Below are positions 1-64,000 of a stretch of 64,000 nucleotides of DNA, piece by piece. A program made the position numbers and the translations under genes. Below the pieces are notes generated by a model. It was not told the DNA's origin, made no database searches, and saw only the letters and a list, made by a program, of their open reading frames with translations. The stretch's first letter is position 1; each line of letters starts with the position of its first letter. The stretch comes from Candidatus Nitrospira allomarina (GTDB lineage: Bacteria > Nitrospirota > Nitrospiria > Nitrospirales > UBA8639): NCBI RefSeq assembly GCF_032050975.1, contig NZ_CP116967.1, forward strand, positions 3,779,001-3,843,000, written 5' to 3'.

Positions 1-134
1 CATACCGTCGGGCAGATGGGAAAATTGAAATGACCACAAAAAAAATATGGGGTTGGCATATACTTGGTGAATCGGAACCCTCATAGAATTCAATTTCAGC
101 ACTGTGTAAATAAAAAATTCAAAGGAGCCGAAAC
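1..134. other. Left edge of window, 5' region of lipoprotein gene
   Basis: No gene is recognisable here. The last bases before the first gene hold a good ribosome binding site, AAGGAG at about 122-127, seven bases before the ATG at 135. The region is A/T-rich. Confidence 0.5.
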
Positions 135-500
135 ATGGCACACGGCTTCACATCGATAATCTTTATCACAATTACCACGATCACTATGATGACCGGATGT
201 GGGTCCGGCCCCCCTGCCCAATTGGTCGAAAAATATGGTCCACCCGCCCAATTAGTTAAACAGCATGATCATGTTGCCTTGGCAAAATGGTACGAACAGG
301 AAGCCGCCGCTCTTCGACAGCGCGCAGAGGAATTGCGTGCGATGGTTGGGGAAGTTGGTGATTACGATTCAAAAGAATTTCATGAAGACAAATTAACCAT
401 AATCATGCATGGAAAAGATTTAGCTGATGATTATTCGGACGCAGCCGATACGGCTGAAAAACTTGCACAAATCCACAGAGACCTCCAAGCGACTAAATAG
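135..500 (+). CDS. Small predicted lipoprotein
   Basis: A 121-residue protein I do not recognise. It starts with a hydrophobic threonine/isoleucine-rich segment followed by a lipobox (M-T-G-Cys22), so it is probably a lipid-anchored envelope protein. Just after the cysteine a seven-residue unit, GPPAQLV, occurs twice in tandem (about residues 26-42), separated by a short charged linker. The rest is acidic and helical with heptad-like E/A/L spacing (AKWYEQEAAALRQRAEELRAM), suggesting a short coiled coil. The start is supported by AAGGAG seven bases upstream. It converges with the large minus-strand glucan synthase gene. No function can be assigned. Confidence 0.75.
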   Translation: MAHGFTSIIFITITTITMMTGCGSGPPAQLVEKYGPPAQLVKQHDHVALAKWYEQEAAALRQRAEELRAMVGEVGDYDSKEFHEDKLTIIMHGKDLADDYSDAADTAEKLAQIHRDLQATK

Positions 501-594
501 CCCGCGCCCCGGGCCCGACGCAACAGACCTTCCAGCACTCTGTGTTTGGGAGTGAGAATTTTCAAAACGAGCAGGAGAGCCGAGATCCCTCCCC

Positions 595-3500
595 TTAGCT
601 CAAATCCACCTCAACGAAGTGATCCCTGCGGTCGTCCACCATGTGTATCCTGCCCAGAGGTCGCCCTGTCGCATCTATGCCTATTCCATCAATCTCGACA
701 CCGTCCATCGAAATACGGCTCACATGTTCCGGCTTTTTCCCCACGCGCTTGAAGGTGATGTGATAAACGGTCTCTCGAAAGCGATAGTGAATGTTGTACC
801 ACTCCCAATGGGCCGGGATACAGGGGGCAATAAGCAGATAGTCGACTTCCAGTTGCAAGCCCAGGAGTGTTTCCACGGTTAGCCGGTACATCCAGCCTGC
901 CGCTCCGGTGTACCACGTCCACCCTCCCCGGCTGGTGTGTGGCGGAGCACCGTAAATATCCGCGCACATGACATAGGGCTCAACCTTATACCGTTCACTA
1001 GCATCCGGTAGACTCCCGTGATTGATGGGATTGAGCATGTTGAACAATTCCCACGCCCGCTCTCTGTTACCCAACATGGCAAACGCCATCGTCGTCCAAA
1101 TGGCGGCGTGAGTGTATTGGCCACCATTTTCGCGAACGCCGGGCACATAGCCTTTAATATAACCGGGCTCAAGGTCTGAAGTGTCGAATGGCGGAGTGAG
1201 CAGTTGAATGAGCTGCGCCTCGCGTCGCACCAGACGTGTGTCCACCGCCGCCATCGCCTGACGGGCTCGATTGGGTTCGCCGCCGCCCGAAATGACCGCC
1301 CAACTCTGGCTGATCGAATCAATCTGGCATTCGGCATTCTCGGAGGAGCCCAAGGGAGTGCCATCATCGAAATACGCCCGCCGATACCATTCGCCGTCCC
1401 AGGCATTGGCCTCAATGCTGTCGCGCAGCCGCGAAGCCCGCCCGGTGCACATGTCGGCAAATGCCTCATCCCCTCGACGACGGGCCAGGCCGGAAAACAG
1501 CTGAAGGTTTTCATAGAGGAACCACGCCAGCCACACACTCTCACCCTTGCCATCACGACCGACAAGATTCATCCCGTCGTTCCAATCGCCGCACCCCATG
1601 AGAGGTAATTGATGTTCGCCGAAACGTAATCCGTGTGTGATTGACCGCACGCAATGTTCATAAAGACTGGCCACTTCAGTCGAACGTTGCGGCTGGTCGT
1701 AGTAGGCCTCCTCTTCCGGATTCAACTCACGCCCTTCGAGGAAATGGACAGACTCGTCGAGGACTCCCGTATCGCCAGTGGCCAGAACATACCGGCAGGC
1801 GGCATACGGAAGCCACAGATAATCATCGGAGAAATGCGTGCGTACACCTTGCCCATTGGGTGGATGCCACCAATGTTGTACGTCACCCTTGCGGAACTGA
1901 CGCTCGGCACAACGAAGTAACTGCTCTCGGGCGAGCCATGGCGTGGCATGAATAAGCGCCAAGGTGTCCTGCAATTGATCACGGAACCCGTAAGCCCCAC
2001 CCGATTGATAATACCCGCTACGGCCCCAGAGCCTGCAGGACAACGTCTGGTAGAGCAACCAACCGTTGGCCAACACGTCCAACGCTCGATCCGGCGTCTC
2101 CACATGCACCGCTCCCAACGTACGGTTCCAGTGGTTCCACACCGCTTCCAAAGCCCATCGTGCCCCAACCGGCCCACTAAATCGTTCGATAAAATAGTGC
2201 GCCTCATCCGTGTTGCGGGCCGCGCCAAAAACGAACACGATCTCACGCTCCTGCCCCTCGGCCAGTTCGATCGAGGTCTGTATGGCCGCGCAGGGGTCCA
2301 GAGCCGCACCGGTTTTGCCGGATAAGCGCTTGAGGCGCATCGCAGCCGGGCTGGCCAGGGAGCCATTGCGGCCAATGAACTCTGTACGGTTTCCGGTCAC
2401 CGTGCGCTCGCGCTCGTTAACCTGCACAAAGACAATTCGGTTGGTACATTCGCGGCCATACGGATTGCGCGCAAACAGGGCTCCGCTGTGTGGATCGGTT
2501 TCGGTCACAATGTGCATCATATTGGTGTGGCGCCACTCACCGAGCACCAGCTCCCAATACCCGGTCAACGACAATCGACGCGGCCCCTTCGAATCGTTGC
2601 GCAACTTGATCACCACAAACTTTACCGGTGCATCCATGGCGACATAGGTGAACAGTTCCGAGGCAATGCCGGCTTCGTGATGCTCGAACACGCTGTACCC
2701 GAACCCGTGCCGACACACATAGCCCGATCGACCGGATGCGGGCAATGGCGTCGGCGACCAGAACGCACCGGTTTCCTCGTCCCGGATGTAAAGCGCCTCA
2801 CCGCTACTGTCGCTCAGCGGGTCATTATGCCAGGTAGTCAGACGGAACTCGTGCGCGTTTTCCACCCAGGTATACGCGCTCCCGCTCTCGCTGACGACCG
2901 TGCCAATGTGCGGGCTGGCGATGACATTCGCCCAGGGCGCCGGTGTGTGCTGACCGGGTTCGAGAGTGACGACATATTCGCGCCCATCAGGCGTGAAGCC
3001 ACCCAGACCGTTACAGAAAATTCGATCACGGGCCGCCAGGGGCTGGGCCGGTATGACTGCCGGTTGCCGCAATGACTCTAAACGGTCCGGCACACGCACG
3101 ACCGGGACGAGGCGCTCCACCTGCTCGAGTAAGGTTTCGGCAGTATCGGTCAGCACGACCCGGGCGACCGTCTGGAACAAGACCCGATCCTCCTCCGACA
3201 GTTCTTCGGCACGTCGCACGAAGACCCCACCCGGTCTGTCAAGAATTTGCGCTTCGGGACCCGCATTGATCAGCCCCATGATCTGGTCTTGGAGAACCGC
3301 CCGATAGCCCGAGAAATCCTCATTGACGATGACCAAATCCGCAGTCAAACCTTTCATGCGCCAATAGGCATGGGCTTGCAGCACCTGTTTAACCAGATCA
3401 ATCCGGTTCCGGTCGCCGATACGGAGCAGAACGATTGGCAGATCACCCGAGACGACAAAGCGCCAAAGCCCCGACTGTCCAAGCTGGTTGCGGGCAATGA

Positions 3501-6500
3501 CGCTCGGTGCAGCACGGTGCAAGCCATTGGCGAAAATGACTGAGGTGGCCAGACGACCATAGACCTGAGCCTCCGCCTCGGTGGCGTTGAGATGACGCAG
3601 CACCTCCTGACTTTGGAACCAGGCCATTTCAAAGGCACGCTCAACGAAGTGCCGGTCACAATATTTTTCAAGCAACGCCAACGCGGCCTCCCGGGTGTCG
3701 GCGACACCGGAGATAATCTGCACGATCGACGATTCATCGGACGACACAGCGATGGTGCGGCGAATGGCCACGATAGGATCGAGCACCGAACCATCCGAAT
3801 TCGACAACGTCGACGAACGATCATCGCTCTCCAACACCACAGGGTTGGCCGCCGTTCGGCCCCGCCCGATGAATTTGGAGCGATCCGTCTCGTATGAGGG
3901 CTCGTCGGCTACAGCCCCGGGCGCGGCCAACAGGTGAAACATCCACGGCACCGCCTCCCCCGGCGTGCGGGCACGCCGCCGGCAAAGGATCGCCTGACGG
4001 TCCGGTAGGATTTCAGTTTGCACGAACAGGTTGCTGAATGATCGATGGGCCAGGTCGGCATTCAATGGCGCCAATACGACCTCCGCGTAGCTCGTCACCT
4101 CGATGTGACGGGTACGACTCGACAGGTTGGTGAGCGTGACGCGCCGGATTTCAACATCGTCTTCAGGTGACACGCTGATCTCAGTGTGCGCTTCAATCCC
4201 CTGGTCGCGCCGCCGATATTCGGCGCGCCCCTGCACAAAAATTGCTTCATAGTGATCGGCCTTGCGCAATGTCGGTTGATGCGCCGTTGACCAGTACCGT
4301 CCAGAGTCGCGGTCACGCAAGTAAATGAATGTGCCCCAACAATCGGACGTGACGTCCTCGCGCCAACGGGTTACGGCCAGGTCACGCCAGCGACTGTAGC
4401 CGCCCCCGGCATGAGTCGCCATGAGGTGGTACCTGCCATTGGACATCAGATGCACTTCAGGTATGGGCGTGTTCGGGTCGATAAACACGCGCATGATGGC
4501 ACCGCCTTCCGCAGCGGGAGGCCGCGCGGCGGCGCTCACTTCAGCCGCATGCGGATGCAACGTCGCTCCCTTCTTCGGCACACGCTCCTGCAGCAACAAT
4601 TCCGTCGCCCGTACGTGGGGGGCAGCCATGAAACGGCGCTGCATCGGCCGATTGAGCAGGACATGCGCAAAGGCCAACAGGCTCATGCCTTGATGATGCG
4701 CCATGAATGTGCGCACGATGGCGTGATTTTTCCCTCGAGGCACGCGTGAGGGCGTGAAATCCACCGCCTCGTAGAATCCGTAGACTCCACAGAACCCATT
4801 GGTAGCCATGGTCTGTAAGTTATGACAGGCTTCTCGCGGCATCACGGTGAGCGCCAGCGCGCTGGCGTAAGGCGCGATGACCAGGTCGTCTCCCAGCCCG
4901 CGCTTAAAGCCCAGTCCGGGGACGCCGAACGCCCGGTATTGATAGACGTGGTGCATATCGGTGGCGTTATAGCAGGACTCGGAAATACCCCAGGGCACCG
5001 CACGTTGTCGACCATATTCGATCTGGCGCGACACGACCGCCTTGCAGGTCTGCTCCAACAAGGTATTCTGGTAGCTCGGCATGATCAGTTGCGGCATGAG
5101 ATACTCGAACATCGAGCCGCTCCACGAAATCAAACTCACGGCGCCGCCATAACTGGTCAACTGGCGACCGAGTGAAAACCAATGCTTTTGCGGGAGCTGT
5201 CCCTGCGCGATAAGGAGAAAACTTGCCAGGCGTGCTTCGGATGCCAGCAGATCGTAACAGGACGGATCACGGCGCCGTTCCCCCACATCGTATCCGATGT
5301 TCAACAAACCACAGGACGCATCATAGAGAAATTCAAAATCCATCACCGCCAATTCGCGACAGCGATTCACCAAATCGTCGATGATTCTGATCCGCTCCAC
5401 CGCACCCGTATGCGGGGTTAGGTCCACACCGGCTAACGACAGCCCTTCCGTGCCCACGACTCTCTCTCTGGCCAAGACCGCCAAGGTCGGAATGTTGGTG
5501 AAATGCCGTGGCTCGGGCACCAACCTTCTCAGGTCATCCCGCAGTGCGCAGGATTGCTGATCGAATGCCTGCGCCCACTGATACAGTTCGCCGTCGATAT
5601 CGCTATCCGCCGGGAGCCAGGCCACCAGTTCCTCCGCGGTGTGGTGAATTTCTCCCAGCAGTCGATCGGCAGCCGCCAATGTCTGTGGCTCCCCGTTTAG
5701 AGTGAGTGTGTCGAGTTTGTCTTGAAGAACCTTGATTTGTTTCGCAAGGTCCGGGGCTGGTATCGAAGGCACGTGTTCGGCAAGGACCTGCAGGGTGTCC
5801 TGCAACCCCCGAAACGGGCACGAGGACAGCACCGGCTGATCTTTCAACTCGGCCAATCCCGCTTGTAAGGTGAGCAAGCTGCCGGCCAGGTTTCCGCTGT
5901 CCACCGACGAGACGTAGAGGGGACGAAGCGGTTTTAGCGTGCGTGTGTCGTACCAGTTATAGAAATGGCCGCGGTAGCGTTCCAGCTTTTCCATCGTCGC
6001 CAAGGTGTGATCCGTCCGTCGCAGAAATTCTCCGGCGGACAGGTATCCGAAATCGTACGCAGACAAGTTCGCCAGAAGCGACATGCCGATGTTGGTCGGG
6101 GAGGTGCGGGAGGCGATGCCCGAAGCAGGATGTTCCTGGAAATTATCGGGTGGCAGCCAATTGTCCTCTGGACTGACGAACTTCGCGAAAAACCGCCACG
6201 TTCGCCGGGCTGCCCCCCGCAAGAATGCCCGTTGCTCAACGGTCAAGTCCGGCACGGGGACCGCAAGGGGCACACTGATCCACCAGCCGACGACCGGGGA
6301 CCCCAGCCAAAGCAACAAGACCGGTGCACAAAAAAGCCACTCTTCCGGCCGGCTGATCACTAATGCGAAGGTCAGCATTACCGCCAGAGCAGGCCCGATC
6401 CACATCTCCATAAAAAAATCAGGCAGTGTCCGGCACGCATTACGACTGACATAGGATCGCATATGCCAGAGTAACAATCCGCGTCGGGTGAACAGCATCC

Positions 6501-9228
6501 GCACACCCGAGCGCAGAATCGCATTCAGGTTAATCAGCGTCTCATAGGGCAACAGGATCACCGTAAGCAACGCGAGTATGAACGGATGGCCGGTAGATTT
6601 GCTTTTGAGGATGAGGTGCACCAGCCAATCCCGTTCTTCCGGTTTTCGTATGAGATCGATCATGGCGCCGAGCACGATGGGCAAAAACACCACCCCCGCG
6701 ACCAGCAGGGTCCAGACCCATGCCGATCCCGGACCAAACAGCCATCCACCTATCAGCAAGGCCAGCAATGACGGGGACACGAGGCTGCGTCGAAGGTTGT
6801 CAAATATTTTCCACACCGACAAGGCTTTCAGCGGGTTTGGGAGCCGCTTCGGATTCGATCCATTTGATCCCGGCAGTCCGGGCACATGCGGGAGCAGCCA
6901 GCCGGCAAGCTGCCAGTCCCCGCGTATCCACCGATGTCGCCGGCTCGCCTCTATGGCATAACTGGCCGGATGCTCTTCAATGATATCGACATCGGTGACC
7001 AGTGCTGAACGCGCATACCCGCTTTCCAACAAGTCGTGACTGAGAATGAGGTTCTCAGGAAAACGTCCATCGACAGCCTGACGAAACGCATCCACATCAT
7101 AAATGCCTTTGCCGATAAACGACCCTTCCCCGAAAATATCCTGATACACATCCGAGACCTCGCGCGTATAGGGATCGACGCCTGATTCACCGGCGAACAG
7201 TTTCGTAAACCGTGACTGCCCGGCACTGATCAGGCTGATTGACGTGCGTGGTTGAAGAATGGCGTAACCTTCGACGATACGCCCCTTGTCCGGATCGTAT
7301 ACCGGCCGATTGAGAGGATGAGCCATGTTGCCGATTAAGGTGCGTGCCGTGTCACGGGGTAATTGCGTATCGGTATCCAACGTGATGACATACTTGATTG
7401 AGCTGAGGAGCGATGGATCACCGACCATTTCCGAGAATGCCGTTTGCGCCTCTCCCCGCAACACGGCATTGAACTGCTCCAGCTTGCCGCGTTTGCGCTC
7501 ATATCCCATCCACACCTGTTCGTATGAATTCCACACCCGAGGTCGGTGAAACAGATAGAAGATGCAGGGGCGGTCCTCGCGGTAGGTCTCATTGAGCGCC
7601 TGGATGCCTGCGGAAGCCCGGACGAGCAATGCGTCATCATTCGGCAGCATACGCTCAGGCGCGTCTCGAAAATCCGTCAGCAAGGCAAAAAACAAATGGG
7701 GATCGCGGTTCCCCAGATACCGGATTTCCAAGGCTTCCAGAAGATCATCAATCTCGTGCGACCTGCTCAGCAAGGTGGGAACCACGACCATCGTGCGGTG
7801 AGCGTTGGGAATACCCCTTGAGAAATCCAAGCGTGGTAACGCCCGGGGCGCCAGGGTCAGCGTGACGACCAGATTCACCACCGAGACGGCCAGCGCCGAG
7901 ATACCCATCATTCCGGTTATGCCCAAAAACCAGAACCGCCAATCACCCGGCCCGAACCCCTCGAAAGAGAACAGCACCGCCGATGTCGCAAGGGCCGTGA
8001 GCAACAGGATGGGTCCGAGGTACAGGATCAGGCGGAAAGGCCGACTGGCCCGGCTGAACCGTAATTTCCACGACACACGGCAGTTCACCCCACGCTCCAG
8101 TAGGTCGCGTCCGTGATCGATCAGATAGTATCCGATATGGGAGGCACGGTCGTTAGAACCCATTCGCGCTGCAGCCGTCTGCGCAAGCACAATGGCGTGG
8201 CGTGCTACAGCCCATTCACTGCACGAACTTTCTCTCGCCACATCTTCGATGACATGCCGATACCGGTCGCGGGTGGCGAAATCCTGGTTGGTGTACATTC
8301 CCGTCGGGTCTTCACACAAGGTCTGTTCGACGACACTGAGCGACTCGACGTAATTCTTCCAGTCCGTTGCGCCAATGAAACGCAGACTCCCGATACTGTT
8401 GGCAATGGAGATCTGATTGGTCGCGGCCGTTCGGCCTGCCGCCTCCGACAACTGCGTGGCCGTCACCCCTTGTTCAAGTAGTTTATGTTCGACCCAGGTT
8501 TGAATGAACGCCATAGCCGGCCCCTGAGCCTGAAGTCTTGCGTAAAATTCCTCCACAAAGGGTGCGGTCAACGGCACATCGGCATTGGCGAACTCGGCGA
8601 GCAACTGAACAAGCTGTTTCGGTTTCTCTTCAGCCGTCGCGTGCATGCGGTCGGCCCAACTGATCGCCGCGTCGCGCTCCTCGCGCCGACGGGCAATACG
8701 CAACCCCACGCGACGAAGGTTTTCCAATAGCGCCAACTGCAGCATAATCGGGAATGCCCACAATTCACCCAGTTGTAACGGTTCAACGGTCTGGTAGGCG
8801 GCGACGAAATGGGTGGCATTGTCGCTGTCGACACGACCATCCATATGAGAGATCAACTCCAACGCCAGGTCATAGATTCTGGGAAAACCGGCTGACGGGC
8901 CATCAGCCAGTCGCGGCAACTGCCGGCTGTACCCTCGCGGCAGATGCCGACGTGCCAGAACGATCTGCTGCTCAATAAGATAAAAATTATCAAGCAACCA
9001 TGCCTCTGCCGGGACGATACGTTGTCCGGGCGTCACGGCGGCTGTCACAAGGTCATACGCCGCCAGCAGCACACGCTCATTGTCCGCCAGCCGTGGTAAT
9101 AACCTGTCCGGGCCAGGGTGCGGATCGATTGGATGCTGTCCAGCGAGCGTGACCGCATGACGTTTCAATTGCTCGATGCTGAACAGCTCCGAGCGCAGCA
9201 ACTCTGTATCCCCTGCGTCACGCAACAC
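595..9228 (-). CDS. ndvB: Cyclic beta-1,2-glucan synthase (NdvB/ChvB type)
   Basis: A 2877-residue membrane enzyme, the expected size for cyclic beta-1,2-glucan synthases. The family polymerises UDP-glucose into a beta-1,2 chain and cyclises it, supplying periplasmic or exported glucans used in osmoadaptation and cell-surface functions. Visible order: an N-terminal soluble part; hydrophobic segments at about 395-460; a GT84 glycosyltransferase core with the acidic motif DTDTQLP near residue 616; more membrane segments at about 800-1000; a glucoamylase-like region (about 1050-1500); then a tandem phosphorylase-like GH94 half with NRTEFIGRNG and the catalytic-type GDWNDGM near residue 2550. GTG at 9228 is used as start; no strong ribosome site is evident. 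It stands alone, with 614 bases between it and the divergent copper ATPase gene. The family call is firm; the product chain type is inferred. Confidence 0.92.
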   Translation of the reverse strand: MLRDAGDTELLRSELFSIEQLKRHAVTLAGQHPIDPHPGPDRLLPRLADNERVLLAAYDLVTAAVTPGQRIVPAEAWLLDNFYLIEQQIVLARRHLPRGYSRQLPRLADGPSAGFPRIYDLALELISHMDGRVDSDNATHFVAAYQTVEPLQLGELWAFPIMLQLALLENLRRVGLRIARRREERDAAISWADRMHATAEEKPKQLVQLLAEFANADVPLTAPFVEEFYARLQAQGPAMAFIQTWVEHKLLEQGVTATQLSEAAGRTAATNQISIANSIGSLRFIGATDWKNYVESLSVVEQTLCEDPTGMYTNQDFATRDRYRHVIEDVARESSCSEWAVARHAIVLAQTAAARMGSNDRASHIGYYLIDHGRDLLERGVNCRVSWKLRFSRASRPFRLILYLGPILLLTALATSAVLFSFEGFGPGDWRFWFLGITGMMGISALAVSVVNLVVTLTLAPRALPRLDFSRGIPNAHRTMVVVPTLLSRSHEIDDLLEALEIRYLGNRDPHLFFALLTDFRDAPERMLPNDDALLVRASAGIQALNETYREDRPCIFYLFHRPRVWNSYEQVWMGYERKRGKLEQFNAVLRGEAQTAFSEMVGDPSLLSSIKYVITLDTDTQLPRDTARTLIGNMAHPLNRPVYDPDKGRIVEGYAILQPRTSISLISAGQSRFTKLFAGESGVDPYTREVSDVYQDIFGEGSFIGKGIYDVDAFRQAVDGRFPENLILSHDLLESGYARSALVTDVDIIEEHPASYAIEASRRHRWIRGDWQLAGWLLPHVPGLPGSNGSNPKRLPNPLKALSVWKIFDNLRRSLVSPSLLALLIGGWLFGPGSAWVWTLLVAGVVFLPIVLGAMIDLIRKPEERDWLVHLILKSKSTGHPFILALLTVILLPYETLINLNAILRSGVRMLFTRRGLLLWHMRSYVSRNACRTLPDFFMEMWIGPALAVMLTFALVISRPEEWLFCAPVLLLWLGSPVVGWWISVPLAVPVPDLTVEQRAFLRGAARRTWRFFAKFVSPEDNWLPPDNFQEHPASGIASRTSPTNIGMSLLANLSAYDFGYLSAGEFLRRTDHTLATMEKLERYRGHFYNWYDTRTLKPLRPLYVSSVDSGNLAGSLLTLQAGLAELKDQPVLSSCPFRGLQDTLQVLAEHVPSIPAPDLAKQIKVLQDKLDTLTLNGEPQTLAAADRLLGEIHHTAEELVAWLPADSDIDGELYQWAQAFDQQSCALRDDLRRLVPEPRHFTNIPTLAVLARERVVGTEGLSLAGVDLTPHTGAVERIRIIDDLVNRCRELAVMDFEFLYDASCGLLNIGYDVGERRRDPSCYDLLASEARLASFLLIAQGQLPQKHWFSLGRQLTSYGGAVSLISWSGSMFEYLMPQLIMPSYQNTLLEQTCKAVVSRQIEYGRQRAVPWGISESCYNATDMHHVYQYRAFGVPGLGFKRGLGDDLVIAPYASALALTVMPREACHNLQTMATNGFCGVYGFYEAVDFTPSRVPRGKNHAIVRTFMAHHQGMSLLAFAHVLLNRPMQRRFMAAPHVRATELLLQERVPKKGATLHPHAAEVSAAARPPAAEGGAIMRVFIDPNTPIPEVHLMSNGRYHLMATHAGGGYSRWRDLAVTRWREDVTSDCWGTFIYLRDRDSGRYWSTAHQPTLRKADHYEAIFVQGRAEYRRRDQGIEAHTEISVSPEDDVEIRRVTLTNLSSRTRHIEVTSYAEVVLAPLNADLAHRSFSNLFVQTEILPDRQAILCRRRARTPGEAVPWMFHLLAAPGAVADEPSYETDRSKFIGRGRTAANPVVLESDDRSSTLSNSDGSVLDPIVAIRRTIAVSSDESSIVQIISGVADTREAALALLEKYCDRHFVERAFEMAWFQSQEVLRHLNATEAEAQVYGRLATSVIFANGLHRAAPSVIARNQLGQSGLWRFVVSGDLPIVLLRIGDRNRIDLVKQVLQAHAYWRMKGLTADLVIVNEDFSGYRAVLQDQIMGLINAGPEAQILDRPGGVFVRRAEELSEEDRVLFQTVARVVLTDTAETLLEQVERLVPVVRVPDRLESLRQPAVIPAQPLAARDRIFCNGLGGFTPDGREYVVTLEPGQHTPAPWANVIASPHIGTVVSESGSAYTWVENAHEFRLTTWHNDPLSDSSGEALYIRDEETGAFWSPTPLPASGRSGYVCRHGFGYSVFEHHEAGIASELFTYVAMDAPVKFVVIKLRNDSKGPRRLSLTGYWELVLGEWRHTNMMHIVTETDPHSGALFARNPYGRECTNRIVFVQVNERERTVTGNRTEFIGRNGSLASPAAMRLKRLSGKTGAALDPCAAIQTSIELAEGQEREIVFVFGAARNTDEAHYFIERFSGPVGARWALEAVWNHWNRTLGAVHVETPDRALDVLANGWLLYQTLSCRLWGRSGYYQSGGAYGFRDQLQDTLALIHATPWLAREQLLRCAERQFRKGDVQHWWHPPNGQGVRTHFSDDYLWLPYAACRYVLATGDTGVLDESVHFLEGRELNPEEEAYYDQPQRSTEVASLYEHCVRSITHGLRFGEHQLPLMGCGDWNDGMNLVGRDGKGESVWLAWFLYENLQLFSGLARRRGDEAFADMCTGRASRLRDSIEANAWDGEWYRRAYFDDGTPLGSSENAECQIDSISQSWAVISGGGEPNRARQAMAAVDTRLVRREAQLIQLLTPPFDTSDLEPGYIKGYVPGVRENGGQYTHAAIWTTMAFAMLGNRERAWELFNMLNPINHGSLPDASERYKVEPYVMCADIYGAPPHTSRGGWTWYTGAAGWMYRLTVETLLGLQLEVDYLLIAPCIPAHWEWYNIHYRFRETVYHITFKRVGKKPEHVSRISMDGVEIDGIGIDATGRPLGRIHMVDDRRDHFVEVDLS

Positions 9229-9842
9229 ATTCCGTGCAGGTAATAAATGTCCGAAATTTTTTCCGAAAATATTAATGACGATGACATTCTCCTCGCTCGA
9301 ACGTTGGATCGTCCGCGCAGTAACGGCCTTAAACCTGGGTTTGGCAAAATGTCATGCTCCGTGCTTTCAGCACGTCAGCCAGTGACCTGTTGGTGGCTAA
9401 TTTCTACATTGTTTTGGCTGGGATTGAGATTCGGGTTAAAACGGACAGTGGATGAGTACCGCTTTTTGCTGGAATTCAAGGCCAAAGGTTTGGAGCTTGC
9501 TCGAAGTTGATTAAGCCCCGCACAGGCCTCAAGCCGTTTGGCTGCGGATTGCTATAGCTTTAGACCCACGCTCCTGTCAGCTTAATCCATGTTAACACTA
9601 TATTCGTCTATGGAGATAGGGAATGCCATGGCACGATGGCGGGTGAGAAAACTGTTGCCGAATGCCGTGATTCAAACTTTGGGTCGGCTTCCCCATGACA
9701 ACGGGATTTCACTATACTGAAACAACGAGTTCATCTTTTAGCGCCAACCGAACCGAAGGGTTATATCTTATGCCACTGGGGACGTCTCTCTCAGGCCAGT
9801 TCACCTTCATACTCTCTTTTGTTGATAATAAGGACAATAACA
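9229..9842. other. Intergenic region between divergent ndvB and copper ATPase genes
   Basis: About 610 bases without a convincing gene. It must hold both divergent promoters. A TATACT hexamer at 9713-9718 could be a -10 element for the copper ATPase, but the -35 position is poor. I see no clear CueR-type dyad. AGGA at 9831-9834 is the ribosome site of the next gene. Confidence 0.4.
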
Positions 9843-12335
9843 ATGGCACAAGAATCTCATACTCCCAAGGATAAGCCCCGGCGACGGGAATTAAGCATGG
9901 CCAAGGTCGCGCAGGTGAAAGACCCTGTCTGCGGCATGATGGTTGATCCGCTTACCGCTGCCGGAAAATTCGAGCATGCGGGAGCCATGTATTACTTCTG
10001 CAATCCGCGTTGCCAGGACAAGTTCAGCCATGATCCGGATGGCTATCTCACCGGAAAACACCAGCAGTCGATGGATACCGAAAATGCGAAGCCGGGCACC
10101 ACATATATTTGCCCGATGTGTCCGGGGGTGGAATCTTCAAAACCGGCTGCTTGTCCGAAATGCGGCATGGCATTGGAGCCGGATATGGCCGTTGCACCGG
10201 CAACCAGGACGGAATATGTCTGTCCCATGCATCCTGAAGTGGTACAGGACCAGCCCGGCTCCTGTCCCAAATGTGGCATGGCGCTTGAACCGAGGGAAAT
10301 TACACTTGAAGAAGAAGACAATCCCGAACTTAAAGACATGACGCGACGGTTCTGGATCGGTCTCGTGTTGGCGTTTCCGGTATTTATTTTGGCCATGTCC
10401 GAAATGATTCCCGGCCAACCCCTTCAGAATATCCTGCCACCTTCGGTCCTGTCCTGGGTACAGTGGGCATTAGCCACGCCCGTGGTCTTATGGTGTGGAT
10501 GGCCGTTCTTTCAACGCGCATGGGCTTCGCTCGTGAATCGCAGTCTGAACATGTTTACACTGATTGCATTGGGAACCGGCACGGCCTATGTCTATAGCAC
10601 CGTGGCGACGATTGCGCCTCAAATATTTCCTGCCTCATTCAGAGGAGAGGGTGGTGAGGTCGCCGTGTATTTTGAAGCCGCGGCCGTGATCACCGTCCTT
10701 GTGTTATTGGGCCAGGTCCTGGAATTACGGGCACGCAGCCAGACAGGCAGCGCCATTAAAGCCCTGCTTGGCCTTGCACCAAAAACCGCCAGGCGAATTC
10801 TCGAGAATGGCGAGGAGGAAGACGTCCCACTGGATTCCGTGCATCCGGGAGACAAGCTTCGGATCCGCCCGGGAGAAAAAATTCCGATCGACGGAGTTAT
10901 TCTTGAGGGTCAAAGTGCTGTCGATGAATCCATGATTACCGGAGAATCCATACCGGTGGAAAAAAGAGCAGAAGCTCAGGTTACCGGGGGAACCGTCAAT
11001 GGCACAGGGACATTGGTGATGCGAGTTGAACGAGTAGGCCGGGATACCGTCCTGGCGCAAATTGTTCGCATGGTGAGCGAGGCCCAACGCAGTCGGGCGC
11101 CCATTCAACGGATGGCCGACCTGGTAGCCGGCTATTTTGTGCCAATTGTTGTAGGGATAGCGGCGCTGACTTTCTTGATCTGGGCGTTTTTCGGTCCGGA
11201 ACCGCGCATGGCTCATGCCCTGGTCAATGCCGTCGCCGTTCTCATTATTGCCTGTCCATGCGCATTGGGCCTCGCCACCCCCATGTCCATTATGGTGGGA
11301 ACCGGACGAGGAGCCACAGCCGGCGTCCTAATGAAGAATGCTGAAGCCCTGGAGCAATTGGAGAAAGTGGATACCCTTGTCGTCGATAAAACGGGAACCC
11401 TCACAGAAGGCAAGCCCAAACTGATGTCAGTCGTTTCTCACACCGATATGCCGGAAGAGGACCTGCTCCGATTGGTCGCCAGCCTGGAACGCAACAGCGA
11501 ACATCCTCTGGCCTCCGCCATTGTGAACGGGGCGAAAGACAAAGGGCTGGAGTTATGGAAGACTCAGGACTTTCAGTCGAAAACCGGCAAAGGCGTGACC
11601 GGTACTGTCCAGGACCGGAATATGGCACTCGGAACACGGAAGTTTTTGGAAGAAGAGTTTCACGTAAAGCCCGAGACCTTCGGGCCGTTGGCAGACAAGG
11701 CCGAGGACCTGCGCCGTGATGGCCAAACCGTCATGTTCGTGGCCATCGAGAACCAGATCGCCGGCCTCATCGGAGTCGCCGACCCGATTAAATCATCAAC
11801 GTCGGAAGCCATTCGCCTGTTACATGAAGAAGGGATTCAGGTAGTCATGGTCTCCGGTGACCATCAACAGACCGCACAGGCGGTTGCGAAGAAGCTCGAC
11901 ATTGATGAGGTGAAAGCGGAAGTGTTGCCCGAGCAAAAGAGCCAAATCGTGAAGCAACTACAGGCAGAAGGGAAAACCGTGGCCATGGCCGGAGACGGCA
12001 TCAATGACGCACCGGCTCTCGCCCAGGCTCATGTCGGCATCGCCATGGGAACCGGCACGGATGTGGCCATGGAAAGTGCGGGGATCACGTTGGTCAAGGG
12101 TGACCTGCGGGGTATAGCCCGAGCGCGCAAACTTAGTCAGGCGACCATGCGCAACATCCGGCAAAATCTCTTCTTTGCCTTTTTCTATAATGCCGTCGGA
12201 GTGCCGATTGCCGCGGGTATTCTCTATCCGGCATTCGGCATCCTCTTGAGTCCGATGATTGCCGCTGCGGCGATGACATTTAGCTCGGTTTCGGTCATTA
12301 CCAATGCCCTCCGATTGCGAACCACGACATTATAA
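9843..12335 (+). CDS. copA: Cu(I)-translocating P1B-type ATPase with YHS and metal-binding N-terminus
   Basis: An inner-membrane pump of about 830 residues that should export Cu(I) using ATP. The N-terminus has no classical HMA domain. It carries a YHS domain ([10 protein letters not shown], about residues 27-75) and two zinc-ribbon-like heavy-metal-binding repeats: the first reads CPMCPG...CPKCGM (about 88-115), the second CPMHPE...CPKCGM (about 124-150). The ATPase core has a TGES actuator motif, the CPC ion site (Cys471-Pro-Cys473), DKTGT with phosphorylated Asp515, and GDGINDAP. The last membrane helices carry the YN and MxxSS residues of the copper-specific P1B-1 class. ATG at 9843 is preferred over an upstream TTG at 9819 because AGGA lies eight bases before it. 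Copper specificity is a motif-based inference. Confidence 0.93.
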
Positions 12336-13055
12336 ATTGCTCACGACCTAAATAAGCATCGGGCAAGTTTATTACAAGGACCCGTGGTACATGAAATACC
12401 AGATGCATTGCGAATCTGATTTTGGTTCCGATAGCTATGCGCTGGAATTACTTTCATTCTCAGACGCCTATCTCGATTCTGCTTCACGCCTTGGGACCAC
12501 CTTGAAACGATCTTCAAGGAAAGCCAGCTATGACCTGGGCCTGTCATGCTGCACCTTATGTTTCACGCTATTGAATGTTTTTGAAAGGTGCAATTCTTGA
12601 ACATAACCCAGAGGAGGATCTTAAAAACCCACAACATTTAAGGTCTTAGCAAACGATATTATGAATTGTATCCTGGGAAGCAATTCCGTTTTACATCCTT
12701 AATCTGCACTGAGGAAGTCGATCTGAGCCAAATTTATGGTCCAGAAAATGTAGGGAAAATAAAAAATTCAATCGAAGCGTGCTAAAAGGACAACCCTTTG
12801 GGCCAGCGCTATCGCTATCCTAGAAAACTGAAAGGAGGAACATGGGATGGTTCGTTTGGCTTTGAGGCGGGATCGTGTCTTGTCGAAATTACAGCATTGA
12901 AAGCCGATATCGCACGGCTATCAACTTTAATTTTCCGGCTAACCCCGTGCAACAAGGAAGGTGAGATAAGGGGACACCATCGTTTCATTTTGGTTCAGCT
13001 GGTAAGACCAGATCAGCAGCAGTAACGTCCCCCTCAAATGTAAACCCGGTAGGCC
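12336..13055. other. Gene-poor gap after copper ATPase
   Basis: About 720 bases with no recognisable gene. Short open frames exist on both strands, for example one ending near 12783 on the plus strand, but none combines a ribosome site, a start codon and family resemblance. It may hold degraded coding sequence. I could not identify any parent family. Confidence 0.4.
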
Positions 13056-13493
13056 TCACTCCAACTTGGAATGTTTCCGGTGAAGATTTTCCATTTGGAG
13101 ATAGATGCAGGACGCCGTCCAGGTAATCAGTACCAACCCCGTCAGTGATTCTATTCCAGTGAGAAAGCGAAGCGGGCCGGTTGGAATAAGATCGCCAAAC
13201 CCTAAAGTCGTATAGGTGACAAAAGAGTAATAGACACAATCTTCAAATCCGGGAGTTACCGCCCCAACGAACGTCCCATATTCTTTGGCGTTTATTAAAC
13301 CATAGTACCCCGCCGCAAAAATTAAAATTTCTACGATATGCGCGAGAAGCGCAGATAAGATCCCCCAAATGACACCCAACCTTGGTCGTTTTGATCGAGA
13401 GGGCATGAAGATGAAAATCCGGTAGACGACTTCATAATGAACCATGACGGACAAGGCGACGAGCAGCGTGGTGACAAATAAGGTCAGAAACAT
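13056..13493 (-). CDS. Small potassium channel (Ion_trans_2 type)
   Basis: A 145-residue membrane protein with three hydrophobic stretches (about 1-20, 42-63 and 106-128). A pore loop carries the selectivity-filter sequence TLGFGD (residues 96-101), the counterpart of TVGYGD in potassium channels. It has only the pore module, with no RCK, cyclic-nucleotide or voltage-sensor domain, so gating cannot be predicted. The C-terminus is basic and probably cytoplasmic. It starts 23 bases after the end of the SNF2 helicase gene on the same strand, so the two may be co-transcribed. Potassium selectivity is inferred from the filter. Confidence 0.85.
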   Translation of the reverse strand: MFLTLFVTTLLVALSVMVHYEVVYRIFIFMPSRSKRPRLGVIWGILSALLAHIVEILIFAAGYYGLINAKEYGTFVGAVTPGFEDCVYYSFVTYTTLGFGDLIPTGPLRFLTGIESLTGLVLITWTASCIYLQMENLHRKHSKLE

Positions 13494-13516
13494 GTAGGCC
13501 CGTGGTCAACGACGGT

Positions 13517-16500
13517 TCATTCCAAAAGAAAATCAAAATCTTTTTGTGAGAGAGACGCTGCGCCGCCATGAGGGGTCGCCCCTTCCAGGACCGCGTGATA
13601 GAGATCTAATTTCTTCTGCTTCAATTCCATCATTTTCTCTTCTATAGTATGTCGCATGAGTAACCGCATGATAGACACGTTCTGCGTTTGTCCGATGCGA
13701 TGCGCGCGGTCAGACGCTTGGTTTTCTACAGCGGGATTCCACCAGGGGTCAAGGTGAAATACATAGGACGCTTTGGTGAGATTCAGCCCCTGCCCACCGG
13801 CTTTGAGACTCAATAAAAAGATAGACGGGTTCGCTCCCTCCTGGAATTTCTGAACCAGTTTTTTCCGGGTGGGCGTCGGTGTGGAGCCATCCAATCGGAC
13901 ATGTGGAATCTCATGCGCATCGAAGGCCTGTTCGACGATATCCAGAAACGACGTAAATTGGGAGAAGACGAGCGCACTATGCCCTTCATCAAGAAGTTCC
14001 TTGAGCCGATCAAGGAGGCATTCAAGCTTCGGGGAAAGTTCGGTATGCGCGGGGCTGAGCAATTGCGGTGACAGGCAGATCTGTCGGAGCTTGAGAATCG
14101 CCGTCAGCGCGATGATCCGGGCCTGCGCGGGTGTTTGGCTTCGATAGGCCGCAGCAATGGTCGAACGAATTTTGGTGACCGTCTGTTGATATAAACTTTT
14201 TTGGCGATCTGTCAATTCCAGATACAGATCTGTCTCAATTTTTGGTGGCAGTTCTTTGAGGATTTGACTTTTGGTCCGGCGCAACACAAACGGTCTACTC
14301 CGCTGCATGATGGTCTCTAACAACGCCGGTGAAGGCGCTTTCATTTTCCCCCTGATCTCTTCATAGTCTCCCAGAAGACCCGGCACGCACAAATCCATCA
14401 GGGCATAATATTCTCCCACATGATTTTCCAAAGGTGTTCCGGTCATCACGCATTTAAAATATCCCTTGAGACGTCTTGCGGCACCGGTGGTTCTGGCCAC
14501 AATGTTTTTGACCGCCTGGGCTTCATCGAACAGAATGACATTGAATGGGATCTGTTCGAGGATCGCAATATCCCGTCGGATCAGGCCGTAGGTCGTGAGG
14601 ACCACATCGGCTCCCGCAAATGAGGAGGTGCGTTCCTTCCCGGTATACGACTGTATCGTCAGTGAGGGATAAAATCTGGAAATTTCATTTTCCCAATTAA
14701 ATAAGAGACTGGGAGGAAGCACGACGAGGTGTGGACCTTGAATCGGTTCCGGTGCGGTGATGAGGCCTTCCTTAATCCCCGCGAATAAACAAATGGCCTG
14801 CAACGTCTTCCCTAATCCCATGTCATCCGCCAGGCACGCACCCAGGCGATGTTGATAGAGAAACCCCAGCCATCGATACCCCTCTTGTTGATACGGACGA
14901 ACCGTCGCATCCACGACTTGAGGAAGCGGAATAGCTTCAATCTGCTCAAAATGCAACAACCGGTTGATCAAGGCTTCATCCGCCGGAGGGAGAATGACGG
15001 TCACCCCCCTTTTTCTTAAGGCCACCCAATCCAGGATTTGCAGTTTCGGGACACGAACGACAGCCTTTTGTTCCCGGTGGTCCATACTGGGCTTATTGGA
15101 AAGAAAGGCAAACGCGCGCAAAATAGCCTGTGTGTTCTGGTCCACAATCCGAATGATGCCGTCCGCCTCCATCATGCCACCACGTTCAAGAATTTTTTCG
15201 ATATCTTTCGCTTCGATCCGCACCCCGTCACACAACAGTTCCGGTCGAAGTTCAAACCAATCAATGCTTGATGCCCGTCGCGCATCGATCGAGCAATCCC
15301 ACTGCGACGTGGTGATGGGTTGGTCTTGATAGAATAGCCCGATGCCGACTTCCTGCAATTTTGCATGAAGCTCGGGAAGCAGAGGATAGAGATTTGTGAG
15401 CGGGAGACTCATTTCATCATGCTCCACCATTCCCTCAAAAAGCGAAGGTCCCCACAGCGTGTACGGAATGGCATAGAGCAAGGCTTCTTTCGCCCAATCG
15501 TTCATCACCACACACCAGTGTCCGTCGTGAACTACCAGCCGTACACTGGGCTCTAGTGCGGGCGAGGAAAATCGCTGCAGGATCTGTTCGGCCTCCGCCT
15601 TCAGTTTGAATGGACGGAATTCATCCTGGGCAATGCAGGCCTTTACCAGTTTCCTGACATCCGTTGGCTTCTGATGACCGATTAATTGGAAAAAGGTGTC
15701 ATAGAGGAGCGTACGGCGTTTCTTCGCCTTTATTCCGCTCGAGACGGTTTTGGCTCGTTCAAGAAATGGAAATATCCTGAAAATAGGTACACTGGGGCGC
15801 CCCTGGCTTTCCCCGAGCCAACATTCCGCGCGGAGGATTCCTGTCCTCAAATCCAACACCGAGACATCTAACGGAATGGCCTCAGGAATGAACGTAAGGC
15901 GATAGTGGTAGGTGGGTGCCTTTCCGGAATGGTGGTGATCAGAGAGTGACACCTCCTGCCCGGCACACTTAAGTAACACCGACCGAAGGATTCGGTCTTG
16001 TTCATGAAGGGGAATATCCAGTTGTAAGGTGATAAATTGTTCGACCGGAATGGAAAAGGTTGGTCTTGCCATGCCGGTGGGACGTTCCGATGAAAGCCAG
16101 CCTTCGCGATGTTGAGATGTCGCGGGCAGGGCCAACGGTCGGCTCAGCGGGTCCGCGGGTTCAATGACCTGTTCCCGCTGACTGTTCTCATACAGCAGAT
16201 CGTATACGGCCCATCCACCTTCATGTTCGAGGGGCCCGAGTTTTTTGGCATTCAAATCAGCCGCAAACCCCAGACAGGCGTACGAGTTTGGTTGCACCTC
16301 TCCGTAGCGTAAACAACAGGCGGCAATCGAAACGTGCGAACCGAGAATGTCCAGTTCGGTCTTGGTGGTATACAGCGCATCCGGTGCCCATTCCAAAGGA
16401 AATCGTCCGTCCGCATTCTCGTAAAACAGGGCATGGTGTTGGCCGTGGTGCTTCAGGAAATCCCGTAACCCTTCCTGAACGGACCATGCGGGATCCTGCG

Positions 16501-17053
16501 TGGCCCGAAGCAGCACGGCTAACTCGGTTGGCATCCCGGCAAAAGATTGGCAAATGTTCCCATGGTTGGTAATGCGAATGGATGACACGCCATGGTGGTT
16601 GCAGAGAGTAATCTCAAACCGTGGAGGAGGGGCCGGAGCGGATGGTTTTGAGGCCAAAGGACTCCCGGCGCGTTCCATGAGTTGCCGCAGGAGTAGGGCT
16701 CGTTGGGTGGAATTGGATGAGGGCATCCGAAAGGTATCGGGAAGAAGGAGATTGACCGTCGTCAGGAGAGCACAAATGACATGCTTACAATGCGACTCCG
16801 GCGTCCACACCGGACAGGTGCAGGAAAAGGTCAGCTGCCCGTTGTGCACGATGAACCGAACCAGATATTGGGTCGCCCCTCGCACCGTAGCCGACAAGAT
16901 AGACTGCGTCCGGTCCCAGCTATACGACTCGAGCCTTCCTTGGGCGTAATACTCATATCCGCGAAGAACAAAGGCCTTGGAAGCCAGGAAGTAGACATGG
17001 TTCGGAGAGAGGACTTTCAGGTGTTCCAAAACACCAAAGGGTTCTACGGACAT
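13517..17053 (-). CDS. SWIM zinc-finger SNF2/Rad54-family DEAD/DEAH helicase
   Basis: A 1178-residue ATP-dependent DNA translocase of the bacterial SNF2 family (HepA/RapA-like superfamily 2). Near the N-terminus is a SWIM finger with the pattern C-x-C...H-C-K-H (about residues 60-95), typical of this bacterial subfamily. A long middle region of unknown fold follows. The helicase core lies in the C-terminal third: Walker A DDMGLGKT near 742, DEAQ box near 841, the TGTPLENH motif, and the C-terminal helicase motifs QASDRAHRIGQ. ATG at 17053 follows a GGGG ribosome site; an in-frame TTG at 17086 would add 11 residues. The likely role is remodelling DNA-protein complexes; the substrate is unknown. 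The potassium-channel gene follows after 23 bases. Confidence 0.9.
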   Translation of the reverse strand: MSVEPFGVLEHLKVLSPNHVYFLASKAFVLRGYEYYAQGRLESYSWDRTQSILSATVRGATQYLVRFIVHNGQLTFSCTCPVWTPESHCKHVICALLTTVNLLLPDTFRMPSSNSTQRALLLRQLMERAGSPLASKPSAPAPPPRFEITLCNHHGVSSIRITNHGNICQSFAGMPTELAVLLRATQDPAWSVQEGLRDFLKHHGQHHALFYENADGRFPLEWAPDALYTTKTELDILGSHVSIAACCLRYGEVQPNSYACLGFAADLNAKKLGPLEHEGGWAVYDLLYENSQREQVIEPADPLSRPLALPATSQHREGWLSSERPTGMARPTFSIPVEQFITLQLDIPLHEQDRILRSVLLKCAGQEVSLSDHHHSGKAPTYHYRLTFIPEAIPLDVSVLDLRTGILRAECWLGESQGRPSVPIFRIFPFLERAKTVSSGIKAKKRRTLLYDTFFQLIGHQKPTDVRKLVKACIAQDEFRPFKLKAEAEQILQRFSSPALEPSVRLVVHDGHWCVVMNDWAKEALLYAIPYTLWGPSLFEGMVEHDEMSLPLTNLYPLLPELHAKLQEVGIGLFYQDQPITTSQWDCSIDARRASSIDWFELRPELLCDGVRIEAKDIEKILERGGMMEADGIIRIVDQNTQAILRAFAFLSNKPSMDHREQKAVVRVPKLQILDWVALRKRGVTVILPPADEALINRLLHFEQIEAIPLPQVVDATVRPYQQEGYRWLGFLYQHRLGACLADDMGLGKTLQAICLFAGIKEGLITAPEPIQGPHLVVLPPSLLFNWENEISRFYPSLTIQSYTGKERTSSFAGADVVLTTYGLIRRDIAILEQIPFNVILFDEAQAVKNIVARTTGAARRLKGYFKCVMTGTPLENHVGEYYALMDLCVPGLLGDYEEIRGKMKAPSPALLETIMQRSRPFVLRRTKSQILKELPPKIETDLYLELTDRQKSLYQQTVTKIRSTIAAAYRSQTPAQARIIALTAILKLRQICLSPQLLSPAHTELSPKLECLLDRLKELLDEGHSALVFSQFTSFLDIVEQAFDAHEIPHVRLDGSTPTPTRKKLVQKFQEGANPSIFLLSLKAGGQGLNLTKASYVFHLDPWWNPAVENQASDRAHRIGQTQNVSIMRLLMRHTIEEKMMELKQKKLDLYHAVLEGATPHGGAASLSQKDFDFLLE

Positions 17054-17608
17054 CGTTCCCCTATCATCGTATAGGACCCTGAGCAATCAACAAACAGGCA
17101 CGACCTCTGGCACCAGGGCATTCCCGGTCGTGATGGACAACGCCTTACTCGATGCACCTGGTAGTGGTTCTGATGAGACATATAGGTGTTCTTCAAAGCA
17201 CAGGAACCTGTCGACCAGACATCCCGACTTGAACAACTTTACGGGTGTTTCCATTCCAGAGGCCGATCGGCAAAGCTTCAATTATACACCACTCATCTTC
17301 TGATGTATGCCGTTTGAAATGAGCAAATCCCAAATATCGCCATACCCGCTCCAGACGCTTGATGAGAAGGCCATGGCCCGCTCATTATGAAGATTCCACC
17401 CCTCTGTTAGCCCGGAACCTCAATACGGTGAAGAAAAGCCATTGCTCAGCGGAAAATGCTGGAAAATCAACGCCGACCCCAAAAGCATTCCTACGCGCCC
17501 GCGCCAGGATTCATCTGTGACATTATCAGCCCGTGGAAAAAACCGTTTTCCATTGAGTCGGATCAAAGGCGGCTTTCCGTCGTGCAGACAGAAAGGCAGG
17601 AGGATTGG
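17054..17608. other. Intergenic region upstream of SNF2 gene
   Basis: About 555 bases without a gene I can support. A 64-codon minus-strand frame with a TTG start (17087-17281) directly precedes the helicase, but it has no ribosome site and no recognisable family. Confidence 0.4.
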
Positions 17609-18394
17609 CTAAGGGATCGGGAGAGCGTCTTTAACAATCACGGTGCCCTGCATAGATCCTAAATGAAGGTCGCAATGGTAGGGAAATGTACCGGGATGCT
17701 TAAACACATGCTCAAACCGCTGACCGGGTTTATTAAGGTTTAATCCACTGTTGAACTGCTTCCCACCACCAGAGCAGTCGTTTACCTGACAGCCACCACT
17801 TGTGACACTGTGGGGTTCTTGCGCTCCATCGGCATAAATCCACATGACCTTGTGGCCCGGCATAATCGTCACATCGTGAGGCAAATAAAATGTCGTGGCC
17901 CGGAACAGCACCACCACTGCGCCAATCGGAGCGTTGGCCCAACCGCTTTCGGAAGCGACAGGAGCCCGGGGAGCCCGGGCTATAACCAAAAACTCATTGT
18001 GGGACGGGAGAATTTCACACCGATGGCCTTCCTGAGCGGTGACCACCACTTCATCTACCTGTAGAAAGACTGCATGTGAAACACCTCCGTTGAATAGGCC
18101 GTCATCCACGACGAGGGTGGTGGAAGGTGGACCATCCCCCTCAGAATTTTGTACATCCAAACGACAATTTTGCGGATTAAGTTTCCAGGTCAGTTCAACA
18201 AAAAAGGGTTCTCCGACTTCAACTTTATCTACCAAGACCGTCCGGTCTCCGGATTCCAGATTCAGTCCGAAATCCAGCACCATATCCCCCGTTTCCCAGC
18301 CGACCGTGGGAAAGGCAGACAGCGGAAGACACAATAGGCACACTCCATTCACCAACCCCACAAGCATGACATGCATCCCGAATCTGTTCATCAT
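17609..18394 (-). CDS. Secreted cupredoxin-domain (blue copper) protein
   Basis: An exported protein of about 261 residues. It opens with a signal peptide (hydrophobic core HVMLVGLVNGVCLLCLPLSA). A middle domain of about 130 residues follows that I do not recognise. The C-terminal 100 residues are a plastocyanin/pseudoazurin-like cupredoxin. Type-1 copper ligands are visible: the first His in EPHSVT, and the C-terminal loop with Cys-x2-His-x3-Met (CDLHLGSM). The domain probably carries electrons or binds copper in the periplasm. Tandem ATGs at 18394 and 18391 give starts that begin just before the signal peptide; the longer frame to 18490 adds a non-signal leader and is unlikely. It lies divergent from the ammonium-sensor kinase gene. 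Confidence 0.85.
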   Translation of the reverse strand: MMNRFGMHVMLVGLVNGVCLLCLPLSAFPTVGWETGDMVLDFGLNLESGDRTVLVDKVEVGEPFFVELTWKLNPQNCRLDVQNSEGDGPPSTTLVVDDGLFNGGVSHAVFLQVDEVVVTAQEGHRCEILPSHNEFLVIARAPRAPVASESGWANAPIGAVVVLFRATTFYLPHDVTIMPGHKVMWIYADGAQEPHSVTSGGCQVNDCSGGGKQFNSGLNLNKPGQRFEHVFKHPGTFPYHCDLHLGSMQGTVIVKDALPIP

Positions 18395-18737
18395 TGCACT
18401 TCCGCCTGATTTGAATATCCTATGGATGAAATCTTCTTTTCGACCACTCCTACCCCCCTGTCCCATCACCAATCCTGAGGCGTCATTCATGTCATCTTCC
18501 CTTTGCCCGTCACATTTTTTGAGGAATGCCCTGACTCACCGATCTCCCCTCCTGACCCCTCAGGATTTTTCTCGCACGCCAAAGTATAGGATTCTCACCC
18601 GCAGTGAGTAAATGAATACTTTTCACGCAATTGAACCGGAGTTCTGCGGAAAGTCCTTCATTTCAAACGTGGAAATGCCGAAAAAATGAAAGGCAATCTT
18701 TCGCAACGCACAGGCATGCCTTTTTTTAATCAGCAAA

Positions 18738-18768
18738 ACTCTCCCGGCACACCGGGGAGTATCTTTTT
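18738..18768 (+). terminator. Rho-independent-terminator-like hairpin upstream of amt-kinase gene
   Basis: A stem of about nine base pairs with one bulged T (arms ACTCTCCCGG and CCGGGGAGT, CACA loop, 18738-18760) is followed by ATCTTTTT. It reads as a terminator on the plus strand, yet no plus-strand gene lies immediately upstream. A weaker AGGCATGCCT plus T-run precedes it at about 18711-18728. It may insulate the promoter downstream or end a short transcript. Confidence 0.6.
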
Positions 18769-18808
18769 ATGGGATATTCCACATGTACGCTTTACCTCAC
18801 TCAGTAAC

Positions 18809-18837
18809 TTGAGGGGATATCCTGCACTGTTTATATG
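18809..18837 (+). promoter_or_regulatory. Possible sigma70-type promoter for amt-kinase gene
   Basis: TTGAGG (18809-18814) and TATATG (18832-18837) are separated by 17 bases, each matching four of six consensus positions. Transcription would start near 18844, leaving a leader of about 70 bases. This is a sequence match only. Confidence 0.3.
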
Positions 18838-18912
18838 AAATCATACTGTCCCCCCAGCACATCTTTTCTCACCATTGCCACCGGATCGTTCCCATGATGG
18901 GTTAGCAATCTA

Positions 18913-21900
18913 ATGTCTGAGAATGCTTCACACATTGATGTTTTATGGCTACTGATCTGTGCGGCCCTCGTCATGCTCATGCAAGGGGGATTTACCTGCC
19001 TGGAAACAGGTCGTGTTCGAGCCAAAAATAGCATCAACGTCGCGATCAAAAACCTGGTGGACTTTTGTACCTCATCTCTTGCCTTTTGGGTGGCAGGATT
19101 CGCCTTGATGCACGGACCAACGACAGCCGGCCTCATCGGCACAGAGGGGTTTCTTTTTAATGCCCACGAGCAGGGATGGTTGTGGGCGTTTTTTTTCTTT
19201 CAGATGGTATTTTGTGGAACCGCCACAACCCTCGTCTCAGGTGCCGTTGCCGAGCGGATGCGATTTACAGGGTATTTGGTCACCAGCCTCATTGTGTCTC
19301 TACTCATTTATCCCATTGTTGGCCATTGGATGTGGGGAGGATTAGCCACAGGGCAGAATACCGGATGGTTGAACCAACTCGGATTTATTGACTTTGCGGG
19401 CTCAACCGTCGTCCATTCCACAGGAGGTTGGGTGGCGTTGGCGGCCGTCATGATCATCGGACCCCGCCATGGTCGCTTTTCCAACAAGGCCGTGCCTATC
19501 CAGGGACAGAATCTGCCATTAGCCACACTTGGAGTCTTGCTGCTGTGGTTCGGATGGTACGGTTTTAATGGGGGGAGTAGTCTCGAGTTTACCCAGAAAG
19601 CCTCACAGATTCTGGTAAATACAACTCTTGCCGGAGCCACCGGTGCTCTGACAACTCTTGGCATAAGCTGGTATTACCTGAAACGGCCCGATGTCGGTCA
19701 TGCCCTAAACGGTGTCCTGGCCGGTCTGGTCAGCATTACCGCTTCCGCCAATATCATGTCGCCTGAAGGCACGATCCTCATAGGCGTCGGAGCCGGGATT
19801 ATCTGTGTCGGTGCAACCATCATTCTTGAACGTTTGCACATTGACGACGCAATTGGCGTCGTACCCGTTCATGCCTGCGTAGGGGTGTGGGGCACCGTTG
19901 TCTTTCCCTTCTTGAGTTCTCCGGACTCCTGGGGCACAGGGCTCACCGTCTGGGAACAAGCGGGCATACAAATCCTAGGAAGCACCGTCTGTTTCTTTTG
20001 GGCATTTGGTATGGGCTTCGCCATTCTCTGGCTGATCAATCAATGGGTTTCCCTGCGTGTCACAGCCGAAGAGGAACAAATCGGGCTCAACATGACAGAA
20101 CATGGCGCCGGCACGCCCATTCTGGATCTCCTTGTCCAAATGGAAGAGCAACGAAACAGTCATGACTTTACCCGTCATGTCCTCTCAGAGCCTCACACGG
20201 AGGTTGGCCAGATCGCGGAGGAATATAACCGGGTACTAGACACGATCAATAGGGAGCAGCGACGACGGCAAGAAATGGATGCCGCCCTAGCCTATGGGGC
20301 CAGACTTGATACCCTCTTTCAGGAAATCGCAAAGGCCACAAACGAATCCTCGACAATTGAAGATGCGATGCAAATCACGATGAATTTGATCTGTCAGAAT
20401 ACCGGATGGCCTGTCGGTCACTTGTACCTTCTATCTGAAGACACCAGCCACACTCTCCTTCCCACGACCATCTGGCATTTGAAACACCCGGACTGCTTTG
20501 AGACCTTTCGTTCCATAACCGAACACACCGTTTTTGAAACCGGCGTGGGTCTTCCCGGTCGGGTGTTGGCCAGTGGAAAACCAGGGTGGATTCGGGATGT
20601 GACACAAGATCCCAATTTCCCCAGAGCTCAAGTAGCAAAAGATATTGGCGTGAGGGCTGGATTTGGATTTCCAATTCTCATCGGGAAACAGGTGGTAGGC
20701 GTGTTGGAGTTTTTTTCGACGGAAACGATGGAGCCGGATGCCAAATTATTAGAAGTCATGGGATATGTTGGAGCACAACTTGGCCGTGTGGTGGAACGCA
20801 AACGAGGAGAGGCCATCTTGATTCATGCCAAAGCTGAAGCCGAGGCCGCGACGAAAACGAAAGCCGATTTCCTGGCCATGATGAGTCATGAAATCCGAAC
20901 GCCGTTAAATGGCATCATCGGCATATCGGATATTTTGCTCGGCACACATCTCAGCGAAGACCAGCAAGACTGTCTCCTCACGATCAAGGATTCGGGTGAT
21001 GCGCTCCTCACGATCATCAATGACATTCTCGATTTCTCAAAAATTGAAGCCGGCAAGCTGACACTTGAGACGATAGACTTTGACTTTCGAGAGACGGTGG
21101 ATGCCGTAGTTGATCTGTTAGGCCTTAAGGCTCAGGAAAAGGGGATAGAATTGATTAGCTTGATCAATCCGGAAATTCCCACCACCGTCCAAGGTGATCC
21201 CGTACGACTTCGCCAGATCTTGATGAACCTCATTGGCAATGCAATTAAGTTCACCGCTCAGGGTGAAATTGTGGTTCAGGTTGTACCCGAAGAGGACACC
21301 TCTGGAACCGGCCTCTTACGATTCATGATTACCGACACGGGTATTGGGATATCCCCTGAAGGCCAGAATCGACTGTTTCAGGCCTTTAGCCAGGAAGACA
21401 GCTCCACAACCCGGAAATACGGAGGAACAGGATTGGGCCTCTCCATAACCAAAATGCTGGCCGAACTCATGGGAGGAACGATCGGAGTCCATAGCGAATT
21501 AGGTCAAGGAAGCTGCTTCTGGTTCACCATCCGATTAGGCAGCCAACAGTCTCACCGGATACCTGATAAGGTTTTGCCTCGCGAACTTGAGGGTGTGCGT
21601 ATTGTTCTCATCGATGATAACGCCACAAATCGAATGCTCCTTCAACTATATACACGCTATTGGGGCATGCAAGGTATCCAAGCCGAAAATGGCGAGAAGG
21701 CCCTGGCCTTAATCCGGGAATGCGCCTTGAATGAAGAACCCTGTCACCTTGCTCTCATCGATATGAACATGCCTGGCATGGATGGTCTCGAACTGGCAAA
21801 AGCCATCAAAGCGGATCCGCAATTGGCATCCATGCGTTTGATCTTGCTCAATCCTTTGATTAACCGGGTCGAAAATACCCACAGCCTCACTCAAAGGCAC

Positions 21901-22866
21901 TTTTCGGCCTTTGTCAACAAACCGGTTCGCTACAAGCAATTGCATCAATGTCTCTTAAATGTCATGAGAAGGTCTGACGTGGCCCCTTCCCCCAGCATGA
22001 TTCAAACGCCCACGAATGAGATGAATAAAGGCTCCGGACAGCGACTCCTCCTGGTCGATGATAATCTCGTCAACCAACAAGTCGGCGTTCGCATGCTGAC
22101 CACACTCGGATACCAGGTGGATATTGCAGCGAATGGACGTGAGGCGGTTGAAGCCATCACACGGACCGCCTATGCCGGTGTATTCATGGACTGTCAAATG
22201 CCGGAAATGGACGGATTTGAGGCCACCAGAGAAATACGAAAACGTGCACGTATCACCCCACACCTGCCCATCATTGCCATGACGGCCACCGCCATGGTTG
22301 GGGATCGGGAAAAATGTTTGGAAGCCGGCATGAATGATTTTTTATCCAAACCGGTGAAATTAGAAGATCTGAGACGTATTTTGGAGAAATGGCTCTTCCA
22401 AGCTTCTTCAACGAGACACCATGAGGATGAAGCAGGACCTCATCAACCAGACAATCGAGAGGTTTCACCTCGATCCGGAACATCCGCACCGGACCTTTCT
22501 CCACCCTTGGATTCGACGATTCTCGCGGACCTCCGCCGATTGGGCGGAGATGAGGATCCCGTATTTTTCATTTCCGTTATCGAGCAATTTTGTCAGGATT
22601 CAGTTTCACACATGGATCGAATCAATCTGGCGATACAGAAAAACGAGGGTGATTCCCTCAGCAAGGTGGCGCATGCGTTCAAAGGTTGCTCACGAACCAT
22701 TGGCGCCAAGCCACTTGCCGAACTAGCCTTTCAACTTGAGCAAATAGGACAGACCCAAAATCTTGAAAAAGCTCAAGCCATCTTCGTATCACTGCAATCT
22801 GAATTCGAGCGGGTGCAAGCGGCTCTGCAAGATGAATTAAAGCAGTCCTCTGCGACCCTTCCATAA
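18913..22866 (+). CDS. Ammonium transporter-hybrid histidine kinase fusion (Amt-GAF-HisKA-HATPase-REC-REC-HPt)
   Basis: A 1317-residue membrane sensor kinase. Residues 1-about 400 are a full-length Amt/MEP channel: Asp160, His168 and His320 match the structural Asp and the twin pore histidines, Phe100 and Phe218 the phenylalanine gate, and Ser222 the recruitment serine. The Amt C-terminal GLNMTEHG motif is kept. Then come a helical linker, a GAF-like domain (about 455-620), HisKA with phospho-accepting His659 in MSHEIRTP, and a HATPase domain. Two receivers follow (Asp950 and Asp1093), then an HPt domain with His1254. Amt-kinase fusions are known ammonium sensors in other bacteria, so this protein should report external ammonium to a phosphorelay. 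Pore residues are intact, so transport is not excluded. ATG 18913 is the only start after an in-frame stop at 18895; its ribosome site is weak. No output regulator is encoded next door. Confidence 0.93.
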   Translation: MSENASHIDVLWLLICAALVMLMQGGFTCLETGRVRAKNSINVAIKNLVDFCTSSLAFWVAGFALMHGPTTAGLIGTEGFLFNAHEQGWLWAFFFFQMVFCGTATTLVSGAVAERMRFTGYLVTSLIVSLLIYPIVGHWMWGGLATGQNTGWLNQLGFIDFAGSTVVHSTGGWVALAAVMIIGPRHGRFSNKAVPIQGQNLPLATLGVLLLWFGWYGFNGGSSLEFTQKASQILVNTTLAGATGALTTLGISWYYLKRPDVGHALNGVLAGLVSITASANIMSPEGTILIGVGAGIICVGATIILERLHIDDAIGVVPVHACVGVWGTVVFPFLSSPDSWGTGLTVWEQAGIQILGSTVCFFWAFGMGFAILWLINQWVSLRVTAEEEQIGLNMTEHGAGTPILDLLVQMEEQRNSHDFTRHVLSEPHTEVGQIAEEYNRVLDTINREQRRRQEMDAALAYGARLDTLFQEIAKATNESSTIEDAMQITMNLICQNTGWPVGHLYLLSEDTSHTLLPTTIWHLKHPDCFETFRSITEHTVFETGVGLPGRVLASGKPGWIRDVTQDPNFPRAQVAKDIGVRAGFGFPILIGKQVVGVLEFFSTETMEPDAKLLEVMGYVGAQLGRVVERKRGEAILIHAKAEAEAATKTKADFLAMMSHEIRTPLNGIIGISDILLGTHLSEDQQDCLLTIKDSGDALLTIINDILDFSKIEAGKLTLETIDFDFRETVDAVVDLLGLKAQEKGIELISLINPEIPTTVQGDPVRLRQILMNLIGNAIKFTAQGEIVVQVVPEEDTSGTGLLRFMITDTGIGISPEGQNRLFQAFSQEDSSTTRKYGGTGLGLSITKMLAELMGGTIGVHSELGQGSCFWFTIRLGSQQSHRIPDKVLPRELEGVRIVLIDDNATNRMLLQLYTRYWGMQGIQAENGEKALALIRECALNEEPCHLALIDMNMPGMDGLELAKAIKADPQLASMRLILLNPLINRVENTHSLTQRHFSAFVNKPVRYKQLHQCLLNVMRRSDVAPSPSMIQTPTNEMNKGSGQRLLLVDDNLVNQQVGVRMLTTLGYQVDIAANGREAVEAITRTAYAGVFMDCQMPEMDGFEATREIRKRARITPHLPIIAMTATAMVGDREKCLEAGMNDFLSKPVKLEDLRRILEKWLFQASSTRHHEDEAGPHQPDNREVSPRSGTSAPDLSPPLDSTILADLRRLGGDEDPVFFISVIEQFCQDSVSHMDRINLAIQKNEGDSLSKVAHAFKGCSRTIGAKPLAELAFQLEQIGQTQNLEKAQAIFVSLQSEFERVQAALQDELKQSSATLP

Positions 22867-22888
22867 TACGAGAAAAGCAGGTCATCTG

Positions 22889-22910
22889 TGCCCTGACAAA
22901 AAGGGCAATT
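22889..22910 (+). terminator. Weak terminator after amt-kinase gene
   Basis: TGCCCT and AGGGCA form a six-pair stem around GACAAAA (22889-22907), 23 bases after the stop codon. It is followed only by ATTTAT rather than a full T-run, so it is a weak candidate. Confidence 0.35.
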
Positions 22911-23092
22911 TATCTAGACGGGAGTTTAAGAACAGGCATTGGTCCCAAGCCTGATCTACCATGACCACATAACACCCTTCTCGCCTGATTATTTCTCAAG
23001 TGGGGTTTCGTGCCTTTCTCTTCACGGTCCAAACAGGTCCATATGCTTCCTTGAAGTGAGCCTTAAGCCCTCGCCATCCAAACGGACTTTTT

Positions 23093-23749
23093 CTATTCTT
23101 CAGATGAAATGGCATTTGATTGGTTAGATTGAACCTGAAAAAAATCCCCGCCTTTATGGCATTCGTCGTCCGTTCCCCAATGCAGTTCCTTCTCAACCTT
23201 TTTCATCAGAGGAACATGCTTGGAACAGTGAATATAGGCTTCATCCACTTCTACCATCACCCAACATTCGGGATGTTGTCCCCCTTTCATGTGCGAAGCG
23301 TTAACCAGGGACTGGGGAATTACTGGTATGGCAACCACTTCTTCATTGGTCATCACACGTGCCTGTCCATTCACATGCAGACCGACCGTACTTTGTAAAA
23401 AATCGATGAACAGCAGGCCGATCCGGGGATTTTCAAGAATGTTGCCGACACTCGCCATCACCCCGTTCCCGCGATATTCGGGATAGGCCAACATTTTGGC
23501 ATTGAGCACTCTGACGAACCCGGCAGTCCCTGCTCGATACGAGCAATCACATTCGCCGTTGGCATTGGCGGTCGAAAGAAACACCATCTCCTGTCTGGCA
23601 ATAAACGACTGCATTTTGTCGTTTAATTCGTTCGTCATCTGATTCCGATGAAAAGCCGCAGCCCGTCTGGCTGTTCCAAACATCCGTTGGGCTTGCCCCT
23701 CCCCCTCGGAATTCACAGACGGTGATACTTCTTCCCGCTCGTTGTTCAT
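23093..23749 (-). CDS. Pyridoxamine 5'-phosphate oxidase-like (PPOX/FMN-binding split barrel) protein
   Basis: A 218-residue soluble protein of the pyridoxamine-phosphate-oxidase-related split-barrel family. It has the characteristic pattern FLSTANANGECDCSYR, followed by LAYPEYRGNG and a segment on non-degrading neighbours (ENPRIGLLFIDF). Members bind FMN or F420 and serve varied redox roles; the true vitamin B6 enzyme is smaller and has different active-site residues, so the substrate is unknown. The N-terminal 35 residues look disordered and the C-terminus is Ser/Gln/Asn-rich. The ATG follows AAAGGCG. It is convergent with the Amt-kinase gene and stands alone. Confidence 0.82.
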   Translation of the reverse strand: MNNEREEVSPSVNSEGEGQAQRMFGTARRAAAFHRNQMTNELNDKMQSFIARQEMVFLSTANANGECDCSYRAGTAGFVRVLNAKMLAYPEYRGNGVMASVGNILENPRIGLLFIDFLQSTVGLHVNGQARVMTNEEVVAIPVIPQSLVNASHMKGGQHPECWVMVEVDEAYIHCSKHVPLMKKVEKELHWGTDDECHKGGDFFQVQSNQSNAISSEE

Positions 23750-24064
23750 TTCACGCCTTTGTTTTTTGGCAAATGCGAAGCCAGAGGCTGCCTTGCCGTC
23801 GTAAATTAGTGGAAATCTCCGGAGGGAGATTCACTTGATATCTTAGGGGCACAGGCGTGCCTAAGGAAAGAACCACATTCCCCATCACACCTCAGAATAT
23901 GACGGATGTGAGACACTTTCAATTATTGAAAGAGAAAGCTGATGTGCTGCGGAGAAGTGAGAGAAAACCTGAATAACTTGGAGTACCCGTATGAGAATTC
24001 ATCCCCACGCCTAACCAAATGCGTGATGAGGAACAAAAGCTATGATGGAAAAAGCGAATCGACA
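23750..24064. other. Intergenic region upstream of PPOX-like gene with small dyad
   Basis: No gene. It contains a perfect seven-base inverted repeat, AATCTCC (23814-23820) and GGAGATT (23825-23831) with a GGAG loop, about 70 bases before the PPOX-like start. It could be an operator or a leader hairpin. Confidence 0.4.
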
Positions 24065-24631
24065 CTAAAAGCCGATACCTACCCCTACCCCGCCACCGAC
24101 CCGGCCTCCGGTGCTACCACCACCAAAGATGCTGTACCAGGGACCAGATCTGCTTTTCTGAATCAAGGCCTGATCTTTCCACACATATAAGTGCCTGATC
24201 ACCACTTCGGGAAACTGATAGTCCATTTCATCAAGCTTGGCGGAAACAGTCCCCGTTACCTCTCCCACGAGAGTGATCTGAGTATTCGCCGGGAACATTG
24301 CCGGGTCAAGAAAGGCTTTCTCCATGGCAATAAACCGGCCTTGTGAGTCGGTGCGAGTTAGCACGGGCCGTTGATATTCATCCAAGGGTAATTGCAACAC
24401 CTCAAGCCGAGTACCTTCCTCAATACGCTTGGCCGACAGAACCTCCCCTCCAAGCACGAGCATCTTTCCCAGATAGGCCCCAGGATGTTGAACCACATCC
24501 GAAAACGTGAGTGTGGGATCAACCTGTTTCTGAAGAATTTCCGGTATTTCCACGGGTGAGGAGGCGCATCCCCCCGCACTCCCTAGAGCGAGCACCAAAC
24601 ACCATATGAGATTTTTTAGTTTCATCATCAT
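24065..24631 (-). CDS. slp: Slp-family outer membrane lipoprotein
   Basis: A 188-residue lipoprotein of the Slp (starvation-inducible outer membrane lipoprotein) family. The signal peptide ends in a lipobox, A-G-G-Cys22. The body has the family's opening PEILQKQVDPTLTFSDV, then the VLGGEVL and LPLDEYQRP segments. It ends in an unusual glycine-rich tail (GGGSTGGRVGGGVGVG). Slp proteins sit in the outer membrane and are linked to stress in enterobacteria; the role here is unknown. Three consecutive Met codons start the frame and no strong ribosome site is visible. It stands alone on the minus strand. Confidence 0.88.
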   Translation of the reverse strand: MMMKLKNLIWCLVLALGSAGGCASSPVEIPEILQKQVDPTLTFSDVVQHPGAYLGKMLVLGGEVLSAKRIEEGTRLEVLQLPLDEYQRPVLTRTDSQGRFIAMEKAFLDPAMFPANTQITLVGEVTGTVSAKLDEMDYQFPEVVIRHLYVWKDQALIQKSRSGPWYSIFGGGSTGGRVGGGVGVGIGF

Positions 24632-24783
24632 ATTCTATCATATGCCGATTGATCAATTTGGGTGGAGGATCTGACCGGCAACCCATCATACCAGATGAAC
24701 CCAATCAAGAGACCTCTTGAATCATAGCCGTCCAGCATAACAATCCTGCGCACCCAAGACGTTTTTTTCCACCCACACGTTCC

Positions 24784-25115
24784 CATTTCATCGCACGCCG
24801 GTACTTTGTCGTCAATGGATTCGACGGCGCACTCTTGAGGCTGGGTTTGTTAGTGGGATTCTATGTGAGCGACGAAGTCAAATTGCCTGTGGTCATCGGT
24901 GTCTGCCTCGGATGGCCATCGTCCTGGGGAGGAGCGGCATCAGTAGCGCCTATATTAGCGATGCTGCGGAAAAGCGCAGGGAGATCAGGAAGCTTGAAAA
25001 AGCCATGGTGACCAGTTTAAGGCAATCGGCCCATGGACGAGCCGCTCAACTCCTGCCGGTCGTTATTGCCTTGGTACATGGGATCGCTCCCTTGGATTCA
25101 AGCGTCAGAACCTGA
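24784..25115 (+). pseudogene. Remnant of a VIT1/CCC1-type membrane transporter gene
   Basis: Two overlapping frames together read like the N-terminal half of a VIT1/CCC1-family (iron/manganese) transporter. Frame one, from about 24784, reads ARRYFVVNGFDGALL...GLLVGFYVSDE. A one-base shift near 24910 leads to frame two (24912-25115), reading SGISSAYISDAAEKRREIRK, then a segment matching the family's conserved PVVIALVHGIAPL. There is no start codon or ribosome site in front, and the reading breaks off where the family would continue into more membrane helices. The 3' end runs into the converging response-regulator gene. Gene decay is the simplest reading. The family call is from remembered consensus, not a search. 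Confidence 0.7.
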
Positions 25116-25475
25116 AATGGCCTGACGAACGATAACGAGCAGATCCTGCAAATTGTAGGGTTTTTGGAGAACCGCATAGACCCCTAAGGCACGAACCTGT
25201 TGTTCTAATTCCATAGTCAGCTGGCCGGAATATAGGATCAAGGGATGGGTGGAAATATAAGATTGCTGTGCCAGTCGTTGGACGAATTCCAGCCCCGTCA
25301 TCACGGGCATTTGATTATCGGAAATCACCAGATCGAAGGACCGCCCTTGCTGGATCAGGGCTAACCCTACCGCCCCGTTTTCCGCTTCTTCAATGTTATA
25401 CCCTTGTGCCTCGAGGAATTCCTTTAGGGCTTCTCGAGCCATCTGATGGTCATCGACCAGGAGAATACGTTTCAT
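25098..25475 (-). CDS. Single-domain CheY-like response regulator
   Basis: A 125-residue stand-alone receiver. The acidic pair is in LLVDDHQ, the phospho-accepting Asp in LVISDNQMP, and the conserved Lys in VLQKPYN; the usual Thr/Ser position is the YSG segment. There is no output domain, so it should act by protein contact or as a phosphotransfer intermediate. It lies between two hybrid kinases that both end in HPt domains and could be a target of either. ATG at 25475 is preferred over the adjoining GTG at 25478. Its 3' end overlaps the decayed transporter fragment on the other strand. Confidence 0.9.
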   Translation of the reverse strand: MKRILLVDDHQMAREALKEFLEAQGYNIEEAENGAVGLALIQQGRSFDLVISDNQMPVMTGLEFVQRLAQQSYISTHPLILYSGQLTMELEQQVRALGVYAVLQKPYNLQDLLVIVRQAISGSDA

Positions 25476-26381
25476 CACTTCCAGCGTCCCTGTTCCCTTG
25501 TGTCTTGAGGGGGTGAAGGTTGCCTATGTGTATCACATGAAACCCTGCCAAATCTTGGGGATCAATGATCTTTGCGTACTATGTTAATCATATCAGTTAC
25601 GTCAAGGATTCGATGCTGATGAGTATCCCGCCACATCATGTGGAATACATGAGGCCATCCGGTCGGTTACCACCAGCCCGACTCTCCCCGTTCATCCGTT
25701 GCCGCGGGTGCCACCAGAGATGCCTATCGTTATGCACTGGACAGGAAGGTCATCGCTCTCGCCAGATGAAAGACTTCGCGCGTGTACACATCCGCAGCCA
25801 TACGCACCCCGCCTATCACAGGACCACAAGCGAGATTGTCGATCGCCACTTTTATTCCCCGCATACCATTGTTTGGATTATAGAGATGCTTGAATCTCTG
25901 CTCATCCTTGTCAATTCTGCTAATTTGAGTGATTAAAAGGGTTATTACTCTCAGATCTCTGATGCATGTTGTCCCACATTATTGGCCAGTGAGTTCAATC
26001 TTTTCCCACTCTCCTCTTTCATGGTTGTTTCTTCACATCCCAACTCCCTGAAAAATATAAAGAAGAACCCCTCCCAATCCGAAAGGGGTGAAGATGCCCC
26101 GGCCTCATTCACAGAAAAAAAAGGCCGCAATCATTTGGAATTTATCCTCTGCTGCTGCGGGCCCGGTGGCGTAAATGTAGGAAATATCCATGTCCGTATT
26201 GCCTGTCTTCTCAGTCTCTCCGCTGAAAGGAAAATATACAAGGGGGTTTAGGCCACCACAGTTCAGTATGATGGCGCTCCGGCTCCAATGGGGCATCGCC
26301 GGAATCATATATTCCCCGGAATAGGCGTAGGCACCGAACCAGCATGACTTTGGAATTTGGCATGACAGCGAGAGACAGTCG
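25476..26381. other. Intergenic region with a decayed gene
   Basis: About 900 bases between the response regulator and the binding-protein gene, divergent. It contains the dehydrogenase fragment described separately. From 25940 to 26380 I see no recognisable gene. An ACCCCT...AGGGGT dyad lies near 26066-26090. Confidence 0.45.
25735..25920 (-). pseudogene. Fragment of a Glu/Leu/Phe/Val dehydrogenase gene
   Basis: Read on the minus strand, an uninterrupted stretch of about 60 codons matches the N-terminal dimerisation part of the Glu/Leu/Phe/Val dehydrogenase family. It reads FKHLYNPNNGMRGIKVAIDN, then LACGPVIGGVRMAADVYTRE, then VFHLARAMTF. It breaks off exactly where the family continues with K-N-A-x-A-G and the glycine-rich GGGK motif: the frame turns into unrelated sequence and stops near 25730. 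No start codon with a ribosome site is visible upstream. No catalytic lysine or NAD-binding domain remains, so it is a remnant. The identification comes from consensus knowledge of this family, not a database search. Confidence 0.7.
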
Positions 26382-27323
26382 ATGAGATCTTCCTGGCGGA
26401 TCCCCTTTCACTTGATCCTATTCACAGCTGTGCTTCTTCTTTGCTCAGTTATCCCCGGCCAAGCAGAACCCCGAATCAGCATCCTTATGACTCAGCAAAG
26501 CGGTACCTACCAGGATGTGCGGAAGGGTTTTCAGCAGTATTTAGACAAACAGGGAATCGCCGTGGAATATGATATTCGAAACTTTGAAGGACCTGTCCAG
26601 GAAACAGAGGGGATCCTGCAAGCACTGAAGACGACAAATCCTTCGATGATCCTGACCCTCGGGTCCCCTGCGACAGAAGCGGTCATTCGTGAGGTGAAGA
26701 ACATTCCGATCATTGCCGGAATGATCATGAATGAAGCCGAACTCACAAAGGGAGAGAATGCGACAGGAATTGTGTTGGAATTTCCTCTGCAAACACATAT
26801 TTCTTGGATCCAAAAGCTGTTGCCTCATAAAAAAACCATCGGGGCGTTGTTTAATTCCCGGGAAAACACCGGAACCATTGAACAGGCCCGTCGGATTATT
26901 GAAGACTCCGGCATGACCTTCTATCCCAAAAAGGTCGAGACACCACGGGACCTGCCCGATGCCCTGGACAGTCTGCCTGGCAACGCCGACCTCCTGTGGG
27001 GTCTCACGGATTCTGTCGTGTTTTCCCCGGAAACAGCCAAAGGTATTTTATTGTTTTCCTTCCGGAATCGAATTCCATTTGTCGGCCTTTCCACGTCTTG
27101 GGTCAAAGCGGGAGCCGTGTACGCGTTGGATCGGGATTACGTCGATATTGGCATTCAATGTGGAGAACTCGCAGAACAAGTCCTCAAGGGGGTGGATATT
27201 CATTCTCTGAAACCTCAATCGCCTCGAAAAGTGTTGTATGCCCTCAACCTCAATTCCATCAACCACATGCACTTAAACCTTTCAGATGCAGTGCTAAGGG
27301 GTGCTCATCCCGTGTTTGAGTAA
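26382..27323 (+). CDS. Periplasmic ABC-type substrate-binding protein (TrpX/PF04392-like)
   Basis: A 313-residue exported protein with a clear signal peptide cleaved after GQA (about residue 28). The mature part has the ABC_sub_bind pattern: a first lobe beginning [20 protein letters not shown], then the [10 protein letters not shown] and NIPIIAGMI segments, then the second lobe with [11 protein letters not shown]. Relatives bind amino acids or aromatic compounds, but the ligand cannot be told here. No ABC permease or ATPase lies alongside. The next gene, 16 bases on, is a membrane hybrid kinase, so it more likely acts as a ligand-binding co-sensor than as part of an importer. ATG at 26382 has only a weak ribosome site. 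Confidence 0.85.
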
Positions 27324-27339
27324 TCGACCAGGAGATAGA

Positions 27340-30255
27340 ATGAAAAATATACGGATTAACCTCGTCTCCAAATTCAATACCCTGATTCTCTCCTTGATAA
27401 CCATTATGGCCTTAGGGATCGGGCTCATTGTGGCTCTCGTCCAACAGAATCATCAAATGGAGGCCTTACATCATCATGGAATGGCCATCGCCGCAATGGT
27501 CGCTCAGGCTGGAGAATATGCGATGTATACCGAAAATCAGGAGGCTCTCCGCCAGGTCCTTGCTCAACTGGACACGAATCCGGACATCGCCTATGTGGCG
27601 TTGCGTAATGCTCAGACCAACATTCTTCTATCCAAATCCATCCATGAAACTATCCAAATACCCGTGATCGACCTTCAGGAAAAAACCGCATTCCCGGCTT
27701 TCATCCGCTCCTATAATGCGGTCAATCACGGTGACGGTCAAACCTATTTGGAATTTCTGGCCCCGGTTGTCACCCAACCCCGAACTGATGATTTATTTTC
27801 CGCAACCGCAGTCGCCCCACCTCAGGCGAACGTCATTGGCTTTGTACAATTTGGATTCAGTCTCAAAAGACTAGAGGCGCAACGAGCCACCTTCCTCCAG
27901 TCACTCGCCTGGTACACCTTGTCGTTCGTCCTCTTAGCCAGTTTCATTACGATTTTATTGGTTCGGAAAATAACCGCACCTGTCAAAAAACTTGCCAACG
28001 TTGCAAGGGATATCACCGCAGGCAATCTCGACCAGCCGATTGAGTTCACAATCGACACGAAGGATGAAATTCATGATTTGGCCGTGTCATTCACTCAAAT
28101 GTTTGATTGGTTGCGCCAGTACCGGCGCGAAGTGGAATCGTATCAACAATCCTTGGAAGAAAAAGTTACTCAACGGACCCAGGAGCTCAGTCAGGCCAAA
28201 GACGAGGCGCTTCACTTGGCCGAAGACGCCAAAGCAGCCAACCAGGCAAAAAGTGAGTTTCTCGCTACCATGAGCCACGAAATCCGTACCCCGATGAATG
28301 GAATTATTGGCATGACTGATTTATTACTGGACACCGAGTTGGCAAAGGATCAGCGATACTATGCCACCACCGTCAGGAATTCGGGAGAATCCCTTCTCAC
28401 AATCCTGAACGACATTTTGGATTTTTCAAAAATCGAAGCCGGAAAACTTGAATTTGAAAGCATTCCTTTTGATCTTCGTCAGGCCGTGGAAGAGACGTTG
28501 GAACTGGTCGGGGAACGAGCTCTGAAAAAAGGGCTGGAATTGGTGGGATGGGTCTTCCCCGATGTCCATGCCACCGTCATGGGGGACCCCGGACGATTTC
28601 GTCAAGTTTTACTCAACCTTCTAAGCAATGCCATCAAATTCACCGAACATGGTGAGATTGGCGTACAGATTCTGCGCCTGGAAGACGGAGAGCACGACAT
28701 CCATATTCGCGTTCAGGTTTCCGATACCGGGGTGGGAATTTCCCCGGAAGCTCAGAAGAAAATATTTGAATCCTTTAGCCAAGCTGATAGCTCGACGACC
28801 AGGAAATACGGGGGAACAGGACTGGGACTGGCTATTTGTAAACGCATTGTGGAGTTATCCGGCGGAACCATAGGAGTGGAAAGTCAATTAGGACAAGGAA
28901 GTGTCTTCTGGTTTACGCTCCGTCTCCAAAAATACTGGCAAGACCTGCCGTCTCACGTTGATACTGATCAAAACATTCTGGAAGGGCTTCGAGTATGTTG
29001 CGTGGATGACAATGATACCAACCGGCACCTCTTAGCCCAGTATGCGGAAGATTGGGGAATGCGAGCGACTTCTGCTTCTTCCGGTATGGAAGCCTTAGCG
29101 GTGCTACGAGCCGGTGTGGCCCGAGACAAACCATTTGATCTGGCCATTCTCGATATGCATATGCCTAATATGGACGGACTGGAATTAGTCAGAGCCATCA
29201 AGGCGGACCCCAGGATTCAGAATGTTCGCTGCCTCCTCTTAACCTCTCTCGGAAGGCGCGGTGATGCCAAGGAGGCGCAACGTGCGGGATTTCAGGCGTA
29301 CCTGACCAAACCGGTCCGGAAGACACAACTGAAACAAAGCTTAGTGGCTGTGATGGTCCCCGAACAACCCACAGAAAAGGCGAATCAAGATACTTTGGTT
29401 ACTCTGCATTCTCTCAAAGACAAATCCAGGAATCAGCAGCCGAGTACCATCCTTGTGGCAGATGATCATACGGTAAATCAGGAATTGGCTTCACTCTTAT
29501 TACACAAACTTGGGCACGAGGTGGAAGTGGTACCCAACGGTAAGGCTGCGATTGAAACTATTCAGAAACGGCCCTTTGCCCTCATCCTAATGGATTGTCA
29601 GATGCCGGATATGGATGGATATGCGACCACCAAAGCGATTCGAGCCTGGGAAGGAGAACAACGTCATACCCCGATAATTGCGGTGACGGCCAACGCCATG
29701 TCCGGGGATCGGGAGAAGTGTCTTGCCGCCGGCATGGATGATTACTTAACCAAACCCATTAAACCGGATAAACTCCGGGACATGCTCCGACGCTGGTTAC
29801 CACGGGAGGAACGAACGGCTGTCCCACTCCATCATATTGACGACGGCGTACTCCTTCGAAAGCCCCTCACGAATTCCGATCCTCTCAAAACCGGGTCCGA
29901 CACATCCCAACCATTGGATGCTGAGCGGTTGGCCGAATGGCGTACGTTGGGGGGGAACGAATTTGTGTGCAAAATCCTGAAAAATTTTATTCGCGAAGCA
30001 TTGGAATGCGCCTCGCAGGTTCAAGAGGCTGTCACGACAGAAAATTGGGAAGATTTAACGCTAGCGGCCCATGGGCTCAAGGGAATTTGCCGAAACGTCG
30101 GGGTGCAAAAATTGGCCGAGTTGGCTTTGGCATTGGAGCAACACGATTGTCATGAATCGTTTGAGACGGTCCGGCACAAATTATCTGCTCTCCAGGAAGA
30201 GTTGGCTCGAGTACAATATGCCTTGGAGCATGAAGTGGTCCAACACTCTACATAA
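27340..30255 (+). CDS. Membrane hybrid histidine kinase (CHASE8-like sensor, HAMP, HisKA, HATPase, REC, REC, HPt)
   Basis: A 971-residue sensor kinase. TM1 lies at about 12-34, a periplasmic region of about 160 residues resembles CHASE8 sensors, and TM2 lies at about 190-210. HAMP and a coiled coil follow, then HisKA with His313 in MSHEIRTP, HATPase, two receivers with Asp605 and Asp752, and an HPt domain with His911 (AAHGLKG). The start is ATG 27340 with AGGAG seven bases upstream; an in-frame ATG at 27301 lies inside the previous gene. It is probably co-transcribed with the binding protein 16 bases upstream, which may present ligand to its periplasmic domain. The C-terminal half has the same layout as the Amt-kinase fusion. 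Confidence 0.92.
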
Positions 30256-30616
30256 ATTTCTGGTAGTCGCATGCTTCCCTCAAATTGACGGGAACCGGAG
30301 GTACGGGCAATGGGGCCATCCAATAAAGACAGTCTGGATGGATTCCGGCCCTTCTTCTCGTTCCTTGTACCCAAAATTCGGTTCAAGAACCCCTTTTTAG
30401 AAATAAGGCAACTACCATGTGGGTTAAAATAAGACTGGTGTACCGATATGCCAGTTTATGCCACACAGAGAGGACCAGAGGTGGCAGGAACGAAGAGGAA
30501 GGCAACTATTTCAAGTAATAGTGCCATCCTTGACAAACAGGCTTGAATCGGGAAAAGCATCCCAAGAAGAAAACTGGTATTTGTACCAAACGATTACTGA
30601 GAAATTGTGGGACTCA
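30256..30616. other. Intergenic gap after second hybrid kinase
   Basis: About 360 bases between convergent genes. I see no gene and no convincing terminator. Confidence 0.35.
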
Positions 30617-30805
30617 CTAGTATTGCGGTGGTTGCGGGCCTGGCCGTATCCCAACTAAATCGGGATCTTCCCCATCAAGCACTCGAGGAGGTTCTTCGCT
30701 TTCCGACTTGCGTTGCTCACGTCGGGCTTCTTTATCCTGTTGCTTCATTCTTTTGACCATCTCACGATTTCGTTTGGCCTGGGTCACTTTTGTCGGTCGT
30801 CCCAT
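30617..30805 (-). CDS. Small highly basic protein of unknown function
   Basis: A 62-residue protein, very rich in Lys and Arg in its first half (KVTQAKRNREMVKRMKQQDK) and acidic/proline-rich in its second half. The start is strongly supported by AAAGGAGG just upstream. It is probably helical and could bind nucleic acid, but this is only a composition-based guess. Not recognised. Confidence 0.7.
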   Translation of the reverse strand: MGRPTKVTQAKRNREMVKRMKQQDKEARREQRKSESEEPPRVLDGEDPDLVGIRPGPQPPQY

Positions 30806-30973
30806 TTATCTTCCTCCTTTCGATTAGGGTATCACGCCTCCGGCTCCATCATTTGAAAAGCTGAAAAGCTTTTCTAGGCTCTGCCTCATTGCCAGACTAT
30901 CTTGTTTGAGGCACCGGTCCTCACGGGCATCCAAGTGCCGACTCTCGTCCGGCCAAGCAGCATAATACCTACG

Positions 30974-31243
30974 CTACGTGGACTCCCTGCGTGCTTTGGG
31001 CGGCTTTCCTGAGGTCGAAGAACGGGATACTTTTTGAGGCACCACATCAAGGCGAGTCGCGCTATCCTGATCGAACCCGGGACTGGACATCATCAGAACT
31101 TGTCGGCGAACCTCATCAATCGGCATAGGAATTTTTTCTTTAGAAGGATCAGCGAGGCCAAGGAGATCCCAACGAATTTTCGGCTCAGGTTTGAATGTTT
31201 TTCTATTTCTAACCTTGCCACCCCACTTCATTGTCAGCTTCAT
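30974..31243 (-). CDS. Small hypothetical protein
   Basis: An 89-residue basic protein that I do not recognise. It has KPEPKIRWDLLGLADPSKEK and a Ser/Lys/Arg-rich C-terminal tail. ATG 31243 follows AGAAGGAGG (31251-31259). The longer frame starting at 31297 is not favoured because it places this excellent ribosome site inside the gene. The Shine-Dalgarno lies in the loop of a tiny hairpin, AGAAG-GAGG-CTTCT. It is the upstream neighbour of the 62-residue basic protein gene, on the same strand. Confidence 0.6.
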   Translation of the reverse strand: MKLTMKWGGKVRNRKTFKPEPKIRWDLLGLADPSKEKIPMPIDEVRRQVLMMSSPGFDQDSATRLDVVPQKVSRSSTSGKPPKARREST

Positions 31244-31617
31244 AAGAAGCCTCCTTCTGTCTAAAGAACCATGCAAATCATGACAAAGAACACACACCGT
31301 CCTTTACGAACGGTACGGAAAGCGAGGAGGAATGAAGGCCATACTCCCCTCACGCAATGATCGTCGAGATCAATCCTCCTAGGAATGAAAAGGCAGGAAA
31401 GGCAGGAGAACCACCATCGCTTGTGCCGTGATTCAGGGTAGCACTCCACTGGGAGGGAGTCAAATACAGGGAGAGATTGTAGTTGCGGGATTAACGCCTA
31501 ATCTTCCAATCACGTCACGTCTTCCAGAGTCCTTGCCTCTCAACAATTGGGATCACTCACGTCATACGGACAAGGAGGGCCAACTCTCATCTTAATACAG
31601 GGACATTGGACAGGTAT
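31244..31617. other. Intergenic gap
   Basis: About 370 bases between two minus-strand genes. Several short frames, none with both a ribosome site and plausible composition. Nothing recognised. Confidence 0.35.
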
Positions 31618-32217
31618 CTAAAGGGCAACCTCTTCACCTTTGGGTTTCCATTTCCGTGCAAGACCTGTTGCCTCGGTGATCTGAGCAGCGGTCATCTCCT
31701 GCGAGAGTAGATCTAATGCTTGGATCGACGGATCTATGCCCTGCTGTGCAGCCAGATATGCCCACATATAGGCTTGCACCAGGTCCTGCCGGACCCCTTC
31801 TCCTTTATAGTACATGAGGCCAACATGATTTTGGGCACCACCATTGCCCTGTTCGGCAGCCCGCAGAAACCATCGAAAGGCTTCTTGAAAATCCTGCGGG
31901 ATCCCCAAACCCTGGCGGTACATCGCCCCGAGATTATTCTGAGCCCTGGCATTCCCGAGATCGGCTGCCCGACGGTACCACAGTCGAGCCTGCTCAAAAT
32001 CCTGTGGCACTCCCTGCCCGTACCGGTACATATAGCCCAACATATTCTGCGCCTCGGTATTTCCCTCTTCCGCTAACGGTCGCCATTCAGACAGAGCGGC
32101 GGAAAAATTCTCTTGCAGATATGCCTCCTCTCCTTCCTCATAGCCGGCCCACGCTACTCCCAACCAACAGAGCAAGAGAATTACGCTTAGTCTCAAGATG
32201 AGGGCCGACAGAATCAT
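31618..32217 (-). CDS. Sel1-repeat (TPR-like) exported protein
   Basis: A 199-residue protein with a signal peptide (cleavage likely after AWA, residue 24) and three clear Sel1 repeats of about 36 residues. Each has the A-x2-x-LG-x-MY-x-x-G-x-GVPQD-like core, for example LGYMYRYGQGVPQDF and LGAMYRQGLGIPQDF, ending in a third copy with LMYYKGEGVRQD. Sel1 repeats form protein-binding solenoids. It is probably periplasmic; its partner is unknown. AAGGAAG precedes the ATG by about ten bases. It lies 88 bases after the ABC-F gene on the same strand. Confidence 0.88.
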   Translation of the reverse strand: MILSALILRLSVILLLCWLGVAWAGYEEGEEAYLQENFSAALSEWRPLAEEGNTEAQNMLGYMYRYGQGVPQDFEQARLWYRRAADLGNARAQNNLGAMYRQGLGIPQDFQEAFRWFLRAAEQGNGGAQNHVGLMYYKGEGVRQDLVQAYMWAYLAAQQGIDPSIQALDLLSQEMTAAQITEATGLARKWKPKGEEVAL

Positions 32218-32305
32218 AATGTCATAACTTCCTTTGTCGCACGACCGGGCAACTCACGATCGGATAAAGACCAACCCTGACAGGTGCTCATATATCCATT
32301 GTCCT

Positions 32306-34114
32306 CTATGCCTGTTGTTTGGCCTCAAGTTCCGCCCATCGGGTATACAAACGTTCCACCGCCTGTTCGGCGGCCTTGAGATTTTCATAGGCTTCTTGCA
32401 GCTTGTGATGATTCGCTGCAATTTTGGGATTTTCCGTTTCCGTACGGCATAATTCGAGTACCGCCTCGGCATCAAGGACCCGTTTTTCTATCGTGTCATA
32501 CTCTTGTTGATCACGATACGACAGTTTTTTTGCTTTTGGCCGGTCAGGCGTGGCACGGACATTCTTTGATTGAGTGCCGGCTTGATCTTTGCCTGACCGT
32601 TGCCGTCGAAGCCAGGATTCCCATTGTCCATAATCCGCAAATTGCCCGTATCCTCCCTGCCCGTCCAATCCTACAAAATCCGTACACACTTCCTCCATCA
32701 TGTAACGATCATGGGTCACCAGGATCAAGGCTCCGGGAAATTCCTTTAAACTTTCTTCCAACACTTCTCTCGTCGGAATATCCAAGTCGTTCGTAGGCTC
32801 ATCCACAATCAACACGTCGGCGGACTGCAGCATTAACCTGGCAATGACCGCCCGGGCTTGTTCGCCACCGGAAAGCAACTCAATAGGGAGATCCAATTGT
32901 TCAGGCTGAAACTGAAACCGTTTGGCCCACCCAGCCAGATGCACCGTCTGGCCCCGGTACATGACGGTATGCCCCGAATCGGACAACGTCCGCCGCAGGG
33001 TCATCTTTGGATCGAGTTGATCACGATTTTGATCAAAATATACGACTTGCAATTTATCCGCATACGTCACGCTTCCCTGATCAGGCTCCAATTCCTTTGC
33101 AAGTAATTTCAACAGGGTGGACTTCCCCGAGCCATTATGACCTAAGACCCCTGTGGCGGTTCCCGGTGAGATGACCCAGTCCATTTTTTGGATAATGGTT
33201 CGGGGGCCGAACGTCTTTCGAAGCTGGTGGACAACCATTAACTGTTTTGTGCGACGACCCGAGCCGACAAAATCGATGGAGGTTTCCTCTTGTCGCAAGC
33301 GCACCTGGGTTTCAGCTAATTCAGCCTGCAACGCATGGGCGGAATCTATGCGAGATTTCGCTTTAGTGGATCGAGCCTTGGGCCCTCGACGAAGCCACTC
33401 TTCTTCCCTACGAACTTTTCCGGCCAACGCCTGAGCCTGTTGAGTTTGGCTATTCAGAAATTCTTCCCGCTTAACCAGAAACTCCTCATAGCTTCCCGGA
33501 ACGAGAAAAATCCCATCAGGATATCTCCGATTGATTTCAGCAATCTTATTGGTGGCATGTCCAAGAAACCATCGATCATGACTCACCATGACCCACGGCC
33601 ATGAAGCCTGGGACATCACCTGCTCCAACCAACGCATTCCTTCCAGATCGAGATGGTTCGTCGGCTCATCCACCAGCATGACATCCGGCGCCTGAACAAA
33701 CCCACAGGCAATAGCGAGCCGTTTTTTCCATCCGCCTGAAAGAGGACCCACGAGCTGATCGCCTTGAGCAAACCCCATGCGTCCCAATGTCTCCTGCACC
33801 CGAGCCACACAATCATGCGCGTGGAGGCCGGATGCCAAGGCCGCTCGTTCAATTTCCTCGGCGACCGTCGACTCTGAATCGAAATCAGCCTGTTGGGGAA
33901 TATAGGCAATGCGAAGATGCTGCCGTCGAGTGACTCTTCCCTCATCCGGCTGTTCAAGACCGGCAAAAATTCGAAGGAGGGTACTTTTCCCCGATCCATT
34001 CGGCCCGATAATCCCGATCCGGTCTTTTTCCGATACACCTAGGGTAAGTTCCTGAAAGAGACGCTTGGTCCCATAGGCTTTGGTAAGCTTCTGTCCATAA
34101 ATCAGCGCTGACAT
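32306..34114 (-). CDS. uup: ABC-F family ATPase (Uup type)
   Basis: A cytoplasmic ABC-F protein of 602 residues with two ATP-binding cassettes and no membrane domain. Cassette one has GPNGSGKST, the LSGGWKKRLA signature and LVDEPTNHLD; cassette two has GHNGSGKST, LSGGEQARAV and VDEPTNDLD. A long charged linker joins them, and a C-terminal coiled coil of about 80 residues (KRVLDAEAVLELCRTETE) is the feature that points to Uup. ABC-F proteins act on ribosomes; Uup also affects DNA transposition and branched intermediates. ATG 34114 has AAGGAG at a good distance; the 21-codon extension to 34177 has none. Confidence 0.9.
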   Translation of the reverse strand: MSALIYGQKLTKAYGTKRLFQELTLGVSEKDRIGIIGPNGSGKSTLLRIFAGLEQPDEGRVTRRQHLRIAYIPQQADFDSESTVAEEIERAALASGLHAHDCVARVQETLGRMGFAQGDQLVGPLSGGWKKRLAIACGFVQAPDVMLVDEPTNHLDLEGMRWLEQVMSQASWPWVMVSHDRWFLGHATNKIAEINRRYPDGIFLVPGSYEEFLVKREEFLNSQTQQAQALAGKVRREEEWLRRGPKARSTKAKSRIDSAHALQAELAETQVRLRQEETSIDFVGSGRRTKQLMVVHQLRKTFGPRTIIQKMDWVISPGTATGVLGHNGSGKSTLLKLLAKELEPDQGSVTYADKLQVVYFDQNRDQLDPKMTLRRTLSDSGHTVMYRGQTVHLAGWAKRFQFQPEQLDLPIELLSGGEQARAVIARLMLQSADVLIVDEPTNDLDIPTREVLEESLKEFPGALILVTHDRYMMEEVCTDFVGLDGQGGYGQFADYGQWESWLRRQRSGKDQAGTQSKNVRATPDRPKAKKLSYRDQQEYDTIEKRVLDAEAVLELCRTETENPKIAANHHKLQEAYENLKAAEQAVERLYTRWAELEAKQQA

Positions 34115-34426
34115 ACGTATCACACTCCTTAAAAGTCCGACCTTCATAAACCGGACATAAATATTATCCCTTCCCACCTGGGGAACGCCCCCATTCCTGC
34201 CAGACCGGACTTACGCAAAATAGAACCCCTTCCAACATACCTGTCTCCAGAGGCAGAAACCAAGCTGCGGGATCTATTTGCTAAAGGACGACCTCACGCA
34301 CTCTTCTATTCAAATTTCATGAATGCCGAAGGGGGTTGGTCGGTGCCAACATCGAATATCATTTTCCCGATCGCAGACCCATATCACTTTTTATCCTCTC
34401 CACCATTCTCATATTCTCCTCCCTGT
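34115..34426. other. Intergenic gap between uup and flavoprotein genes
   Basis: About 310 bases upstream of uup, which reads away to the left. I see no gene; it must carry the uup promoter. Confidence 0.35.
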
Positions 34427-35626
34427 CTATGAACACCCAAATGGACGTTTCAGTCGTTGGAGAATTTTGGCCCAAAGCGTCTGGTACGTTTCACGTCCCT
34501 GCAAAAGTTCACAATAGCGCCCAAGCACCCGTTGATAGGCGTCGGGAAAAGTCCGGCCCGCCCACGAATGGCAAGATCGAGGTAATCCATAAATGATGGC
34601 TCCTAATCGAAAAGCCACTCGAAATTCCAATCCAAATTCAGCTTCCGCATGCCTTTCATATTCCTCCAACCGATGCTTTGGATCCCTGATGGTGGAGGCC
34701 ACACTGACTGCCGCCAGTTGTCCGGATCGAACAGCATAATAAATCCCTTCTCCCAGTAACGGATCAACCAAATGACCGGCATCGCCAACCAACACGGCTC
34801 GATGCCGCACCAAGCTTCCAGCCCACCCATGTCCAGGGCGATACGCCGGATGATGGGCAATTGGGAGAGGGTGTCCGAGGGGGGAAGGAATCGAAAGCCC
34901 GGCCAAAGCAGATTCATGATTGATAAAATCCTCAAAACTGCGTTTGGGACGATTTCTGCAACGAATAAATTCGCCCACACCCAGCGATAGGCCTTGTTCT
35001 TTCGGAAAGACCCAGCCGTATCCTTTTTTCGCTGCGCGTAAACTGATTAATACCGTTTGTGAGCACTGAAACGCATGAGGTGTGTCTCCATGATATTCAC
35101 TTTCCAAGGCAGGAATATTTACGACCTTTCGCCCAGGGAAACATTGTTGAGCCACCACACTCATCGCTCCATCGGCTCCGATGACCACCCGGCCGCGATA
35201 CCGTCCTTTCCCGGTGGCCACTTCGACTCCATCCTCCAATTTCTGAATGGCGACGACAGACTCCTCCTCCCGGATCTCTACTCCAACCTGCCGGGCTTTC
35301 TCGACCAACCATTGATCGAAGGTCTTACGCATGACCATATAAGCCAAGGGTCGCGGAGATTCGACAATAAAGGAATCCGTTCCCCCGTAAATAAACTGCA
35401 CACGATACACCGTCCCCTCAACAATCGTTTTGAAATCCGCCGGAAGAATTTGTTCAATTCTGGCGGAAAGCCCTCCGCCACAGACTTTGTACCGGGGATG
35501 AACCTGCTTTTCAAACGCCAACACGGACATTCCCAATCGGCTCAACTCAAATGCGGTCGAAGCCCCCGCAGGCCCCATGCCCACGACAATCACATCGTAC
35601 TGAAAGGAATGAAGAGGAGGAGTCAC
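34427..35626 (-). CDS. Geranylgeranyl reductase-family FAD-dependent oxidoreductase
   Basis: A 399-residue flavoprotein. The N-terminal FAD-binding fold has VIVVGMGPAGAS and the family motif PRYKVCGGGLS; the second FAD contact is VVLGDAGHLVDPLLGEGI-like (LVGDAGHLVDPLLGEGIYY). The family reduces prenyl chains of isoprenoid lipids, quinones or chlorophyll precursors. Here it could act on a prenyl quinone or membrane lipid, but its partners are not nearby. No signal peptide. It stands alone on the minus strand with a start close to its FAD motif, as usual for the family. Confidence 0.88.
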   Translation of the reverse strand: MTPPLHSFQYDVIVVGMGPAGASTAFELSRLGMSVLAFEKQVHPRYKVCGGGLSARIEQILPADFKTIVEGTVYRVQFIYGGTDSFIVESPRPLAYMVMRKTFDQWLVEKARQVGVEIREEESVVAIQKLEDGVEVATGKGRYRGRVVIGADGAMSVVAQQCFPGRKVVNIPALESEYHGDTPHAFQCSQTVLISLRAAKKGYGWVFPKEQGLSLGVGEFIRCRNRPKRSFEDFINHESALAGLSIPSPLGHPLPIAHHPAYRPGHGWAGSLVRHRAVLVGDAGHLVDPLLGEGIYYAVRSGQLAAVSVASTIRDPKHRLEEYERHAEAEFGLEFRVAFRLGAIIYGLPRSCHSWAGRTFPDAYQRVLGRYCELLQGRETYQTLWAKILQRLKRPFGCS

Positions 35627-35965
35627 AGGTCAGAGATAAACCGTCGTGAAAATGAACTTACGAGACAAACCTGAACAGGTTAGAGAGGAGGAAGCTATCC
35701 GGTTACAAAAACTGTGTGCTCTTTAGAAAATTTTTTCCTACTGTACTGGAATTCTCCCTCGGTTGACTACCCCTTCATCACACTCCGTGACGGACCCAAA
35801 CGCCAACAGTGGAGCGTGATAACCCCGGAATAGAAAGTGATTCATCACATTGTTCCTCAAAAATTGGAAGAGATCGGATAGGTGGCTGACCCGTCAGAGA
35901 AATCCATAGGACCACTTACCAAAACAGACAACTGGGAAAGGGAGAAGAAGGGAGAGATTGGAGGG
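35627..35965. other. Intergenic gap
   Basis: About 340 bases between two minus-strand genes. No gene, repeat or convincing terminator seen. Confidence 0.35.
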
Positions 35966-36391
35966 CTAGAGCTCAGAAAATGTTGAAAATTGCGAATCCG
36001 TTGTATACATGGGGATGATTTTCTCCATATGCATTTCGGATAATAGGGTCTTCACCGGATCTTGAGGGTTCACGATAATCATCCGTCCTTTGAGTTTTAG
36101 GAACTTCTTGGCAAGGACCACTAAAGCCCCTAACCCCACACTATCCAAAAAGGTCACTCCTTGAAAATCCAGGATAAGCCCTTGTGAATTCGAGTCTGTA
36201 TATTTTTCTGCGGTCTCCTTAAAGGCATTTTTTGAAAATATATCCAATTTTCCTGAAAGGCTCACGACCGGCAAGCCATTCATGTTTCGTTCTTTAATGA
36301 TCATGGCTGGGAATTGATCCTTCTTTTTCCCTGACCCGCTCGCAGGTAGATTACCCCATGTTTTTTGGCTTTGGTGGATATATCGGATCAT
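35966..36391 (-). CDS. STAS-domain anti-sigma factor antagonist
   Basis: Up to 141 residues, with a STAS domain covering about the last 110. The switch motif FLDSVGLGAL contains the Ser that is normally phosphorylated by an anti-sigma kinase. Such proteins bind and release anti-sigma factors or act in sensory stressosomes. No anti-sigma factor or PP2C phosphatase lies nearby, so its partner is elsewhere. ATG at 36304 (after AAGGATC) would give a 112-residue protein close to the domain size, and is a serious alternative to the longer start at 36391, whose first 29 residues look disordered and lack a ribosome site. Confidence 0.85.
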   Translation of the reverse strand: MIRYIHQSQKTWGNLPASGSGKKKDQFPAMIIKERNMNGLPVVSLSGKLDIFSKNAFKETAEKYTDSNSQGLILDFQGVTFLDSVGLGALVVLAKKFLKLKGRMIIVNPQDPVKTLLSEMHMEKIIPMYTTDSQFSTFSEL

Positions 36392-36674
36392 TTAGAGGGA
36401 ATCTTGAGGATTACGACCTGATTCATGACTTTTCGGGCGTTACGTAATATCTTGCGCCTCATCCCAGGATGAGGAATGCACGCTCAAATTCAGTGGAAAG
36501 TTCAGCAAAATGAAAAAAAGAATAAGGGGTGAGGAATATCTGCCTGGGAAAACGAACCCTACTCCCCTGTGAAGAGGCTCGTCAAAGAACCCATGGGAGC
36601 TTCACAAAGAGAAGCTAGCTTTTTGCAAGAAGCCAAACAAACGGAGATCATTTATTCTCAATATGAATGCCCTC

Positions 36675-37688
36675 TCAGGAACGACCCAACGTAACCGAGA
36701 GCAGCTCCTGAGAATCTCCACGCTGAACCTTGAGCTCGACAACTTGGCCAGGTTCCGTTCGCTCAATCAGATAATTTTTCAATTGTGCCGGTGTGGTAAT
36801 CAGAACATCATTAATAGCCACCAACACATCGCCTTTTTGAAATCCCGCATGGCGTGAGGGACCGGTGGCTTTGGCCACGACCAGCGCCCAACGACTTCCC
36901 ATCCTCAATGTCTGTAGCTGAATCCCCAGCACCGAAAACCCGGGCACCCTGCCAGCCAAAACGGCGGTCACCACCCGTTGAACCAACGGGCCTGGGAGCA
37001 CAAAAGCCAATCGGGCACACCGTCGATCGTCATGCTGCATCTCCGTTTGAATGATGGCATGCATAAGCCCTACCAGTTGTCCATGTTGATTCAACAGCCC
37101 CCCGCCAGAATTGCCGCTACAGACGGACATATCCACCTGCATTAATCGACTGTTTACCGTCGGCAAAAACGTATTGGGATTTCCCGTCGTGCCAAAGTTA
37201 ATAGCCGGCCCCCAACCCAGTGGATACCCGACCGTAAAGACCTGATCGCCATACGTCACATCTTCATCGGCAAACATGACATGCGCTTGGGGCCAATCCG
37301 ATTCAGGACCCTGCAGTTGATACACGGCCACATCCAGGTATGCATTGGCTCCCTGACGAGTGGCCGGCAATTCAAAAAGGTCGTCCGTCACCACATGAAT
37401 GGTGTCCGGGATTATGACTTTTCCTCCCTCGGTTTGCTCTACCGCATGGCGTGCCGTCACAATCACTCCACCGCCAATGTGGATGCCCGATCCGCGAATA
37501 CTGACCGGGAGCCCATAGCCATTGTCCGGAATCTCAACTTGATCAGCCTGCAGTATCCCGACTGTCGCCACTTTCGCCTGTTCAATGGCCTGGGAAATCG
37601 GCATGGCCGAAGCCTCTTCCCACCCCGCGAAATAGCCAAGCCCTACAAAAAAAACAAGTCCAATGAAAATCGACCTTTCAGCACTCAT
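36675..37688 (-). CDS. Periplasmic trypsin-like S1C serine protease with PDZ domain
   Basis: A DegP/HtrA-type protease of about 337 residues. A signal/anchor segment leads the protein (FIGLVFFVGLGYFAGW), then the trypsin fold with His in VTARHAV, Asp in AYLDVAVYQ and Ser in CSGNSGGGLL, then one C-terminal PDZ domain (about the last 90 residues, GFQKGDVLVAINDV). HtrA proteins degrade or refold damaged envelope proteins. The Asp motif is YLDVAVY rather than the usual xDLALL. The start is uncertain: ATG 37688 follows GGGGGG, ATG 37733 follows AAGG, and 37739 is also open. Single copy here, with no obvious operon partner. Confidence 0.88.
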   Translation of the reverse strand: MSAERSIFIGLVFFVGLGYFAGWEEASAMPISQAIEQAKVATVGILQADQVEIPDNGYGLPVSIRGSGIHIGGGVIVTARHAVEQTEGGKVIIPDTIHVVTDDLFELPATRQGANAYLDVAVYQLQGPESDWPQAHVMFADEDVTYGDQVFTVGYPLGWGPAINFGTTGNPNTFLPTVNSRLMQVDMSVCSGNSGGGLLNQHGQLVGLMHAIIQTEMQHDDRRCARLAFVLPGPLVQRVVTAVLAGRVPGFSVLGIQLQTLRMGSRWALVVAKATGPSRHAGFQKGDVLVAINDVLITTPAQLKNYLIERTEPGQVVELKVQRGDSQELLSVTLGRS

Positions 37689-37893
37689 CCGTACCCCCCG
37701 CGTTTCAGAATGGCCCGCATAGCGCGTAACCATACTCATCCTTCGAACCGAATCCCTCTCTCAATAATATTCAACAAGAACACAGGCGGCTAAGACTTAT
37801 CTCTGATCATCTCATCCGCCAGATCAACGTGTTCTTCTCTGCCGGATGCGAACGACCGGTTTGTGTCGGCGACTGGCCCGCCATCCATGGGGC

Positions 37894-38457
37894 TCACGCG
37901 GATTGGCCCCAATCCTTCAACCCACCGAACAAAGCTTTCATATGCTGATAGGAATAATGGGCATTTCTTCCACTCGGGTTTGGCAACACACAAACAGGCG
38001 TATCCCCAAGGGTAAGAGATTGCAGGCCAACCTGAATAGGTTGTTCAGATAATCGTTTGACAGCCTTGGGCGCCTCATTGGACGAGAGAAGCATGCGAGC
38101 CATACTGACTCCTAACAAAGCCACCAGTCGAGGTTGATAAATCGTGATTTTTGTCACTAATGCCTGATGCCCTTCCAGAAAATCCCGTTTTTCCAAATCC
38201 TGAACCCCGGCAGTCGGCCGGGCAATCAGATTGGTAAGTCCATATCCGAATTCGGGCAATTGCCAATCATCCTGATAAGTCATGGGAAAGGGAATCAGCT
38301 TGGCGTCAAACAGTAATTTCCAAAACCGGTTGGAAGGGCCGGCAAAATGATGCCCGACCTCAGCAGAGCGCAGACCCGGGTTAATTCCAACAAAGAGAAT
38401 AGATAACCCGGGGATCAGATAATCGGGAAGACCTGAATGCGGATGACTTGTGGCCAT
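37894..38457 (-). CDS. mug: G/U mismatch-specific DNA glycosylase (Mug/TDG family)
   Basis: A 187-residue cytoplasmic DNA repair enzyme of uracil-DNA glycosylase family 2. It removes uracil or thymine mispaired with guanine. Signature motifs are seen: GINPGLRS near residue 25 with the catalytic Asn, and NPSGRN near the C-terminus that inserts into the helix. ATG 38457 has GAGGA five bases upstream; an earlier ATG at 38496 would add 13 residues. Its length matches the family. It is separated from the TPR-protein gene by about 200 bases on the same strand. Confidence 0.92.
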   Translation of the reverse strand: MATSHPHSGLPDYLIPGLSILFVGINPGLRSAEVGHHFAGPSNRFWKLLFDAKLIPFPMTYQDDWQLPEFGYGLTNLIARPTAGVQDLEKRDFLEGHQALVTKITIYQPRLVALLGVSMARMLLSSNEAPKAVKRLSEQPIQVGLQSLTLGDTPVCVLPNPSGRNAHYSYQHMKALFGGLKDWGQSA

Positions 38458-38652
38458 TCGTCCTCGATCGTTGGATACACCCCCACGCGTCTTCATAAGT
38501 TGATTATAGGAAGCCTGGAATTGTGCTGTGTGGCCTCTAGCACCGCCGGCACTATGGATCGAAGATTACGAGGAGATTTTGGAGAATAAAACGGAAATGC
38601 GTGAAGTAGGATTTCATCCAAACCGGCCACCGGGTGAAACCCGAATCGTGAT

Positions 38653-39303
38653 TTACTTGGAAGCCAGTTTCGTCTGAATTTCCGAAAATGTTTTCTCAGC
38701 CTCAGGGAGAAGATCATGCCGGTTCCCCGCCCTGGCAAGCTCGAGGGCCTTTTTCGCTAAATCGAAAGCCTCCTGATCCTCTCCCCGCTCGGCACACGAA
38801 CGTGCAACGACCATGCGAGCATTAATGGATTGGGGATCCCGCTGAATCACCTCCCGCAGCATCGCTTCGCCCTTTTCGGAATCTCCCCCAAATAAGCCGG
38901 GGACTTCAATGAGGATCGTCCCTTTAGAAGAAAGGGCATCCATATGATTAGGATTGAGCGCCAGGGTTTTGTCCAGAGCTTCCATCATCCGTCCATATTC
39001 AAACACCGAGAACAGCACTTCTCCGTTGGCGCGCATCCGCTCGCCGATATTACAGAACAGGGCAAAATGCGCATCGGCTGAACGTTCGTCCAGCCCCACA
39101 GCCTGTTCAGCCAACTTCCGCCCCCGCTCAAAATGTTCAACCCGAACCGTTTCCTCCTTTGCCCGTCTCCCTTCATGGCATTCATCCATCGCCTGTTTTG
39201 TCAGAACCTGAGAAGATTCTTCAGCCCAGACTCCAGGGATCACCCACCAGGAAAACAGTAAAGTGGCCAATAAAATATAAAGCATTCGATGAGTAACGGT
39301 CAT
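38653..39303 (-). CDS. Exported TPR-like protein
   Basis: A 216-residue protein with a signal peptide (hydrophobic core LYILLATLLFSWWVIPGV, cleavage likely after VWA). The mature part is made of helix pairs with TPR-like spacing, best seen in EALDKTLALNPNHMDALSSK and QRDPQSINARMVVARSCAE. Relatives are predicted periplasmic scaffold proteins of unknown role. An AAAGGA lies about a dozen bases before the ATG. It is the last gene of a minus-strand run and faces the flavoprotein gene, with no sign of an operon partner. Confidence 0.82.
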   Translation of the reverse strand: MTVTHRMLYILLATLLFSWWVIPGVWAEESSQVLTKQAMDECHEGRRAKEETVRVEHFERGRKLAEQAVGLDERSADAHFALFCNIGERMRANGEVLFSVFEYGRMMEALDKTLALNPNHMDALSSKGTILIEVPGLFGGDSEKGEAMLREVIQRDPQSINARMVVARSCAERGEDQEAFDLAKKALELARAGNRHDLLPEAEKTFSEIQTKLASK

Positions 39304-39512
39304 GTTGTAGGAGTCCTTTGTGCGTTACTCCGGTGAATTCCAGCCAATGAAAATGCAGACAAAAACAAAAAAATATTTTATACCAAGTCAACCGCTTATG
39401 CCAACGCCTGGGAGTAGAATTTTCGCCTTACGTTTACACAGAGGAGAGACATTTACAGTTGGGCAACGAAGAAAAGTCTATGAGCAGAGCTCATGCAGTG
39501 TTTAAGCGGTTG

Positions 39513-40757
39513 TCAGGAGGTTTTCAAAGTGGAGTTTCGCATCGATTGAAGCCATTTTGCAGCCCCAACCCCCGCAGCATGGCCACTGGTAAAACAGGCA
39601 GTCAAAAGATAGCCACCGGTGGGGGCTTCCCAATCCAGCATCTCTCCGGCACAAAATACTCCCGGCAAGGTACGAATCATCAGTCGCTGGTCCAAGACTT
39701 CGAAGGTCACTCCGCCAGCCGTGCTAATCGCTTCCTCTAACGGACGGGGAGCGACGAGACGCACGGGCAGCGATTTGATGGCCGACCCGAGCAGCACGGG
39801 GTCGGCAAAATCTTGTTTTGACACACATTCCCTCAGAAGGCCGGCTTTTACCCCTGAAATACCAACCCGGCGCTGTAAGTGGCTAGCCATCGAGCGTGAA
39901 CCACGCGGCCGTGATAACTCTGCAATGAGCCGCGACACATCACGGTCGGGCGCCAGATCCAATCGAAGAAGCGCCGTGCCTGTTTTCACGATCTCGTCGC
40001 GTAACCATGCCGAAATCGCATAAATCACTCCTCCCTCAAGACCGGTCTCCGTCAGAACGAATTCGCCCTGTTGCCGGAACTCAACACCCTCGTGAGTGGT
40101 TCCCGCAACGGCAACCGGCTTCACGGGATGGCCGGCGTAACGATCGCGGAGGTGCGGACTCCAAGCAACATCAAACCCACAATTCGCGGGCTTTAGTGGT
40201 TCAATGTGAACACCACGCCCGGCGAGCAACGGCACCCACGCCCCATCTGAGCCGAACCTGGACCAACTGCCACCACCCAACGCCAACACCACCGCATCAG
40301 CAGAAACGTCACGATCGCCTTGCGGCGTGGCAAACCGTAGGGATCCGGTCTCGGTCCATCCAACCCAGCGATGCCGAACGTGAATCGCCATACCGTGCCG
40401 TCGCAAACGGCGCAGCCACGCCCGCAAAAGAGGTGCGGACTTAAGGTCCTTGGGAAACACTCGGCCGGATGTTCCGATAAACGTCTCAACACCTAGTTCA
40501 TGAGCCCACTCGCGTAATGCATCCGGGCCAAATCCGGCGAGTAACGATTGGAATTGTCCCTGCCTGGTCCCATATCGTGCAAGAAATCTCTCCAATGGTT
40601 CAGAATGCGTCAAGTTGAGCCCACCCTTCCCCGCTAGCAGAAATTTTCGACCGACGGAGGCCATGGCGTCATACAGGTCCACGCATGCGCCCTCGGCAAT
40701 CGCCGCCTCAGCAGCCATCAGACCGGCCGGCCCCCCGCCAATCACGGCAATTTTCAT
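39513..40757 (-). CDS. HI0933/BaiN-like NAD(P)/FAD-dependent flavoprotein (TIGR03862 type)
   Basis: A 414-residue cytoplasmic flavoprotein. The FAD-binding fold opens with KIAVIGGGPAGLMAAEAA. The family-specific motif VGRKFLLAGKGGLNLTHSE follows, and the C-terminal FAD contact is GVFCAGEMLDWEAPTGGYLL. Members are predicted oxidoreductases of uncertain substrate; the BaiN branch acts on steroids, but nothing ties this copy to that. ATG 40757 has AGGGAAC upstream; the longer frame to 40778 is not favoured. It stands alone. Confidence 0.88.
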   Translation of the reverse strand: MKIAVIGGGPAGLMAAEAAIAEGACVDLYDAMASVGRKFLLAGKGGLNLTHSEPLERFLARYGTRQGQFQSLLAGFGPDALREWAHELGVETFIGTSGRVFPKDLKSAPLLRAWLRRLRRHGMAIHVRHRWVGWTETGSLRFATPQGDRDVSADAVVLALGGGSWSRFGSDGAWVPLLAGRGVHIEPLKPANCGFDVAWSPHLRDRYAGHPVKPVAVAGTTHEGVEFRQQGEFVLTETGLEGGVIYAISAWLRDEIVKTGTALLRLDLAPDRDVSRLIAELSRPRGSRSMASHLQRRVGISGVKAGLLRECVSKQDFADPVLLGSAIKSLPVRLVAPRPLEEAISTAGGVTFEVLDQRLMIRTLPGVFCAGEMLDWEAPTGGYLLTACFTSGHAAGVGAAKWLQSMRNSTLKTS

Positions 40758-41023
40758 TGTTCCCTGTTTCAACATCATGTCAGACCGGCACCAAGGTGAA
40801 AGTCAAAAGGTTTTCTCACGTGATGATTGTCGATTGTCCTCTCTGAGTATGAATTTTGGATCTAGCCTGATCCATAGTCCCCTAAAAGGAAATTCTCCAA
40901 ACCCATTCCTTTGATCAATAAAGTGAATTGCCGAAGAGAACGGTTTTATTTAAGATAGCGTCAGCGCATTCATAAGAATCACATCTCCCCTAGTAGACTT
41001 CACAAAACAGGAGGCCGGAACAC

Positions 41024-41191
41024 ATGGAGCAGGAAGAAATTCGACAATTGTGGGCCGACGGTGAGGATTGGATCATCAAGCGCCAGCACCATCAATATTT
41101 CTATCGTCCGGATGGAAAATACGGAGACTGGAAGCCGGGACTTCCTCCCGGCGTGGTAAAGCCGGACGTCGATACCCTCTTCGATGATTAA
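41024..41191 (+). CDS. 55-residue conserved-looking hypothetical protein
   Basis: A small open frame with a strong AGGAGG (41009-41014) about nine bases before its ATG. It encodes 55 residues with an aromatic, charged sequence (WADGEDWIIKRQHHQYFYRP), a PPGVVKPDV turn and an acidic end. No membrane segment. I do not recognise it. The composition and ribosome site argue for a real gene; its small size makes it easy to miss. It lies 100 bases before the next plus-strand gene. Confidence 0.65.
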   Translation: MEQEEIRQLWADGEDWIIKRQHHQYFYRPDGKYGDWKPGLPPGVVKPDVDTLFDD

Positions 41192-41291
41192 ACGATAGGC
41201 TCTCCATTATCATTTGAACCGGAATTCCCATATCTCAAAATATTTCTTTTCAATTGAATAACCATTCCAGAGAGAGTCCCCCACAACCCCT

Positions 41292-41687
41292 ATGCGAATT
41301 TCCGGACGTATCATTGGTCTGCTCAAGGAATACATGCATGACTTGGTCGAACAAGCCAAACAGGAGGAAGCCGCACATGCCAGCTTCGGATTTGCTTCCC
41401 AACCCTATCGGGCTGACGAGGCAATTTCGGATCTTCTGGCTATTTTGGATGACCGTATTGAATCAGAAGGCGTCCAGGTTGGCCTTCCCATCGAGTTCCT
41501 TCATCAGATGTGGACACTGTGCAATAAGGCAACCACGCAAATTTCGGAAACCGTCTGGTTGAGAAAAAATCTTGATCAGGGTACCGGGTCGAAAGCGGAA
41601 GTCCGGCAACTCACCTACCATGCCCTCATTGCATTCCTGGAGTCTCAGCCCGAAGAAGGCGAGTCGGGAGATGCGACTCCAAACTGA
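41292..41687 (+). CDS. Hypothetical helical protein
   Basis: A 131-residue soluble protein I do not recognise. It is predicted helical (KEYMHDLVEQAKQEEAAHAS at residues 12-31) with an acidic C-terminal tail. The ribosome site is weak. Its last 43 bases overlap the 3' end of prmA on the opposite strand. Codon use looks normal for the region. Confidence 0.6.
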   Translation: MRISGRIIGLLKEYMHDLVEQAKQEEAAHASFGFASQPYRADEAISDLLAILDDRIESEGVQVGLPIEFLHQMWTLCNKATTQISETVWLRKNLDQGTGSKAEVRQLTYHALIAFLESQPEEGESGDATPN

Positions 41688-42514
41688 ATGGCTAACCAGC
41701 CATCCCGCCTCCTGACATGGCGGGGACGCCATCCGCACCCTTCAGACTGCCGGACAATCTCAGATTCATCTTCCTCCAGCAGCCCGGATACCACCAACTG
41801 CGTGTGCGGACCCCGCATCCTGGCAAATTGATCGATGACGTGAAGTATCGTTCTGCGATCCAGGTTGGCAAGAATGACATCAAAAGATTGAGCCGGAAGC
41901 CCGGCCAACTGGCAAGAGGAAAGCGTCAATGCTTCTTGAAAGTTATTCACCACCGCGTATTCCCTGGCACAGTCGAGCGCCGTCGTATCCACATCAATAC
42001 CCAGCGCACTGGTCGCTCCCAGGCGCAAGGCGGCCATCGCAAGGATCCCGCTCCCCGTCCCCACATCCAGCACCCTCATGCCTGGAAGCCACATGACTCC
42101 TTCCAACCATTCGAGAATCATTTGGGTGGTGGCATGATGCCCGGTCCCGAACGCCTGCTTGGGATCGATAATCAATTCCACTCCATCCTCGGGCATCTCC
42201 ATAGTGGCCCAACTCGGGCGTATGCCAATGCGACGGCCAATGCGAATGGGCTGAACGGACGCGGCCCATCTGGCATTCCAATCCTGAGCCTTCACCGGAT
42301 GAAACCGCAGAGCTCCTTCCGGAAGAGCCACACCCAACACACTGAACGCCGCCCGGACCTGCTGAAGAATCTCTGCTCCATTCTTACTCCAATACAGCAC
42401 GGTGGCTCCCTCCGCTTCCCAGGCTCCAAGAAATTCCTGGCAATCGAGAATCCCTGCTAACTCAGCGGCATCCACGGAAATGGGAATGGTGATTTCAAAG
42501 GCAGCCGCATCCAT
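41645..42514 (-). CDS. prmA: Ribosomal protein L11 methyltransferase PrmA
   Basis: A 289-residue cytoplasmic AdoMet-dependent methyltransferase that trimethylates ribosomal protein L11. It has the PrmA-specific DPKQAFGTGHHATT, followed by the AdoMet-binding VLDVGTGSGILA and the substrate-side ANLDRR segment, in a layout typical for the family (N-terminal substrate-recognition domain of about 110 residues, then the Rossmann domain). Length matches. It overlaps the convergent small hypothetical gene by 43 bases at its 3' end. Confidence 0.92.
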   Translation of the reverse strand: MDAAAFEITIPISVDAAELAGILDCQEFLGAWEAEGATVLYWSKNGAEILQQVRAAFSVLGVALPEGALRFHPVKAQDWNARWAASVQPIRIGRRIGIRPSWATMEMPEDGVELIIDPKQAFGTGHHATTQMILEWLEGVMWLPGMRVLDVGTGSGILAMAALRLGATSALGIDVDTTALDCAREYAVVNNFQEALTLSSCQLAGLPAQSFDVILANLDRRTILHVIDQFARMRGPHTQLVVSGLLEEDESEIVRQSEGCGWRPRHVRRRDGWLAIQFGVASPDSPSSG

Positions 42515-42660
42515 AAGAGCTATTCCATCGGCAAACGGTTTCTAAAAGTACGCGACTCCTGCCACCCAATCCTTAGCGGAACGTCACCAAAGGCTCCCTT
42601 CAAATCGGCGCCAGCCATAAGGGAACAAGGGGGTCGTTGAGGGCTCTGTGCCATGAGAAC

Positions 42661-42688
42661 GTGCCTGCCTGGTTGGTTCACCAGGCAC
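42661..42688. repeat. Strong hairpin between prmA and MutS-like gene
   Basis: The arm ACCAGGCAC (42680-42688) can pair with GCCTGGT just before it (seven perfect pairs, TGGTTC loop) or with GTGCCTG further out, so two partly exclusive stems are possible. There is no T-run on either strand, so it is not a classical terminator. It lies 45 bases before the start of the MutS-like gene. Confidence 0.5.
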
Positions 42689-42732
42689 CTCACGACATTC
42701 CACGTTATTGACGGGATCACGCAGAGCGGCTA

Positions 42733-44625
42733 ATGTCCGCAGGCCCTATGAAACGCACCACCACTGATAGACGAGAACAGGCGATTCTTCGCCTTATTCA
42801 CCGCACCGAGCGGATGCAGGCGAAAGGCAAAGTCGCCAGCCGGCAATTCAGCCGATGGAGAATGGGAACATTCCTAGCGGGAGCCGCCATCACGATCGGT
42901 GTGTATCAACAAGCCTGGTTTCATACCGGCAATGGTCTCCTGCTCCTCTTCCTCATTGGATTTCTCACTATATCCTGGTTTCACCAGCGATTGAAATCCC
43001 GATTGCATCGATTACAGCTCTGGTTGGAAATCAAAAAAGACAGCCTGGCTCGACTGCAACTTGATTGGCCACACATATCCGCCTACGAACACCGGGCCCC
43101 TGAGCGACATCCGTTCGCCATAGACCTCGACCTCACGGGTCCGCATTCCTTACTGAACCTGATCGACACCACCTTTTCCTCCATAGGTCAGCACCGCGTC
43201 GCCACCTGGCTTTTCCAGTCCAATCTTCCTGAACCGGACGGTCTATCATGGACAACCAGGCAGACATTGGTGAAAGAACTTACTCCACTCTCCCGTTTGA
43301 GGGATCGCTGTCTTTTAGCCAACCGGCTCATTAGCTCCGATCGGCTGAATGGAACCCGCATTCTTTCCTTGCTCGAAGCACCCGTCTCCATCAGGCATCT
43401 GCCAATGATTATCTTCGCAGCCTGTGCGCTGACAAGCCTCACCATCGCGCTGGGACTCTGGACGCTCCTCACGGGAGCCCCGAATTTTTGGCTGCTCCCC
43501 CTGGTCTTTTATATCGGAACCTATTTTCTCCTATCCGGATCCATCCACCCGCTTTTCGGCCGGGTGCTCACCCTCCATGAGGAACTAGAAAAACTTGTCA
43601 GCGTGATTAGGGAACTTGAACGATCCCCATTCCTTCATCAACTAACCATGCGGCAGATCTGCCAGCCCATTTTGACTCAACAGAATCGTCCGACCCAGAG
43701 CTTGAAACAGCTCAGTAGGATCTGTCAGGGGCTCAGCGTCAAAGCCCATCCGCTAGTGCATTTAGGCCTCAATGCCCTGGTACCCTGGGATCTGTGGTTT
43801 GTCGGAAAACTCAATCGCCTCATCTCCCGGCTTCGCACGACACTTCCCGACTGGCTGGATACCATTGGGACAATGGATGCCGCCGGTGCCCTCGCGCGTT
43901 ATGCCTATTTAAATCCCGATTACCTCTGGCCACAACTCGAAATCACCAATACCACCCCGGACACACAAGGATTGACCGCAAGCAGCCTCGGCCATCCGCT
44001 TATTGCCCGCACGCATCGCGTTACCAATGATTTGGAGTTACGAGGGGAAGGCCATCTCCTTCTGGTGACCGGCTCAAACATGTCTGGAAAAAGCACCTTT
44101 CTCCGAACGGTCGGTATCAATTTGTGTCTGGCTCAGGCGGGTGGCCCGGTGTGCGCTAAAATTTTTTCCTGGACCTGGATGCGTCTCTTTTGTTGCATAC
44201 GAGTCACGGATGCCCTGGATGAAGGCTTGTCGTATTTTTACGCCGAGGTCAAACGCCTGAAAGTAATTCTGGAGGCAGTGGAAAGCACCAATCCTCACCC
44301 GGTCCTCTTTCTCATTGATGAAATCTATCGGGGCACTAATAACCGCGAACGGCTGGCCGGAAGCGAAGCCTTTGTGCAGGCCCTTCAACAAAGCCGTGGA
44401 CTGGGTATGATTTCAACCCATGATTTGGAACTCACAGGATTGGCCAGTGGAAACGGGCATATCCGGAATGCCCACTTTCAGGAAACCGTTGAAGCAGGCA
44501 CGTTGCATTTCGATTATCGACTACGACCGGGACCCTGCCCGACCACCAATGCACTCCGGATCATGGCCCAGGAGGGGCTCCCTGTCCCACCTGGTCATGC
44601 CACAAATCCACAAGCCCCAAAATAG
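42733..44625 (+). CDS. Membrane-anchored MutS-domain ATPase
   Basis: A 630-residue protein joining membrane segments to a MutS-type ATPase. Two hydrophobic helices lie at about 48-88, and two more at about 217-265. A lever/clamp-like helical region follows. The C-terminal domain is MutS domain V, with Walker A GSNMSGKST (447-455), Walker B VLFLIDEIYRG near 527-536, and the STHD signature. It lacks MutS domain I, so it should not recognise mismatches. Related proteins are common in bacteria but their role is unknown, so the mismatch-repair name would mislead. ATG 42733 and ATG 42748 are both possible starts. Confidence 0.85.
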   Translation: MSAGPMKRTTTDRREQAILRLIHRTERMQAKGKVASRQFSRWRMGTFLAGAAITIGVYQQAWFHTGNGLLLLFLIGFLTISWFHQRLKSRLHRLQLWLEIKKDSLARLQLDWPHISAYEHRAPERHPFAIDLDLTGPHSLLNLIDTTFSSIGQHRVATWLFQSNLPEPDGLSWTTRQTLVKELTPLSRLRDRCLLANRLISSDRLNGTRILSLLEAPVSIRHLPMIIFAACALTSLTIALGLWTLLTGAPNFWLLPLVFYIGTYFLLSGSIHPLFGRVLTLHEELEKLVSVIRELERSPFLHQLTMRQICQPILTQQNRPTQSLKQLSRICQGLSVKAHPLVHLGLNALVPWDLWFVGKLNRLISRLRTTLPDWLDTIGTMDAAGALARYAYLNPDYLWPQLEITNTTPDTQGLTASSLGHPLIARTHRVTNDLELRGEGHLLLVTGSNMSGKSTFLRTVGINLCLAQAGGPVCAKIFSWTWMRLFCCIRVTDALDEGLSYFYAEVKRLKVILEAVESTNPHPVLFLIDEIYRGTNNRERLAGSEAFVQALQQSRGLGMISTHDLELTGLASGNGHIRNAHFQETVEAGTLHFDYRLRPGPCPTTNALRIMAQEGLPVPPGHATNPQAPK

Positions 44626-44905
44626 AGGGCTGCACACTCTCAAAAATGCTTACCGCCAGTTGCAAAAAATCTACCTTTATCATCATGCTAAAATTTCCTG
44701 GTAAGCCATCTGATTTCACATTGTCATTCTGAGCCACGGCGAAGAATCTGGTTCCAAACCGAACAGCCTCAAGGCCTAGAGAGATCCTTCGGTTCCCTCA
44801 GGATGACAGAGGTAGAATGGTAGCGCCACCGAAGAACGAAATGGAAAGACGGGAGGGACAGAGCAGTCGCACAAAAACCCCGAAAAAAACAATGCAAACC
44901 GGAAT
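44626..44905. other. Intergenic region carrying a dispersed palindromic repeat
   Basis: The gap between the convergent MutS-like and zinc-ribbon genes. It holds the full repeat copy at 44721-44808 and no gene. Confidence 0.5.
44721..44808. repeat. Dispersed imperfect palindromic repeat, full copy
   Basis: The left arm TGTCATTCTGAG...CGAAGAATCT and the right arm AGATCCTTCGG...CTCAGGATGACA are imperfect reverse complements around a variable centre. The same end sequences recur at 61639-61752 (diverged) and, as one arm, near 55008-55037. Translated on the minus strand it gives the familiar spurious peptide VILREPKDLS, seen in many bacterial genomes that carry this type of repeat. Confidence 0.75.
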
Positions 44906-45181
44906 TTAAGGAGTGATGAGACGAACTTCGCTTTGAGCCTGATCGGTTTTGGAACCGGTGGAAGTCCCGCAATGGGCACAGAGGTATTCATAGAGACTTC
45001 CGGTAGGGAGCACTAAAAGGAGGCGTTCACGGGCTGGCGTCGCGGTCTGACATTTCGGACAAAACAGCAACGACGCTCGAAGCGATTCAAATTGCTTGGG
45101 TGAGCCTGGAGGAGCCGGTGAACGAGCGCCAGCCATCCGTGGCGTTGGTCGGGGACCCGTAGGAAATGGTGGTCTAGGCAT
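44906..45181 (-). CDS. Small zinc-ribbon protein
   Basis: A 91-residue protein. A proline-rich N-terminal third (PRPPFPTGPRPTPRMAGAR) is followed by a zinc ribbon with two CxxC knuckles, CPKC and CAHC, about 30 residues apart. The spacing suits a structural zinc site, as in small DNA- or protein-binding proteins. No catalytic residues are seen and the function is unknown. No ribosome site of note. Confidence 0.72.
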   Translation of the reverse strand: MPRPPFPTGPRPTPRMAGARSPAPPGSPKQFESLRASLLFCPKCQTATPARERLLLVLPTGSLYEYLCAHCGTSTGSKTDQAQSEVRLITP

Positions 45182-45323
45182 ATGCAGATCTTAGCGAAGG
45201 GCCTTAGTCCGGTCAAGATTGCTTCGTAGCATTACAAAAAACCATGTTACATGACTCAACATTTCAAATCACACCACTCATGTTTCTGACCAATCCGCAG
45301 AATCTCCCGGCCGCTGAATCCGA

Positions 45324-45800
45324 TCACTGGGGATCCACTCCTCGCCGCTTGGCAATTTCTTGCGCGATAATCGCCTGCCAGCCTTGATTAAATAAGTCTC
45401 GCGTGGCCTGTATCGTGGGAATCGGAAGGGGCCCGGCTTCATGGGCCAACCGGAGTTGCTCAAAATTATCCATCATGAGCGTCAACTGCTTGGCCGTAAA
45501 CTCATTCGTGCGATCGCTCTGTGCGCGCAATCGTAGGGAGCGAAGCTCGACAAGATAATTCTGATAAAAAACCTGATCCCACGAATAGAGAGCCTGCGAT
45601 TCCCCAGCATGGGTTTCAAGTCTGGTTAAAAAACCATCCATTTTTTTTTGGAGCGATGTTGCCGTCCGATCCATCTCCGGATCATAAGAAGAATTCAACG
45701 TGACGTGGCAACCAACCAGCCCCAGTTGCAAGCAAGCCAAAGCCAGGAGAATCCGGCGAACAGCAAATGCGGAGGAAAATGTCATAATGTCAGATACCAT
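45324..45800 (-). CDS. Predicted lipoprotein, helical
   Basis: A 158-residue protein with a signal peptide ending in lipobox L-V-G-Cys31. The mature part is helical and charged (ATSLQKKMDGFLTRLETHAG) with no enzyme motif; it is not recognised. ATG 45800 has AGGTGA eight bases before it. It is the last gene of a minus-strand run that starts with lhr, but a 316-base gap separates it from the VanZ-like gene, so it is probably transcribed alone. Confidence 0.75.
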   Translation of the reverse strand: MVSDIMTFSSAFAVRRILLALACLQLGLVGCHVTLNSSYDPEMDRTATSLQKKMDGFLTRLETHAGESQALYSWDQVFYQNYLVELRSLRLRAQSDRTNEFTAKQLTLMMDNFEQLRLAHEAGPLPIPTIQATRDLFNQGWQAIIAQEIAKRRGVDPQ

Positions 45801-46116
45801 GGAGAATTCACCTTTTTTGTTGAGATTCCAGGTGGGAATCGCTTGCCGGACAGGACTTTTATGCGCCCCGTTCCGTTCTTGTCAGATTAACGACATTGCC
45901 AGGCCATGAAACATTCGGACCTGAATCTATTGTACTCACCTGCGTCCATTTGTCTAGCAGGCTCCGATGACAGAACCGACCCTCACTTCACTCTAGTCAA
46001 CGACCACCCAGGATTGGTGTGTTCGAGGCTACCGCAAATGCTACACATGATCCAGCCAGTGAATGGGATGCTCGCCATGGCGGTGAGGGGCTCCATCCCC
46101 CCTTCGCACTGGGTCC
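45801..46116. other. Intergenic gap
   Basis: About 315 bases between two minus-strand genes. It must carry the promoter of the lipoprotein gene. No gene seen. Confidence 0.35.
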
Positions 46117-47142
46117 TCACTCTAGTCGAATATTATCCACGTACAGGGAAAATTCTTCCTTTGGGCCTATGGCAAAGAGCATCACATTCCTGATCGCGCC
46201 AAGATCCAATTCCCGTCCAAGCGGGGCGTGGCGAATGTCATCCAAGAGAATGTGAATATGGTTGAGGCCTGGCGAAATTATGACGGCTTGATTAAACCGA
46301 TCCGCATATTCGTGAGTATGATGAGCATCATTAATTCGAATGTTCAGCGATCGCGCGACGGGCAATTCGGAGTACACCTCAACGCCGAAATGCGAATAGC
46401 CTCGCCAATCCGGATAGGGCTCCTCAAGGCGAATACCCGGATAGTGTGCCGGGTAACACACCATGTGTCCCACGGTATCGACCTGTGACTTCTTCCAGCC
46501 TGAGGGCGGAGGAACGATCTGAACGGCACAGTCCCTCCCTTTAAGAAACATCATTTCCCATTCGGAAGAAAACTGAACGAGTGAAGGGAATCTGGTAGCC
46601 CGGTCCCCATAAGCATAGGTCCAGACAGCCACCGGACTCAGGGCTATCACCACGAGCAACCCGACTCCGGCATGAACCATGTGTTTTCTTGGAGCCAACC
46701 GCCATGTGGCAACACGTCCGGTAAATCTTGGATCGTACGTGACAGAAAATCCCAGGGCAGCCACAGCTCCCGAAACATCCCGCCAAAGGTCTGACCATTC
46801 CGCAAAACGACTGGAACTGAACGATTGCACTCCTTCGGTCAATACACCCAGAGTCACGGCTCCAATAAAAGCCGTGCCATATTGTCTACCCACAGACCAA
46901 CCTCGGGACTCACCAAGCTGTCGCGCCAGATACAACAGGAGGATGGCCACGCCACCAAACAATGGAAAATGACAAAAGTCGTAGAAGGCTTTCAGGAGAA
47001 TGGTATGAGAGGGAACGGGAATCCAAAGGAGGGCAATACCACCAATGAGGGCCAGCACCAGACCAGGGGCCATGAAGCGGGATCGCATGGATCGCTGATT
47101 GAATTTCTCGCCTGTCTGGTCTGTCACAACCTGCTCGATCAA
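46117..47142 (-). CDS. VanZ-like membrane protein with C-terminal extracytoplasmic domain
   Basis: Up to 341 residues. The N-terminal half is a VanZ-like membrane unit: several hydrophobic helices, with the family-style FYDFCHFPLFGG and LTEGVQSFSSSRFAEWSDLWRD segments containing conserved acidic and aromatic residues. Beyond one more membrane helix (about 155-175) lies a soluble domain of about 160 residues resembling a carbohydrate-binding beta-sandwich. The upstream lhr stop codon overlaps its TTG start (TTGA), giving a four-base overlap and likely translational coupling; ATG 47088 is an alternative start. The substrate is unknown. VanZ proteins are linked to glycopeptide resistance in Gram-positives, but this is not evidence for that here. 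Confidence 0.8.
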   Translation of the reverse strand: MIEQVVTDQTGEKFNQRSMRSRFMAPGLVLALIGGIALLWIPVPSHTILLKAFYDFCHFPLFGGVAILLLYLARQLGESRGWSVGRQYGTAFIGAVTLGVLTEGVQSFSSSRFAEWSDLWRDVSGAVAALGFSVTYDPRFTGRVATWRLAPRKHMVHAGVGLLVVIALSPVAVWTYAYGDRATRFPSLVQFSSEWEMMFLKGRDCAVQIVPPPSGWKKSQVDTVGHMVCYPAHYPGIRLEEPYPDWRGYSHFGVEVYSELPVARSLNIRINDAHHTHEYADRFNQAVIISPGLNHIHILLDDIRHAPLGRELDLGAIRNVMLFAIGPKEEFSLYVDNIRLE

Positions 47143-50100
47143 GCCAGACTCACGACGGAGACGATGTCGGCAGACGGCACACCGTTTCGGAAAAAAATCG
47201 GTTTGGATGTGTGGGCGGAGATCCGTTCGCCCGGCAAAATGATGCCGACCAGATTTAACGGATCGGCGGCCGATAGTCGAATCTCTTGCGCCCCGGCTTG
47301 AATATCACGGCGTACCGCCCGCAACGATTCCACCGCATCCGGCAATGCGAACTGTTCCCCCGTAAACCCATTCACAAACCGGCCACCCCGCATCTCACCC
47401 CGCCATTCCAGCTTTCGGTATTGCACCAACAGTTCCCGCCAGGTCACCGGCAATGATTCCCGTTTGAGCAGATCCCGAAAGACCACCCCATACCGATGCG
47501 CCAATTGCCTGGCCCATTGCTCATGCGGGTGAGGAAGAACTTGCGGTTCCTCATCATGTGCCCCAGGATCGCCCCGGAACAGATCCCAACGCCCGACGCT
47601 GTGCCCCGGCCGTCGCGCGCGATCCTTGCCCTCGGCCCGCCGGCGTCGAGGATCAAGCAGGGCCCGCATGGGATCAAACCCGTCAGCGGTTACCAACCCT
47701 GTGGCCACCAGTTCCCACAAGGCCTGCTCCACTTCCGCGGGCAGATGTCCCGTTCGACCGGTCAGATCCGCAAAAAAACATGCACCACGACGATCCAGAC
47801 AGTCACAAACGGCTTGTGCCACGCCACTCAGATGCACCCCCCCTCCAAGCAGCCCTGCAGATGCTCCAGGTTTGGCCACACTCAATATCCAACTCACATC
47901 CTGCCGTCGCAAAAAACTAATGGGAGCCAGCCTGGTCGGAGTCAGCGGCCGGAATGCCGGAACGGCCGCACCAGCATCTAAGGTAAAGGCGTCTGATCCC
48001 TGTCCTGTCCCTACCACAGGCAAGAGGGTGGCTTTGCTTTCCGGAGGGGTCAGGCGTCCCCAGGCCACTTCCCCCCGCAGACACAAAAGATCCAACCATT
48101 CAGGTTTGTAGTGGGCCAGGCGGGTCGTGAAAAGCGAAGATTCCCACGCCGAAGCCGGCGCTTCAAATCCTGCCAACTGGTGAATCACTTCACGTAGCCC
48201 GGCTTCTCCGTGCAATTCTGTCCCAGGTGCTCGATGCTGCCATCGAAAGAGAAACCGCATAAAATCCGATGCGGCGACCGGCTCGATTTCCCGGCGCAAA
48301 GACGTGACCGTACGCCGATGAATACGAGCCAGAAGACTCCGGTCACACCATTCTTCTTCGACTGCATGGTTACCATTACTCTGTTCTACTCTCATCGGGG
48401 AGCCGGTCAAAGAATCAATTTGGGAGGAAGGACGAAAATGACCTCGAAGGACCTGACCTTCTCCTTCCAATTGCAAGAGAGCCTGCTGCACGAGTCGCGC
48501 AGGCACATTCAATCTCCGGGACAATTCATCAGCAGTCACCGGACCGACGTGCGGCATCCAGCCTTGCACGACATCGCGTGCAGCAGATGCTGACGTGATC
48601 GATGCATCTCCCACAGATAAGGCACGTGTATCCTGTAGACCGGCCACCACCTTTGCCTCCGGGAACAAGGCCTGAAGACGCGTCAGATGTTCTCTGGTGG
48701 TCCAACCCTTAACGGCTTTCGTTTCCGGAAGTCCCTCAACCGGCACCCGCAACAGCAGGAGACGGCCACACGACAGTAACGCATCACCCATCTCATGCCA
48801 CGACTCACCCATGGCGAATGGCAACCATCCCAGAACCTGAAGCACATCGAACAGTTCATCGGCATCACGAACGACCGGCCAGGCTTCTTCAACCACCACA
48901 TCAATCGCTACCGCATCCAATGTCCCGATGTTCCCGTCAAAGGCAGAGGACGAGGTCCGGCGAAGATTCACGGCACGCGCGCGTCGTTCTTCCAGGGGCG
49001 CATCATCCAGGAATGCATAGGGATTGGCATTTAAAATCTCATGGGCAAACATCGAAGGCACAGGTGATTCGACCACCCGCACCTGAATCTCCTGATTCTC
49101 GATCCGCTCAAGCACCTGGCGAAGGCCCTCCAGATCCATAGCCTCCGTCAAGCAATCATGCAGCGTTTCCTGTACTAACTGATGATCCGGCACCGGAATA
49201 TCCCCAACATGGTTATCGCCACAGGCGGCAGCCATCGGAAACGCGGCCGCCAATAAATCTTCCGCCCGCATGCGCTGAAGATGCACCGGCACACGCTTGC
49301 CGTGTTGAAATCGCAACAGCGCCAACGCACGGGTCACATTCCATCGCCAGCGTGTGAGAAAAAGCGGAGTCGCCAGCGTGGCTTGGATGAGCACTTCCCG
49401 CACCGTGTTGGGATGCACAAATCCAAAAATGGCTTCTAATGGAAAACTATGCTGCTCACCAAGCGACAGCACCAACCCGTCATCGGTTGCCGCCGCCTGC
49501 AATTCAAAATCAAAATTCACACAAAATCGTTTGCGTAACGCCAGCCCCCATGCGCGGTTGACCCTGCCACCAAACGGCGCATGCAACACCAGTTGCATCC
49601 CCCCGGCTTCATCAAAAAACCGTTCCGCAATCACACAGGTCTGCGTCGGGACACCTCCGAGAATCTGTGTCCCTTCGGCTACATAAGCCAGCAATTGATC
49701 GGCACCCCCCGCATCAACTCCGCAAGCTTCATAGAACCAAAGCCGCGCGGTCTCATCTCCGGGAACGGCCCCCTGTTTAAGCAACTGAAAGATCTGCTCC
49801 CGCACGTCGGCCACGGCCTGAGATAATTCCAGCGATCGGGACGGCGCTTCCCCTCGCCAGAAAGGAATGTTGGGCGGAGCACCATGTGCATCTTCCACAC
49901 GAACTTTCCCGGTTTCAATTCCACGAATACGCCAGGAGGTCGTACCCAGCAGCATAATATCTCCAGCCAGACTCTCAATCGCGAAGTCTTCGTCTACTGT
50001 CCCCACCACGGTTCCATCAGGTTCCGCCACGACCTGATAGGTCGCCGTTTCAGGAATCGCTCCACCGGAGGTTAACGCGGCCAATCGCCCTCCACGTTTC

Positions 50101-51584
50101 GGCCGAAGCCGGCCTTCATGACGGTCATAGCTCATTAACGCATACAGCCGTCTGCGCCCCGGCACAAATCCTTCGGCCACCACCTGCAACAAGGACTCAA
50201 AGCTCTCCCACGTTAACTCCCGATACGGATAGGCCGACCGGCACAATGCAAAGAGATCACGTGCATTCCATTCCTGCGCCGCGACCTCTGCAATGATTTG
50301 TTGAATCAAAATATCCAGTGGGGCAGAGGGAATCTCAATGGTTTCCAATTGACCCTGCCGGATCGCCCGGACCACCGCAGCACATTCGACTAATTCATCC
50401 CGGGTCGTACAAAACAGTCGTCCCTGGGGAACCGCCCCCACCTGGTGCCCTGCCCGCCCCACCCGCTGAAGACAGGTGGCAATCGCGCGAGGCGATCCGA
50501 TCTGACACACCACATCAATACAACCGATATCGATACCCAACTCTAAGGACGCGGTCGCCACCATCACCTTAATCCGACCCGTCTTTAATCGCTCTTCCGC
50601 ATCCAAACGGAGCTTGCGTGACAAACTGCCATGATGGGACGCCACCTGGTTCTCGCCTAAACGTTCTTCCAGATGATGCGCGACACGTTCTGCCAGCCGG
50701 CGCGTATTCACAAACACCAGGGTCGAACGATGGGGCCCGGCGATGTCGGCAATCCGATCATAGATCTCCGACCAAATGGCATTCGTGGCAATCGCACCCA
50801 ATTCATCTTTCGGGACTTCCACTTGCAGGTCCAACTGCCGACGATGGCCGATATCCACAATGTGGCAATGGGACGAGTCAAAGAGCGAGGGCTGCTGAGC
50901 CTTCGCGCGATGGGCAGATTCACCCAATAAAAAATGCGCGACTCTCTCCAATGGTCGCTGTGTAGCGGACAGGCCGATGCGCACCAACCGCCGGGAGGTC
51001 ACGGCATCCAACCGCTCCAGAGACAGCGCCAGATGTGCCCCACGTTTGTTGGGTGCGAGGGCGTGAATTTCATCAACAATCACCGTATGCACACCGGTCA
51101 GGAGTTCCCTGCTTCGCTTGGCCGTCACCAGAAGAAACAACGACTCCGGTGTGGTCACCAAAATGTGAGGCGGGTGCTTAAGTTGTTGCTGGCGTTGCGC
51201 AGGAGGCGTATCTCCGGTTCGGACCTCTACCCGAATCCTCGGTCCCAAAAATCCGGCAGAGAGAGCCAACTCGCTAATCTCAGCCAATGGCAGTTCTAAA
51301 TTTTTGTGAATGTCATGACTCAGTGCCCGCAGGGGGGACACATAGACGACCTGGATGCCATCCTCCAATTCTCCGCCAATCGCCTGCCGCAGTAAATGAT
51401 CGATGCATGTAAGAAAGGCCGCCAGCGTTTTCCCTGAGCCGGTGGGTGCGGAAATCAACGCATGCTGTCCGGAATGAATGGCGGGCCAACTGGCCCTTTG
51501 TACATCGGTCGGTGCCCCGAGTTTCGTCGTAAACCATTCTTGAACAACCGGATGGAAAGAATTCAGCGGCATAAAATCGCCCAT
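47139..51584 (-). CDS. lhr: Lhr-type superfamily 2 DNA/RNA helicase
   Basis: A 1481-residue helicase, close to the length of the long bacterial Lhr proteins. The core begins at once: Walker A SAPTGSGKT near residue 45, DEIH box (VDEIHALAPNKRG), SATQRP motif, then the RecA-like second domain with QRVGRAGHQ. The remaining 900 residues are the winged-helix and large C-terminal parts; in E. coli the C-terminal domain is a uracil-DNA glycosylase, so a combined helicase and glycosylase role in repair is plausible. The start at 51584 has a GAGGA placed too close; ATG 51572 is an alternative. It is followed by the VanZ-like gene with a four-base overlap. Confidence 0.92.
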   Translation of the reverse strand: MGDFMPLNSFHPVVQEWFTTKLGAPTDVQRASWPAIHSGQHALISAPTGSGKTLAAFLTCIDHLLRQAIGGELEDGIQVVYVSPLRALSHDIHKNLELPLAEISELALSAGFLGPRIRVEVRTGDTPPAQRQQQLKHPPHILVTTPESLFLLVTAKRSRELLTGVHTVIVDEIHALAPNKRGAHLALSLERLDAVTSRRLVRIGLSATQRPLERVAHFLLGESAHRAKAQQPSLFDSSHCHIVDIGHRRQLDLQVEVPKDELGAIATNAIWSEIYDRIADIAGPHRSTLVFVNTRRLAERVAHHLEERLGENQVASHHGSLSRKLRLDAEERLKTGRIKVMVATASLELGIDIGCIDVVCQIGSPRAIATCLQRVGRAGHQVGAVPQGRLFCTTRDELVECAAVVRAIRQGQLETIEIPSAPLDILIQQIIAEVAAQEWNARDLFALCRSAYPYRELTWESFESLLQVVAEGFVPGRRRLYALMSYDRHEGRLRPKRGGRLAALTSGGAIPETATYQVVAEPDGTVVGTVDEDFAIESLAGDIMLLGTTSWRIRGIETGKVRVEDAHGAPPNIPFWRGEAPSRSLELSQAVADVREQIFQLLKQGAVPGDETARLWFYEACGVDAGGADQLLAYVAEGTQILGGVPTQTCVIAERFFDEAGGMQLVLHAPFGGRVNRAWGLALRKRFCVNFDFELQAAATDDGLVLSLGEQHSFPLEAIFGFVHPNTVREVLIQATLATPLFLTRWRWNVTRALALLRFQHGKRVPVHLQRMRAEDLLAAAFPMAAACGDNHVGDIPVPDHQLVQETLHDCLTEAMDLEGLRQVLERIENQEIQVRVVESPVPSMFAHEILNANPYAFLDDAPLEERRARAVNLRRTSSSAFDGNIGTLDAVAIDVVVEEAWPVVRDADELFDVLQVLGWLPFAMGESWHEMGDALLSCGRLLLLRVPVEGLPETKAVKGWTTREHLTRLQALFPEAKVVAGLQDTRALSVGDASITSASAARDVVQGWMPHVGPVTADELSRRLNVPARLVQQALLQLEGEGQVLRGHFRPSSQIDSLTGSPMRVEQSNGNHAVEEEWCDRSLLARIHRRTVTSLRREIEPVAASDFMRFLFRWQHRAPGTELHGEAGLREVIHQLAGFEAPASAWESSLFTTRLAHYKPEWLDLLCLRGEVAWGRLTPPESKATLLPVVGTGQGSDAFTLDAGAAVPAFRPLTPTRLAPISFLRRQDVSWILSVAKPGASAGLLGGGVHLSGVAQAVCDCLDRRGACFFADLTGRTGHLPAEVEQALWELVATGLVTADGFDPMRALLDPRRRRAEGKDRARRPGHSVGRWDLFRGDPGAHDEEPQVLPHPHEQWARQLAHRYGVVFRDLLKRESLPVTWRELLVQYRKLEWRGEMRGGRFVNGFTGEQFALPDAVESLRAVRRDIQAGAQEIRLSAADPLNLVGIILPGERISAHTSKPIFFRNGVPSADIVSVVSLA

Positions 51585-52007
51585 GTCCTCAAGCGGTGGA
51601 CGTCACAGATGAAGTGGAAGGAAAAAACATATTGTACCTAGGCATTTCCAGCAAGAACAAACATGAGCCGGGACGACGGAAAGTACAGGTAAGACGGGAC
51701 AACTATGCTCATTATGTCATGCGCTAAAGCTTCTTCCTAGGCGCACTGCAAAGTATCTCTCCCTCCTTCCTGATCGAATGGAACCCTTTCGAAAACGACA
51801 ACCCAATCCCATTTTCAAACGTGCTTCATCTCCCGCCAAAAAGCCTGGAAAGCATTCAATCGCCCAGGTTCCGACTTGCTCTTCACGTTCAGTCATGACT
51901 CGGCGGAATACTCGCTGAGGATATGGGGATTGGACATTTTCTCATGGTATTTTGAGGAATACTCTTTATAATAAGGTAAATGGAAGTCCGAATAGATCAA
52001 TGAAATA
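51585..52007. other. Divergent intergenic region between lhr and SGNH hydrolase genes
   Basis: About 420 bases with no gene. It contains a perfect TATAAT at 51967-51972, listed separately. Confidence 0.4.
51967..51972 (+). promoter_or_regulatory. Candidate -10 element for SGNH hydrolase gene
   Basis: A perfect TATAAT about 35 bases before the ATG at 52008. The -35 position (ATGGTA) matches poorly, so it would be a weak or regulated promoter. The predicted leader is about 29 bases. Confidence 0.35.
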
Positions 52008-53291
52008 ATGATCAAACAAAAGTCTGTATTGCTATACATTCTTTTAGCGTGTTTGGTGTATGGCAGCGTTGAAGGCATTTCCTACCTCGGCTTGTTGCTC
52101 CTCCAAGGCAAGGGAGTGAGCTATCAACCCCTGGCTTCCCGGCTTTCTCAGGAACAAAAGCAACTTATTCAACACCGCATTGAAGACAGCGTCCCTCTCA
52201 GTGGCCACCACCCCGTTTTGGGCTGGGCACCCAAACTGCACTCTCACTCGAAGGATGTCAGAATTAACTCTCAAGGGATCAGAGCAGATCACGATTTTGC
52301 TCATGTTATTAATCCGGAAGTCGTAAGAGTCTCGGCATTCGGCGACTCATTTACATTCGGAGAGGAAGTCGCGAACGAGGATACATGGGAGCATCAATTG
52401 GAAGAGCAGAATCCTCGCATTGAGGTCCTGAATTTTGGCGTCGGGGCGTATGGGTTGGATCAGGCGTATATGCGGTATATGGAGGACGGAATTTCGTTTA
52501 AATCTGACATCGTCCTCATTGGATTTATGTCTGAAAACATCTATCGCAATTTGAATGTGTTCCGTCCGTTCTACCACTCTTCCTATGCGACGAATTTCTA
52601 TACCAAACCACGGTTCCTCCTTGCAAACGATAGCCTTGTACTCCTCAACAATCCCTTAAGGACCACCAGCGACTATTGGCGTCTAGTCAGAAACGATGAG
52701 GCCGTCCTCCGAGAAATCGGGAACCATGATTATTTTTATCAGATAAAATATATGGCGGGACCAATGGATCTGCTGCCTTTCATGCGCCTCCTAAAGATTG
52801 CCACACGGAGTGTGAAGGAAAAGCTCAATCCGGTGGTGACACCTGAAGGGTCTTATGCCGTCAATTCAGAAGGCTTCCGCCTCACCACAAGACTACTTGA
52901 GGAGTTCTATTGTGCGGCACTCCAGCATGAATCCTTACCTGTCATTATCATCTTTCCTGACCTGGGCGATTTCAGTAGGCATCGCAGCCACCAGGGGAAA
53001 CGGTATGAACCACTGTTGAAGCAATTACACATAAAAGGATTTCGTGTTCTAGACATATTAGATGCATTGGTTGCCTTTGACTCTGCGCTGCCGACAGATC
53101 GACTCACGGTTGGCCAGTGGGGGCATTACTCTCACCTCGGGAATTCAATTGTCGCCACCTTCCTCCAAGACTATTTGAACAACGAGAAATTAACGGTCAG
53201 AGATAACGTAAAGAATCTCGTTCGCGCAGCCTGCACCACAAACCATTGCTGTCCGAACTCCCCTCCTCGAAAATTCACCACAACCGATTGA
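52008..53291 (+). CDS. SGNH/GDSL-type hydrolase, membrane-anchored
   Basis: A 427-residue protein with an N-terminal signal or membrane anchor (LLYILLACLVYGSVEG), then an SGNH hydrolase fold. Block I with the nucleophile is SAFGDSFTFG, the glycine block is FGVGAYGLDQ, and the C-terminal block with the catalytic His is QWGHYSHLGN. Such proteins de-esterify or acetylate surface carbohydrates and are common beside polysaccharide genes. No polysaccharide cluster lies alongside. The last 40 residues look disordered. The ribosome site is weak, and a TATAAT lies about 40 bases upstream. Confidence 0.8.
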   Translation: MIKQKSVLLYILLACLVYGSVEGISYLGLLLLQGKGVSYQPLASRLSQEQKQLIQHRIEDSVPLSGHHPVLGWAPKLHSHSKDVRINSQGIRADHDFAHVINPEVVRVSAFGDSFTFGEEVANEDTWEHQLEEQNPRIEVLNFGVGAYGLDQAYMRYMEDGISFKSDIVLIGFMSENIYRNLNVFRPFYHSSYATNFYTKPRFLLANDSLVLLNNPLRTTSDYWRLVRNDEAVLREIGNHDYFYQIKYMAGPMDLLPFMRLLKIATRSVKEKLNPVVTPEGSYAVNSEGFRLTTRLLEEFYCAALQHESLPVIIIFPDLGDFSRHRSHQGKRYEPLLKQLHIKGFRVLDILDALVAFDSALPTDRLTVGQWGHYSHLGNSIVATFLQDYLNNEKLTVRDNVKNLVRAACTTNHCCPNSPPRKFTTTD

Positions 53292-53434
53292 CGGGATTCT
53301 GAAAAACCTACCAGTCTCATCATGACATGTCCGCCAAAAGCGGATGTATGTTTTGCAGATGTGACCTTTCCAGCCGAAGGAGAGGAAAACTCGAAACGGC
53401 TTGCAGACTGAGGCATGCAAAACATTGGTGAAAG

Positions 53435-54868
53435 TCATTTCGATCGCCGCGCTGCGCGGGCGATTCCTCTTATCATTCCGCGAAAGACCAGTTCATGCAC
53501 CGGCCAAATCCCATACCAATACACCAAACCTCCCAGACCAATGGGATCGAAGCTGGCTGTCTGCGTAATTCTCGAGCCGGCATCCCCAGGTTCCACCAGA
53601 TACTCGAGCCAGGCGCGTCCGGGCAATTTCATTTCGGCAAAGAGCCGGAGACGCCTCCCCGGCTCGATAGCCTCCACCCGCCACCAATCCACCACGTCCC
53701 CCACCCGCAACGCTTCCGGATCCCGCCGACCACGACGAAGGCCTACCCCTCCCACCAATAAATCCAACCAGCCCCGGAGCGCCCACAGCCAATCGGCAAA
53801 GTACCAGCCTGTCCGCCCGCCGATCCGTTGAATCGGGCGAAACGCGTCAGGGGTGGAGACAGGCACCTGCACCGTGCGCACATCATGCAGCCGATTGCCG
53901 AATCGCCCCCCCCCATATTGCCGCACGTTCCCTGACGCAGAAAGCGCATCCGACCAACGCGATTCCGCAAGCTCCCGGTCTTCATTGCGTAACGCGTGCG
54001 CAATGGCTTCCCGCACACTGATGGGTTCGATTGCATACAAACGTCTCGCAGAATGGTCGCGAACCACGGTCGGATATTTAATGCTTTGGATGAGCTTACG
54101 CCCGACACGCGCATACAACGGCGTGACAAGACCAAGCCATAGGCTCGACAGTCGCGGCGTGAGAACAGGCACCGGAATCATGATCCGCCGCAATCCGCGC
54201 TGGTGAGCATATTCCCGCATCAAATCCCCATACGACACAATATCGTCCCCACCGATTTCCACAATCAGGCTTTCCAGAAGTGGCACATCAAGAGAGGCAA
54301 TCAGATAGGCCAGCACATCATTGATCGCGATGGGTTGGGCGGGAACATGAACCCAGCGAGGCGTCAGCATCACCGGCAACCGCTCAACCAGAGTACGGAT
54401 CATTTCAAATGACAAACTTCCAGAGCCGATCACGATCGACGCCCGCAATTCCACGACCGGCACACCGGATTGACGAAGGATTTCCCCTACTTCATGCCGG
54501 CTCCGCAGATGAGGAGATAACGATTCACTGTCGTCCCCAAGCCCCCCAAGATAAATGAGGCGATTCAGGCCGGCGGACCAAGCGGCTTTGCCGAAATTCC
54601 GCGCTGCGATACGGTCAGCTTCCTCGAAACCTCCGGACGCCCCCATGGAATGCACAAGGTAATAGGCCACTTCCACTTCACTCATAGCGGTCGCCAAGCT
54701 GGCCGGGTCAAGCACATCACCGGCAATGACCTCCGTGCCGGGACCGACCCCATCTTTCAAAAACTCGGGCCGTCGCGCAAGGCACCGTACGTTCCTGCCA
54801 TGCTGCTCCAGCCGAGCTAGCAGTCTCCCGCCCACATATCCTGTCGCTCCTGTCAGAAGAATTTTCAT
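53435..54868 (-). CDS. NAD(P)-binding SDR/NmrA-like protein with DUF2867 domain
   Basis: A 477-residue protein. The N-terminal 280 residues form an atypical short-chain-dehydrogenase (NmrA-like) Rossmann domain: LTGATGYVGGRLL and the VHSMGASGGF segment. The C-terminal 150 residues match the DUF2867 domain, rich in Trp (DWWRVEAIEPGRRLRL, then LVYWYGIWPVHELVFRGM). The family is common but its substrate is unknown; lipid or quinone modification has been proposed without proof. ATG 54868 follows AAAGGTG. Not in an evident operon. Confidence 0.88.
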   Translation of the reverse strand: MKILLTGATGYVGGRLLARLEQHGRNVRCLARRPEFLKDGVGPGTEVIAGDVLDPASLATAMSEVEVAYYLVHSMGASGGFEEADRIAARNFGKAAWSAGLNRLIYLGGLGDDSESLSPHLRSRHEVGEILRQSGVPVVELRASIVIGSGSLSFEMIRTLVERLPVMLTPRWVHVPAQPIAINDVLAYLIASLDVPLLESLIVEIGGDDIVSYGDLMREYAHQRGLRRIMIPVPVLTPRLSSLWLGLVTPLYARVGRKLIQSIKYPTVVRDHSARRLYAIEPISVREAIAHALRNEDRELAESRWSDALSASGNVRQYGGGRFGNRLHDVRTVQVPVSTPDAFRPIQRIGGRTGWYFADWLWALRGWLDLLVGGVGLRRGRRDPEALRVGDVVDWWRVEAIEPGRRLRLFAEMKLPGRAWLEYLVEPGDAGSRITQTASFDPIGLGGLVYWYGIWPVHELVFRGMIRGIARAARRSK

Positions 54869-55206
54869 GTGTCACCTTTCGAGCATTCACTATCCTAACA
54901 GGAAATGTGGCGTCCAAAGAGAAGAAGTGTAAAGCACCCGCACAATATAGCCAAAAAAGACCTCAACTTGAGATGAAGGGTTACCGAAGACGAGTGCCTC
55001 ATGGCCTGGCGAGGCCCTTCGATTTTCTCAGGATGACATCGTCGACGATAGGGAAGACCATGCAATCAAGGCCTGGAATTCTACACATCAGATCTTCTTC
55101 GACTCCGAAGAAATCTGCCGTGCATAGAAGAATGAAGGGGGCTATAATAACAATATCCCAGTGAAACCCTGACGCTTAGGCATTCAACCATACAAAGGTT
55201 GTGAGC
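54869..55206. other. Divergent intergenic region upstream of fdhD
   Basis: About 340 bases without a gene. It holds one arm of the dispersed repeat and the fdhD ribosome site AAAGG at about 55194-55198. Confidence 0.4.
55008..55040. repeat. Half copy of the dispersed palindromic repeat
   Basis: GAGGCCCTTCGATTTTCTCA followed by GGATGACATC matches the right arm of the full repeat at 44721-44808. The left arm is not recognisable upstream, so the copy is truncated or decayed. Confidence 0.55.
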
Positions 55207-56178
55207 ATGGCCACCAAACTCTATTCGATGCAGGACACGACCTTTTTCGCCGATTCCGCCCGCACGCTTGCACACGCCGGAGCAGACCGGTTAGCGATTG
55301 AAGAACCGCTTGAAATTCGACTCGAGTATTGGGCCGACGGCCAGCCTCATCGGAAAAGCATTTCGATTACCATGCGCACTCCCGGACACGATCCGGAGCT
55401 GGCTGCGGGATTTTTGTTTACCGAGGGCATCATTACTGAATGGAACGACATCAAACAGATTCGTTCATGTGGACCATTCGTCGAAGGGCAGGACTTTCAG
55501 AATATTATGCGGGTCAAGCTGCACTCCACGGTGCCGGTAAAAACCGCGACGATGGACCGGAATTTTTATACCACCTCCAGTTGCGGCATCTGCGGCAAAA
55601 CTTCCATCGAGGCCCTCAAAATTAACAATCCATTTGGCCAAAACATTAAAATTCTGACTTCCCCTTCCGTCACACAAGATATGTTATTCTGCCTGCCGGA
55701 ACGCATGGCCGGGCAGCAACAGCTCTTTAAGGAAACGGGGGGCTGTCATGCTTCCGCTTTGTTTGATGAAAAGGGCGCGTTGCTCTGTCTGCGGGAAGAT
55801 GTCGGACGGCACAATGCCCTGGATAAAGTTCTTGGGTGGGCCTTGATGAATAACCATCTTCCCCTGCATCACCATATGGTGCTGGTGAGCGGTCGGGCCA
55901 GTTTTGAACTCATGCAGAAATCCGCCATGGGCGGTATCCCGTTGGTCGCCGCCGTGGGCGCACCCTCCACACTCGCGGTGCAGATGGCACAAGAATTCAA
56001 CATGACCCTGGTGGGGTTTTTAGACCATCAACGCATGACGGTCTATCACGACTCCGGACGCATTCAAACCCACCAGGCTCCACAACCAGAGGACACAGGT
56101 GGACGAACAACGCGACATACCGGAAGCCCCGTCAACCCCGACGTGGAACATCCCGATCGAAGATGGCCACGACCTTAA
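55207..56178 (+). CDS. fdhD: Formate dehydrogenase accessory sulfurtransferase FdhD
   Basis: A 323-residue cytoplasmic protein that transfers sulfur from IscS to the molybdenum cofactor of formate dehydrogenases. The key pair is in SSCGICGK (Cys126 and Cys129), and the family motifs FTEGII, ETGGCHAS, REDVGRHNALDKV and VSGRASFE are all present. ATG 55207 follows AAAGG; an in-frame GTG two codons earlier is less likely. Normal family members end near residue 296 (DSGRIQ); the last 27 residues form a disordered tail overlapping the next gene by 80 bases in another frame. Its coding next to an FdhF-like gene suits its role. Confidence 0.93.
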   Translation: MATKLYSMQDTTFFADSARTLAHAGADRLAIEEPLEIRLEYWADGQPHRKSISITMRTPGHDPELAAGFLFTEGIITEWNDIKQIRSCGPFVEGQDFQNIMRVKLHSTVPVKTATMDRNFYTTSSCGICGKTSIEALKINNPFGQNIKILTSPSVTQDMLFCLPERMAGQQQLFKETGGCHASALFDEKGALLCLREDVGRHNALDKVLGWALMNNHLPLHHHMVLVSGRASFELMQKSAMGGIPLVAAVGAPSTLAVQMAQEFNMTLVGFLDHQRMTVYHDSGRIQTHQAPQPEDTGGRTTRHTGSPVNPDVEHPDRRWPRP

Positions 56179-58456
56179 ACTTGACGCGCCCTCCACGTGC
56201 GCCGGCGGCATCCCCGCCATTCTCACTTCCCTCAAACATACCACGCACGAACTGGGTTTCATCCGAGGTGGCCAGGCCCTCCTCAAGGTTAATCAAAAGC
56301 AAGGATTTGATTGCCCGGGCTGCGGCTGGCCCGATCCGGATGGAGCCAGGGCCATCACCGAGTTTTGTGAAAACGGCGTCAAAGCCGTCGCCCATGAAGC
56401 CACGACCAACGTCATCACCAAAGAATTTTTCCAACGATATTCCCTTGAGCAACTGGGCAGGCAATCGGATTACTGGTTAGGACAGCAGGGACGCCTCATC
56501 CGTCCGATGATCAAACGGGCTGAGGATACACATTATCATCCCATCTCCTGGGACAACGCGTTTGACACCATCGCCGGGCACCTCAAAGACCTCGACGATC
56601 CCAACGAAGCCATCTTCTATACCTCCGGGCGCACCAGCAACGAAGCCGCCTTCCTCTATCAACTCTTCGCGCGACTCTATGGCACCAACAACCTGCCCGA
56701 TTCCTCCAATATGTGTCACGAGTCCAGCAGCGTGGCGTTAAAAGAAGTCATCGGCATCGGCAAAGCCACCGTCACGCTCGACGATTTCGACAAGGCCGAC
56801 GCGATCTTTATCCTGGGACAAAATCCCGGCACCAACCATCCGCGTATGCTCGCCACTCTACAAAAGGCCGCCAGGCGAGGCTGCCAGATCGTCAGCATCA
56901 ACCCGCTTCCCGAAGCGGGCACGACCCGGTTCATCCATCCGCAGGAAGTCACCCGCTGGCTGGGCCAGGGAACTCCAATCGCCACACTGTTTCTCCCCGT
57001 CAAAATCAACGGCGACGTGCCGCTGCTCAAAGGCATCATGAAGGAACTGCTCATGCGGGAAGCCAGGCAGCCGGGCTCCATCCTCGATCTGCCGTTCATT
57101 CAACACTGCACCGAAGGCTTCGACCACTTCGCCACCGTCCTCCTGAATCTGTCATGGGAGAAAATTGAGGAAGGCAGCGGCATTACACGCGAGGACATTC
57201 AAAAAGCGGCGGATATTGCTGCACAAGCCAACAGTATCATCTGCACCTGGGCCATGGGCATGACCCAACATAAAAACGCCGTGGCCAACATGCAGGAAAT
57301 CATCAACTTTCTCCTGCTGCGGGGCAACATCGGAAAACCAGGCGCAGGCCCCTGCCCCGTCCGTGGGCATAGCAATGTGCAGGGCGATCGCACCATGGGC
57401 ATCACCGAAAACCCCTCTCCTGAATTTCTGGATCGCCTCGAAAAGGTCTGTCACTTTCAGCCACCCACTAAAAGAGGATATGACGCGGTGCGAGGCATCA
57501 AGGCCATGCATGCAGGAAAAGCCCAGGTCTTCATCGCCCTCGGCGGCAACTTTCTTTCGGCCACGCCGGATACAGCCTATACCGCACAGGCGCTTTCACG
57601 CTGCCGCCTCACGGTCCACATCTCCACCAAACTCAATCGGGCCCACCTTGTCACCGGAACCGAGGCCCTGATCCTGCCAGCCCTGGGACGCACCGACAAG
57701 GATCTTCAAGATGACATCCCGCAATATGTTACGACGGAAAACACCATGGGTGTCGTCCAGACCTCACAGGGACGACTCGAGCCGGTATCCGAGTTCCTCA
57801 AAAGTGAAGTCGATATTATCGCCAGCCTCGCGAAGGCTACATTCAACAACAAAGAAGGGCCAGGGAACCACATCAACTGGGACGTACTGATTCACGATTA
57901 CGATGAGATTCGTCATCTCATCAGTCAGGTCGTCCCCGGCCATGATCACTACACAGAACGGGTTAACAAACCCGGCGGTTTCTATCTCGCCAATCCGATC
58001 CGCGATGCCCGGCAATTTCCCACTCGGTCGGGCAAAGCGCAGTTCACCGTCCACCCGATGCCGGACATACACCTTGAACCGGATCAATTGCTCATGATGA
58101 CCATTCGCAGTCACGATCAATACAACACAACCATCTATGGATTGGATGACCGATACCGGGGCATTCAAGCCGGACGACGGGTGGTATTCATGAATGAGCG
58201 CGATATGGAGGAGCGTTACTTAGCGAAAGGAGACCTGGTGGATATCGTCAGTCACCACAAAGGCCAGACACGAACAGCACCACATTTTGTCGTGGTCCCC
58301 TACCCTATCCCCCGTACCTGCACGGCGACCTATTTCCCCGAAGCCAACGTGCTCATCCCCATCGACAGCGTGGCAGACAAAAGCAACACGCCGACCTCCA
58401 AATCCATCGTTGTCACTATCCATCCCACCACACTCATTCCTCCTTCCCACACTTAG
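56099..58456 (+). CDS. FdhF/YdeP-family molybdopterin oxidoreductase
   Basis: A 785-residue molybdoenzyme of the FdhF/YdeP family, related to formate dehydrogenase alpha subunits. An N-terminal Cys72-P-G-Cys75-G-W motif is typical of the family. Cys206 in NMCHESSS stands at the usual molybdenum-ligand position, so it is the cysteine rather than the selenocysteine form. The remaining molybdopterin-binding motifs follow, including LGQNPGTNHPRM and GHSNVQGDRTMG. Formate is a guess; the E. coli relative YdeP has no proven substrate. GTG 56099 is the start, with AGAGG six bases before it, inside the end of fdhD (80-base overlap), so the pair is surely co-transcribed. No signal for export, so it is cytoplasmic. 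Confidence 0.9.
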   Translation: MDEQRDIPEAPSTPTWNIPIEDGHDLKLDAPSTCAGGIPAILTSLKHTTHELGFIRGGQALLKVNQKQGFDCPGCGWPDPDGARAITEFCENGVKAVAHEATTNVITKEFFQRYSLEQLGRQSDYWLGQQGRLIRPMIKRAEDTHYHPISWDNAFDTIAGHLKDLDDPNEAIFYTSGRTSNEAAFLYQLFARLYGTNNLPDSSNMCHESSSVALKEVIGIGKATVTLDDFDKADAIFILGQNPGTNHPRMLATLQKAARRGCQIVSINPLPEAGTTRFIHPQEVTRWLGQGTPIATLFLPVKINGDVPLLKGIMKELLMREARQPGSILDLPFIQHCTEGFDHFATVLLNLSWEKIEEGSGITREDIQKAADIAAQANSIICTWAMGMTQHKNAVANMQEIINFLLLRGNIGKPGAGPCPVRGHSNVQGDRTMGITENPSPEFLDRLEKVCHFQPPTKRGYDAVRGIKAMHAGKAQVFIALGGNFLSATPDTAYTAQALSRCRLTVHISTKLNRAHLVTGTEALILPALGRTDKDLQDDIPQYVTTENTMGVVQTSQGRLEPVSEFLKSEVDIIASLAKATFNNKEGPGNHINWDVLIHDYDEIRHLISQVVPGHDHYTERVNKPGGFYLANPIRDARQFPTRSGKAQFTVHPMPDIHLEPDQLLMMTIRSHDQYNTTIYGLDDRYRGIQAGRRVVFMNERDMEERYLAKGDLVDIVSHHKGQTRTAPHFVVVPYPIPRTCTATYFPEANVLIPIDSVADKSNTPTSKSIVVTIHPTTLIPPSHT

Positions 58457-58698
58457 ACGGTCAAACACACAAGAGCCCTTTAAAAGGTTTTCATTCTGAT
58501 GTTTCCGAAGGATCCGGCTCGGCCTTAAGCGGTTCGCATTGGGCAAAGGTGTTCCCTAGCCGGAAGTAGACCGATTCCAGGCGGCCAAACGGAAGTATAT
58601 GATTTTGGTGGCCTCATCGAACATGAAATAGACCTCGTCTACAAAACCCAAGAAAAAACTTTGAGGCTCCGGTTCATCGCGCCCGTGTGCGACGTTTC

Positions 58699-59217
58699 CT
58701 ATTTCTTCTTCCTCGCCTTCGAATTCATGGGTGAGCCGTTGTTGGGAGACATCCCCGCCTTTTCCAGGAGTTGATCTTTCCGTTTCATGACCTGCTCGTA
58801 CAAACGGTCCCAGTCGATATCCCGCTTTTCTGCTTTGGGCAACATTTCTTCCTCTTCTTCTTTAATATGATGTTTGCACAATTCACCGAGTACGGAAACT
58901 TTGGCGTCATAACGTTCGGCGGCGGGCTTCATCTTTTTGAGTTCTCCGATAACAGCATGCACGACATGGTGCTCTTCGATCGCCTCATCCATAAGATCTC
59001 CGTCATTCATTTTCGGGCGGATGGCCGGATAGATGAGTTTCTCTTCCAACTCCGCGTGGATTTCCAGCTCCGTCAATATCGTGTCGACGATCTCTTGTTT
59101 CTCTTGGGCCTTATTTGTTTTTTCAAATTTTTTAAAAAGCCCTTTGACTTTTTTGTGGTCTTTTCGAAGCATGTCTGTGACTTGTGCTGCCTGAGCTTTC
59201 AGAGTCTTTGTGGCCAT
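58699..59217 (-). CDS. Hemerythrin HHE cation-binding domain protein
   Basis: A 172-residue protein of the hemerythrin-like family, which binds a di-iron centre and senses or stores oxygen, nitric oxide or iron. The helices carry the ligand pattern: DHKKVKGLF, HAELEEKLIYPAI, EEHHVVHAVIGEL and HHIKEEEEEMLP. A lysine-rich C-terminal tail follows. The ATG has AAAGGAGA before it. It converges on the FdhF-like gene, not an operon with it. Its exact role is unknown. Confidence 0.9.
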   Translation of the reverse strand: MATKTLKAQAAQVTDMLRKDHKKVKGLFKKFEKTNKAQEKQEIVDTILTELEIHAELEEKLIYPAIRPKMNDGDLMDEAIEEHHVVHAVIGELKKMKPAAERYDAKVSVLGELCKHHIKEEEEEMLPKAEKRDIDWDRLYEQVMKRKDQLLEKAGMSPNNGSPMNSKARKKK

Positions 59218-59548
59218 GGACGACTTCTCCTTTTAGTAATATTGTGAATTTATCACTCGCGCTATCTTTGTTATTGATCTATATCAGGAGAATGTCATCC
59301 GCCCAATGTATAAAACGCGTGAGGTGGCCTATCTTTTGTTCAAAGGCCTTGAGGATCTGCAATTCCCGACAGCCTATGCTTTGCGAGCGGTGGGTCTCTT
59401 TCGTCTGCGTGAGGTGGTGCATTGGGAAGAATAGCGCCTCTCCCTCCCCTTCCATTTCTCTTTGAAATAAGTCATCCTTTGTAAGGAATGGGATCCAAGA
59501 TTGAGGAATGCATTCACAATCAACATCTTGTTTGTCTATACTGTGAGG
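59218..59548. other. Divergent intergenic region
   Basis: About 330 bases between the hemerythrin gene and the small membrane protein gene. No gene, but a good promoter at its right end is listed separately. Confidence 0.4.
59513..59542 (+). promoter_or_regulatory. Promoter likely giving a leaderless mRNA
   Basis: TTCACA (59513-59518, five of six) and TATACT (59537-59542, five of six) are 18 bases apart. The predicted transcription start falls at about 59549, which is the A of the ATG of the small membrane protein, so the mRNA would lack a leader. Confidence 0.5.
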
Positions 59549-59791
59549 ATGGCGCTTCCTTCCGATTTATCCTTTTCCGATTCTCTGAAGAGTGATCGGC
59601 GACAGGCTTTCTACGAACACCATAAACGTATCGCTCTGGCCATGATTCTTATCGTGTTTTTGCTCCCCTTGATCGGGGTGTTCATGAGTGGATTGTCCGG
59701 GGCCATATCAGGGGTCGTGATTTCCGTGTTGTCTTTTTATCTGACACCCTACGCCTTATTGAAACTGGGACAATGGTTCGTCCACTCCTGA
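59549..59791 (+). CDS. Small two-helix membrane protein
   Basis: An 80-residue protein. A short charged cytosolic N-terminus (KSDRRQAFYEHHKRIALA) precedes two hydrophobic helices (about 35-54 and 55-72). Not recognised; it resembles small stress or scaffold membrane proteins only in layout. The start at 59549 is chosen over an upstream TTG at 59501 because of the promoter position and protein layout. No Shine-Dalgarno is placed for it; GTGAGG abuts the ATG. Confidence 0.6.
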   Translation: MALPSDLSFSDSLKSDRRQAFYEHHKRIALAMILIVFLLPLIGVFMSGLSGAISGVVISVLSFYLTPYALLKLGQWFVHS

Positions 59792-59928
59792 TGCCCGGTC
59801 CCAATGAGCCAGGGTGCCATCTTTCAACAATGGAAAATATTCGGCAGGGTTGGGCAAAGCAAATAATCTGTACCTGAATTGTTAATCGGGTGCTTTGATG
59901 GGGGTTTACAGTTTCCCCTTCCCGACTT

Positions 59929-61299
59929 TTACATTGGAGGGGGAGTAGGAGATCGAAAGGAGCCTGCGGTTGGGCTTTGGGTGCTGAAGTAGCGCGTTGT
60001 TTCCTGTTTAATAATCTTTGCCAATAACAGCAATCCGATGAGATTCGGAATGGCCATCATGCCGTTCATGACATCGGACACATTCCAAACCAATTCCAAT
60101 CTGGACGTGGCACCGACCAGGACCACCGTCACAAAGATCACGCGGTAATACACGATGGCCCCCGGCCCCATCAGATACTCAATGGCTTTCTCCCCATAAT
60201 AATTCCATCCGATCAAGGTCGAATAGGCAAATAGGGTAATGGAGAGGGTGACAATGAGTTCTCCCGTGTGGCCCAGGGTTTCCCCGAAACTTGCGCTGGT
60301 AAGTTGAGCCGCATCAACACCGTGTGTCCATGGAGTCGCGGTCAGGATAATCAACGCCGTCATACTGCAGACGACCAGGGTATCAATGAAGGTCTGCGTC
60401 ATACTGACCAGTGCCTGCCGGACCGGATCGTCTGTCCGTGCGGCGGCGGCGGCAATGGGCGCGGAGCCCAAACCGGATTCATTCGAAAACACTCCTCTTG
60501 CTAACCCATAGCGCATGGCGGCGGCCATCGTGGCACCGGCAAACCCGCCTCCTGCCGCAATCGGGTTCCAGGCGTGATAGAGGATACTCGCGAAAGCCTG
60601 TGGAATCTCCGTCACATGCAGGGCCAGGACGACCAGGGCTGACGTGACATACCCCACGATCATGAATGGCACCAGCACCGAGGTAAACCGGCCAATGGAT
60701 GTAATGCCGCCCAATATCACAAGCCCGGTCATTCCCATCAACACCACGCCGGTGACCCAGGGTTGGACCTGAAAGGTCGACTCAAGAATGCCGGCCACGG
60801 CATTGGCCTGCGTCATGTTGCCGATGCCAAACGCCGCACAGGCCGTGAACAAAGCAAAGAACCAGCCTAACCAGGGCAGCCCGGCACCGTTGGCTAGATA
60901 ATACATGGGCCCGCCACGCATCCCGTATGCCCCCTGCTCACGGTATTTCACCGCCAGCACAGCTTCGCCATATTTGGTGGCCATGCCCACCAGGCCGGTC
61001 ATCCACATCCAAAAGACGGCACCGGGCCCGCCGAGCGTGATCGCGGCGGCCACGCCGACAATATTTCCGATGCCCACAGTGGCTGATAAGGCCGTCATGA
61101 GCGCCGCGAAATGGCTGATGTCGCCATTGCCACCCGGTTCTTTGTGAAAAATTAATTTCAGGGCATGCGGCAGGACACGAAACTGCAAGCCCTTCAACAG
61201 TATGGTCAGATACAACCCGGTGCCGACCAACAGAAGCAACATGGGCGGACCCCACACCCATCCGGCTATGGTTGCTACGAAAGATTCAAAGAAGTCCAT
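59929..61299 (-). CDS. AGCS-family sodium/alanine (glycine) symporter
   Basis: A 456-residue inner-membrane transporter with about ten hydrophobic helices. The AGCS signature is clear: GIGNIVGVAAAITLGGPGAV, then FWMWMTGLVGMATKYGE, and GVFSNESGLGSAPIAAAA further on. The family imports alanine, glycine or related amino acids with sodium. The first hydrophobic stretch begins right at the N-terminus. ATG 61299 follows GAAGG. It stands alone, so the substrate is not narrowed by neighbours. Confidence 0.92.
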   Translation of the reverse strand: MDFFESFVATIAGWVWGPPMLLLLVGTGLYLTILLKGLQFRVLPHALKLIFHKEPGGNGDISHFAALMTALSATVGIGNIVGVAAAITLGGPGAVFWMWMTGLVGMATKYGEAVLAVKYREQGAYGMRGGPMYYLANGAGLPWLGWFFALFTACAAFGIGNMTQANAVAGILESTFQVQPWVTGVVLMGMTGLVILGGITSIGRFTSVLVPFMIVGYVTSALVVLALHVTEIPQAFASILYHAWNPIAAGGGFAGATMAAAMRYGLARGVFSNESGLGSAPIAAAAARTDDPVRQALVSMTQTFIDTLVVCSMTALIILTATPWTHGVDAAQLTSASFGETLGHTGELIVTLSITLFAYSTLIGWNYYGEKAIEYLMGPGAIVYYRVIFVTVVLVGATSRLELVWNVSDVMNGMMAIPNLIGLLLLAKIIKQETTRYFSTQSPTAGSFRSPTPPPM

Positions 61300-61638
61300 G
61301 GGGCCTTCTCCAATAGCGGAAAGGTCTGAGATAAGGGCTCGAAGAGATTCTCATCAGCAATGGCACGCCCACCTCTGACACGGCATAGGCGGCGGAATTG
61401 TTTGCAGGAAATAAACAGTGAAACGTCGTGCGTTGAACTGTCAGGAACGGGAAAGAGGAATAATTGCGAGGCACCGCTTATTCTACCAATGAGGTGCATT
61501 GTGTAAACAGGCCTGGTGTTAATCGTTGTGGCATGGCACTTCACAGAAATGAGGCGTGCCCCGTGCAGGGTAAAACTTTCAATGGGGCATTCACACATTT
61601 TTTGACGAACACCCCCACCCGGCAAGACCCTCGCCAAC

Positions 61639-61752
61639 TTGTCATGCTGAGCCCATGGCGAAGCATCTGTGCCAAAATTGACGATAGCACGGCTCAGCAA
61701 GATCCTTTCTTCCACCTTGCCCTGACTTTTGCCGAATGGGTCAGGATGACAA
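61639..61752. repeat. Diverged copy of the dispersed palindromic repeat
   Basis: The left end TGTCATGCTGAGCCCATGGC, then GAAGCATCTGTG, and the right end AGATCCTTTC...GGGTCAGGATGACA match the full copy at 44721-44808, with a longer and different centre. Confidence 0.65.
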
Positions 61753-61832
61753 CGCTCATGGGATACCGGGATGTTAGGTATGATCAGAACGGGGATATCA
61801 ACAATGATTTTCTATCGGAAACATTGAGGGTT

Positions 61833-61887
61833 GGTGCAAAAGTTGGAGACGAAAAAGAATGTGAATTCTTTTGAGATGATTTGCACC
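61833..61887. repeat. Nested inverted repeat, possible structured RNA
   Basis: An outer stem GGTGCAAA (61833-61840) with TTTGCACC (61880-61887) encloses an inner stem AAAAGAAT (61853-61860) with ATTCTTTT (61865-61872) around a GTGA loop. Both stems are perfect over eight pairs. It lies about 80 bases beyond the dispersed repeat copy. No known RNA family is recognised. Confidence 0.5.
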
Positions 61888-62102
61888 AGCATCCCTTTGA
61901 CTTCTCGCCAATGACAGCCATCACATAAAAAGCTTTGATTTTTGGCGTCGGCAAAATGCAGACCATGAGAAAAATTTTTCATCCCCAAATTTTGTGTATA
62001 ACCTGGTGAATACTGTCATGCATTGCGTGTTTTTCTAAGGAATAAAAAGGAAATGAGCAGATTGCCTCTGTTTTAAGCATTGTATAAAGATTTTTTTATG
62101 CC

Positions 62103-62128
62103 CCTACAGGCAGTGGTGTAGGTTTTTT
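62103..62128 (+). terminator. Terminator-like hairpin in intergenic region
   Basis: CCTACA and TGTAGG pair around GGCAGTGG (62103-62122) and are followed by six Ts (62123-62128). No plus-strand gene ends before it. It may end a short RNA transcribed from about 61.9-62.1 kb. The phosphoglucomutase start is 360 bases further on. Confidence 0.45.
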
Positions 62129-62487
62129 GGCGTAGGAGTAAAGGTAGAAATAGGACTTTTTTTCTTGACATGCGTCTCCATACCGATGCCCATTGATGTC
62201 CGTCAAAAAGAATACGCTGTCAATGATTTTCTTATCCACAGAATTTCTTTAAAGATGTTGATAAGACGGCCATGATGTCTGAGATTTTCAGGCCTTCGGT
62301 GAGGATTCATCCCTGCAGAACCAATCCCAAACGGAGTCGAAGTCTGCACCCGATTCCTGGACACCGCCAGGTTGGCATGGGAAAGAATGAAGGCTTTGAA
62401 TCCTCTGATGAATCTCGGTAAGGTAGGCCTCCCTCGCTGAAAGCAGGAGATAACACATACATCCATATTGAACGCGGAGCGATCACC

Positions 62488-64000
62488 ATGAAGGTCAGTG
62501 CCCTTGCAGGAAAACCCACCCAACCGTCCATGCTCGCCAACATCCCCCGGCTGATCACCGCCTATTACACGGGACGGCCTGACCCGTCGGTACCGGAACA
62601 ACGGGTCGCTTTCGGCACATCGGGACACCGCGGCTCCTCCTTAAAGCTTTCCTTTAATGAAGCGCATATCCTGGCCACCACCCAAGCCATCTGCCTGTAT
62701 CGTCAACAACAGCATATTGACGGCCCTCTCTTTTTAGGCATGGATACCCACGCGCTTTCGGAACCTGCCCTCGCAAGCACGCTCGAAGTACTCGCCGCCA
62801 ATGGTGTGGTCGTGATGGTAGACCGCGATAACGGGTACACCCCGACACCGGTTATTTCCCATGCCATTCTGACCTACAACCGTGATCGAAAAACGGGATT
62901 GGCCGATGGCATTGTCATCACGCCCTCGCACAATCCGCCTGAAGACGGTGGTTTCAAATACAACCCGCCCCATGGCGGGCCGGCTGATGCCGACGTGACC
63001 ACCTGGATCGAGAAACAGGCGAACGCGTTGCTGGCCGATGACCTGCGCGGAGTTCAGCGCGTTTCGTATGAGAAGGCACGACGCGCCTCAACCACACACA
63101 AGCATGATTATGTCGGCGCATATGTTGACGATCTGGGCGCCGTGATCGATATGGAGGCCATCCGCGACGCGAAGTTGTCCATTGGAGTGGATCCCCTCGG
63201 CGGAGCAGGGGTGGACTATTGGGGACCCATCACCGAGCGTTACGGATTCCCGGTCACGGTCGTGCATGAAGACGTGGATCCGACCTTTCGCTTCATGAAT
63301 CTGGACTGGGATGGGAAGATTCGGATGGACTGTTCCTCACCCTACGCCATGGCCGGACTGATTGCCTTGAAAGACCGGTTCGACATTGCCTTCGCCAACG
63401 ATACCGACCATGATCGGCATGGAATCGTTACGCGCACGGCGGGCCTGATGAATCCCAATCACTATCTCGCGGTGTCTATTTCATATCTGTTTACCCAACG
63501 CTCCGGCTGGCGGAAGGATGCCGCCGTCGGAAAGACGGTGGTGAGTAGCAGCATGATCGATCGAGTGGCCGCCAAGATTGGTCGGCGTCTCGTTGAAGTG
63601 CCGGTCGGATTCAAATGGTTTGTAGATGGACTGCTTGACGGGTCCGTCGGTTTTGGAGGAGAAGAGAGTGCCGGCGCATCCTTTTTGCGTCATGACGGAA
63701 CCGTGTGGACGACCGATAAAGACGGCATCATTCTGGATCTATTGGCAGCAGAAATGATGGCCAAAACGGGTCGCGATCCCAGCCAACTCTACCTGGACCT
63801 CACCAAGGAATTAGGCGTCCCGGTCTACCAGCGCATCGATGCCCCGGCCACACCGGCGCAGAAGGCTATACTCAAAATACTTTCACCAGAGCAGATTCAA
63901 GCGACCGAACTGGCAGGGGAAAAGATTACCGGCATTCTGACCTCGGCACCGGGAACCGGCAGTGCCCTTGGGGGGCTGAAAGTCATGACGGAAAACGGAT
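62488..64000 (+). CDS. pgm: Phosphoglucomutase (alpha-D-glucose phosphate-specific), partial at window end
   Basis: The first 504 codons of a phosphoglucomutase that is open to the right edge; the full enzyme is usually about 545 residues, so about 40 are missing. It interconverts glucose-1-phosphate and glucose-6-phosphate, linking glycolysis with glycogen and nucleotide-sugar synthesis. The N-terminus has [12 protein letters not shown], the active-site Ser is in [12 protein letters not shown], the metal-binding motif is [10 protein letters not shown], and the sugar-binding [11 protein letters not shown] is present. ATG 62488 has GGAG eight bases upstream. The UDP-glucose used by the glucan synthase at the window start needs such an enzyme, but the two are far apart. 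Confidence 0.93.

Follow-up and report, generated by a model that had tools for sequence, protein, structure and literature searches.

The minus-strand stretch at 25730-25889 of the window (the whole 64,000-nucleotide piece of the Candidatus Nitrospira allomarina genome that was analysed) is almost certainly a dead gene of the Glu/Leu/Phe/Val (ELFV) dehydrogenase family, made by deletion from an intact parent whose neighbours were kbl, preceded by tdh, on one side and a response regulator gene on the other. The pseudogene is ordinary in kind and the mechanism of its deletion is well resolved; it serves as a marker, showing that genes for amino-acid degradation which two close relatives retain as a set are missing, through loss, from a complete genome in a lineage of nitrite oxidisers.

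Results

Family match of the relic

A remnant of a glutamate/leucine dehydrogenase gene had originally been predicted on the minus strand at 25735-25920. Its presence was borne out by the translation, by a match to the Pfam ELFV dimerisation domain (PF02812) and by full-length relatives with collinear flanks, whilst its extent was refined to a homologous N-terminal piece fused to the final ten codons of the same gene with their stop (Table 1). The translation reads ...HLYNPNNGMRGIKVAIDNLACGPVIGGVRMAADVYTREVFHLARAMTF, then LSSA and the stop. The translated search against the dehydrogenase family, proposed as a check, gave a match over profile positions 21-60 of 129, its 24.1 bits lying 1.2 bits below the curated gathering score of 25.3 bits; besides PF02812, zero Pfam families matched the relic at E 1. 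When the genome was searched in six frames with PF02812 the relic scored 21.4 bits (E 5.4e-4), which is below the cut-off. Its descent from an ELFV dimerisation domain rests on the full-length orthologues, the intact orthologue matching PF02812 with 97.1 bits, and chance similarity as the source of the relic match was ruled out by the collinear intact genes in relatives.

The relic amounts to about one-sixth of the parent protein. At the point where its match stops the intact orthologue continues ...ARAMTFKNAAAGLPHGGGK, and this comparison upheld the prediction that the match ends just before the glycine-rich motif should come. The coenzyme-binding domain (PF00208) and the glycine-rich GGGK motif, both present in the orthologue, have been deleted, and the relic is therefore not a working member of the ELFV family.

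Table 1. Features at and around the dehydrogenase relic (window positions); G010 is a genome of the same genus and L016 its corresponding locus.
Feature	Position	Strand	Evidence
5' piece of ELFV dehydrogenase pseudogene, corresponding roughly to codons 21-68 of the parent's 370	25746..25889	-	blastn 88% to G010, 90% to G018; PF02812 E 3.2e-5; tblastn of G010 protein E 7e-21
3' end of dehydrogenase gene (native stop and the ten codons before it), joined to the 5' piece without a frame change	25730..25760	-	collinear with G010 locus L016 6987-7017
Receiver-domain response regulator, intact; follows the dehydrogenase in G010 and G018	25098..25478	-	PF00072 E 5e-25; 95% identical to G010, 88% to G018
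Second relic: VIT1-like membrane protein gene that lacks its two ends and has a frame break near 24912	24770..25106	+	tblastn residues 15-60 and 61-125 of 195, two frames; joints 24768/24770 and 25091-25095
ABC-type substrate-binding protein, open in the window; about 22 matching residues left in G010	26382..27323	+	PF04392 E 7e-35
Hybrid histidine kinase, open in the window; fragments only in G010	27301..30255	+	domain matches; comparison with G010
Ammonium-transporter-domain hybrid kinase (context only)	18913..22866	+	PF00909 E 1.6e-115
Joint, net 503 bp lost vs G010 (DUF211 gene and start of VIT1-like gene)	24768/24770		blastn vs L016
Joint, net 488 bp lost vs G010	25091-25095		blastn vs L016
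Joint inside dehydrogenase gene, net 894 bp lost in frame vs G010	25746..25760		imperfect 15-bp direct repeats, 894 bp apart in G010, align here
Joint, net 3279 bp lost vs G010 (dehydrogenase start, acyl-CoA ligase stub, kbl, tdh)	25887..25889		3-base overlap of two alignments

The intact gene and its locus in relatives

Intact dehydrogenase genes of 370 aa (G010) and 369 aa (G018) were found in place in two genomes of the same genus, beside kbl, tdh and the response regulator gene; the comparison of the same locus in relatives that had been called for thus puts the loss, relative to these two, on the window's side. The relic is 90% identical over 40 residues to the G018 protein (open frame 374 aa) and 89% identical over 39 to that of G010 (open frame 375 aa). 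When its 40 residues were searched against 59 genomes, the window's own included, matches at E 0.01 were found in eight, its own among them; the further matches were in G001 (89%), G002 (two copies, 84% and 81%), G009 (81%) and G038 of the same order (70%), the match in G003 being a 47% paralogue. The full G010 protein gave matches of at least 79% in five of the 19 other genomes of the genus (G001, where it lies in two contig-end pieces, G002, G009, G010 and G018) and of 57% in G038; a 91% match is carried by the record DOFS01000199.1 (25764 bases). Many of the compared genomes are incomplete, and gene absences in them weigh little. The window's genome is a single contig of 4.55 Mb, estimated to be 100% complete, and no second copy of the lost gene was found in it, the best intact matches to the G010 protein being two other ELFV genes at 36-38% identity. 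Family UBA8639 is lineage IV of the Nitrospirales according to PMC12342949.

On the minus strand of the G010 locus the order is tdh, kbl, dehydrogenase, response regulator, beyond which lie VIT1-like, DUF211 and Slp lipoprotein genes; G018 (L015) has the same gene set with two extra ORFs between the response regulator and the VIT1-like gene. Four genes are at their expected places within the window, namely those for Slp, the response regulator, the ABC-type binding protein and the hybrid kinase. No dehydrogenase match was found at the locus in G003, G012, G014, G016 and G009; loss of the dehydrogenase here is not confined to the window. Between the Slp and Sel1-like genes of G014, G003 and G012 (L085, L086 and L087) there are broken stretches 42-61% identical to the hybrid kinase, and none in G016.

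Deletion joints

The joints were mapped by blastn of window positions 22801-27600 against L016, which gave collinear blocks with clean gaps, and both joints of the dehydrogenase gene are seen directly in these alignments. The repeats at the first of them lie in G010 at L016 7003-7017 and 7897-7911 and are identical at 13 of 15 positions (87%), with a single copy remaining in the window, as expected of a deletion between direct repeats. Both copies encode AMTF and the reading frame was therefore kept: in the relic the RAMTF codons of the N-terminal part merge with the KAMTF codons near the C-terminus, after which the gene's original stop follows. The break comes just before the glycine-rich motif because the 894-bp deletion joined the RAMTF codons to the last codons of the gene. 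At the other three joints there is no repeat of 15-bp length and at most a few bases of overlap. Mobile-element insertion was considered as a cause but found no support, as no transposase was noticed near the joints among the ORFs listed for the window and the relatives.

In this lineage, then, a deletion between the two short direct repeats in the gene (RAMTF/KAMTF codons) removed 298 codons in frame, the presumed route being either slipped mispairing or recombination at short homology. The start of the gene went along with kbl and tdh in a second deletion, of about 3.3 kb, and the remainder, without its coenzyme-binding domain, seems to be drifting under no visible constraint.

Loss of tdh and kbl

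In G010, Kbl scored 633.8 bits with TIGR01822 (cut-off 493), whilst Tdh passed with PRK05396 (430.9 against a cut-off of 380) and fell short with TIGR00692 (427.4 against 458.35); the tdh and kbl genes of G018 are 94% identical to these. Neither gene was found above its cut-off in the window's genome, where the best score for tdh was 129.9 bits (cut-off 458.35), with no match to the G010 Tdh at 1e-40, and that for kbl was 315.6 (cut-off 493), its best relative being 39% identical. Matches to tdh of at least 84% are present in five of the 20 genomes of the genus, the window's counted (G002, G009, G010, G013 and G018), and G004 has a 34% match only. Window positions 23001-31000 were also searched for remnants of kbl, tdh, DUF211, the TonB receptor, the acyl-CoA ligase and the oxidoreductase, and none was found at E 0.01. 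The Tdh and Kbl route converts threonine to glycine and acetyl-CoA, and it is threonine breakdown by this route that appears to have been lost in the window's lineage.

Substrate type of the parent enzyme

The original prediction had offered either an ammonium-assimilating or an amino-acid-catabolic gene as the one lost. In alignment the parent has Ile45 and Ala310 at the Lys and Ser positions of glutamate dehydrogenases, where these residues (in Clostridium symbiosum, K89 and S380) bind the glutamate side chain; the relic has Ile at the Lys position, and its Ser position is deleted. Eighty relatives were kept from 109 loci found by a search with the parent, and were thus chosen by likeness to it, four of them (L151-L154) being contigs of G018, G002 (two) and G009 over again. 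Among these 80, the Lys position is I in 68, V in nine, L in two and M in one, the Ser position is A in 64 and G in 16, and none has either Lys or Ser there. Both K and S are present in all 24 control loci (L127-L150), which are the best matches to the G010 protein in genomes other than the orthologue carriers, the window's own included; the five controls that were scanned, its own gene (L001) among them, matched glutamate dehydrogenase models along their length with best scores of 463-526 bits, below the curated cut-offs of 620 and 750. The latter gene (C1:2922652, open frame 435 aa, PF02812 189.2 bits) is intact and of glutamate-dehydrogenase type, scoring 490.9 bits against an NCBIfam cut-off of 620; its full-length match to the glutamate dehydrogenase of T. 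maritima reaches 458 bits, against 212 bits for the parent. A further ELFV gene of the window's genome (C1:957579, L002; open frame 418 aa, PF02812 68 bits), for which no NCBIfam model gave more than 168 bits where the cut-off is 620, carries Arg (GISRGG) in place of the Lys for the glutamate side chain.

It is very unlikely that the parent was a glutamate dehydrogenase serving ammonium assimilation and that its loss altered nitrogen assimilation. The top solved-structure matches of the parent are indeed glutamate dehydrogenases (T. maritima at E 1.5e-61, with 140 bits for the best leucine dehydrogenase), and its top NCBIfam match is the archaeal glutamate dehydrogenase model, at 226.6 bits against a cut-off of 750. 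However, the parent and all 80 relatives lack both glutamate-side-chain residues, with I/V/L/M and A/G where every control has K and S, and an intact gene with both residues persists in the window's genome; on these grounds loss of ammonium assimilation was rejected, and the assimilatory half of the prediction is not supported. The parent is read as a non-glutamate, probably aliphatic amino-acid dehydrogenase with a likely catabolic role, and the hydrophobic residue at the specificity position fits an enzyme of leucine/valine type. The ammonium-sensing kinase, which had been placed at less than 3 kb, does lie 2.86 kb away, but no result of this analysis links the two functionally beyond this closeness.

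Gene neighbours of the dehydrogenase subfamily

A 2-oxoacid:ferredoxin oxidoreductase subunit is encoded somewhere in the fetched stretch in 34 of the 80 relatives and is absent from 46; in 22 of the 80 it lies within 300 bp on the same strand. Where 1.5 kb was available on both sides it was found within that distance and on the same strand in 17 of 66 relatives, as compared with none of the 24 controls (about 1.5 kb each side). The 46 relatives without the gene, together with its presence in only 17 of the 44 that have full flanks, argue against a tight link between dehydrogenase and oxidoreductase. Among the 80, tdh occurs only in L151, which is G018 itself, and one further locus has a 37% relative of kbl. 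The catabolic half of the prediction is supported by gene context, through the threonine-degradation neighbours (kbl and tdh) and the frequent oxidoreductase neighbours in part of the homologues, and a 2-oxo acid made by the parent enzyme may have passed to a 2-oxoacid:ferredoxin oxidoreductase.

The subfamily as sampled here (L151-L230) spans many phyla, is without the glutamate-binding Lys/Ser and in part adjoins 2-oxoacid:ferredoxin oxidoreductase genes. At L019 (with L020, from the Nitrospirota drafts G002/G009), the neighbours include the ornithine-breakdown proteins Ord, OrtB and OraE, all above cut-offs; at L153, the contig of L020, Ord (87% identity) and OrtB (93%) stand beside the same dehydrogenase subfamily.

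Codon changes and expression signals

Changes private to the relic fall on codon positions 1/2/3 in the numbers 3/5/2 over 40 comparable codons, against 1/0/2 for G010 and 0/0/1 for G018 in the same codons (Fisher, positions 1+2 vs 3, p 0.095). Over its whole length the intact gene differs between G010 and G018 at 24/12/63 sites (p 0.014 against the relic), and the response regulators of the window and G010 differ at 6/3/17 (p 0.025); such comparisons involve few changes, and a count of private changes does not measure exactly the same thing as a count of plain differences. Genes that have been kept in the window favour third positions relative to G018, with 59/18/94 for the binding protein and 48/29/162 for the first 472 kinase codons. 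The pattern in the relic, small as the numbers are, fits that of a gene in decay; the relic also has one extra codon.

The deletion preserved the frame, and an open ORF of 44 codons (25730-25864) remains, which starts with ATG and ends at the native stop. The fusion might therefore be read as a functional protein of 44 aa, perhaps a decoy subunit able to use its dimerisation domain for pairing with another dehydrogenase. This is extremely improbable: changes fall alike on all three codon positions (in a small sample), the parent's own start region is lost, no ribosome-binding site was seen by eye before the ATG, and the sole promoter-like site in 25450-26400, a stretch for which chance predicts 1.3, is located in the gap from the relic to the response regulator. 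Two overlapping terminator-like sites were found in the same stretch at 26067-26089 (0.7 expected), and no Rfam match reached its gathering score in 24000-27000. The idea that the cell has an intact gene, which the assembly dropped at short repeats, has next to no credibility, for although one joint falls on a short repeat, the genome is a single, apparently complete contig, the four separate joints within 1.1 kb all have collinear flanks, the relic has its own substitutions and extra codon, and so short a repeat would seldom collapse an assembly.

Gene losses at the locus

The pseudogene is not the only relic here. The VIT1-like gene, broken in the window, is open in G010, G018 and G009 (the intact G010 protein scores 27.6 bits against VIT1, just below the cut-off of 28.1), and the adjacent DUF211 gene is gone from the window. 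The fullest gene set is found on a G002 contig (L094), with an oxidoreductase gamma-delta subunit, acyl-CoA ligase, kbl, tdh, TonB-type receptor, binding protein and kinase. In G018 and G010 only the first 95-97 or so residues of the ligase are left between kbl and the dehydrogenase, and its loss therefore looks common to both. The receptor is missing from both the window and G010, and G010 shows the reverse loss to the window (L016 11763-12489), keeping the enzymes with only 22 binding-protein residues and scraps of the kinase. G010 seems nearer to the window than G018 is, with identities of 88% vs 81% for Slp and 95% vs 88% for the response regulator. After loss of the receptor, the window's lineage would thus have lost the enzymes and kept the sensor genes, whilst that of G010 would have lost the sensor genes and kept the enzymes. 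These opposite losses mean that the sensor and enzyme halves are separable, which argues against an obligate link between the hybrid kinase and the enzymes. The broken kinase stretches in G014, G003 and G012 suggest repeated erosion of the locus across the genus.

Discussion

The relic leads to a prediction, namely that the strain from which the window comes differs from its relatives in the use of threonine and perhaps of other amino acids. It also draws attention to a dehydrogenase subfamily in many phyla that is nearest to glutamate dehydrogenase in searches, yet is without the glutamate-binding residues. A description of the locus was not found, among the matches listed, in the open-licence literature on Nitrospira genomes and amino acids, Nitronereus, threonine dehydrogenase, and clusters of leucine dehydrogenase with 2-oxoacid ferredoxin oxidoreductase (with passages of PMC8115632, PMC12342949 and PMC10579370).

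A wider reading can be put forward tentatively, and we regard it as possible rather than probable. Marine Nitrospira relatives may carry a separable two-part island, with a sensor half (TonB-type receptor, ABC-type binding protein and hybrid kinase) and a catabolic half (tdh, kbl, acyl-CoA ligase, 2-oxoacid:ferredoxin oxidoreductase and a non-glutamate ELFV dehydrogenase), of which opposite halves have been lost in close species and nearly all in others; the many-phyla subfamily would then oxidise an amino acid to a 2-oxo acid for the ferredoxin-linked oxidoreductase. If this were true, an autotrophic nitrite oxidiser could draw electrons and acyl-CoA from amino acids.

Bacterial pseudogenes that arise by deletion between short direct repeats are of a known kind, and the dehydrogenase relic resembles them in its net 894-bp loss between imperfect 15-bp repeats and perhaps in a relaxed codon pattern, differing only in that both repeat copies here encode the same residues (AMTF). 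With the ELFV dehydrogenases of hydrophobic-substrate type (leucine, valine or phenylalanine dehydrogenase) the relic and its orthologue share the sequence match (PF02812 and PF00208) and the replacement of Lys/Ser by Ile/Ala; however, the relic has about one-sixth of the length and no coenzyme-binding domain, and the full-length parent scores higher against glutamate than against leucine dehydrogenases. The likeness to threonine degradation by Tdh and Kbl lies in G010, which has both genes beside the intact dehydrogenase, and in G018, which also has both, whereas the window's genome has neither gene above cut-off and the dehydrogenase itself stands outside the textbook pathway.
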